From Pseudomonadales bacterium (GTDB lineage Bacteria > Pseudomonadota > Gammaproteobacteria > Pseudomonadales > Pseudohongiellaceae), in the NCBI GenBank assembly GCA_022827425.1, contig JAJDSZ010000123.1:1-36093 (forward strand): a stretch of 36,093 nt of DNA. The letters run 5' to 3'. Under the pieces are notes generated by a model. The model saw only the letters and a list, made by a program, of their open reading frames with translations. It was not told where the DNA came from and did no database searches. Below, in pieces: positions 1 to 36,093 of the stretch (its first letter is position 1; every line of letters begins with the position of its first letter). A program made the translations under genes and the position numbers.

Positions 1-552
1 GGATTGCAAAAAGATATAGTCGAGGCCGGCGCGGGTGCCGGCGATAACGCCGATTTCCAGATCCACGGGATCGAGCTGCGACGGCAGACTGCCGGCTTCG
101 GTTCCCAATTGACGGGCCGCGGGCCCAAACACCCGGAACCAGGCGTCGGCGCCGAATCGGTCGACCAGTTCACTGCCCTGGTTGGGCGGTCCAAGCATCA
201 CCATTCGGCTGCCCGGCGGAAGATCCCGGTCTTGCAGATACTGGCGGACCAGTATGCCCCCCAGCGAATGGGCCACGAAATGAACCGGCGCATCGGGTGG
301 CGAGGCGCACTTCGCCAGCGCCTCGGCAACATGCGCCGCAGCGAGCGGCTCGATCGACCCCGCAAGCGAGGGATAGCCCTGGTTTACCGTGCGGTAGCCC
401 GCAAGCTCCAGCGCGATTTGCAGCGGGACCATGGACAGCGGCGTGCGACCGAGCCCGTGCAGCAGAATCACGCAAGTCTCCGGTTCGTCGGACCAGGCGC
501 CCGGCGAGGCCAGCAGCAATACCGCCGCCAGCAAACCTGTCGAGATCTTCAT
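1..552 (-). CDS. Secreted alpha/beta hydrolase (lipase-like), 3' end cut by window edge
   Basis: Translating the minus strand from the ATG at 550-552 gives an open frame that runs off position 1, so the C-terminus is missing. The protein starts with MKISTGLLAAVLLLASPGAWS, a clear Sec signal peptide, so it should act in the periplasm or outside the cell. The mature part begins with VILLHGLGR, the oxyanion-hole HG motif of alpha/beta hydrolases. Further on are VHFVAHSLGGILVRQYL, a nucleophile elbow with A-H-S-L-G-G in place of the usual G-x-S-x-G, and a GPPNQGSE segment typical of triacylglycerol lipase and esterase relatives. About 184 residues are visible; the Asp and His of the triad would lie in or beyond the missing part. 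The substrate is unknown; an ester or lipid is inferred from family membership. Longer frames on the opposite strand here are shadows. Confidence 0.8.
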   Translation of the reverse strand, partial: MKISTGLLAAVLLLASPGAWSDEPETCVILLHGLGRTPLSMVPLQIALELAGYRTVNQGYPSLAGSIEPLAAAHVAEALAKCASPPDAPVHFVAHSLGGILVRQYLQDRDLPPGSRMVMLGPPNQGSELVDRFGADAWFRVFGPAARQLGTEAGSLPSQLDPVDLEIGVIAGTRAGLDYIFLQS

Positions 553-816
553 GCGCGTGTCCCGCCCGCGTTGAACGTGAATCACCGCGGCGCTGGCATG
601 CCTTCCACGCCGTACCTGCGCATGGAGCGCGAATCCGGCATCGGGTTCCACCCGGCGCCATGCGGCGAATGCGCCCGGCGCGGGCTGTTCATGGCTTCTC
701 ATCACAATCTGTAACGCCGCCCTTCACCGCAAGACTCCGGGATGATCACGGCTGTACGATGCAAAGAGACTATCACCCCTGCAATTCGCTGGCAAAAGCA
801 GTTTTGGCCCGGAGAG

Positions 817-850
817 TGTCATTCTGCGCGAAGTCGCAGAATCTCCCTGG
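817..850. repeat. Dispersed palindromic repeat, copy 1
   Basis: The stretch reads GTGTCATTCTGCGCG followed by AAGTCGCAGAATCTCC. TTCTGCG and CGCAGAA form a short stem. The same core recurs between genes at 2824-2913, 24250-24337, 30784-30856 and 31531-31573. No coding frame is supported here. Confidence 0.6.
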
Positions 851-883
851 AATGAACGCGGGATGGGATTTTTCGACTCCGCT

Positions 884-1066
884 TCACATCCCCGGCAGCC
901 CGCGAAACAGCTCAAGCGCCTCGGGATCGGCCAGGGCGTCGGTGTTCGTCACCGGCCTGCCGTGAACCACGTTGGTCACGGCGAGTTCCACGATCTTGCC
1001 GCTCAGGGCGCGGGCAAGGCTGTCAACACATTTCCTGGTATCCTCGCCAGCAGCTTGAGAACCGGG
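884..1066 (-). pseudogene. Possible C-terminal gene remnant, unidentified
   Basis: This part of the 575 bp between the hydrolase and the racemase gene has one minus-strand frame with protein-like composition and GC-rich third codon positions. It contains [19 protein letters not shown] and ends [14 protein letters not shown] before a TGA at 884-886. It has no convincing start: upstream it merges into the antisense frame of the racemase gene. The NVVHGRPV stretch is loosely reminiscent of the C-terminus of NAD-dependent 2-hydroxyacid dehydrogenases, but that is a weak impression. The best reading is the 3' relic of a lost gene. Apart from repeat copy 1, nothing else was seen between 553 and 1127. 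Confidence 0.3.
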
Positions 1067-1127
1067 TGGCAATCTTCTATCGTCAGCTCTCGCCAGGGTT
1101 CTGGGTTGAATCAGAAAGGAGTACAAC

Positions 1128-2255
1128 ATGGGGCCGCTTGAGGGAATTCGGGTCATCGAGATGGCCGGCATCGGGCCGGGGCCGTTTTGCGCCATGATGC
1201 TTTCGGACCTCGGCGCCGAAGTGATCCGGCTTGACCGCCTGAGCCTGAAAGGAAGCGGTGAGCGAGCCAATGTGCTGTCCCGGGGCCGCCGCTCGCTGGC
1301 GGTGGATCTGAAAACGGAGCAGGGCGTCGCCATCGCGCTGGAAATGATCGACCAGGCCGATGCGCTTGTCGAAGGATTCCGTCCCGGCGTGATGGAGCGG
1401 CTCGGGCTTGGACCTGAAATCTGTCTCGAACGCAATCCCCGCCTCGTCTACGGCCGCATGACAGGCTGGGGCCAGCACGGGCCGCTGGCCAAAGCCGCCG
1501 GCCACGATATCAACTACATTTCCATCGGCGGCGCACTCGGCGCCATGGGCCATGCCGACCGGCCGCCGCCGCCGCCGTTGAACCTCATCGGCGATTTCGG
1601 CGGCGGCGCCATGTATCTGCTTTGCGGAATCCTCGCCGCGCTGGTGGAACGCCGGCAATCCGGCCGCGGCCAGGTCATCGACGCCGCCATGACCGATGGC
1701 ACGGCCAGCCTGCTGAGCCCATTCTATGGGCTTCTTGCCATGGGCATGTGGACCACCGAGCGCCACAGCAACCGCCTCGACGGCGGCGCGCCTTTCTATG
1801 GCAGCTATGAATGCGCCGACGGCAAGTACATATCCATCGGCTCGCTGGAGCCGCAGTTCTATGCCCTGTTGCTGGAAAAGGCGGGCATCGACGACCTGCG
1901 GTTCGAGTTGCAATACGCCCGGGAGAACTGGCCGGAAATGCGGGAGAAACTCACGGCGATTTTCCTCCGCAAGACCCGCGGGCAATGGTGCGAATTGATG
2001 GAAGGCACCGATGTCTGCTTTGCCCCGGTGCTGGATCTGGCGGAAGCGCCAAAACATCCGCACAACAAGGCGCGAGAGACTTTCGTTGACTATGCGGGCG
2101 TTCTGCAGCCCGCTCCCGCGCCGCGATTCAGTCGCACTCCGGGAGAAATCCAGTCCGCCGCCGCCAGGGTGGGAGAGCACAGCGAGCAGGTGCTCGCGGA
2201 CTGGGGATTCAGCGCCGAGCGCATCGCCCGTTTGCAGGCCGAGGGCGCCATATGA
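1128..2255 (+). CDS. Alpha-methylacyl-CoA racemase (CaiB/BaiF CoA-transferase family III)
   Basis: The 375-residue product matches the family III CoA-transferase fold and specifically the alpha-methylacyl-CoA racemase branch. The N-terminus [20 protein letters not shown], then [25 protein letters not shown] and [24 protein letters not shown], are characteristic. The catalytic His (GHDINYI) and Asp (IGDFGGG) of the AMACR/MCR pair are present. The enzyme epimerises 2-methyl-branched acyl-CoAs, which lets beta-oxidation of branched fatty acids or sterol side chains proceed; it is cytoplasmic. AAAGGAG at 1115-1121 gives a strong ribosome site for the ATG at 1128. The stop overlaps the ATG of a truncated enoyl-CoA hydratase frame (ATGA), so it once headed a beta-oxidation operon. 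A generic CaiB-type CoA-transferase is less likely because the racemase motifs are so well kept. Confidence 0.9.
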
Positions 2256-2371
2256 ACTACGACACGATTCACCATGAAGTGGAAAACTCCATACTCACTC
2301 CCAACACACCAATGACAACGTTTTCATCATGTTCATTGTATATTGCGCGAGGCTGTTTTGACGTTGTATAA
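2252..2371 (+). pseudogene. 5' stump of an enoyl-CoA hydratase/isomerase gene
   Basis: The ATG at 2252 overlaps the racemase stop (ATGA). The first 16 codons give [16 protein letters not shown], the typical start of crotonase-fold enoyl-CoA hydratases, where the family continues with a strand and a LNRP motif. Here the similarity stops abruptly near 2299. The frame goes on through AT-rich, unrelated sequence to a TAA at 2369-2371 (39 residues in all). The sudden loss of homology and drop in GC content indicate a deletion or rearrangement breakpoint. I infer that the rest of the hydratase gene was deleted; no other piece of it is visible in the window. Confidence 0.55.
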
Positions 2372-2372
2372 A
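2343..2372 (+). promoter_or_regulatory. Candidate sigma70-type promoter for the ABM gene
   Basis: TTGCGC (2343-2348) and TATAAA (2367-2372) are 18 bp apart in the AT-rich gap before the ABM monooxygenase gene. The -10 region lies inside a small inverted repeat, GTTGT-ATAAA-ACAAC, that could be an operator. This rests on pattern matching only. Confidence 0.3.
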
Positions 2373-2461
2373 ACAACAACTGCCACATAAACCTGCCGGC
2401 AGATCAATAATACCCGGGAAGGACAACCAGTAAATCGGGGAATCAGGCAGAGGAGCCAGCC

Positions 2462-2809
2462 ATGATCATTCTGCAAAGCACTTTCAATCTTCATCCGCAA
2501 AAGGTCGATGCAGCCCTTGCGCTGATGCGGGAAATGATGCGCCTGTGCCAGCACGAGCATGGTTGCCGACACTATCGCTATTTTCAGGGAATCGGCGACG
2601 CCAGCGAAGTTCTACTGTTGCAGGAATGGGACGATGCGGAAAGCCTGCAAGGGCACTATGAAACCGATCACATGGAAAAATTCGTCCGCCGCCTCGGGCC
2701 GATGCTGCGCAGCCCCATCACCACCAGAAGTTATGTTTCCCAGGAAGAAGAGTCCATCCTTGGCGTGGCGGAAGAGAGCCCTTCGGAGCCCCACCACGCG
2801 CTTCATTAG
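2462..2809 (+). CDS. Antibiotic biosynthesis monooxygenase (ABM) domain protein
   Basis: The 115-residue protein has the ferredoxin-like ABM fold pattern: a first strand MIILQSTFNLHPQK, a helix ALALMREMMRLCQHEHGC, then YRYFQGIGDASEVLLLQEWDD and a helix around HYETDHMEKFVRRLGPML. The W-D and H-x-x-T-x-H positions fit the family (quinol monooxygenase YgiN, heme-degrading and polyketide-modifying enzymes). These are cofactor-independent or heme-using oxygenases that act as dimers, and the substrate cannot be told from sequence. A GAGGAG ribosome site lies about seven bases before the ATG. It seems to be a single-gene unit behind its own AT-rich leader. The C-terminal 25 residues after SYVSQEEE are likely disordered. 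Confidence 0.75.
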   Translation: MIILQSTFNLHPQKVDAALALMREMMRLCQHEHGCRHYRYFQGIGDASEVLLLQEWDDAESLQGHYETDHMEKFVRRLGPMLRSPITTRSYVSQEEESILGVAEESPSEPHHALH

Positions 2810-2823
2810 CCTTGAAAAAGGAA

Positions 2824-2913
2824 CTGTCATTCCGCGCGTGGCGAAGCGAAGTCGCGGAATCCCGGATAGTGTCTCCGCCAATGAGATCCTGCGACTACGC
2901 GCAGGATGACAGC
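2824..2913. repeat. MITE-like composite of dispersed repeat, copy 2
   Basis: This 90 bp noncoding element begins CTGTCATTCCGCGCG and ends CGCGCAGGATGACAG, so its ends are inverted repeats matching at 13 of 15 positions. Inside are GTCGCGGAATC and GATCCTGCGAC, the second arms of two head-to-head copies of the dispersed palindrome. It fills most of the gap between the ABM gene and the symporter gene, which converge on it. Confidence 0.6.
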
Positions 2914-2954
2914 AGGGGACGCATCCTTCTGCCGCTGGCTGGCTCCGATAACGG

Positions 2955-4343
2955 TTACCACTGCCCGGGCTGCTTGATTTCACCGCTGTCATAACGGGCA
3001 AAATAGTCCCTGGCGGCGGCTTTCACTTTCGGCGCCAGAATCAGGGTGGACAACATGGTGGGGATGGCCATGGCGGCGTAGGCGCCGTCGAACAGGCTGA
3101 CCACAGCCTCCAGTGAAGCCACCGCGCCGGCGGTAATCAGGGCCGCATAGGTCCAGACGTAGTATTTTTCACGTTTCGTGCCGAACAGGAAGGCCATGCA
3201 TTTGCCGCCATAGTACGAATAGGTCAGCACCGTGGTGGTTCCGAGCGTAACCACCATCAACAGTACCAGCCAGGAACCATAGCCCGGAAAAACCCGCTCA
3301 TAGGCGAGGGAAGTCAGGGTAACTCCCACCGCATCCTCCTGCCAGACGCCGGTGACCAGAATAGCCAGCGCGGTGCAGGTGCAAACGATGAGCGTGTCGA
3401 TGATCGGCCCGAGCATGGCCACCAGACCTTCCCGCACCGGCTCGCTGGTTTTGGCGGCGCCATGGGCGAGCGATTCGGTGCCAAGCCCGGCTTCATTGGA
3501 GAATACGCCCCGCTGGACACCAATCAGAATCACCGCGCCAATGGCCCCGCCCGCCGCCGCCTGACCGCTGAATGCATCGCGGAAAATCAGGGCGAATGTG
3601 GCGGGAATCTCCGCCGCGTGAAGCAGCAGCAACCAGGCGGTGATCACAAACCAGAACAGCACCATGACCGGCACCAGGCGGCTGGTCCAGGCGGCAATGC
3701 GCTGGATGCGGCCGATGATGATGGCGAACAGCCCGGCGGACAGCAGCAGCCCCATGAACAGATCAAATCCAAAATGATCATCGGCGCTGGCAAAGCCGGC
3801 GGGAATCGCGATCACGTCGCGCAAAATCTGCACCGTCTGGTTGATCTGGAACACGGGCAGGGTGCCGAACATGCCGGCCGCGGCGAACAGCCCCGCCAGC
3901 GGCATCCACTTGCGCCCGAGCGCTTCGCGGATGACATACATCGGCCCGCCCTGGAGCTTGCCGGCATCGTCCCGGCCGCGGTACATCACCGCCAGGCTCG
4001 CGGTATAGAACTTGGTGGAAGTGCCGACCACGGCGGTCACCCACATCCAGAACACCGCGCCCGGGCCGCCGAGCGTGATCGCCAGCGCCACGCTGGTGAT
4101 ATTGCCAAGGCCGATGGTGCCCGCCAGCGCCGTGGCCAGGGCGCGGAAATGGCTGATGTCGCCCTCGGCGTCGCCGGAATCGTAGCGGCCCAGCAGCAAA
4201 TCCACCGCATGCCGGAGATAGCGAAACTGCCGCAGCCGCGAATGGACCATGAAAAACAGGCCGCCGCCCACGAGCAACACGACGAGTTGCGGGCCCCACA
4301 TGAAATCGGCGAAGGCGCCGAGCGCGCGTTCGATGCTTTCCAT
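2955..4343 (-). CDS. Sodium:alanine (amino acid) symporter, AGCS family
   Basis: The product is about 462 residues and a polytopic inner-membrane protein. Family signatures are clear: GTIGLGNITSVALAITLGGPG and FWMWVTAVVGTSTKFYTASLA near residues 95-135, MYRGRD, then GGPMYVIREALG. GVFSNEAGLGTESLAHGAAKT in the C-terminal half is the N-E-A-G-xG-(S/T) motif of AGCS carriers. It takes up alanine, glycine or related small amino acids, including D-amino acids in some members, with Na+. I chose ATG at 4343; the GTG just before it (4346) is possible. It starts 28 bp after a beta-lactamase-like lipoprotein gene and probably shares its transcript, which suggests import of an amino acid released by the two upstream hydrolases. 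Confidence 0.92.
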   Translation of the reverse strand: MESIERALGAFADFMWGPQLVVLLVGGGLFFMVHSRLRQFRYLRHAVDLLLGRYDSGDAEGDISHFRALATALAGTIGLGNITSVALAITLGGPGAVFWMWVTAVVGTSTKFYTASLAVMYRGRDDAGKLQGGPMYVIREALGRKWMPLAGLFAAAGMFGTLPVFQINQTVQILRDVIAIPAGFASADDHFGFDLFMGLLLSAGLFAIIIGRIQRIAAWTSRLVPVMVLFWFVITAWLLLLHAAEIPATFALIFRDAFSGQAAAGGAIGAVILIGVQRGVFSNEAGLGTESLAHGAAKTSEPVREGLVAMLGPIIDTLIVCTCTALAILVTGVWQEDAVGVTLTSLAYERVFPGYGSWLVLLMVVTLGTTTVLTYSYYGGKCMAFLFGTKREKYYVWTYAALITAGAVASLEAVVSLFDGAYAAMAIPTMLSTLILAPKVKAAARDYFARYDSGEIKQPGQW

Positions 4344-4371
4344 CACTTGGCCATGACCGGGCTGCTAAGGC

Positions 4372-5520
4372 TTACCGCTCGAAGACCAGTTGGCGGCCGA
4401 GTTCGGCGAGGAAAGGGATACCGATTTCCACATACTCGTAATCATCGTCGTTGAATGTCTCGTTGGCATTGACGCGGATGGTCGCTGATATCAGAAACTC
4501 CCGATTCGTCCGGCGATCAACGATGTAAGCCGAATCGGTGAGGTATCCGTAGGCGCGCCCTATCTTGTTGTAAATCTCGATGTGTTCCGGGATGCGTTCC
4601 CGGCTGTCTCCGAACAGGAAATACTTCAGCCTCCCGTCCGGATACACCGACTCGTCGTAGCCCGCCTCCCGGGGCAGCGTTTTCATGGTACTCAGCACGA
4701 ATTCTCGATGCTCGTCGCTGAGTTGAAACCGCTCCTCCCCGGTGAATGCTTCGGGAAACACGAGCCGCTGCGTGATTTGATGCAGCGAGCTTAGCGGCAG
4801 GTAGTTGTTATCGGAAAAATCGAAGGGCTCCTCGATCCGGCCGCCGTTTTCGATGTATGCCGAACCCTGCAGGAGATTGTCCAGCGGCAGCACTTCAATC
4901 GGAGAATTGTCGATCGGCCCGACGCGCAGCGGGCCGCCTTCGGGCCGGGAAAACGTGATTGCCTCGGTTCGCAACGAGTCTGAATCGCGGTTTCCAAGGC
5001 GATGGGAGATGCGGGCGTTCAAGCCCTTGCGCCGCAGGCGCAGATTGATCTCGTCCTTGCCCAGAAATTCATACAGGCGATTGTTGGCGGGATTGTCGCT
5101 GACCACGAACAAGGCAATCAGGTCGTCGGTGAAACTGCTTTCCGCACCCGCCTCGCCAACGGTGTAGCGGCTGTGGCGATCGACCCCTTCCAGTTCTTCC
5201 AGCTTTTCCAGGGCGAGCAGGGCCACCGGCAGCTTGACCGTGCTGGCCGGGTAGAAATACCGGTTGTCGTCAAGTCCGAAACTGTGCTCGCGGAATGAGA
5301 CGGAACCATCCGCGTCGCGCTCGATTTCAGTGAACAGGACCTGCACCTGGTGGTGCGAAAGATCTTGCATCACCACTTGCAAGGCGGGTTCGTCCGCAAG
5401 AAGGGCCTGTTCGATGGGATTGCCTGCGGTGCAGGCGCCTAAAATGCAACAGGCGAACAGCGGCAGGCAGGCGCGATAACTCAAGTTCGACTCCCGGACT
5501 CTCTTCTCAGCCTTCCACAT
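4372..5520 (-). CDS. Class A beta-lactamase-like serine hydrolase, lipoprotein
   Basis: The 382-residue protein has an N-terminal hydrophobic segment ending in the lipobox LGAC (Cys30), so it should be lipid-anchored. The three active-site elements of class A beta-lactamases and low-molecular-weight PBPs are visible: STVK at residues 93-96 (SxxK), SDN at 141-143, and KIG at 319-321 in the position of the KTG triad. It is longer than a normal class A enzyme (about 290) because of an insertion between SDN and KIG. A role as a peptidase or amidase is as likely as beta-lactam hydrolysis, since the KTG is altered and the omega-loop Glu is not obvious. It starts 8 bp after the S9 peptidase gene and is followed by the AGCS symporter, which fits a peptide-degradation and uptake unit. 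Confidence 0.8.
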   Translation of the reverse strand: MWKAEKRVRESNLSYRACLPLFACCILGACTAGNPIEQALLADEPALQVVMQDLSHHQVQVLFTEIERDADGSVSFREHSFGLDDNRYFYPASTVKLPVALLALEKLEELEGVDRHSRYTVGEAGAESSFTDDLIALFVVSDNPANNRLYEFLGKDEINLRLRRKGLNARISHRLGNRDSDSLRTEAITFSRPEGGPLRVGPIDNSPIEVLPLDNLLQGSAYIENGGRIEEPFDFSDNNYLPLSSLHQITQRLVFPEAFTGEERFQLSDEHREFVLSTMKTLPREAGYDESVYPDGRLKYFLFGDSRERIPEHIEIYNKIGRAYGYLTDSAYIVDRRTNREFLISATIRVNANETFNDDDYEYVEIGIPFLAELGRQLVFER

Positions 5521-5528
5521 GGATGCCC

Positions 5529-7868
5529 TCAGCGGATGTTTTCCCCGAAGCGGAACTGCGCGTTCGGCCTGCGTTGTTGCAGGTGTTCGATGAAATAGTC
5601 CCAGCGGCGTTTCATAAACCAGCGGGAGTTGAGGATGCCGTGGCCGAGGTTGGGGAGGACGATGAGATCGAAGTCCTTTTCGGCTTCGATCAGGGCGTCC
5701 ACCATGAGCATGGTGCTTGAGGGATGCACATTGGCGTCCATCAGGCCGTGGGCGAGGAGGAGCTTGCCTTGCAGGTTTTCGGCGAGCAGCGGGTTGGACT
5801 GGTTGTCGTAGTTGGACAGGGAGTAGCCCCGCACCGGATCGGTTTCGCCGCTGTATTCGAGCAGGCCCTGCCAGCGTTCGCCCCAGTCGTCGGCATAGTT
5901 GCGATTGTCGTGGTTGCCGGCGCTGGAGACGGCGACCCGGTAGAAGTCCGGGTAGCGCAGAATGCCGGCGGTGGAAGCGAAGCCGCCGCCGGAATGCCCC
6001 CAGATGCCGACACGGTCCAGGTCCATGTAGGAGTGGCGGGCGGCGAGCTGGCGGATTGCGCCCACCTGGTCGGGCAGGCCGTTGTCGCCCATGTTGCCGT
6101 GGTAGATGTCGTGGAAAGCCTTGGAGCGCCCCGGGGTTCCCATGGCGTCGACTTCCACGACGATGAAGCCGAGTTCCGCCAGGGCCTGCTTGTCGCCCCG
6201 GGATGCGCGAAATCCGCGGCTGCCCACGCTGCCGGTCTGGGGGCCGGGATAGAGATAATTGAGCACCGGATACCGGCGCGATTCGTCAAGGTTGGACGGC
6301 AGGTACATCAGGCCATACAGATCGGTAACCTGGTCCCGCGCCTTGACGGTGAATGGAACCGGCGGGCGCCAGCCCGCATCGGCGAGCGCTGCGATGCCGG
6401 TTTGCTCCAGCGTGGCGAGAATCTCTCCCTCTCGATTGCGTACCGCGGATACCGGCGGCGTATCGGGCGTTGACCAGGTATCGAGAAAGTATTTCCCCGA
6501 GGGGGACCAGCTCGTCTCGTGGTGGCCTGGCTCCGGGGTGAGCAGTTGCCGGTTTTCGCCATCGAGGCCGACCCGGTACAGGTAGTGGAAATACGGGTCG
6601 CCGGGCTCGGCATTGGAGCCGAGCAGCCAGAGATGTCCGCTTTCCTCATCGACCTGTTCGATGTCGAGCACGAGCCAGTCGCCGGCGGTAATGGCGTGTT
6701 TCAGCTCGCCGCTCGCCAGATCGCGCAGATACAGATGCCCCCAGCCGTCGCGCTCGGAAAACCAGATGAACTCGCCGCGCTCGTGCAGGACCCGCCAGTT
6801 TTCATCCATGAAGCCCGCCATGTAATGGGTTTCGGCGACTTCCAGATAGACGTCGCGAACACCGCCGCTGTCGATGTCCGCCAGACGCAGCCGCGCCTGC
6901 TTGTGGTCCCTGGATGAGGAAATGAAAGCGAGACGCTCGCTGTCCGCGCTCCATTGGGTATCGAGAAAAACGCCGGCGCGGTCGGCGACATGATCGGTGG
7001 TTGTGGAACGGTGCGGGTCGGGCGGCATGTCGAGAAAGACGACTCGCGGCTCGGGCTCCAGATGAATGACCAGCCGTTCAATCGTGAAAACATGCTCGTC
7101 GCCCGGCAGCGGGTACTTCCAGATATCGGCCTCCGGGCGGCCCACCCGGGTGTCCCACAGCGCAATATCGCCCACTTCCCGGCCGTCATGGCGAAAAGTG
7201 GCGATCCGGCTGGAATCCGGCGACCACTTCAGCACCGGGCCGTCGCCGCGAACCCAGCCGGCGTTGTTGGTGGCGTAGCCGTAGTTCTCCTCGCCGTCGA
7301 AGGTAAGCTGGGTCAGCTCGCCGGAGGCGGTATCGCGAATCCACAGATTGTGGTCGCGGATAAAAGCCGCCCGGCTGCCGTCGGGAGACAGGAATTCGTT
7401 GCGCGGCACGGCTTCGAGCTGCCTTGGGGAGTATTCTTCGTCCAGGGTCAGCGAATAGCGCTCGCCGTCGAAATTGAATTGCGCCTCGCTGCCGTCAAGG
7501 CGGATTCCGGTCAGCAGCAGGTCCCGGGCAGCCACTTCGCGCCCGAGCGATTCTCCCAGCGCGGCCGCAAGACGGTCATTATCGAGCAGTTCCCGGCGCT
7601 CGCCGCCGGCGGGATCAAGGACGACGTAAGCGTGCGCGCCGAGGTCGGACCGCCGGTACACCAGCCGGTCGTCGTCCTGCCAGTAATGGGCCGCGACGTG
7701 ATTGGCGAGCAGCGGCGCGGTATTGGCGGCCAGCATGGCTTCCGCGCGGCGGTATTCGGCTTCGTTTGCGCTGCTTGATGACATCGACGTATCGGCTTCC
7801 GGGGCGCAGCCCCCGGCAAGAAGAATCAGCGGCCCGAGAGCCAGTGCGAACAGCCGGAGCGGATTCAT
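5529..7868 (-). CDS. S9 family dipeptidyl-peptidase IV-like lipoprotein
   Basis: The 779-residue protein starts with a lipoprotein signal ending LAGGC (Cys21). Residues about 60-490 form the N-terminal eight-bladed propeller of the DPP IV family, with segments such as EFLSPDGSRAAFIRDHNLW and ETSWSPSGKYFLDTWSTPD. The C-terminal alpha/beta hydrolase domain carries the nucleophile in GIWGHSGGGF (Ser626), the Asp in LMDANVH (Asp711) and the His in NLGHGI (His743), in the right order and spacing. It removes dipeptides from peptide N-termini in the periplasm or at the outer membrane. It is the first gene of a minus-strand unit with the beta-lactamase-like lipoprotein and the symporter. Proline specificity is usual for the family but not proven here. 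Confidence 0.93.
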   Translation of the reverse strand: MNPLRLFALALGPLILLAGGCAPEADTSMSSSSANEAEYRRAEAMLAANTAPLLANHVAAHYWQDDDRLVYRRSDLGAHAYVVLDPAGGERRELLDNDRLAAALGESLGREVAARDLLLTGIRLDGSEAQFNFDGERYSLTLDEEYSPRQLEAVPRNEFLSPDGSRAAFIRDHNLWIRDTASGELTQLTFDGEENYGYATNNAGWVRGDGPVLKWSPDSSRIATFRHDGREVGDIALWDTRVGRPEADIWKYPLPGDEHVFTIERLVIHLEPEPRVVFLDMPPDPHRSTTTDHVADRAGVFLDTQWSADSERLAFISSSRDHKQARLRLADIDSGGVRDVYLEVAETHYMAGFMDENWRVLHERGEFIWFSERDGWGHLYLRDLASGELKHAITAGDWLVLDIEQVDEESGHLWLLGSNAEPGDPYFHYLYRVGLDGENRQLLTPEPGHHETSWSPSGKYFLDTWSTPDTPPVSAVRNREGEILATLEQTGIAALADAGWRPPVPFTVKARDQVTDLYGLMYLPSNLDESRRYPVLNYLYPGPQTGSVGSRGFRASRGDKQALAELGFIVVEVDAMGTPGRSKAFHDIYHGNMGDNGLPDQVGAIRQLAARHSYMDLDRVGIWGHSGGGFASTAGILRYPDFYRVAVSSAGNHDNRNYADDWGERWQGLLEYSGETDPVRGYSLSNYDNQSNPLLAENLQGKLLLAHGLMDANVHPSSTMLMVDALIEAEKDFDLIVLPNLGHGILNSRWFMKRRWDYFIEHLQQRRPNAQFRFGENIR

Positions 7869-7956
7869 CGGCCAATCACCCCCTTACGGGAAATCTACCG
7901 CAAACAGTGTAGCAATATTCCGCTGCCGAAAGAGAACGCCGAGGCTGAATCGAAGA

Positions 7957-8092
7957 GTTCGAGAGCGATCTTGCGAAGGGCTTCATCGCCAAGCACCGTG
8001 ACGGCACTGTCGTTGGTTTCCAATGCGTCGCAGAAGGCGAGTTCATCCTCGGAAAGCCCGAGAGCCTCGCCCCTCGCGTTGGCCTCTCTCAG
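7957..8092 (-). pseudogene. Remnant of type I restriction enzyme subunit R (hsdR, C-terminal domain)
   Basis: In the gap between the S9 peptidase and purC, a minus-strand frame encodes [19 protein letters not shown] and continues [30 protein letters not shown]. This is the well-conserved DUF3387-type C-terminal region of HsdR, the translocase/endonuclease subunit of type I restriction-modification systems. Only about 45 of roughly 1000 residues remain; similarity starts at 8092 and fades by 7957. No hsdM or hsdS is near. It is a decayed relic, showing that a restriction system once sat at this position. Confidence 0.7.
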
Positions 8093-8124
8093 GGGTGGGG
8101 GACTATGCATGCCTCGATGGATGA

Positions 8125-9174
8125 TCAGGTCAGCGCGTCGAGGATCAGATTGGTGGATTCGATGATGCGCTGGTCCCGGGGGCGCAGGTCGGGCTCGAAG
8201 GTCTTGCCGGTCAGATGCTGCAGGCCGAGGATGTAGCGCACGGCGATTTCGTTGGCCTGCTCGTCGCTGAACTGCTGGTCGCGGCTTTTCACCATGCCCC
8301 GGGCGAACTCCTTGGAGAAGGACACGGGCTTGCCGTTTTGCCGCAGCACGTCGCCCCCGTCGTCAAGACGCCAGAAGCGGCTCGAATCCATGGTGTACAA
8401 CTCGTCGGCGGCGACAATCCCGCCGTCGACATTGCGGCCGTGCTCGGTCTTGGTGTCCACCAGCACCATGCCCTTGTTGGCGAGGTAGCCGGAAACCAGG
8501 CCGAACGCCATCAGCGAGGCATTGCGAATCTGGACGTACTCGCCTTCGCCGCAGGCGCCGGCGGCAATCAGAGAGACGGCGTCGGTGGTGGCGTCCACGG
8601 CCGCCTTGGTGCTTGGCGTGTCCATCAAATAGGGCAGGCGGCCATTGGGCTCGAGTTCATCGACCAGCAGATGGTGCCCCGCATAATCGAATTCGGCGGC
8701 GCCTTCCTCCTTCGCCCGCAACCAGTGCCGGTACAGCGAAGTGGAAGTGCTCGACTCCGCCATGTACATGCGCAGCACATTTTCGAGGCCGAACAGTTGC
8801 AGATTTTCCGCGGGAATCACCGTGGAGGCCGGATGCAATCCCTCCACCGCAAACTGGGAACTGCCGAGCAGCGGCGCCACAAGGCCGAGCATGTGGTCGT
8901 GATTGAGCGCGAGCACCTGGTCCTTGAATGGAATCGCGCCGCGATTGACGTCATGGGTGGAAATGCGATTGTTGCGGAACATCAGCCGCAGGGGCCTGCC
9001 ATCGCGGCTGCGCAAGTCCGCGCCATGGACCGAATCGGAAACCTTTCCTTCCTGCACCGTGGCGCCGACAAGCCGCGGCAATTCGCCATCGGCAATGAGT
9101 TGCCGCACCGGCCGGCCGGTGTTCACCCGCGGGCCATATTCCGCCACGAGTTCCCGTATCGATCTTTCATCCAT
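8125..9174 (-). CDS. purC: Phosphoribosylaminoimidazole-succinocarboxamide synthase (SAICAR synthetase)
   Basis: The 349-residue enzyme joins CAIR and aspartate with ATP in de novo purine synthesis. Supporting segments are GKVSDSV near the N-terminus, [20 protein letters not shown] (the substrate loop), [15 protein letters not shown] and [12 protein letters not shown], the last being the PurC signature usually read as D-E-x-x-T-P-D-S-S-R-x-W. It belongs to the long form found in many proteobacteria rather than the 240-residue E. coli form. I chose ATG at 9174 because the earlier start at 9249 would add a Pro-rich, non-conserved 25 residues. It is transcribed away from squalene synthase. It is a housekeeping gene and marks the left edge of the sterol region. 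Confidence 0.93.
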
Positions 9175-9341
9175 AATTTCTTGTTCCAGAACCAGGACAG
9201 GCGCCGGCGGGCCAGCCGGAAAGGGGCAGCGCGCCAGCGGTCGCACCATACCACATCAGCAAGGGGAATGGATGCCGGCAATCGGGACGCAGGGGTTTGC
9301 GGGCAGCTTGCGGCGGGCGAATTGCGATAGAATTCGCCGAT

Positions 9342-9373
9342 ATTGAAAAATTCCAGAAAGGGAATTTTTCAAT
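9342..9373. promoter_or_regulatory. 13-bp perfect palindrome before the squalene synthase gene
   Basis: ATTGAAAAATTCC (9342-9354) is followed by a six-base loop AGAAAG and the exact complement GGAATTTTTCAAT (9361-9373). It stands between the purC start and the likely squalene synthase start. It could be a regulator binding site or a leader hairpin. A related palindrome lies at 28354-28399. The sequence 9175-9341 upstream shows no gene and no convincing promoter. Confidence 0.6.
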
Positions 9374-9405
9374 GCATACCCAGCACAGCCAGACAGGATT
9401 TGGCC

Positions 9406-10446
9406 TTGCGCGATTCGAACGAACACTCGCCGGGCGCGGTGGAAGCGCACCGGCAATATCAGGCAGGGATTCTGCCTGACGTATCGCGCACCTTCGCCCT
9501 GACGATTCCCGCCCTGCCGGACCGCCTCGCCCTGGTGGTGACCAATGCCTATCTGCTTTGCCGCATTGCCGATACCGTCGAGGACGACCCGCAGCTCGAA
9601 GCCGGGCAGAAGGAGTCCGGGCTCGGGCGCTTCCTCGCCGCGGTCAAGGGGGAGGAAGAGGCTGCCGGCTTCTCCGCAGCAATGACGCCCCGGCTTGCCC
9701 GGGAAACTCCCGAGGCGGAACTCGATCTGATGCGCAATGCGGCGCGGGTTGTTGCGGTAACCCATTCCTTCAGCAATGCAGAGCGCCGGATACTTGAGCG
9801 CTGCGTAAGCGTCATGTGCGTCGACATGCCGAAATTCCAGCGCAACAGCAGTCTGGCGGGGCTGCGGGACCTGGCCGAACTCGATGCCTACTGCTATGCC
9901 GTGGCCGGCGTTGCCGGCGAGATGCTGACCGACCTGTTCTGCATTCATTGTCCGGAACTTGCGCCGAAGCGGGAGGAGCTTCGCAAGCTTGCGGTGTCGT
10001 TCGGCCAGGGCCTGCAAATGACCAATATCCTCAAGGATATCTGGGACGATCACCAGCGCGGCGCCTGCTGGCTGCCCCGTTCCGAGTTCGATGATGGTCG
10101 CCTGGAGCTGGCGAAACTGCCGGAAATCCACTTGCGCGAAGAGTTCCGGCAAGGTCTCCACAACCTGATCGCAATCGCCCACGGGCACCTCGTGAACGCC
10201 CTCGAATTCACCTGCCATCTGCCCGCCCGGGAGCGGGGCATGCGCCGCTTTTGCCTTTGGGCCCTGGGTCTTGCGGTACTGACCCTGCAGAAACTCCGGC
10301 GCAATTCCGGCTTTACCGCCTCCGATCAGGTGAAAGTGTCCCGGCGCAGCGTGCGCGCCACGGTATTCGCCACCAATCTGCTGGTGTCAAGCAATCGCGG
10401 CCTGCGCGGCCTGTTCCGCCTTGCCGCCCGGGGTCTGCCCCGCTGA
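9406..10446 (+). CDS. Squalene synthase (trans-isoprenyl diphosphate synthase, head-to-head)
   Basis: The protein condenses two farnesyl diphosphates to squalene. It shows VSRTFALTIPALP, then the first Asp-rich motif in LLCRIADTVEDDP, YCYAVAGVAGEMLTDLFC in the middle, and the second Asp-rich motif in LQMTNILKDIWDDHQRG. These are the trans-IPPS motifs of squalene and phytoene synthases. The sterol operon beside it decides for squalene. The frame is open from a TTG at 9343, but that codon lies inside the palindrome; TTG at 9406 with AGGA seven bases before it is preferred, and GTG at 9439 is possible. No ATG is in frame. Length is about 346 residues, normal for bacterial squalene synthases. Its last 60 bp overlap, tail to tail, the 3' end of the fused epoxidase-cyclase gene, so the two transcripts are antisense there. 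Confidence 0.88.
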   Translation: MRDSNEHSPGAVEAHRQYQAGILPDVSRTFALTIPALPDRLALVVTNAYLLCRIADTVEDDPQLEAGQKESGLGRFLAAVKGEEEAAGFSAAMTPRLARETPEAELDLMRNAARVVAVTHSFSNAERRILERCVSVMCVDMPKFQRNSSLAGLRDLAELDAYCYAVAGVAGEMLTDLFCIHCPELAPKREELRKLAVSFGQGLQMTNILKDIWDDHQRGACWLPRSEFDDGRLELAKLPEIHLREEFRQGLHNLIAIAHGHLVNALEFTCHLPARERGMRRFCLWALGLAVLTLQKLRRNSGFTASDQVKVSRRSVRATVFATNLLVSSNRGLRGLFRLAARGLPR

Positions 10447-13400
10447 GGGTTCCACCCGCAGTTGCCGGGCGCGGCGGCGGCGCTCGAAAAGGCCGAGCGC
10501 GTGAAGCGGGAAATACTGCCGGTACAACTCGTAATCGAGTAGTGCGGTGCGAAAGAAAACCCCCGCCATATCCTGCTTTGGCCAACTGCCGTCGGCTCGC
10601 TGGGCATCGATCAGGAATCGTGCGCCCCGGGAGATTGCGGTCCAGTGTGAATCGCCGGCTTCCAGCAGGGCGAGCAATGCCCAGGCGGTCTGGATGATCT
10701 GGCTTTCCCCGTGTTCGACATAGGCGCCGCCGAGACAGCCACTGGCATGTTCGCCCCAGCCGCCGTCGCTGCGCTGGCGGTCCAGCAGCCAGCGGCAGGC
10801 CAACCTGAGCGCCGGGTCGCCGGGACGGGCGCCGCCCGCCACCAGCCCCTTGACGCCAAACATCGTGCCGTAGATGTACTGCACGCCCCAAACGCCCCGC
10901 CATGAGCCATCCCCGGCCTGATTGCGCCGCAGCCAGTCATCGGCGCGGACCATGGCCTTGTCCACATCGGGTTCCGCGGCAAGAGCGCTATCCCGGCGGC
11001 GGGCCGCAAGCGCGGCCAGGCACGAAGCCGTGCATTCCACATAGGAATGTTCGGTCATGCACTCGCCGAACATCTCCGCCGGCATGAGCCATTCCAGGCC
11101 GATGCGGGAGCGTCTGGACTCGTAGCTGCCGAAGCCGCCGTCCCGGCACTGGCTTCGCAGCAGGAAGCGGATTCCCCGCGCCAGGGCTTCCCGGTCCTCC
11201 GTTTGCCCGCCTGCGGCAAGCATGCCGAGCATGGCCTCGGCGGCGCAGTCGCTTACCGGCCAGCCATGCCAGACGCCGGCAAAGCACCAGCCGCCTTCAG
11301 GGTCGTTGCGAAAGGCTTCGCGAGAGCCCGGGAAGCTGCGGGGGATTTGCTGGCTGCGAAGAAAGTCCGCTCCCCGCTGGAGACTGGCTTCCACTGCATC
11401 GCTTCGGTCCGCGGCAGCCAATGCCTGCAGGGCGAAGCCGGTGTCCCAGGTAGCGCTGCGCGCTCCGGTGATGCGGGTTCCGCCGGTTTCGTCTTCCCAG
11501 ATCCAGTCCTCGAGTTTCGCCACGGCCCGGGCGCAGTCCGCATCATCCGGGTCCTGCAGCCACAGGGCCAGAATGTTGAGCATGCCGCTCACCGGGGAGA
11601 TGCTGGTATGGCTCGAGCTTTGCAACTCCCAGCGGATGCGCTCGATCAACTCACGCCGGCAGCGGGCGCGCAGGCCTTTGCCGTGATGGCATTCATAGGT
11701 TCGGGCCAGCGCGTATCCGACCCGCAGCCAGAGGCTGGGACGGGCGAACAATTCGGCGTCCCGCAGCCGGTTGCGCCCGGTGCTGAAATCCACCGAGCCA
11801 TAGCCTTCCGGATACAATTCTTGCCGCAGGGTTTCAGCGAGGCGATTTTCCGGCAAGGCATCGCGGTGGGCATAAACCGCCGCCATCGCCATGTAGATGA
11901 GGCGGGTATGACAATACCAATTTGCCGGATGCAGGGGCAGCCAGCGCGGCAGGCGCCAGAGTTCCGGCAGCGGCACATGCATCCCCCGCCAGTCATAGAG
12001 ACCGAGCAGCGCCAGCCAGAATTTTCCCCAACTCGGAATACTCAACACGCCTTCCCGGTGGATAAACTCCCGGGCGGGGGCGATGAGCGGGTCGCCGGGT
12101 TCCACATCAAGCACCCGCGCCGCGACATACACCAGGGTCGTGACATACAGGTAAGCCCCGGAATGATCGTGCAGTCCCCATAGCCCATCGCCAAGCCGGG
12201 TTTGCTCGAACTGCCGCAGCAGCAAGCGGCGACGCTCCGGAGCGACCGGCTTGCCCATGATGTGATGCAGCAGCGCATATTGGGCGGCAAGCATGGGGCA
12301 CCACCGCATTTCGCCTTCCCAGGCGCCGTCTTCCCGCTGCAGCGCCAGCAGGCGCTTGCTTGCATTTTCCAGGGCGGCGGCGCCATTGGACGGCGCGGGC
12401 GGCGGGTCCGGGCGCGCGCTGTGGGTGTATCCCCGCATGGAAGTCAGGAAGGCTCCGGACATCTTGTCCAGCACAATCTTTTCATTGGCGCCGGTCAGGC
12501 TGCGCGCCCTGCGCATTTCCCCCACGGCGCCCAGCAGCGCGCGGATTCGCCTGGTAATCGCGCGGAATTCCCGAGAAGCCTGGCGCCAGGCGATCCGGTG
12601 TCCTGGTCGAAACAAGCTGTTCCCAACGCCAGCCAATACGGTTGCGGTGAATGCCAGACTGAGCATGCCCACCGACCGGCTTTCACAGGCAAGCAGCAGC
12701 ATGGTCTGCCGGCGAATGAGTCTGCTGAGACGCCAGTTGCCATAGATGGCCTGCCGCAGGGCCGCAGACTCCGGAGCATGGTCGCTGAAAACCTCATACA
12801 GCCCCATGGCGAGAAGCTGGGGCATCCGGGTGTCCTTCAGCCGCCGATGGGAAAAATCCCTGAAGTTGTTGCTTTCGGCAAGGGCGAGGGCGTCTCCGAA
12901 ACCGAGGGTCATGCCGGCGGCGGTCATGGGGTGGTAATGTCCGGCGGCATCGCCGATGAGCGTCCGCCGACTGTTTCCGTAGGTAAGCCGGGGACGCAAT
13001 TCATTGGCGGCGGCCTGGAAGTTTCCCGCCTGCAATTCGGCAAGGAAGGCCGGGCCAAGGCCGTTCGGAAGCAGGCCGGCATAGGATTCCGCAAGCACAT
13101 GGATCCGATCTTTTGGCGTCCAGTGGTCCAGCGGCATGTCGGCAATGACCCGCACCCGGCCTTCGCCGAGCGGCACGGTGAGCATGGGCCCCGGGGCGCC
13201 GAGCACCACATAGCCATAGCCCTCATGGGCCAGTTCCGCGTTTTCCACCACCACGCCCACCATGCGCGAGCAGGTCATGCGCTCCGTGGGCAGCCCGAGC
13301 GATTGCCGCACGACGGAAGCGCGCCCATCGGCGCCGACGATGCGCCCGGCGCGCAGCAAGCGCTCCTCGCCGCCCTGACTGAAGCGAATGGCGTCGTCCT

Positions 13401-13830
13401 CGATGGCCCGGGCCCGGGCGCGCCGGAAAACATCGATGGCCGGCGCTTCCCCGATCGCTTCATGCAGGGCGGCCACCAGGGCGGCATGTTCGAACACCAG
13501 GCCGCCGGCGCCATCGGCATAGGGCAATACCACAGGCTCTGAGCCGTCTTCGGGAAACACCACGAACCCCTTGCCGGGAGAGAATCCCGGGCGGCCGTCA
13601 AGATCAATGCCCACACTTCGCAACATCCGCACAGCGGGCGGGTGCAGCCATTCTCCCGCCAGCCGGTCCGCGGCCTTGGGATTGGCTTCGAGCAGGGCTA
13701 CCCTGGCGCCTTTGCGGGCATGGGCGAGGGCGCAGAGGCTGCCCACCGGCCCGGCGCCGACAATGGCGATGTCGTAGCTGCCTAGTACTTCAGGCTGGTC
13801 CGGGAGCGGCGTTGATAGCGAATGCGACAT
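10387..13830 (-). CDS. Squalene monooxygenase-oxidosqualene cyclase fusion (predicted lanosterol-type synthase)
   Basis: One unbroken 1147-residue frame. Residues about 17-460 are an FAD monooxygenase of the squalene epoxidase type: GAGPVG at 25-30 with Glu48 for the ADP ribose, GEWLHP at 59-64, GADGR at 166-170, and the FAD/phosphate motif GDAAGHYHPMTAAGMT at 293-308. A Pro-rich linker (about 471-485) leads to a cyclase domain starting ALENASKRLLALQREDGAWE. The catalytic motif is VSDCAAE at 859-865 (Asp861), not the DxDD of squalene-hopene cyclases. FGECMTEHSYVECT at 921-934 supplies Cys933, partner of the catalytic Asp in oxidosqualene cyclases. QW repeats occur to the end (DGSW, DGGWGE, DGSWPK). 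It would epoxidise squalene and cyclise the epoxide. The start lies 49 bp inside the P450 gene. In other bacteria these are separate genes. Confidence 0.92.
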   Translation of the reverse strand: MSHSLSTPLPDQPEVLGSYDIAIVGAGPVGSLCALAHARKGARVALLEANPKAADRLAGEWLHPPAVRMLRSVGIDLDGRPGFSPGKGFVVFPEDGSEPVVLPYADGAGGLVFEHAALVAALHEAIGEAPAIDVFRRARARAIEDDAIRFSQGGEERLLRAGRIVGADGRASVVRQSLGLPTERMTCSRMVGVVVENAELAHEGYGYVVLGAPGPMLTVPLGEGRVRVIADMPLDHWTPKDRIHVLAESYAGLLPNGLGPAFLAELQAGNFQAAANELRPRLTYGNSRRTLIGDAAGHYHPMTAAGMTLGFGDALALAESNNFRDFSHRRLKDTRMPQLLAMGLYEVFSDHAPESAALRQAIYGNWRLSRLIRRQTMLLLACESRSVGMLSLAFTATVLAGVGNSLFRPGHRIAWRQASREFRAITRRIRALLGAVGEMRRARSLTGANEKIVLDKMSGAFLTSMRGYTHSARPDPPPAPSNGAAALENASKRLLALQREDGAWEGEMRWCPMLAAQYALLHHIMGKPVAPERRRLLLRQFEQTRLGDGLWGLHDHSGAYLYVTTLVYVAARVLDVEPGDPLIAPAREFIHREGVLSIPSWGKFWLALLGLYDWRGMHVPLPELWRLPRWLPLHPANWYCHTRLIYMAMAAVYAHRDALPENRLAETLRQELYPEGYGSVDFSTGRNRLRDAELFARPSLWLRVGYALARTYECHHGKGLRARCRRELIERIRWELQSSSHTSISPVSGMLNILALWLQDPDDADCARAVAKLEDWIWEDETGGTRITGARSATWDTGFALQALAAADRSDAVEASLQRGADFLRSQQIPRSFPGSREAFRNDPEGGWCFAGVWHGWPVSDCAAEAMLGMLAAGGQTEDREALARGIRFLLRSQCRDGGFGSYESRRSRIGLEWLMPAEMFGECMTEHSYVECTASCLAALAARRRDSALAAEPDVDKAMVRADDWLRRNQAGDGSWRGVWGVQYIYGTMFGVKGLVAGGARPGDPALRLACRWLLDRQRSDGGWGEHASGCLGGAYVEHGESQIIQTAWALLALLEAGDSHWTAISRGARFLIDAQRADGSWPKQDMAGVFFRTALLDYELYRQYFPLHALGLFERRRRARQLRVEPSAGQTPGGKAEQAAQAAIA

Positions 13831-15173
13831 GGCAGTCTGGGGCCGGTGACCCAGCTTCCGTAATTCGGCGCGGGGAACGGCGTGGCGAGTTGAAAATCGA
13901 AGCGGTCCAGCAAAACGGTCCAGATCGCCTTGATCTGCATGATGGCAAAATTCTTGCCCATGCAGCGGTGCTTGCCGCCGCCAAAGCCGATCAGGGCGTA
14001 GGGATGCTGCTTTTCCTCACTGGAAGGCTGGGCAAAGCGGTCCGGGTTGAAGGATTCCGGCTCGGCGAATACTTCGGGCAAACGATGGGAAACCGCCGGT
14101 GAAATCGCCGCCAGGGTTCCTGCCGGAACGGTGTAACCGCCGTAGCGCAGGGACCTGAGCGCCTTGCGGAAGAGAATAATCAGGGGCGGATGCAGGCGCT
14201 CGCATTCGCGCACGGTGTTTTCCATGGTCTGCTGTTGCTTCAGGCCGGCATGGCTCAGCTTTGCCTCGTCCTGGTACACCGCCCGGATCTCTTCCCGCAG
14301 CCGGTCGGGAAAAGGCGCATGGCGGTGCATTTCGAGTGCGGCCCAGGTGGCGAGCACGGCGCTGGTGTGCTGGCCGGCAAACAGCACCGTGAGCAGGATG
14401 CCGGTGATTTCGTCCTCGCTCAGGCTGCGGCCGTCCTTGTAGTTCGCCTGCATCAGGGTCTGCATGAAATCGGTGGATTCCGCGCCGCCGCGGCGGCGCT
14501 CATTCATGATGCGGATGAAGATTTCGGTGATTCTGCGCCGCGCCCGGTCCCGGCTCCGATGGGCGGGAGTCGGCAGCCGGGGAAAGAAAAAGCCCAGGGT
14601 ATTGATGCCGTTTTGCAGGTCGTGGTAGGCCTCGGCAAAGCCGGAATCGACTTCATTGCGAATTTCCTCGCCGAGAAAGCAGCGGCTGGCGATATGGATG
14701 GTGAGTTCGTTCATCGCCACCGGCAGGTCGATTTCGCCCTGTTCGCCAAGCGAGTCGGCAAAGCGGCCGGTTTCCTCGTGCATGATGTCCACATAGCGCT
14801 TCATGGCGGACTCGCGCAATGCGGGAAACAGAAAGCCGAGCTGTTCGGTCATCATTTCGGAGGAAACGTCGTAGGCTACGCCGCGGCCGAAGATGGGCAC
14901 GGTGAACTGATACACCGATTTGGCGTCCAGGGTTTCTTGCGGAGCCTTGAAGTAGGCGTTGTGGGCGTCAAGGCCGGAAAACAATACGAACTTGCGCGGC
15001 CCGAGACGAAACTCGAACAACTCCCCCTGCTCCCGGCGGCCCCGGCTGAGCATGGCAACGGGGTCGCGCTGGAACTCCCGCAAATGGCCAAGCAGAGGCC
15101 AGCCGCCGGAAACTTCGGGCGGAGGTCGTCCGGTTTCCAGTATGGCTTCGGCGCTTTGTGAACCCGGCGTCAT
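13782..15173 (-). CDS. cyp51: Cytochrome P450, sterol 14-alpha-demethylase (CYP51)
   Basis: The 463-residue P450 has the CYP51 hallmarks: YQFTVPIFGRGVAYD in the B'-C region, the I-helix AGQHTS (residues 266-271, matching AGHHTS of known CYP51s), the K-helix E-C-E-R at 323-326, and the heme loop FGGGKHRCMG with the ligand Cys404. It removes the 14-alpha methyl of lanosterol-type sterols in three oxidations. Unlike the Methylococcus enzyme it has no fused ferredoxin, and no redox partner is in the window. ATG at 15173 has GAGGG five bases before it; a TTG at 15185 that overlaps the reductase stop is the alternative. It lies in the sterol operon directly after the reductase gene and overlaps the fusion gene by 49 bp. 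Confidence 0.93.
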   Translation of the reverse strand: MTPGSQSAEAILETGRPPPEVSGGWPLLGHLREFQRDPVAMLSRGRREQGELFEFRLGPRKFVLFSGLDAHNAYFKAPQETLDAKSVYQFTVPIFGRGVAYDVSSEMMTEQLGFLFPALRESAMKRYVDIMHEETGRFADSLGEQGEIDLPVAMNELTIHIASRCFLGEEIRNEVDSGFAEAYHDLQNGINTLGFFFPRLPTPAHRSRDRARRRITEIFIRIMNERRRGGAESTDFMQTLMQANYKDGRSLSEDEITGILLTVLFAGQHTSAVLATWAALEMHRHAPFPDRLREEIRAVYQDEAKLSHAGLKQQQTMENTVRECERLHPPLIILFRKALRSLRYGGYTVPAGTLAAISPAVSHRLPEVFAEPESFNPDRFAQPSSEEKQHPYALIGFGGGKHRCMGKNFAIMQIKAIWTVLLDRFDFQLATPFPAPNYGSWVTGPRLPCRIRYQRRSRTSLKY

Positions 15174-15181
15174 CGCGGCCC

Positions 15182-16285
15182 TCAATAGACAAAAGGCAGC
15201 ATGGCGAACCGCGCCCGCCGGGTGTAACGCTCCCAGAGTTCGCCGTACTTGGCGCGGCAGCGGCGCTCATCGCGCAGGCAACGGTGGGAAAGTAATGCCG
15301 CCAGCCATGCCGGCAGCAGCAGGGGCGCAAGCGAGGCGAATCCGGCGGTGAGGGTAAAGGCGAGATATACGCAGATTTCGCCGGTGTAGTTCAGATGCCT
15401 GCCAATGCCCCAGAATCCCGAAACCAGCAGGCGCCCGTCGAGCGATTCGGCGGGCTTGCCCCAGATACGGGTGGCCGGGTCCTGCCTGAAGCGGTGCTTT
15501 TGCCCGTTGGCGCCGCGAAACAGCCAGAAGCCGAACAGGAACAGCAGCACAAGTCCGACAGCGGCGGGAGTTGGCAGGGCGGGCCCCGCGGTGTCCACCA
15601 GCCACCAGCCAGTGATGCAGTAGAGGAAGGGCACGAGCACGTAATCACCCCAGACAAGCATCCAGCCGAAACGTTCGGCGACGATGTCCCAAGTGTGAAT
15701 CATGCCGTGCTCGAACTGGAAGTAATTGAAAACATAGAGAAAAGTGAAAAGCTGATAGAGGACCATGGCCAGGCTGAGTTCGCCATGGGTTTCGTATTGC
15801 ACCACGGCGAAAGAGGCATTGAACAGCGCCAGCCCGATCAGCGAGGGGCGATAGCTGAACATTTTCAGATCAATGCCCAGGCACGAGGGGTTCAGTTCCC
15901 TGCCGAAAAAATAGCCGCGCCAGAATCCCGCCGGCGCCCCCGGAGCCTCTGCGCCGCGCCAATACAGCCAGCCGGCAAAGGCAAAGGCGAAAACATTGGC
16001 CATCACGAACAGCGCCGGGAAATGGCTGTGCAGCGCAGCCAGCGAGAACCAGCCGAAGTATCCCCCAAGGCCGGCCAGGGCGAAGCTCAGCAGGAACAGG
16101 TGCAGGCCATTGAGCTTGCAGGGCCGGCTTGCGCCATCGGCGTCGCGCAGCATGACTTCGCGCCCCGGCAATAGCCGGGAACCGGCAAAGAGGAAGGCGA
16201 TGAAGCCAAGCAGCATCAGCGCGGCTTGCAGCAGGGTCGCCGCCGACAACATGCCGGCAGCGAATGGCGAATCAGGCGGCGGCAT
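15182..16285 (-). CDS. Sterol reductase of the ERG4/ERG24 family, probably C-14 reductase
   Basis: The 367-residue polytopic membrane protein shows the sterol reductase signatures: FFGRELNPSCLGIDLKMF at 126-143, HTWDIVAERFGWMLVWGDYV in the middle, GFWGIGRHLNYTGEI at 290-304, and HRCLRDERRCRAKYGELWERY (334-354) near the C-terminus. Members reduce sterol double bonds (C-14, delta-7 or C-24) with NADPH. C-14 reductase is the natural choice beside CYP51, which leaves a delta-14 double bond; this is inference from context. ATG at 16285 overlaps the Rieske gene by 14 bp; a longer frame to 16426 adds 47 non-membrane residues antisense-like in composition. It is followed by the P450 gene at 8 bp or with a 4 bp overlap. 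Confidence 0.87.
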   Translation of the reverse strand: MPPPDSPFAAGMLSAATLLQAALMLLGFIAFLFAGSRLLPGREVMLRDADGASRPCKLNGLHLFLLSFALAGLGGYFGWFSLAALHSHFPALFVMANVFAFAFAGWLYWRGAEAPGAPAGFWRGYFFGRELNPSCLGIDLKMFSYRPSLIGLALFNASFAVVQYETHGELSLAMVLYQLFTFLYVFNYFQFEHGMIHTWDIVAERFGWMLVWGDYVLVPFLYCITGWWLVDTAGPALPTPAAVGLVLLFLFGFWLFRGANGQKHRFRQDPATRIWGKPAESLDGRLLVSGFWGIGRHLNYTGEICVYLAFTLTAGFASLAPLLLPAWLAALLSHRCLRDERRCRAKYGELWERYTRRARFAMLPFVY

Positions 16286-17378
16286 GTCCGGCCCCGGCTT
16301 CCCGCTCGAGATACTCCTGCCACTTGCGCACGGTAACCCGCTGAAAGGCGGCCACCACCGGATTGACTTCAATCGCCGGCTCGTCCCAATGTTGTTCGTA
16401 ACCGGATTGCTCGGCTTCCACGGCAACCCGGTCCTGGTCGAGCAGGGGGCCGATCAGCAGCCGGTTGGAAATCTTCATCAGGGACTTCATGGCAAAGCGC
16501 GGAATGCGCACCGGCAGCAGGGGAATTTTCAGCGACTTGAAGTAGAACAGGAAAAATGTCCGGGTGGTGCGTTCATCGATGGGCAGGACGAACAGCCAGT
16601 GCTTGATTTCATCGTCGGTGTTGGACCACTGGTAGGGATACTGGTAGCAAAGCTTCATGCGGTTGGTATTGAGCCGGTCGTGATCGACGAACAGGCCGGA
16701 AATGCGCCCGCGGCCGACCCGGGAGTCATACTCCAGATGCACGTCGTCCCCCACGGTTTCACAGGCGGTGAGTTCGGCCCCGTCGAAGGGGCGGTACTTG
16801 CGGTGCAGGTGGGCGTGGGAAAAGTCGCTCACATTGTCGATGATCACCGAATGATGGGCCGAACAGGTGAATCCCAGGGGCACGCAGGCCCAGCGGTCCT
16901 TGCCTTCGATTTCGGGAATTTCGGGAATGTCGCGCTGCCCCGCGAGTTGCGGATCGCCGGGAAAAAGCCAGACCAGCCCGTAACGCACCCTGACCGGATA
17001 ACCGCGGATGGAGATGTCGGGCAGTTCCCTGCGACCGAATAGGTCGGGGATTTCCACCACCCGGCCCTGCCGGTCGTACTTCCAGCCGTGGTAGGCGCAT
17101 ACCAGCCGGCAGTTATCCACCTGCCCGAGCGACAGCTTGAGCTGGCGATGGGCGCAGCGGTTCTCCAGCGCGTGAAATTCTCCGGCGGCACTGCGAAAAA
17201 GAGCGATGGAGCGTTTCCAGAAAACCACCTCCACCACGGTTCCGGGTTTGACATTGCGAACTTCTTCCACCGCGTACCAGTAATCCGGGCACATGCCCGC
17301 CGCCCGGGACTTCTGCCGCAGGCTGCGGGCCTCCGCAAAGCCTGGCGGCGCTGTTGTTGCCGTTGCCGCTGGATTCAT
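16272..17378 (-). CDS. Rieske non-heme iron oxygenase, SdmA-like sterol C-4 demethylase
   Basis: The 368-residue protein has an N-terminal Rieske domain with the [2Fe-2S] ligands Cys75-x-His77 and Cys94-x2-His97 in RCAHRQLK and CAYHGWKYD. The catalytic domain carries DNVSDFSHAHLHRKY, giving Asp185, His188 and His192 (or His190) as likely mononuclear iron ligands. Rieske oxygenases of this type include KshA, pheophorbide oxygenase and SdmA, the bacterial enzyme that oxidises the sterol C-4 methyl group. Its place between an SDR and sterol genes argues for SdmA function. It is probably membrane-associated through Leu/Pro-rich segments around residue 290-310. ATGA overlap with the upstream gene indicates translational coupling. 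No dedicated reductase for the Rieske centre is nearby. Confidence 0.85.
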   Translation of the reverse strand: MNPAATATTAPPGFAEARSLRQKSRAAGMCPDYWYAVEEVRNVKPGTVVEVVFWKRSIALFRSAAGEFHALENRCAHRQLKLSLGQVDNCRLVCAYHGWKYDRQGRVVEIPDLFGRRELPDISIRGYPVRVRYGLVWLFPGDPQLAGQRDIPEIPEIEGKDRWACVPLGFTCSAHHSVIIDNVSDFSHAHLHRKYRPFDGAELTACETVGDDVHLEYDSRVGRGRISGLFVDHDRLNTNRMKLCYQYPYQWSNTDDEIKHWLFVLPIDERTTRTFFLFYFKSLKIPLLPVRIPRFAMKSLMKISNRLLIGPLLDQDRVAVEAEQSGYEQHWDEPAIEVNPVVAAFQRVTVRKWQEYLEREAGAGHAAA

Positions 17379-18523
17379 TCCTGTCCCTCGCTGGCTGTTG
17401 TCGGCGAACTCTCATCGCTTGAATCTTCCACTGACTGATACGCTGCATTGTCCCGTGGCGGTTTTGCCGCGGGATTGTCAATCGCCTTGCGCTCATGGTA
17501 GTGGAATGCGTAGGCTTCATGGACTGCGTCGCGGATGCTGCCCGGCTGGTAGCCCAGTTCGTTCTTGGCCTTGGCCAGGTTGGCGTGGCGGCATTTCTTC
17601 AGCAGGCGGATCGCGCCCGGGGTGAAGCGCTGGGGAAAGTCCGGATGGAAGCGGCTCAGATAGAAGCTGGCGATTTCCGAAAACACATACATGAGATTGG
17701 CGGGAATCCGCCGGTTCGGGCGCGGAATGCCGGTAACTTCCTCGTAGAGGTCGAGAATATCGGAGATCGTCAGGTACTGGCTGCTGAAAATGTACTTCTC
17801 CCCGCTGCGGCCTTTTTCCATGCACAGCAGGTGGCCCTGCACAATATCCCTTGCCGCGACGAATTCAAAACCGCCATCGACATAGGCCCGCAGCTTGCCA
17901 TTGGTGTAATCGCACAGCGTCCTGCCAAGCCGCGACGGGAAGAAATCCGCGCCGCCGACCACCGCGCAACAGGTGGCCACTATCACATCCTGGCCCATGG
18001 CCGCCGCCCGCAGGCATTCATGCTCCACCAGCGTCTTGCTGCGCTCGTAGGGCATGGTGCGCTCCATGGGATAGAACTGCATGGTTTCGTCGCTGGGCGC
18101 GGACGGGTCGTCCAGATCGTAACCCACGGCGCTGAACGAACCGGTAACCACCACCCGGCCGGCTTCCGCTTCCCGGGCGGCCTGGAGCACATTGCGGGTG
18201 CCGAGCACATTGCATTCGTAGATTTCCCGGCGGTGGGCGAGGTCGCCGTCGATGGTGGAAATCCTGGCGGCGACGTGATACACGCCCCGGCAGCCTTCCA
18301 CGGCGCGGCGGGTGGCGCCGAGGTCGCGAATATCGGCCCAGGCGCGCTCCACCGCAAGGCCATCCAGCGCGGCGTTATTGTCTTCTTCGCGCAGCAGCAC
18401 GCGCACCCTGACCCCATCAGCAAGCAAGCGGCGCACGAGATTCGCCCCCACATGGCCGGCGGAGCCGGTAAGAAGCACCGGCGCCGTTCGGGAATCGGAG
18501 GCTTGGGATGACTGGGTGTTCAC
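17375..18523 (-). CDS. NAD(P)-dependent 3-beta-hydroxysteroid dehydrogenase/decarboxylase-like reductase (SdmB-like)
   Basis: This extended SDR has an N-terminal Rossmann motif, LLTGSAGHVGANLVRRLL, an Asp-containing cofactor loop (WADIRD), the conserved CNVLGTRNVLQAA strand-helix, VVTGSFSAVGY and the catalytic pair Tyr-x3-Lys in YERSK. It resembles NSDHL/3-beta-HSD and the SdmB protein that works with SdmA in C-4 demethylation, oxidising the 3-hydroxyl and releasing the C-4 carboxyl. The frame opens with TTG at 18538, but GTG at 18523 has AGGA about seven bases upstream and is preferred, giving 382 residues. It is the first gene of the five-gene sterol operon; its stop overlaps the next ATG. 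The acidic, Ser-rich C-terminus after residue 365 is not conserved-looking. Confidence 0.87.
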   Translation of the reverse strand: MNTQSSQASDSRTAPVLLTGSAGHVGANLVRRLLADGVRVRVLLREEDNNAALDGLAVERAWADIRDLGATRRAVEGCRGVYHVAARISTIDGDLAHRREIYECNVLGTRNVLQAAREAEAGRVVVTGSFSAVGYDLDDPSAPSDETMQFYPMERTMPYERSKTLVEHECLRAAAMGQDVIVATCCAVVGGADFFPSRLGRTLCDYTNGKLRAYVDGGFEFVAARDIVQGHLLCMEKGRSGEKYIFSSQYLTISDILDLYEEVTGIPRPNRRIPANLMYVFSEIASFYLSRFHPDFPQRFTPGAIRLLKKCRHANLAKAKNELGYQPGSIRDAVHEAYAFHYHERKAIDNPAAKPPRDNAAYQSVEDSSDESSPTTASEGQE

Positions 18524-18546
18524 CTTGTTTCCTGGCAATTGTTGGT

Positions 18547-18567
18547 CCGCGATTTCTTCTGTCGCGG
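18547..18567. promoter_or_regulatory. Inverted repeat in the leader of the sterol operon
   Basis: CCGCGA (18547-18552) and TCGCGG (18562-18567) are exact complements separated by nine bases. They lie between the predicted promoter and the first gene. This may be a repressor site or a leader hairpin; no family can be named. Confidence 0.35.
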
Positions 18568-18588
18568 TAAGCCGTTGAAATTGATTTT

Positions 18589-18618
18589 ATTGTAACGGCC
18601 CAAGAGCCTGTGTCGCAA
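18589..18618 (-). promoter_or_regulatory. Predicted promoter of the sterol operon
   Basis: On the minus strand TTGCGA (18618-18613) and TACAAT (18594-18589) are separated by 18 bp, a fair sigma70 match in otherwise GC-rich DNA. The transcript would start near 18580 and give a leader of about 60 bases before the GTG at 18523. Confidence 0.45.
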
Positions 18619-18668
18619 GGAAGCTCTGACTTGATCAGAGCTTCCTCGGAGCCTGCGGCGCAGGCTCC
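18619..18668 (-). terminator. Two tandem hairpins between the PD40 gene and the sterol operon
   Basis: GGAAGCTCTGA-CTTGA-TCAGAGCTTCC (18619-18645) is a perfect 11-bp stem. GGAGCCTGC-GGC-GCAGGCTCC (18648-18668) is a perfect 9-bp stem that touches the stop codon of the PD40 gene. They are placed to end transcription of that gene before the sterol promoter. Neither is followed by a long T run, so they may instead be processing or insulating structures. Confidence 0.5.
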
Positions 18669-19612
18669 TAGTCAACATTCAGCCTGCTGGTCCAGAATAT
18701 GTCGATATTGCCCAGGCTGTTGTCGGCCCGGGAGGAAAACCAGGTTATCGTTTCCTGGCCGGGGGGCAGCGCCGGGCACATGTCGGCGCCCGCGGTATTC
18801 ACCTGGGGCCCGAGATTGAAGGCCGGCCCCCAACTGTCCGCGCCTTCGGCGGCGGCGCCCCAGATATCCATGCCTCCGTAGCCTCCGGGGCGGCTTGAGG
18901 TGAAATACACGGTGCCGTCTTCGGCCTGGCTGAAATGGAATTCCTCGCCTTCGGTATTGATGTTCGGCCCCTGGTTCACCGGCTCCATCCAGTTGCCGGT
19001 GGCGTCCCGCCTTGCGCAGTAGATATCGGAACCGCCGAAGCCGCCCGCGCGTCGCGACGCGAAACAGAGCGTTTCGCCATCCCGCAGAATCGCCGGGCAA
19101 TGTTCATCGCCTTCGTCGGTGCTGATGGGATAGCCCACGAGCTCCGGTTCGGTCCATTCGCCATTGACCTTGCGGGTGATGAAAATGTCATTGTTGTTCT
19201 GCGGCGATGTGGTCGCCAGACGGTCGGACTTGAAATAGATGGTGTTGCCGTCCGCGGTGATCCAGGGCTCGCGGTCATCGCCCTTGCGCAGCGGGTCCAC
19301 ATCGGTGGCGGGCGCCGCATTGACGGGCATGCCCATGTTCACCGGCGTGTTCCAGGTGCCGGTTTCAGCGTTGAAGGTGGCGATGTACAGGTCTTTCGGG
19401 TCGCCGGGCGCCACGGCCATGTCCTGCCGCGCGCTGCAATAGACCATGGTGCCATCGTCGGCGAAGGACAATTCCCCTTCGGCCCACATGGTATTGATGG
19501 GAGCGCCGAAATTGTGCACGGCAAGTTCCACCCAGTCATTCTGGGCCAGGGAAGCGCCGCCCGCGGCGCACAGCGCGGCCGCCAGCGTCAGTCTTGCGAG
19601 GATTCTGTTCAT
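18668..19612 (-). CDS. Secreted PD40/TolB-like beta-propeller protein
   Basis: The 314-residue protein begins with a signal peptide (LTLAAALCAAGGASLAQ). The mature part repeats the PD40 (WD40-like) blade pattern: SFADDGTMVYCSAR, ITADGNTIYFKSDR, ILRDGETLCFASRRAGGFGG followed by SDIY, and EDGTVYFTSSRPGGYGGMD. Such repeats occur in TolB, in OmpA-type proteins and in S9 peptidase propellers. No enzymatic domain follows, so it is probably a periplasmic binding or scaffold protein. It is 18 bp downstream of a small anchored protein gene on the same strand and likely co-transcribed. No direct link to sterol synthesis is visible, though it adjoins the operon. Confidence 0.75.
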   Translation of the reverse strand: MNRILARLTLAAALCAAGGASLAQNDWVELAVHNFGAPINTMWAEGELSFADDGTMVYCSARQDMAVAPGDPKDLYIATFNAETGTWNTPVNMGMPVNAAPATDVDPLRKGDDREPWITADGNTIYFKSDRLATTSPQNNNDIFITRKVNGEWTEPELVGYPISTDEGDEHCPAILRDGETLCFASRRAGGFGGSDIYCARRDATGNWMEPVNQGPNINTEGEEFHFSQAEDGTVYFTSSRPGGYGGMDIWGAAAEGADSWGPAFNLGPQVNTAGADMCPALPPGQETITWFSSRADNSLGNIDIFWTSRLNVD

Positions 19613-19630
19613 CAGGGGCTTTCCTTCCTG

Positions 19631-20152
19631 TCAGCTTCGCGATTCAACGCGGAATGTCCACCAGTGGTCCGGGCGCTCGGCGTCCGCAGCCGGCCTCGGG
19701 TTGTAGGGATCATCGCCGAAGTCCTGCAATTTGGCGATGCGCGCGGTCCAGGACTGGTCCATCAACGCCGGGTCGGTGATCCGGTTTACCTTCACGGGAT
19801 ACACCACGCCGTCGAGGCGCAATCTGCCGGGGGAATCGGTCCCCACGTGGCTCGCCCAGTACTTGCTGTCGCAGACCGAGCAACTCAGATAAAGTTCCCC
19901 CGCGGGCGTGGCCATGCAGTTCAGATTGATGGCATGGGGCCGCCAGCCGCCGGCGTATATCTGCAGGGCGCACAACGGTACTTCATTGGCGAAGGTCCAG
20001 TCATCCACCGAGGCGTTCCCGGCGCTGCCGAGAAGATAGAACCCCGGCGTCCTGTCCCGGGGATATGCGGATGTCCAGACCAGCAGGGCGAGCAAGGCCA
20101 GGGCCAGAACGGCCAGGCCCGCGCGTTTGGCGGTAAAAGCGGATGTTGCCAT
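19631..20152 (-). CDS. Hypothetical membrane-anchored protein
   Basis: The 173-residue product has one N-terminal membrane segment (AGLAVLALALLALLVWTSAY) and a periplasmic domain. That domain contains LYLSCSVCDSKYWASHVG and GRLRLDGVVYPVKVNRITDP, reminiscent of small beta-barrel (PNPOx-like or DUF2255-like) folds, but I cannot assign a family with confidence. It has four cysteines, two of them as CSVC, which could form a disulphide or bind metal. It precedes the PD40 protein gene by 18 bp, and the two probably form a unit. Confidence 0.6.
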   Translation of the reverse strand: MATSAFTAKRAGLAVLALALLALLVWTSAYPRDRTPGFYLLGSAGNASVDDWTFANEVPLCALQIYAGGWRPHAINLNCMATPAGELYLSCSVCDSKYWASHVGTDSPGRLRLDGVVYPVKVNRITDPALMDQSWTARIAKLQDFGDDPYNPRPAADAERPDHWWTFRVESRS

Positions 20153-20491
20153 AGCTGCGTTCTCCTCGATTGCGCGGAACCATCACGAGTCGCGCCGACC
20201 CCATGTGAATGTCCAGTTGCAGAATAGCCCCCAGGGCTGCCAGGGGCAAGCGCTGCGCCTCCGGTCAGTCGGCGCCGGAGGAAAAGCAGCCGTTTCCAGG
20301 ACATGTGTTCGCGTCGGGTTCGGACAATTTGTAACAGTATGGGCGCCGATTCTCCCTTAGTATTTGCCCCGGGGACAAATCGACGCCAGCCATCGCGCCG
20401 CCCTTTCGCGATGGATCCAGCTTTCTCGCGCCAACCCGAAGTCAACGCGAATCAGCAACGGAAGTGGCGCGGAAATTCGAGGTTTGGATTG
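20153..20491. other. Divergent intergenic region before the TonB receptor
   Basis: About 340 bp separate the anchored-protein gene (minus) from the preferred start of the TonB receptor (plus). No conserved gene is seen. TTTGCCCC-GGGGACAAA at 20363-20379 is an imperfect palindrome that could be an operator. Plus-strand frames starting at 20303 or 20411 would extend the receptor N-terminally through sequence with no signal-peptide character. Confidence 0.4.
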
Positions 20492-22687
20492 ATGCCAGGT
20501 CCATTGCGCAACATCCGTTTGGCCATTTTTCCGCTCGCCGGCTCGCTGCTCGGCCTGAGCGGCGGCGCTACGGCCCAGGACAATGTGGGCGAAGAGTCCA
20601 CCGTGGTCTATCCCGCGTCGTACTTCGAGGAATACTCCCCGGTCAGCGCCCAGGACATGCTCGACCGTATTCCCGGCATGGAGTCCAGGGGCGGACCCGG
20701 CGGCGGCGGGCCTCCCCGGGGCTTCTCCGGCGGGGCGGGGGGCGGGCCGAATGTTTCCCGGGGCGGCCGCGGCTTCGGCGGCGGTCGCAGCGGCGGCAAT
20801 GAAATCCTCATCAACGGCAAGCGCACCGCGGGCAAGAACAACAACACCAGCGGTGTGCTCGACCGCATCACCGCGGCCCAGGTGGACTATATCGAAATCA
20901 TTCGCGACACCAGCGGCTCGCTCGACGTGCGCGGCTCGGGCCAGGTGGTCAATGTGGTGCTGTTCGAGGAATTGTCCAGCACCAGCATTTCCTACGATGT
21001 GAACATGGACAACTACATCGGCAACGAGAACCGCCCGGGCGGCAATCTCGCGCTCAGCGGCCAGAGCGGCGGCCTCAACTATGTGATCAGCGCCCAGGCC
21101 GCGCCGCGCTTCATGGACCAGACCACCTGGGAAGAATCGGTGCTCGGCGACTTCTCCCCCAACGACACCATCTGGGAAGAGCGCACCATCGATGCGGCCA
21201 ACTACGAACTCAGCGCCAATCTCGATTACCAGTTCAGCAACCGCAGCAGCGCCCGGCTGAATGCGCTGTTCGGCCACAATGACCGGCCCTCGTCGGTGAT
21301 GCGCCATATCACCGATCTCAAGGTCGAACCCAATGCGCGGGACATCGAGCGCGAGGAGATTCCGGCCGAGTCCAGCAACTGGGAAATCGGCGGCGACTAC
21401 GAGTATCTCACCGACAATAACTCCCGCTTCAAGGTGCTTTTCATCGCCAATGAAAACGACAATGCCTCCCTGCGCGAGCGCTTTGACGTGCTCGCGGGCG
21501 GCGATGAGAAGAACCTGTTCCTCAATACCGATTCGACGATTACCGAGCGTATCATCCGCGGTTCCTGGACCTTCGACATCGGCGGCAACCAGGATCTCGA
21601 GCTCGGCGCCGAGGGCGCCCAGACCGTGCTCGATTCGAGCCTTGCGCTGGGGCTTGCAGGAACCGGCGAACCTTCGGCGGCGGTGGGCGGGCTGGTGCCG
21701 GTTTCCGTCGCCAACGCCAACTCCGAAGTGGAAGAACTGCGCTACGAGCCTTTCGCCATCCACAACTGGGTGCTCAATCCGCGCTTGACCCTGGAATCGA
21801 CCCTGCTGTGGGAAACCTCAACCATCACCCAGAGCGGCGATGTCGGCAATTCCCGGGATTTCCAGTTCCTCAAACCCAAGTTCGACCTGCGCTACAACCT
21901 GACGCCGCAACTGCAATTGCGCGGCTCCATCGAACGTGTGGTGCTGCAATTGAGCTTTGCCGATTTCGTCGCCGCCAATGACGAGCAGGACGACGACTCC
22001 AACACCCAGGCGGGCAATGTCAACCTGCGTCAGGAATGGCTGTGGAAGTACGATTTCAACGCCGAGTACCGGCTCCCCAATGACTATGGCGTACTCGACG
22101 CCAATGTCTATTATCACGCCCACCACGACCGCATCGAGCGTATCGACGTCACCGTGGACGAAGACAATCTCCAGTCCGCCAACGGCAATATCGGCGATGG
22201 CGAAATGTGGGGATTCCGGGGCAACGCCAGCGTCCGCATGCGGATGTTCGACCTGCCCAACCTGCTGCTCACCGCCAGCCTGACGGTGGAGGACTCCCGC
22301 ATCATGGACCCTTTCCTGGCCTATGAGCGGCGCTTCCAGAACATGGCCCGGGGTTTCAATTCCTTCGGCTTCCGCCATGACATCCCCCAGTGGAATCTCA
22401 ACTGGGGCGGCAGATGGATGAACCGCCACGACGGCAATATCCTGCGGGTCGATATCGACGATATCGAATACGCCTCAGGCGACCCCCGGGGCTCGCTGTT
22501 CGTGGAATACATCGACCGCCGCGGCCTCACCTGGCGCCTGGAAGGCCAGAGCCTGTCCAACCCGCAAAACTGCCGCGAGCGATTGCGCTATCTCGGACGT
22601 GTTTCCGCCGGCGTGCTGGAAGAGTTGGAATTTCGCTGCAACTCTTCCGGGCGGGTGATCAATTTCAAGGTGAGCGGCACTTTCTGA
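20492..22687 (+). CDS. TonB-dependent outer-membrane receptor with Gly-rich plug
   Basis: The preferred ATG at 20492 gives 731 residues with a signal peptide (NIRLAIFPLAGSLLGLSGG, then ATAQ). The plug domain includes SAQDMLDRIPGM, a long Gly/Arg/Pro-rich insertion, NEILINGKRTAGKNNNTSG and VLDRITAAQVDYIEIIRDTS, GSLDVRGSGQVVNVVL, typical of TonB-dependent receptors. The remainder alternates short hydrophobic strands and ends VINFKVSGTF, with the terminal Phe needed for barrel insertion. The ligand is unknown. A GAGG is about ten bases before the start. It is divergent from the PD40 pair and followed by a hairpin with TTTT at 22689-22712. Confidence 0.85.
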   Translation: MPGPLRNIRLAIFPLAGSLLGLSGGATAQDNVGEESTVVYPASYFEEYSPVSAQDMLDRIPGMESRGGPGGGGPPRGFSGGAGGGPNVSRGGRGFGGGRSGGNEILINGKRTAGKNNNTSGVLDRITAAQVDYIEIIRDTSGSLDVRGSGQVVNVVLFEELSSTSISYDVNMDNYIGNENRPGGNLALSGQSGGLNYVISAQAAPRFMDQTTWEESVLGDFSPNDTIWEERTIDAANYELSANLDYQFSNRSSARLNALFGHNDRPSSVMRHITDLKVEPNARDIEREEIPAESSNWEIGGDYEYLTDNNSRFKVLFIANENDNASLRERFDVLAGGDEKNLFLNTDSTITERIIRGSWTFDIGGNQDLELGAEGAQTVLDSSLALGLAGTGEPSAAVGGLVPVSVANANSEVEELRYEPFAIHNWVLNPRLTLESTLLWETSTITQSGDVGNSRDFQFLKPKFDLRYNLTPQLQLRGSIERVVLQLSFADFVAANDEQDDDSNTQAGNVNLRQEWLWKYDFNAEYRLPNDYGVLDANVYYHAHHDRIERIDVTVDEDNLQSANGNIGDGEMWGFRGNASVRMRMFDLPNLLLTASLTVEDSRIMDPFLAYERRFQNMARGFNSFGFRHDIPQWNLNWGGRWMNRHDGNILRVDIDDIEYASGDPRGSLFVEYIDRRGLTWRLEGQSLSNPQNCRERLRYLGRVSAGVLEELEFRCNSSGRVINFKVSGTF

Positions 22688-22688
22688 G

Positions 22689-22712
22689 CCCCGGCCGCGG
22701 CCTTGGGGTTTT
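22689..22712 (+). terminator. Possible intrinsic terminator after the TonB receptor
   Basis: CCCCGGCCGCGGCCTTGGGG can fold into an imperfect GC-rich stem and is followed by TTTT, just after the TGA at 22685-22687. The hydrolase gene on the other strand ends at 22749. Confidence 0.35.
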
Positions 22713-22748
22713 CCTTCGCTGTCAGTAAAATCGGGTTTCCGGAGGTCA

Positions 22749-23996
22749 TCAGCGATCGATGATGGCCTCATCCACCAGACGTTTGAAGTTCTCGCGAAAA
22801 CCGCCGCCGCGGGATGGGGAGACCTGGGACATGATGACCATCACCATGTCGAGATTCGGGTCGATGAAATAGCGCGTTGCGGCGGAGCCGTCCCACCAGA
22901 TCACGCCGTTGCCGACCGGGAAGTTGTAGGCTCCGGCGTTCATGACCAGGTTGAAGCCGCCGAGGGTCCAGCCCGAGCCGAGCCAGTAGCCGCCGGTGCC
23001 GATGGGTATGGCGGCGTCCGGCACGGCGTTGCGGTAGATGAGTTCCGCGGTTTCCTCCCGCAATACGCGCTCGCCGTCGAGTTCGCCCTTGTCGAGTACC
23101 ATCTGGCTGTAGCGCATGAAATCGGGCACCGTGGAAAGCAGGCCGACGCCGCCTTCGATCAGCGGCGGCCGCGATGTCCATGGCACCTGTTCGATCCGGT
23201 AGGGATTGAGCCGGCCGTCCGCGGGCCGGTAGACCACCGCGAGCCGTTCGGCGTCTTCGCCTTCGGCCCAGAACATGGTGCTGTCCATGCCCAGGGGTTC
23301 GAACAGGTTTTCTTGCAGGTATTCGTCGAAGGGCTGGCCGGACCAGACTTCGACGAGCTTGCCCAGGATGGTGGCGTGGATGCCATAGCGGAAAGCCGTG
23401 CCGGGGTCGTGGTATAGCGGGATGCGCGCGGCGTTGCTCGTCATTTCGTCGAGGCTGATCGATTTGTCGCGCACCTTGTGTTCGCGATAGAGCGCGGAGC
23501 TGCGAGGCCCGAGCCCGGAAGTGTGCGTGAGCAGATGCGCCACGGTGATGTCGCCGATGCGCTCGCGGGTTCGCGTAATGTCGGTGCTGTCGGGGTCGAG
23601 CAGCACGCGCTGGTCGGCGAATTCGGGAAGGTACATCGAGATCGGATCGTCGAAATCGAACTTGCCCCGTTCGTATTGCTGCAGCACGGCGGTGCTGGTG
23701 ACCTGCCGCGTCATCGAGTAGATGCGGAACAGGGTGTCCGGCCGCATTGCCCGGCCGTTTTCCAGGTCGTATTGGCCCAGGGCTTCGAAGTAGACGAGTT
23801 TTCCGTCGCGGGCTACCGCCGCAACTACGCCGGGAATGTCGCCGTCGTCGATATGCCGCTGCAGTCTGGTGGTAACGAGTTCCAGTTTCGCCGGGTCCAT
23901 GCCAAACGAGGCCGGGTCAGCCGGCTGCAGGGCCTGCCCGAACAGGACTGCCGGCAACATCGGCAGCAAGGCGACGCCCTGTGCAATTCGAATCAT
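22749..23996 (-). CDS. Class C beta-lactamase/esterase-like serine hydrolase, secreted
   Basis: The 415-residue protein has a signal peptide (MIRIAQGVALLPMLPAVLFGQA) and the fold of the beta-lactamase class C/EstB esterase family: VVAAVARDGKLVYFEALGQYD, MRPDTLFRIYSMTRQVTS, HLLTHTSGLG, FRYGIHATILGKLVEVWSG and NLFEPLGMDSTMF. The nucleophile Ser94 is present, but the SxxK motif reads S-M-T-R, with Arg97 (codon CGG) where the catalytic Lys is expected. The YxN tyrosine region reads YGIH. The enzyme may be an altered esterase or inactive. ATG at 23996 overlaps the stop of a small membrane protein (ATGA); a longer frame to 24236 is only the shadow of that gene. Confidence 0.85.
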   Translation of the reverse strand: MIRIAQGVALLPMLPAVLFGQALQPADPASFGMDPAKLELVTTRLQRHIDDGDIPGVVAAVARDGKLVYFEALGQYDLENGRAMRPDTLFRIYSMTRQVTSTAVLQQYERGKFDFDDPISMYLPEFADQRVLLDPDSTDITRTRERIGDITVAHLLTHTSGLGPRSSALYREHKVRDKSISLDEMTSNAARIPLYHDPGTAFRYGIHATILGKLVEVWSGQPFDEYLQENLFEPLGMDSTMFWAEGEDAERLAVVYRPADGRLNPYRIEQVPWTSRPPLIEGGVGLLSTVPDFMRYSQMVLDKGELDGERVLREETAELIYRNAVPDAAIPIGTGGYWLGSGWTLGGFNLVMNAGAYNFPVGNGVIWWDGSAATRYFIDPNLDMVMVIMSQVSPSRGGGFRENFKRLVDEAIIDR

Positions 23997-24208
23997 GGGT
24001 GGTCTTCCGTAAACCGCACTGCGGTGAATGACCAGATCAGGGCGGCCACCCAGCCCAGAAATGTCCAACCGAGGAAGATATTCAGGACCAGGACCGCGAT
24101 CCGGTTGTGGTGCTCGCGCCGGAAAGCGATGAAGGCGGGCAGAAAATACAGGAATACCCCAAGCCCGAAAAACAACAATACCAGAACTGCTACAAGAATT
24201 ACTTCCAA
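23993..24208 (-). CDS. Superinfection immunity-like small membrane protein
   Basis: A 71-residue protein starting at TTG 24208, with GGAGG eight bases before it. Two hydrophobic helices flank LPAFIAFRREHHNRIAVLVL, followed by NIFLGWTFLGWVAALIWSFT. The R-x-H-x-N-R and the L-G-W-T-x-L-G-W-x-x-A-L-x-W pattern are those of the superinfection immunity protein family (T4 Imm-like, Pfam Imm_superinfect). Despite the name, most bacterial members have no proven phage role. The stop overlaps the hydrolase start (ATGA), so the two are translationally coupled. A TTG at 24241 would add 11 hydrophilic residues and has no ribosome site. Confidence 0.7.
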   Translation of the reverse strand: MEVILVAVLVLLFFGLGVFLYFLPAFIAFRREHHNRIAVLVLNIFLGWTFLGWVAALIWSFTAVRFTEDHP

Positions 24209-24249
24209 AGTCTTGGCCTCCGGATCTTCCGTGCAAAACAATCGGCAGG

Positions 24250-24337
24250 TTCTTCGACTACGCTCCGCTGCGCGCAGAATGACACGGATTCACCGCAATT
24301 GCCAAGCGATTTGAGATTTTGCGACCACGCGCAGCAG
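24250..24337. repeat. Dispersed palindromic repeat, copy 3 (partial, degraded)
   Basis: TTCTTCGACTACGCTCCG is followed by CTGCGCGCAGAATGACAC, the inverse orientation of the repeat core. A weaker second piece, TTTTGCGACCACGCGCAGCAGG, lies at 24316-24337. The region lies between the TonB receptor and the small membrane protein gene and holds no gene. Confidence 0.5.
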
Positions 24338-24344
24338 GCTGGTT

Positions 24345-24366
24345 GGGGGGCTCCCCGACGCCCCCC
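24345..24366 (-). terminator. Possible terminator hairpin after the second TonB receptor
   Basis: GGGGGGC and GCCCCCC form a 7-bp GC stem with an eight-base loop, nine bases past the stop of the minus-strand receptor gene. No T run follows, so this is tentative. Confidence 0.35.
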
Positions 24367-24374
24367 TTCCATAT

Positions 24375-26894
24375 TCAGAAATTCAACCGCAGGGTTGCGC
24401 CGTAGGTGCGGGGGGCTTCGAGGAAGGAGCCCCGGGCGCCTGGCCGCAGCGGGATATTGAAGGTCAGATTGCGGGCCCGGGTGTCGGTGACATTGTTGCC
24501 CCAGATTTCGAGCATCCAGCCGCCGTCTTCATCGCCGATGCCGGCGCGCAGATTGACCATGTCGTGTGCTTCCATGATGTCGAAGTCCAGACCGGGCTGG
24601 GTACTGGTGCGGCGATCATCCACCCAGCGGTAATTGCCGGACAGGAAGTACCGGTAATCCCCGACAAAGCCCTGGTACTCCAGCCCCGCGGTAGCCGTGT
24701 TCTCCGGCGCATTGGTCAGGGCCGCCCCGCAAAGCGAGCTGACCGAACCCGGCGCGTTCGGGTCATTGCCGTCGCAATCGTCGGGATATTCGGAATCGGC
24801 CAGGGTGTAGCCGAAGTTCAGGTTCAGGTTCTCGGTCAGCAGCGCCGCGAGTTCCAGCTCGGCGCCCTCGCTCCGGGCCTTGGGCACATTGAAGGTTCTG
24901 AACTGGACGCCGGTGAATTCGAGCACCTGGAAGTCCTCCAGGTCGTAAGTCCAGGCCGCGACGTTGGCGCGCAGGCGATCATTGAAGAGCTGGGTCTTGA
25001 GCCCCACTTCCCAGGCGTCATTGGTTTCGGCGCGGAATCTCGGGTCGGCGCCGCCGATGGCGGCGGTGGCGTCGAGGTTGAATCCGCCGGACTTGTAGCC
25101 GTGGGTAAAGCTGACGTAACCCGATACGAGTTCGCTGAAATCATTGGACAGCTTGACGGTGTAGGCAAGCGCGTCGTCGTCGTAGGTATCGGCGAACGTG
25201 ACCGGGCGGCCGGGTATGAGGTCCGCCGGCGCGGCAAAGGGAAAGCAGACGTATCCCGCGCTGAAGGCGCCGATGGTGCCCGCCACCACTTCCAGCCCGG
25301 TGCCCGCCGCCCCCGCGGCCAAAGCCCCCGCATTGGCAACGGTATTGGCGCAGGCCTGGTTGGGCGATGGCCCCTGGCGGAAGGCACCGTCTTTCTGTTC
25401 GTCAATCCAGCGCAGGCCGAAAATCAGGTCCAGATCTTCTGTCAACTCCAGTGTGTTCTGGGTGAAGAGGGAAGTCGAACGCCCGTCCTGGGTGAAGTGG
25501 TTCTGGGCGTGACTGCCCGCCGCGTTGACGCCGCCGGCGAATGCGGTGGCGGGCGAAGGCGAAGCCAGCACGTCGGCGAAAACGCCGCCCGTGGCCAGGG
25601 GAACCTGGCCGAGCAATGGCGCCGCGCCGAGCACGGGAGCGAAGGCGAAACGCCACAGCATGGCGTCGGTGTTGGCGGTGAAGTCGCCGCCAAGCCCAAG
25701 GCCGCCGGTGGCATAGATGTCTTCGGTGCTCAGGTAGGCGCCCAGCATCCAGCTCAGCCGGTCCATTTCTCCCGTCAGCCGCAATTCGGTGGTGATCGTG
25801 TCGATTTGCGCGCCGGTGGGAAATCCGCCGGCGGCGGCAGGCGATACCGAAAAGACATCCATGCTGACGAAATCGGACTGCTGCACCGCATCCGAATCAT
25901 AGGAACGCCAGGAGCCGAGCCAGGTGAGCGCCACGTTCTCGTTGAGGTCCCAGTTCAACTCCGCGGACAATCCGGTTTGCTCGGAGCCGTTCTCGAACTG
26001 TTCCGCATTGGAGATCATGTTTTCCAGGGCGTCATCGCCCAGGGCCTGGATGCCGCCGTCCGCGGGCAGCCCCGCGGCGGCAAATGAGCCGAGGGCGCGT
26101 CCCGCCGAATCCTGCAGCGCAACGGCGTCGCAGCATCGCTCATCGGCGTCGGCATAATCGGCGATCAGCCGCAGGTCGGCGGTGTCGGAGAGGTTCCAGA
26201 GCAATTGCCCGCGCAGCGAGAGCCGGTCCCGGGTGCGGCTTTCGGCGCCGGTGGTGGATTCGAGAAATCCGCCTTGTTCGCGCCGGGCGATGGACAGCCG
26301 GTAGCCAAGCTCGTCCTGGATGATCGGCCCGCTGACTCCGGCCTGGAGATTGAAGCCGTCGTAATTCGCCGCGGTGATGTTGGCGAAGGACTCGTTTTCG
26401 CTCAAATTAGGGCGGCGGGTACGGATGCTGATGGCGCCGGCGGAGGTATTGCGACCGAACAGGGTGCCCTGCGGCCCCCGCAGCACTTCCACCTGCTCCA
26501 CGTCCATGAGATCGCTGAGGGCGATGCCCGGGCGGCTCAGGTAGACATCGTCGAGAAACACGCCCACGGCGCTTTCAAGCCCGATATTGTTGCCCGTGGT
26601 GCCCACTCCGCGGATGCGCAGGGTGGTGCCGCCGGTTTCAGTCTGGGACGAATTCATGTTGAATGAAGTCGCCAGGGTGGAAAGGTCCCTGAGGTCCTTG
26701 ACGCCGGCCCGGTCCAGGGCTTCGGCGCTGAGCGCGGTTACCGCAACCGGCACCTCCTGCAGGGATTCCTCGCGCCGGGTGGCGGTGACGAGGATTTCCT
26801 CGACTGCCGCGGTTGCTTCGTTTTGCGCCTGCGCGAAAGCAGGCGACACAAGAGTGAGCCCTGTGCAGATCGCACAGGCAAGATGTTTCTGCAT
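24375..26894 (-). CDS. TonB-dependent outer-membrane receptor (siderophore/carbohydrate type)
   Basis: From ATG 26894 the protein is 839 residues, with signal peptide (CTGLTLVSPAFAQAQ) and the TonB-box region EEILVTATRREESLQEVPVAV at about 32-52. The plug contains LRIRGVGTTGNN, VGVFLDDVYLSRPGIALSD, VEVLRGPQGTLFGRNTSAGA and ISIRTRRP, all diagnostic. The barrel part includes SGYVSFTHGYKSGGFNLDA and ends with GATLRLNF, a terminal Phe. AGGGGAAA gives a good ribosome site; the earlier start at 26921 would include it. Receptors of this group import large or scarce nutrients; the sequence does not show which. It is a single gene between gcdH and the repeat-filled gap. Confidence 0.93.
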   Translation of the reverse strand: MQKHLACAICTGLTLVSPAFAQAQNEATAAVEEILVTATRREESLQEVPVAVTALSAEALDRAGVKDLRDLSTLATSFNMNSSQTETGGTTLRIRGVGTTGNNIGLESAVGVFLDDVYLSRPGIALSDLMDVEQVEVLRGPQGTLFGRNTSAGAISIRTRRPNLSENESFANITAANYDGFNLQAGVSGPIIQDELGYRLSIARREQGGFLESTTGAESRTRDRLSLRGQLLWNLSDTADLRLIADYADADERCCDAVALQDSAGRALGSFAAAGLPADGGIQALGDDALENMISNAEQFENGSEQTGLSAELNWDLNENVALTWLGSWRSYDSDAVQQSDFVSMDVFSVSPAAAGGFPTGAQIDTITTELRLTGEMDRLSWMLGAYLSTEDIYATGGLGLGGDFTANTDAMLWRFAFAPVLGAAPLLGQVPLATGGVFADVLASPSPATAFAGGVNAAGSHAQNHFTQDGRSTSLFTQNTLELTEDLDLIFGLRWIDEQKDGAFRQGPSPNQACANTVANAGALAAGAAGTGLEVVAGTIGAFSAGYVCFPFAAPADLIPGRPVTFADTYDDDALAYTVKLSNDFSELVSGYVSFTHGYKSGGFNLDATAAIGGADPRFRAETNDAWEVGLKTQLFNDRLRANVAAWTYDLEDFQVLEFTGVQFRTFNVPKARSEGAELELAALLTENLNLNFGYTLADSEYPDDCDGNDPNAPGSVSSLCGAALTNAPENTATAGLEYQGFVGDYRYFLSGNYRWVDDRRTSTQPGLDFDIMEAHDMVNLRAGIGDEDGGWMLEIWGNNVTDTRARNLTFNIPLRPGARGSFLEAPRTYGATLRLNF

Positions 26895-27041
26895 GGCCGT
26901 TTCCCCTAAAAGAATGCCCAAATGGGTGTCCGCACACTATACACGAAACTGGCGGCATGCCCGAAATGTTTTTTGGCTTTCGTGCGGCTTGCGGGGCTTC
27001 GACTCGTCGCCGCCGGCAGGCGATTTACGCTGTTTCACCGC

Positions 27042-28235
27042 TCAACGCGAGGTGAATGCCTGAATGCCGGTTTGGGCGCGGCCGAGGATGAGCGCGTGGA
27101 TGTCCTGGGTGCCTTCGTAGGTGTTGACGACTTCCAGGTTCTGGGCGTGGCGCATGACGGGATATTCGTCGGAAATGCCATTGCCGCCGAGCATGTCCCG
27201 GGCTTCCCTGGCGCAGTCGAGCGCCTTGAGGCAGGAGTTGCGTTTCAGCAGCGAAACCAGCGGCGGCGCCAGCTTGCCTTCGTCCCGCAGGCGGCTGGCC
27301 CGCAGGCAGCCCTGCAGGCCGATGCTGATATCGGTTTGCATTTGGGCGAGTTTTTTCTGGATGATTTGATTGGCAGCCAGCGGACGCTGGAACTGCTTGC
27401 GTTCCAGGGTGTAATCGAGCGCGGTATGCCAGCAGGTGCGCGCCGCGCCCAGGGCTCCCCAGGCAATGCCGAGGCGGGCGGAATTCAGGCAACTGAAAGG
27501 CCCGGCAAGCCCCCGGGCGTCGGGCAGCAGGTTTTCTTCGGGAACGAAAACCCCGTCCATGACGATCTCGCCGGTGATTGACGCCCGCAAGGCCAGCTTG
27601 CCTTCGATCTTCGGCGCGCTCAGGCCCGGCATGCCGCGCTCGAGAATGAAGCCGCGAATCGCGCCGTCGTCATCCTTGGCCCAGACGATAAAGACATCGG
27701 AGATGGGTGAATTGCTGATCCAGTTCTTGGCGCCGGTCAATTCATAGCCGCCGGAGACACTGCGCGCCCGGCTGATCATGCCGCCCGGGTCGGAGCCGTA
27801 GTCGGGTTCGGTGAGGCCAAAACAGCCGATCAGCTCGCCGCTGGCAAGCCCCGGCAGATACTTCCGCTTCTGGGCTTCGCTGCCGAAGGTGTTGATGGGA
27901 TGCATGACCAGGCTCGACTGCACCGACATCATCGAGCGGTAGCCCGAATCCACCGCCTCGATCTCCTGGGCCACGAGCCCATAGGAGACGTAATTCATGC
28001 CGGCACAGCCATGGCCTTCGATCATGCAGCCGAGCAGGCCGAGTTCGCCCATTTCGCGAAAGATCGCCGGGTCGGTTTCCTCCTTGCGACAGGCTTCGCG
28101 CACCCGCGGCAGCAGCTTGTCCCGGGCGTACTGCCGGGTGGTTTCGCGCACCATGCGCTCTTCTTCGCTGAGCTGCTCGTCCAGCAGAAACGGGTCGTCC
28201 CACTGGAAAGGGGCGGAATCGGGCGTGGCGGGCAT
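27042..28235 (-). CDS. gcdH: Glutaryl-CoA dehydrogenase
   Basis: The 397-residue flavoprotein oxidises and decarboxylates glutaryl-CoA to crotonyl-CoA in lysine and tryptophan breakdown. Specific GCDH segments run throughout: [75 protein letters not shown] and the catalytic glutamate in [19 protein letters not shown] (about Glu374). ATG at 28235 is preceded by GGAGG; the TTG at 28247 that would extend the frame forms part of that ribosome site. No other gene of the pathway is in the window. Electrons go to ETF. Confidence 0.95.
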
Positions 28236-28353
28236 CTTGGCCTCCAAGGGGAAATGGGCGGGCGGCGCGAAAGTCTAACAGATTGCCGCCACGTCAGAAA
28301 TTTGCGGCGAACTTCCCTGGAAACCCGCAAAATGTGAATTGTGCGCATCCAGA

Positions 28354-28399
28354 TATTCTCTGAAAAACTCCAGGGAGGAAGGGAGTTTTTCAGAGAATA
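28354..28399. promoter_or_regulatory. 18-bp perfect palindrome
   Basis: TATTCTCTGAAAAACTCC (28354-28371), a ten-base loop AGGGAGGAAG, then the exact complement GGAGTTTTTCAGAGAATA (28382-28399). It lies between gcdH and the RTX-like relic, just after the relic's stop. It shares the TGAAAAAYTCC...GGARTTTTTCA pattern with the palindrome at 9342-9373. It could be a terminator, mRNA-stabilising stem or operator. Confidence 0.6.
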
Positions 28400-28400
28400 C

Positions 28401-28472
28401 CTAAAGGTTGGTAAAGCCAGACAGGTCGATCTTGTCCTCGGAAGGATCGAACTGATCGATAAAACAGTCAAT
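28401..28472 (-). pseudogene. Short relic of an RTX-type (calcium-binding) protein C-terminus
   Basis: Minus-strand codons between an upstream TGA (28473-28475) and TAG (28401-28403) read IDCFIDQFDPSEDKIDLSGF, then TNL. The pattern F-D-P-x-x-D-K-I-D-L-S is typical of the region after the last calcium-binding repeats of RTX toxins and serralysin-like proteins. Only about 23 codons survive and no repeats are left. This rests on a short match. Confidence 0.4.
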
Positions 28473-30687
28473 TCACCCGGTTGACCGGGGATGGGCCGAA
28501 AGATAGCCAGCTTCCCTGGTATTTTGCGCCGCCGGCGTCGCCCAGGCTCCAGTCGCATACGCCGTCGGGGAAAATCATCTGCAGTTCGGCCCATTCCCGT
28601 TCGGTAAGCGGCTGACGATACTCATCCCGATTTACGGGCCGCAAGCGGCAGGAGACGATGTTGTTCGCCAGCGGCGCCCCCGCCACATGGCGCGGCGTGG
28701 GATATGCGGGGTACAGCTCGCCGCAGCGACCCTCGCCAGCGTAATCGAGTTCTTCCTCGATCTTGATTCGCTCCGGGCCGGTGGCGTCCCAGCAGGCGTC
28801 ATTCAGCCGGGTGGGCCGGTTGGCGGCGACGATCAGGTCCGCCGGCATGGATGACTCGTCGCGCCGGATCGCCAGAATCCATTCATCCATGCTCCGGAAC
28901 AGCTCGCCGAGATCATCATTACCGGGCGCAAAACCCCATTGCCCGCCGATTTGCATGACATGATTGCGGGCATTGCCATTGGCGAGCCGCAGCCGCTCAC
29001 GGGTGGAAAATTGATGCACGATCATGTGGATATCGCCATTTTCAGCGTGGTCGGTGTAGCTGCGGTAATCGATCACCGGGATTGCCGCGAGCCCGCCGCC
29101 GCCGTTGAGTATGCGGCCCGATTCGAAGGCGCGGCGACTCGCGAGGGGGTCGGCGCGGTGACGCTCGAACACATGGTTCAGGTCGCGGTCGAAACCGCCG
29201 ATATCGCGGTTCAGATCGATGAACTGCCGCGCCGTGATCTGTCCTGCGTTGAAAGCGGCCAGACCATATTGCACGCCGCGATTGTCCAGCGGACGCAGGG
29301 CCTTGCCGCTTGCCGGGTCTTCGCCATATACATTGACGGTGTGATCGTAGACGGTGGCCCGGATACCCCCCTGCCCAGGGCGATAGAGAATCCCGCGCAA
29401 TTCATCGAGGCCGACTTCGCCGCCCTGGTCCTCGGGCGGCGCATTGGGCTCGAAGATCGGATCGAGCCGGGCCGCGCCGCGGCTGAGATTGGCGATGGAC
29501 CCCCAGGAGCCGAAACCCGAAACCGCCCGCTGCTGCTCCGGGCTGAATTCGCCGGGGCTGATCACTGTAAAGTAGTGGTAGAGCAATCGGGCGTCGGCCA
29601 CGGTGAAAATGGTTGCCGAGGTGACATCGGGGAAGCTGGCGGAAACGATGATGCCGTCGAATACGCCGGGATAGTTGTCGGCGGTCTGGTATGACTGGTA
29701 CGAACCCCCGGAAGCTCCGGTGGCGATGGTGTAGTCAGGCACGCCATAACGCTCGATGAATCGCTCCTTGACCATGATGTGGGTCTCGGAAGCGAGCAAG
29801 TCATTGCAGTTCTGGCCGAACACATTGAGCGAAGACGAGACAACCGCGTATCCCTGCTCGAACAGGCCCCGCCGCATGACGCCGCCGGTGCGCGCGCCCT
29901 GCCGGTACCAGCCGCCCCGGCAACCGCCGCCGTGGGTGTAGACCAGCTTGCCGTTCCAGCCATTGCTGCGTTGCCACGGGTCGGGCTCGCCCTGGGCCGG
30001 GTCGTGCAGCATGGCGATTTCGTATATGGCGCGGTTCACCGTGCCGGTTTCCACCCGGACGATATAGGGAATCATCCTGCCCCGGCTCAGGATCCGGGCC
30101 AGATCAGGGGGCGGCAAGGCACCCGGGCTTGACAGGTAGGGTTTGAAGTCCTGTTCGAGATCGCTCCAGTAGACATGGTCCACCCGGCTTGCCACCGAGC
30201 AGTTCCGGTCCAGCGGCTCGCCGAGCGAGTCGCCCGTCACGGCGCGGAAGTCACCGGTTTCGCAGTAGAACGGCGCCTGTTGCGGGCCCGAGATGATGGG
30301 GCCGGTAATGGGCCAGTTGGTGATTACCTGTTTTGCCTTCCTGCCCACTCCGGCGATGCTCGCGATAAGTTCGCTCTCGCCTTCGGGCAGCCCTTCGAGC
30401 AGCCCCTGCATGGTTTGCTCGCCCGTCTGGCGAAACCCGGCGGAGACATTTTCCCCATTCAATTCTATTCGCAAACCCGCCGGCTGCAGGGAACGGGCCG
30501 CATCGGTTACCCGCACTTCAACCAGGGCGTCGCCACCGGTGACCAGCCAGGGGCGGGTGGAAAGCACCTCGATTTCGATGGGCGGCGCGGCCTCAGGCTC
30601 CATCAGCATTCCGCTCGTGCTCACCGGTTCGGTGCAGGATGAGGCCAGCAATCCGGCAAGAAAGGGCAGAAAATACAGGCGGCTCAT
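28468..30687 (-). CDS. Large lipoprotein hydrolase, DUF6351-like
   Basis: From ATG 30687 the protein is about 739 residues and begins MSRLYFLPFLAGLLASSC, a lipoprotein signal. An N-terminal beta-rich part (IEVLSTRPWLVTGGDALVEV, LNGENVSAGFRQTG) precedes a catalytic-looking alpha/beta hydrolase region. That region holds KLVYTHGGGCRGGWYRQGA, TIATGASGGSYQSYQTADNY with a likely nucleophile Ser in G-A-S-G-G, and PGVFDGIIVSASFPDV. A C-terminal His candidate is in GDIHMIVHQFSTRERL. I recognise the arrangement as that of DUF6351 family proteins, whose substrate is not established; tannase or depolymerase-like activity is a guess. The longer frame begins with GTG at 30705. It follows a repeat-bearing gap and is single on this strand. 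Confidence 0.75.
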   Translation of the reverse strand: MSRLYFLPFLAGLLASSCTEPVSTSGMLMEPEAAPPIEIEVLSTRPWLVTGGDALVEVRVTDAARSLQPAGLRIELNGENVSAGFRQTGEQTMQGLLEGLPEGESELIASIAGVGRKAKQVITNWPITGPIISGPQQAPFYCETGDFRAVTGDSLGEPLDRNCSVASRVDHVYWSDLEQDFKPYLSSPGALPPPDLARILSRGRMIPYIVRVETGTVNRAIYEIAMLHDPAQGEPDPWQRSNGWNGKLVYTHGGGCRGGWYRQGARTGGVMRRGLFEQGYAVVSSSLNVFGQNCNDLLASETHIMVKERFIERYGVPDYTIATGASGGSYQSYQTADNYPGVFDGIIVSASFPDVTSATIFTVADARLLYHYFTVISPGEFSPEQQRAVSGFGSWGSIANLSRGAARLDPIFEPNAPPEDQGGEVGLDELRGILYRPGQGGIRATVYDHTVNVYGEDPASGKALRPLDNRGVQYGLAAFNAGQITARQFIDLNRDIGGFDRDLNHVFERHRADPLASRRAFESGRILNGGGGLAAIPVIDYRSYTDHAENGDIHMIVHQFSTRERLRLANGNARNHVMQIGGQWGFAPGNDDLGELFRSMDEWILAIRRDESSMPADLIVAANRPTRLNDACWDATGPERIKIEEELDYAGEGRCGELYPAYPTPRHVAGAPLANNIVSCRLRPVNRDEYRQPLTEREWAELQMIFPDGVCDWSLGDAGGAKYQGSWLSFGPSPVNRVN

Positions 30688-30783
30688 GGCAGTGCGTCCC
30701 GTCACAAAGGCGAACGGCTATTGTGGAAATCCCGCCCCGCAAGGTCAAGTTTGTGAACGTTTGCCGCGGTGGCGCGAGCCTGT

Positions 30784-30856
30784 ACCCGTCATCACTGCGC
30801 GGAACCCTCTCCCGTCATCCTGCGCGGAGCGAAGCGGAGTCGCAGGATGACAGTGA
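30784..30856. repeat. Dispersed palindromic repeat, copy 4 (best preserved)
   Basis: GTCATCCTGCG (30814-30824) and CGCAGGATGAC (30841-30851) are exact complements around GCGAAGCGGAGT-rich spacer, an 11-bp stem. A degraded half copy, CCCGTCATCACTGCGCGGAA, stands just upstream at 30786-30805. The element lies between divergently transcribed genes. Confidence 0.6.
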
Positions 30857-30898
30857 GCGGGGCAGCGCAAAAGTGAAAATTGCTGGTAGTATGGATGC

Positions 30899-31525
30899 AT
30901 GTTCCGATTCACTTCCATCTCAGGATGTTCGATTCTGGCCATGATGGTCTTGTGGTCCAGTCCCTTGCCCGGGCGGGAGATGGCAGTCGGGGAGCGGATT
31001 GCGGAAGCGGAAAGAATCCTGCAGGCGGTGGATGCGCAGGCCGAATCCTGTCTTGCACAACTCGCGGAAACTTCCGACGCGGGCCAGCCAGCGGCGTGCG
31101 CGGATTTTCTGGCGGCCATCGATGGCGAAACCCTGGCCGGCTATCTCGCCCACTGCGATGCGCTCAAGCAATGGCGGGATGACTATGTGGAGAATCCGCC
31201 AATCGTGAGCATGAAAGGCGAGCGCGACTTGCAGCGGCTCGTTGGAATCGAGCGCGCCTGCGGCGAAAACGCCCTGCGCCGCCGGACCCGCTTTGTGGCG
31301 GAGGCATTCGACGCCATCAATACGCGCCGCGCCAGCCGCCTGAGTGGCCTGTCCCTGCAAAGGAGGCTCGGCGAGATTGAATTCCAGTCAACCCTCGGCG
31401 GCTGGCAAAATGAACTCGACGCCACAAACTCCAACCGCCGAATCCACAACGAAACCCTGCGGCAATTCGATCAACTCGAAGAAGAACTCATCCGCCGGCA
31501 AATCAACCGCCCGCAGCCTTTCTGA
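30899..31525 (+). CDS. Secreted hypothetical protein
   Basis: The 208-residue protein starts with a probable signal peptide (ISGCSILAMMVLWSSPLPG) and continues with a largely helical, charged mature part (GERIAEAERILQAVDAQAES, RRRTRFVAEAFDAINTRRAS and a terminal RQFDQLEEELIRRQINRP). It has four cysteines in the first half of the mature protein, probably paired in the periplasm. I do not recognise a family. GC-rich third positions support real coding. It is followed by a repeat copy and then the cytochrome c gene on the same strand, 138 bp away, so a shared transcript is uncertain. Confidence 0.65.
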   Translation: MFRFTSISGCSILAMMVLWSSPLPGREMAVGERIAEAERILQAVDAQAESCLAQLAETSDAGQPAACADFLAAIDGETLAGYLAHCDALKQWRDDYVENPPIVSMKGERDLQRLVGIERACGENALRRRTRFVAEAFDAINTRRASRLSGLSLQRRLGEIEFQSTLGGWQNELDATNSNRRIHNETLRQFDQLEEELIRRQINRPQPF

Positions 31526-31530
31526 CGTCC

Positions 31531-31573
31531 AGGAGCCTGCGCCGTAGCGAAGCGACGTCGCGGAATCTCCATG
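31531..31573. repeat. Dispersed palindromic repeat, copy 5 (degraded)
   Basis: AGGAGCCTGCGCCGTAGCG followed by AAGCGACGTCGCGGAATCTC and CATGAC matches one arm and the centre of the dispersed repeat. It separates the hypothetical gene from the cytochrome c gene. AGGAGCCTGCG also echoes the hairpin at 18648-18668. Confidence 0.45.
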
Positions 31574-31663
31574 ACGATTCTCGTGACGTGGCTTGCAGCC
31601 CCCCGTAGAAAATTGCGGGAAATTGGGGCAGACTCTGATGCTTGGCGTGATTCGGGGAGAGAC

Positions 31664-32167
31664 ATGCGGAAAATCGGTTTGCGGGTGCTGGCGGTCTTTG
31701 TGGGCGTGGGCTTGTTGACCGGCTGCTCGGATTCCGCTGATGACGGGGCGGCGCCGGTCGCCGGCGAGATGCGTTTCGACACCACGCTGACCATGCGGGA
31801 ACTCATGCTGCATGTGCTCGAGTTTGCGGCCGACGGGCTGTGGAGCAATGCCGGCTGGGTGGAAGACGCCAATGGCTACCGCGAACTCTACCCGGAAACC
31901 GAAGAACGCTGGGAACAGGTGGTCGCCAGCGCCGCCATGGTGGCGGAGGCCGGCAACCTGCTCAACCTGCCCGGCCGCCGCATGGACAACGACGCCTGGG
32001 TCATTTACTCCGAAGGCCTGACCCAGGCGGGCCAGCGCGCCATGGCCGCCGCCATCGACCGCGACAAGGAAGCCCTGTTCCAGGCCGGCGCCGATGTGTA
32101 CAGCGTCTGCTCGGCGTGCCATCAGGCTTACGACCCGGAAATCAACAGCCGCTTCGTATCCAACTGA
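31664..32167 (+). CDS. Cytochrome c lipoprotein (single CxxCH, C-terminal)
   Basis: The 167-residue protein has a lipobox signal, MRKIGLRVLAVFVGVGLLTG followed by Cys, so it is lipid-anchored in the periplasm. The only heme motif is CSACH near the C-terminus (VYSVCSACHQAYDPEIN), the placement found in cytochrome c' and related four-helix proteins. The rest is helical, rich in Met, Trp and Ala, which agrees. GGAGAG precedes the ATG; the frame could start earlier at 31571 but that segment has no signal character. It lies 43 bp before a HupE/UreJ-like gene and probably belongs to that operon. The role in electron transfer or gas binding is not decided by sequence. Confidence 0.75.
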   Translation: MRKIGLRVLAVFVGVGLLTGCSDSADDGAAPVAGEMRFDTTLTMRELMLHVLEFAADGLWSNAGWVEDANGYRELYPETEERWEQVVASAAMVAEAGNLLNLPGRRMDNDAWVIYSEGLTQAGQRAMAAAIDRDKEALFQAGADVYSVCSACHQAYDPEINSRFVSN

Positions 32168-32210
32168 ACCGATTGCAATCCGTCCCGGAATGGTCCCTCT
32201 TGACACCAGC

Positions 32211-32906
32211 ATGAACCTGAATTTGACGCGGGCGGCGTCCTGGTTCGCCGGGTTGTCGCTGCTGCTCGCTTCCGGCGCCCTGCTTGCCCACACCATCGAA
32301 GGCTCCGACGCCAGCTTTGTGCGGAGTATCGACGGCGCCGCCATCGGCCCCTTCATCTATCTCGGCGCCAAACACATGGTGACCGGCTACGACCACCTGC
32401 TGTTCCTGGTGGGGGTGATCTTCTTTCTTTACCGGCCCGGCCATATCGTGCAATATGTGACTCTGTTTGCGGTCGGACACAGCATTACGCTGTTGCTTGG
32501 CGTGCTGGCCGATTTGCAGGTCAACGCCTATTTCATCGATGCCGTCATCGGCCTTTCGGTGGCCTACAAGGCATTTGAAAACATGGGTGGGTTCGCGCGC
32601 CTGGGATTCGAACCCGACGCCCGGCTGGCGGTGTTCGTCTTCGGCCTTTTCCACGGCCTTGGCCTGGCGACCCGATTGCAGGAATTCGAACTCTCGGACA
32701 ACGGATTGGTGGCGAATATTCTCAGCTTCAATGTGGGCGTGGAGATCGGCCAGATTCTCGCCTTGTCGCTGGTCTATATCGGGCTGAGCGTATGGCGCGC
32801 GAGAAGCTCCTACCTGCGCCATGCCTTCGTCACGAACAGCGTGCTGCTCGGCAGCGGCTTTCTGCTGACCGGCTATCAGCTGAGCGCATTTTTCCTCATG
32901 CCCTAG
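32211..32906 (+). CDS. HupE/UreJ family membrane protein
   Basis: The 231-residue polytopic protein has a signal-like first segment (ASWFAGLSLLLASGALLAH). It continues with GAKHMVTGYDHLLFLVGVIF, the G-x-x-H-x-x-x-G-x-D-H-L-L-F motif of HupE/UreJ proteins, then FAVGHSITLLLG and VFGLFHGLGLATRL. The conserved His and Asp residues in membrane segments fit a role in nickel/cobalt or other divalent metal transport, as known for HupE and UreJ, but no hydrogenase or urease genes are here. ATG at 32211 is chosen for its signal peptide; ATG at 32190 is an alternative. The downstream anchor-protein gene begins five bp after the stop, indicating a shared transcript. Confidence 0.8.
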   Translation: MNLNLTRAASWFAGLSLLLASGALLAHTIEGSDASFVRSIDGAAIGPFIYLGAKHMVTGYDHLLFLVGVIFFLYRPGHIVQYVTLFAVGHSITLLLGVLADLQVNAYFIDAVIGLSVAYKAFENMGGFARLGFEPDARLAVFVFGLFHGLGLATRLQEFELSDNGLVANILSFNVGVEIGQILALSLVYIGLSVWRARSSYLRHAFVTNSVLLGSGFLLTGYQLSAFFLMP

Positions 32907-32911
32907 GAGTC

Positions 32912-33490
32912 ATGGCCATGGACCCGCAAACCTCGCCGCCTTCGCCCAAAAACCTGATGCGGGCCGGCATCACGGCTTTTCTGGTTTCCGTGCTGGTGCT
33001 GCTCGCCTTTATCCTCCCCGCGGAATTCGGCCAGGACCCCCTGCGCACCGGCGACCTGCTTGGCCTCACCGCGCTTTCCCGGGGCGCCAACGCTTTTGAG
33101 GAGCAGGTTGAGGTGCATCGGGAAGACTATGTGGAATTCGAACTCGGCCCGTTTCAGTCGGTGGAGTACAAATACCTGATGGACCAGGACGCGACGCTGG
33201 TTTTCAGTTGGCTGGCCGATGGCGAGGTGTATTTCGACATGCACGCCGAAACCGCGGGGCTGGAAGAGGAAGAAGTGCAAAGTTTCGAACAGGGCACCGC
33301 GAGCCAGCGCATGGGCTCGTACCACGCTCCCTTTACCGGCATCCACGGCTGGTTCTGGGAGAACCGTAGCGCCCGGAGAATCCTGGTTCGCGTGTACAGC
33401 GCGGGCTTTTACCAGACTTCAACGGTATTCCGCGACGGCGGCGACTTCGAGCGCGTCATCGACCCGGTCGCCAGTCCCCGAGCTCGTTGA
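32912..33490 (+). CDS. Transmembrane anchor protein paired with HupE-like protein
   Basis: About 192 residues. After a short cytoplasmic N-terminus comes one membrane helix (ITAFLVSVLVLLAFILPAEF) followed by GQDPLRTGDLLGLTAL. This L-P-A-E-x-G-x-D-P-x-x-x-G-x-x-L-G-L-T pattern is known from small anchor proteins encoded next to HupE/UreJ-like genes. The periplasmic part (VEFELGPFQSVEYKYLMDQD, ATLVFSWLADGEVYFDMHAE) looks like a beta-sandwich. AGGAG lies three bases before the ATG at 32912 and nine before that at 32918, so either start may be used. It probably works in one complex with the preceding membrane protein; this is inferred from gene order. Confidence 0.75.
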   Translation: MAMDPQTSPPSPKNLMRAGITAFLVSVLVLLAFILPAEFGQDPLRTGDLLGLTALSRGANAFEEQVEVHREDYVEFELGPFQSVEYKYLMDQDATLVFSWLADGEVYFDMHAETAGLEEEEVQSFEQGTASQRMGSYHAPFTGIHGWFWENRSARRILVRVYSAGFYQTSTVFRDGGDFERVIDPVASPRAR

Positions 33491-33510
33491 CCATTCCCGT
33501 CATTCGAGTG

Positions 33511-33963
33511 CTAGTTCTGCTCGGTCGGGTCCGAACCGTCCCGGGGAGCGCCGGTGCCGGAGCTGCCCATGAACAGCTTGCGACCGTCCGGGAAGGTGAT
33601 ATCCCGGCCATTGGCGCGGCAAGTGGGATCGCACAGGCGGTCCTTGCTTTGATAGCCGGTCACGATGATGTCGGTGCCGAGTTGCAAGGAGTTGCGGTTG
33701 ATCCCGCGGCGCAGCAAGGTGTTGGGCGTGCCGCCTTCCACCATCCAGGGGCCGGGGTCGCGGGTGGATTCCGGATCGTTGTTCTCCAAATGAATCCAGG
33801 TATGCGGATTGATCCACTCCACGCGGCTGATGGGGCCGCCGAGACGTACCGGCAGGTTCGCATCGAATTCCGCGGAGAACGCATGATGCGCAGTGGCCGG
33901 GGGCTTGATGGCGACCGCGCCAGCCGCGGCGACCGCCGCCAGAGCCAACATTTTGATTTTCAT
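33511..33963 (-). CDS. DUF6152 family secreted protein
   Basis: The 150-residue protein has a signal peptide (MLALAAVAAAGAVAIKPPATA) followed by HHAFSAEFDANLPVRLGG, VEWINPHTWIHLEN, WMVEGGTPNTLLRRGI, and NGRDITFPDGRKLFMGSSG near the C-terminus. These are signatures of DUF6152, a small beta-barrel periplasmic family. The His pair after the signal cleavage site and the two cysteines (LCDPTC) may bind metal, but no function is established. It shares its strand with the lipoprotein gene 116 bp upstream, with which this family is often found. The C-terminal DPTEQN tail is unstructured. Confidence 0.82.
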   Translation of the reverse strand: MKIKMLALAAVAAAGAVAIKPPATAHHAFSAEFDANLPVRLGGPISRVEWINPHTWIHLENNDPESTRDPGPWMVEGGTPNTLLRRGINRNSLQLGTDIIVTGYQSKDRLCDPTCRANGRDITFPDGRKLFMGSSGTGAPRDGSDPTEQN

Positions 33964-34078
33964 GAATCTACCTCTTCATCGTGTTGTCAAGAATTTCCCC
34001 GAAAGGACAATACCCCGCATTCTATCCAAAGGCCCGATGGAATGCCAAGCGCCCCGGAACCAAATTTTCAGATTTCGC

Positions 34079-35002
34079 TTACTGCTGGTCCTGCTGTTCC
34101 CGCAGCATTTCCTCACGCAGCCGCTGCTCAAACTCGCCGCCACGGCGATACTGGCCGTACATCAGTTCCTCGACAAACTCGACGCACTTGAACTGGGGCA
34201 GTTCATAGCCCTCCTCAAGCCGGCGATACAGCGGCATGCGGATCGTCCAGGGTTCCTGGTAGACTTCCGGGTCTTCCATGGTGGCGGAATACATGATGAC
34301 GTTGTCGTCGATCATGTCATAGCGCTCGGTGACCTTGAGCTGATAGCTGTGGTAATTGCCGGCGCGGTCGAGCCAGGTGCGGTCGTCGAGGCCGGTGACC
34401 TCAACCACGAAGGTGTCGCCTTCCCAGTAGCCGTAGGATTGGCCCATCCATGAATCCAGCGGCGGCGGGCCCGGATCTTCCAGGAAAACATTGCGCACCG
34501 AGCCGGCGAAGGAGTAGGCGATGAAGAAAGCGCTCTCGCTCTGGAAAATCTGGAAGGGATGCGGCATATATGTGGCCCGGGGCACACCCGGCATGAAGCA
34601 CTTGATCTCCGGGTCCAGCTCCAGCCAGTTTTCGCGATTCTCATCGCGCCGCGCAAGCGCTTCCGGGCGATAGGGGATGGTGCCGCCTTCCACCACGCCA
34701 AAACTGGCGGGAACCGCGCCGACCGCGCCAAGTGCGACAACTTCCGGCGCCGGCACCGGCACGAAATCACCGGGAACCAGTTGGTAGGCCGCCCTGGGCG
34801 GTGCCGCTTCGAGATTGTCGTTGGCGTTCATGAGAACCTGCCAGATACCGTTCAGGTCCGGCCTGCCGCCGGGAGTCCTGGGAATATCGGAACCGCTGGA
34901 TTCGGCGGCAGCCGCCTCGGCGGCGTCGCCAACGGTTGTCGTTTCCTGGGAACATCCCGCAAACACCATCGCGAGGGCGAAGAGCATGCACTTGGTCTTC
35001 AT
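34079..35002 (-). CDS. Lipoprotein of unknown function, DUF6152-associated
   Basis: The 307-residue protein begins with a lipobox signal (MLFALAMVFAGC, Cys17) and an Ala/Ser-rich linker. The domain opens with RTPGGRPDLNGIWQVL, a motif at the start of a large family of secreted proteins of unknown role, and contains CFMPGVPRATYMPHPFQIFQ, GYWEGDTFVVEVTGLDDRTW and NYHSYQLKVTERYDMIDDNV. The pattern suggests an all-beta (lipocalin-like) structure. Genes of this type often neighbour DUF6152 genes, as here, suggesting the pair works together in the periplasm; that is inference. No catalytic motif was recognised. Confidence 0.75.
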   Translation of the reverse strand: MKTKCMLFALAMVFAGCSQETTTVGDAAEAAAAESSGSDIPRTPGGRPDLNGIWQVLMNANDNLEAAPPRAAYQLVPGDFVPVPAPEVVALGAVGAVPASFGVVEGGTIPYRPEALARRDENRENWLELDPEIKCFMPGVPRATYMPHPFQIFQSESAFFIAYSFAGSVRNVFLEDPGPPPLDSWMGQSYGYWEGDTFVVEVTGLDDRTWLDRAGNYHSYQLKVTERYDMIDDNVIMYSATMEDPEVYQEPWTIRMPLYRRLEEGYELPQFKCVEFVEELMYGQYRRGGEFEQRLREEMLREQQDQQ

Positions 35003-35110
35003 CGGTTCTGCCTATGCTGAAAAGTGGAATCACCGGGGCTGTTTCGGGCAAAAGATATAACCACCCATCCGAAAGCGTGTCAAGCTTGCGGGAGTAAGGC
35101 CAAGGGGAAG

Positions 35111-35188
35111 TGGTGCCGCCACCAAGAGTCGAACTCGGGACCTGCTGATTACAAGTCAGCTGCTCTACCACGGCTGAGCTATAGCGGC
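35111..35188 (-). tRNA. tRNA-Thr (anticodon UGU)
   Basis: On the minus strand GCCGCTA opens the acceptor stem and pairs with TGGCGGC, followed by A and an encoded CCA at 35113-35111. GCTC/GAGC form the D stem. GCTGA-CTTGTAA-TCAGC is the anticodon arm with TGT. CCGAG-TTCGACT-CTTGG is the T arm with the invariant TTCGA. All arms fold with normal lengths. Confidence 0.93.
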
Positions 35189-35301
35189 ACGGTGTATTGC
35201 TTGCGCTCGCTGTCCGTAGCATGGGGAATTCGCTGCTTTCCCCGCCCGGCGCAAGCGCAAGGAAGATGGTACAGAAACGGCCCGCGCAGTTCAACACAGC
35301 G

Positions 35302-36093
35302 CTAGCGCAACGAATACCATGCTCCGCGGCCGGCGCCGTGTCGCCGCAAGTGTCTGGCGTCGCACAGCGACTTGATGTGGCCCTTGATCGTATTCCGGTT
35401 TCCGCCGGTGGCGGATACGGCCATGGCCACAGTCAGCCTGCCGTGTTCGCGGCACAATTCAAGCAGTTGCCGGGACAACTCGGGCAGGCTTTCGAACAGC
35501 AGGCGCTCGCGGCCGATTTTCGTTTCCAGCCGATCCTTTTGCGTGGTCAATGAGCGCAGGAAATACCCGAGCCACGGTTGCCAGTCCGGACTGTCGCCGC
35601 GAATGGTTCGCTGGGTTTGCCTCAAGGCCGAATAATACTCTTCCTTGGACTGCTCGATCACGCTTTCCAGCGAACTGAACGGCGCATATGCGTAACCCGC
35701 CCGCAGCAAAAGCAAGGTGGTGAGAATGCGGGACAGGCGGCCGTTACCGTCCTGAAACGGGTGAATTTGCAAAAAGGTCACGACGAAAACCGCGATCACG
35801 ACCAGTCGGTGATGATCGCCAGCCTCAAGTTGCGCGCGAGTCCAATCGATCAGTTCCCCCGTCAATCGAGGCGTATCGAACGGAGTCGCCGTCCTGAACA
35901 CCACGCCGAGGCTCGTGCCGTCCGGGGCGAAGGCTTCCACGTGATTGTCGTGCGTCTTGTAGTCGCCCCGATGGCGCAGGTCTTTCGACGAATGCTGCAA
36001 CAGCACCTGATGCAAATGCTTGATGTGATTTTCCGTCAGGTCGATATCCGCCCAGGAGTCGAAAACGAGGTTCATGGCATCGGCGTAGCCGGC
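35302..36093 (-). CDS. Fic domain protein (AMP-transferase type), 5' end cut by window edge
   Basis: The frame is open to position 36093; codons before the ATG at 36075 read AGYADA and belong to the same protein, so that ATG is internal and about 100 N-terminal residues lie outside. The Fic core motif is intact: HPFQDGNGRLSR, with the catalytic His. LTENHIKHLHQVLLQHS, RHRGDYKTHDNHVEAF and ATPFDTPRLTGELIDW are usual for the class with an N-terminal inhibitory helix. The C-terminal 90 residues (LFESLPELSRQLLELCREHG, NTIKGHIKSLC) form a winged-helix domain. Such proteins AMPylate target proteins. The inhibitory S/T-x-x-x-E-G motif is outside the window and could not be checked. It is next to tRNA-Thr. 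Confidence 0.88.
   Translation of the reverse strand, partial: AGYADAMNLVFDSWADIDLTENHIKHLHQVLLQHSSKDLRHRGDYKTHDNHVEAFAPDGTSLGVVFRTATPFDTPRLTGELIDWTRAQLEAGDHHRLVVIAVFVVTFLQIHPFQDGNGRLSRILTTLLLLRAGYAYAPFSSLESVIEQSKEEYYSALRQTQRTIRGDSPDWQPWLGYFLRSLTTQKDRLETKIGRERLLFESLPELSRQLLELCREHGRLTVAMAVSATGGNRNTIKGHIKSLCDARHLRRHGAGRGAWYSLR

Follow-up and report, generated by a model that had tools for sequence, protein, structure and literature searches.

The window analysed here, the whole stretch of 36,093 nt, carries on its minus strand a gene, P0001, in which a squalene epoxidase (SE) is joined to an oxidosqualene cyclase (OSC) in one reading frame. The original prediction left the strand unstated. The 1147 codons were open when read as minus; frame 1 of the plus strand over the same interval (10387-13830) contained many stops. 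The gene, its parts and its neighbours are as follows:

10387..13830, minus: SE-OSC fusion gene P0001, 1147 aa; 3444-bp frame, ATG to stop
12619..13776, minus: squalene monooxygenase (squalene epoxidase) domain, residues 19-404; Pfam FAD_binding_3 and SE
13741..13758, minus: FAD dinucleotide-binding motif GAGPVG, residues 25-30
12892..12954, minus: second FAD motif GDAAGHYHPMTAAGMTLGFGD, residues 293-313
12370..12618, minus: C-terminal helices of the SE part and tether, residues 405-487; from conservation and model
10486..12369, minus: oxidosqualene cyclase domain, residues 488-1115; Pfam, TIGR01787, 1w6k and Foldseek
11236..11256, minus: VSDCAAE, residues 859-865, with the catalytic acid D861, C862 and V859 (human D455, C456 and V453)
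11032..11040, minus: VEC, residues 931-933; C933 corresponds to human C533 by alignment to the human enzyme
13782..15185, minus: CYP51 sterol 14-alpha-demethylase (p450); 49-bp overlap with the start of the fusion frame
15182..16426, minus: sterol C14 reductase, ERG24 family (PF01222)
16272..17378, minus: SdmA-like Rieske C4 demethylase (Rieske and VanA_C domains)
17375..18538, minus: SdmB-like NAD(P)-dependent sterol demethylase protein
9343..10446, plus: squalene synthase, convergent (PF00494); 60-bp overlap with the 3' end of the fusion gene

Four Pfam models scored above their cut-offs within the frame: FAD_binding_3 at residues 19-318 (79.6 bits, cut-off 22), SE (PF08491) at 165-404 (65.5 bits, cut-off 20.1), SQHop_cyclase_N at 488-781 (156.9 bits, cut-off 26.2) and SQHop_cyclase_C at 792-1115 (200.6 bits, cut-off 26.1). 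The original prediction of a single 3444-bp frame holding FAD-monooxygenase and OSC motifs was thus borne out; the residue positions it gave were exact (GAGPVG from 25, VSDCAAE at 859-865, VEC at 931-933), and a Pro-rich stretch lies at exactly 471-485, near which a Pro-rich linker had been placed. The cyclase half scored 498.1 bits with TIGR01787 (squalene/oxidosqualene cyclases; cut-off 322.7) and 705.4 bits with TIGR03463 (2,3-oxidosqualene cyclase, osq_cycl), below the cut-off of 851; we therefore filed it under TIGR01787 and by its catalytic residues. Only one of 369 genomes of the class passed the TIGR03463 cut-off, that of locus L099. The closest solved structures were human SQLE for the SE half (6c6n, E 1.4e-22) and human lanosterol synthase for the cyclase half (1w6k, E 7.4e-131). 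Foldseek, run on a predicted model of the fusion (pLDDT 75.5, pTM 0.73), matched the halves separately, to 6c6n (human SQLE; TMt 0.81, E 1.0e-20) and to 1w6j (human lanosterol synthase; TMt 0.78, E 6.8e-35).

We searched 5.8 billion proteins; of 7996 candidates scored, 1089 matched at E<=0.001, and the 120 homologues listed of these 1089 were 61-97% identical to P0001 and 1116-1186 aa long. When P0001 and the 120 were aligned, motifs of both the FAD and the cyclase halves were found in all 121 sequences, with G25, G27, P28 and G30 of the first FAD motif, G293, D294, H300 and P301 of the second, and D861 and C862 of the cyclase acid motif invariant. We also scanned one genome per species with patterns derived from P0001, which favour its close relatives, and obtained 79 named loci, 71 of them fused. 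For residue comparisons we used 68 fused rows, namely the 65 of these 71 loci that were complete enough, P0001, L100 and L101. In an alignment read by eye, cyclase residues H641, W795, F850, D861, C862, C933, W981 and F1092 correspond to human H232, W387, F444, D455, C456, C533, W581 and F696, and each of the eight was conserved in 67 or 68 of the 68 rows. The catalytic roles behind these equivalences are those that we take the residues of human lanosterol synthase to have.

The VSDC acid motif and the equivalents of C456, C533 and H232 identified the second half as an OSC rather than a squalene-hopene cyclase (SHC); at the V453, C456, C533 and H232 positions, the SHC of the same genome carries D, D, A and W. 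V859, at the V453 position, was Val in all 121 sequences, and Ile there is taken as the mark of cycloartenol synthase (PMC4919349). Across the fused family, human T381 was replaced by Ala and C449 by His (Asn in one case). The same Ala/His pair occurred in the unfused cyclases of L099 and L102 and in three myxococcal cyclases, and the unfused cyclase L103 had Tyr and Asn.

The fusion is the predicted last gene of an SdmB-SdmA-ERG24-CYP51-fusion operon. The three best solved chains for the CYP51 product were all named Cytochrome P450 51 (E about 1e-110), and the C14 reductase matched a Delta(14)-sterol reductase (4quv, E 6.5e-65); its frame is given as listed, and the real start is probably further inside. 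SdmA-like and SdmB-like proteins scored 401.5 bits with NF052579 and 313.9 bits with NF052578, both missing the cut-off of 600. The squalene synthase is the sole PF00494 match in the genome (167.8 bits; 7wgh, squalene synthase, E 5.5e-15). Among the 51 of 71 fused loci that had at least 7 kb upstream and were hence testable for neighbours, the P450 was present in 45, each other neighbour in 44 and all four in 43; five (L022, L025, L036, L047, L048) had none of the four in the upstream stretch, and L044, L045 and L076 had some of them. The genome, 94.5% complete, also encodes an SHC of 754 aa and, on another contig, a sterol methyltransferase. Its two further SE matches were weak (E 2.2e-4, just above the cut-off, and 8.5e-4), so the fused gene is the only evident squalene epoxidase of the genome.

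Taken together, the gene is very probably a widely shared SE/OSC fusion, predicted to convert squalene to its epoxide and then likely to lanosterol, at the end of a predicted sterol operon. The squalene synthase encoded by the convergent gene would supply squalene. With a reductase feeding it, the FAD domain would use O2 to form 2,3-oxidosqualene, and D861 of the cyclase domain would protonate the epoxide on the way to lanosterol. Methyl groups would then be stripped by SdmA/SdmB, the C14 reductase and CYP51, and the methyltransferase from another contig may add an alkyl group to the side chain.

We considered whether the enzyme is bifunctional with a main product other than lanosterol, such as parkeol, a mixture or another triterpenol. 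The Ala and His at the human T381 and C449 positions favour such a product: plant cycloartenol synthase also has His at the second of these positions, and its mutants with His there and Val at the third position yield mixtures with parkeol. Against this, the third position (V859) is lanosterol-type throughout the 121 sequences, and the A790/H855/V859 set of the fusion is identical to that of the unfused L099 cyclase, which its TIGR03463 score of 1133.9 bits suggests is Methylococcus-like; Methylococcus makes lanosterol. CYP51 and C14 reductase genes adjoin the fusion gene, and the authors of the Melophlus sponge study likewise read the cyclase Val as lanosterol type (PMC7074536). We consider a different main product unlikely.

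It is still less probable, and in our view very improbable, that catalysis is confined to one half, with the other serving as a scaffold or in decay. L075, which lacks the SE catalytic part, the split L064, and an additional, incomplete copy in genome G022 that contains an in-frame TAG are what such a protein family might leave behind; however, the FAD motifs together with D861 and C862 are invariant in the aligned sequences, and the genome has no strong second SE match.

As far as sequence evidence can tell, the fusion is not an assembly join. Both halves lay in one stop-to-stop frame in 71 of the 79 named loci; two of these (L045, L051) had an in-frame stop within the cyclase half, several were cut by contig ends, and three (L007, L028, L054) were on records of 1.6-3.5 Mb whose titles call them chromosomes. 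The 68 fused rows covered eight named phyla (phylum named for 61 rows), and GC content was even across the gene (0.64-0.67), with no break. Joinable neighbours do exist, since L099 has separate adjacent genes with the cyclase first; but a join of two adjacent genes can be dismissed, because independent assemblies carry both halves in one frame, the listed homologues are all 1116-1186 aa long and, judged by frame length only, all seven Nitrospirota genomes with a cyclase match, out of 245 searched, carry that match in a frame of 1143-1223 aa.

The eight remaining loci were of several kinds. L064 had SE and OSC halves as two frames; L068, L069 and L079, from Myxococcota, had separate cyclases; L075 had only the part from query residue 367 onward; and L077, L080 and L082 had nothing but C-terminal portions of the cyclase, lying at the end of a contig or close to it. 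In L102, the cyclase frame was separate, and the SE frame of its genome reached the end of the available sequence. L064, L102 and L075 suggest that fusion is not strictly required, and each could be a sequence error, an assembly gap or decay. A squalene epoxidase check at E<=1e-12 in 12 genomes found SE only in the fused-size frame in eight; in G429 (L064) and G432 (L079) it was in 490-aa frames, in G430 (L069) in a myxococcal frame shared with squalene synthase (SE-SQS), and in G431 (L075) there was no SE match at this threshold.

We examined how the two halves are connected. Residues 401-480 formed the longest weakly conserved internal stretch (mean identity 0.54-0.65 per 20-residue block over the 121 sequences); the other low blocks were single ones, 141-160 (0.59) and 941-960 (0.61). 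Between the positions aligned with residues 395 and 500, the distance was 104-110 residues in all 121 sequences and exactly 108 in 105 of them; this suggests that the region is a fixed-length tether and not a conserved surface for docking. The model placed helices at 412-441 and 450-460 and had pLDDT below 50 at 468-477. Weak conservation and a low-confidence model in this region suit tethering on one membrane better than a sealed tunnel. The halves are probably two membrane-surface enzymes on a flexible tether of roughly constant length, so that both would be made at a 1:1 ratio and the epoxide would have a short way to travel across one membrane patch. This family, in which the two steps committing squalene to sterols are naturally joined, offers a test of whether linking these membrane enzymes speeds or channels the reaction, and it is a candidate single-gene module for bacterial lanosterol production.

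In the genus of the source genome, 5 of 37 genomes (the source genome included) had a strong cyclase match, and in each the frame was between 1209 and 1346 aa long. Among the 21 further genomes searched in the order, none had a strong cyclase match and four gave weak ones (E 3.4e-5 or worse). Across the class, six of 369 genomes had an OSC-type match above 600 bits, in fused-size frames in G000, G085 and G236 and not in G193, G230 and G305. The nearest named relative, L005, was 97% identical. Bin names of the jk18 style were attached to 27 of the 79 loci, and the titles of two contained Spongia or sponge. A further 14 loci have similarly styled p16x bin names; the p16x prefix is absent from PMC9531527.

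SE and OSC distances over the 68 fused rows were correlated (r 0.889; 0 of 2000 permutations as high), indicating that the halves travel together. In a quick tree search with midpoint root, all fused cyclases except that of L101 grouped with the split L064 (SH-aLRT 92), and the free cyclase tree from this search placed L101 and L102 beside Myxococcota. Placing every fused row together with L064 and L102 in a single clade gave a higher likelihood and was not rejected (p-AU 0.758), and the SE tree united the fused rows with L064, L101 and L131 (99/90, with very long outgroup branches). An independent second fusion in the gammaproteobacterial family f51, represented by L101, was accordingly not adopted, as both results allow one origin. 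Most simply, the fusion would have arisen once and then been passed between phyla in one piece; evidence for horizontal transfer of cluster genes has been given for Ircinia symbionts (PMC9531527). The split forms look secondary, but a fault in the sequence or the assembly could lie behind those of L064 and L102.

The original prediction had also held the architecture to be undescribed. Its identification of a real SE/OSC fusion, with both catalytic motif sets and in a sterol cluster, stood; its novelty did not, because SE and sterol cyclase in one gene were already reported as MsbE in 2020 (PMC7074536) and as fused SMO/OSC homologs in 2023 (PMC10070321). P0001 belongs to these MsbE-type SE-OSC fusions, and its interest lies in the predicted two-step enzyme, its spread across phyla and the myxococcal counterpart described below. 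We found no assay of a fused SE-OSC enzyme in the literature searched, which covered few subscription papers and no bioRxiv preprints.

MsbE (MT026193.1) is encoded in the msb cluster of a gammaproteobacterial symbiont of the sponge Melophlus and, by its published description, has an N-terminal squalene epoxidase, a C-terminal sterol cyclase and the key Val (PMC7074536). P0001 has the same two parts in one frame, the lanosterol-type Val and the flavin-binding residues. Its neighbours are also alike: msbA, msbB, msbC and msbD are described as an NAD(P)-dependent oxidoreductase, a Rieske oxygenase, a sterol reductase and a lanosterol demethylase (PMC7074536), and the SdmA/SdmB-like, C14 reductase and CYP51 homologues are present here. 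The msb cluster differs in having the sterol methyltransferase gene msbF inside it, which here is on another contig, and its squalene synthase on another scaffold, which here adjoins the fusion (PMC7074536). Clusters of steroid genes (CSGs) were reported in 115 of 537 Ircinia MAGs, with the order ERG24-CYP51-LSS and, at the 3' end, FDFT1 or SMT encoded on the other strand (PMC9531527). This order resembles the present one, and the closest relative, L005, carries a jk18 bin name, a style used in that paper; however, the gene is called LSS/ERG7 there, and the main text does not contain "fused" or "fusion". The fused SMO/OSC homologs have the same architecture and are named in the Methods of PMC10070321, where they were trimmed to the cyclase for a tree. 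Sterol synthesis by sponge symbionts is relevant to the question of whether bacteria could be the source of fossil sterane biomarkers that have been ascribed to sponges (PMC10070321). L099 is similar in having adjacent SE and OSC genes and identical product-determining cyclase residues, but it has two genes, OSC then SE, with 46% (OSC) and 32% (SE) identity. Automatic annotation hides the fusion: the three source names given among the homologues were 'FAD-dependent oxidoreductase', 'FAD-dependent monooxygenase' and 'squalene--hopene cyclase'.

A second fusion was found in Myxococcota. In L068 and L069, the frame holding SE (1123 and 1215 aa, respectively) had squalene synthase (PF00494) as its last part, and a separate OSC gene was also present. 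This protein had 247 relatives at E<=0.001, and the 120 listed (P0122-P0241), which include proteins of Cystobacter fuscus and Sandaracinus amylolyticus, were 811-1317 aa long. Its SE half is homologous to that of P0001 (37-44% identity in the rows measured) and is likewise fused to a pathway neighbour; however, the partner is squalene synthase, and the resemblance of its middle domain to the cyclase is confined to the C-terminal half. Full-length profiles of the two fusions (75 of the 120 rows used) were collinear over 775 columns. The SE-squalene synthase fusion is not mentioned in the myxococcal sterol literature searched, and it may be new.

To characterize the middle domain, we built a profile from the 96 of 120 listed rows with more than 200 residues there. 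It matched the cyclase C-terminal half in hhalign (probability 99.7%, E 2.9e-25) and a broader OSC set better than SHC (E 1.6e-26 vs 1.2e-16). The best single-domain hmmsearch score was 149.6 bits for the OSC C-half vs at most 62.3 for SHC, while full-sequence scores overlapped (SHC up to 141.2 bits; the OSC L103 only 28.9), and a tree grouping the middle domain with SHC was not rejected (p-AU 0.871). The profile comparisons favour OSC over SHC, and the middle domain may derive from the OSC C-half. A profile comparison detected no remnant of the cyclase N-half (probability 2.8%). No VSDC-type motif occurred in the 96 middle stretches; VSDA occurred in 5, and a DxDD string, anywhere in the sequence, in 7.

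These similarities raise the doubtful, though not far-fetched, scenario of an ancestral single SE-OSC-squalene synthase polypeptide. Sponge symbionts and a related gammaproteobacterial family would have kept SE-OSC, and Myxococcota would have kept SE and squalene synthase around a decayed cyclase that lacks the N-half and the acid motif, together with a separate OSC. If this were true, both lineages would have been under the same selection, with squalene and its epoxide kept on one protein. No full SE-OSC-SQS protein was among the 120 listed of 247 relatives; the longest, of 1317 aa, had no cyclase domain listed. Among 235 Myxococcota genomes, 26 had an SE match, and in 9 of these, counted by frame length, it lay in a frame of 999-1215 aa.

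A squalene epoxidase (SE) fused to squalene synthase was found in Myxococcota, both at two loci and among the listed relatives of this fusion (P0122–P0241, 120 of 247 with E ≤ 0.001).

L068:5261–8629, SE–squalene synthase fusion
L069:1142–4786, SE–squalene synthase fusion

A middle stretch of more than 200 residues was present in 96 of the 120 listed proteins, and profile comparison indicated that the profile of this stretch in those 96 resembled oxidosqualene cyclase in its C-terminal half. The matches listed included SE–squalene synthase homologues from Cystobacter fuscus and Sandaracinus amylolyticus.

Two further loci carried other arrangements of epoxidase and cyclase.

L064:6929–10400, separate epoxidase (490 aa) and cyclase (665 aa) frames
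L075:9992–12277, cyclase frame with an epoxidase tail only

At L064, the break fell within the tether, the weakly conserved SE–cyclase junction, and the cyclase grouped inside the fused cyclases in the tree; the two-frame state is either a secondary split or a sequence error. A search of the L075 genome (E ≤ 1e-12) found no squalene epoxidase. L092, a second fusion copy in same-genus genome G022, had an in-frame TAG and was incomplete in length.

The source genome (G000) also encoded a squalene-hopene cyclase.

G000, contig C25:5806–7710, squalene-hopene cyclase, 754 aa

Entry enzymes of both the hopanoid and the sterol pathway are present in G000.

Two other minus-strand frames were seen in the window.

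9256–10218, minus, 320-aa frame antisense to squalene synthase
8125–9249, minus, SAICAR-synthetase-like protein (Pfam), 374 aa

The former had no match in a family-profile search and is probably not a gene. The latter scored above the Pfam cut-off and far under the NCBIfam equivalog cut-offs, and is possibly a divergent paralogue.
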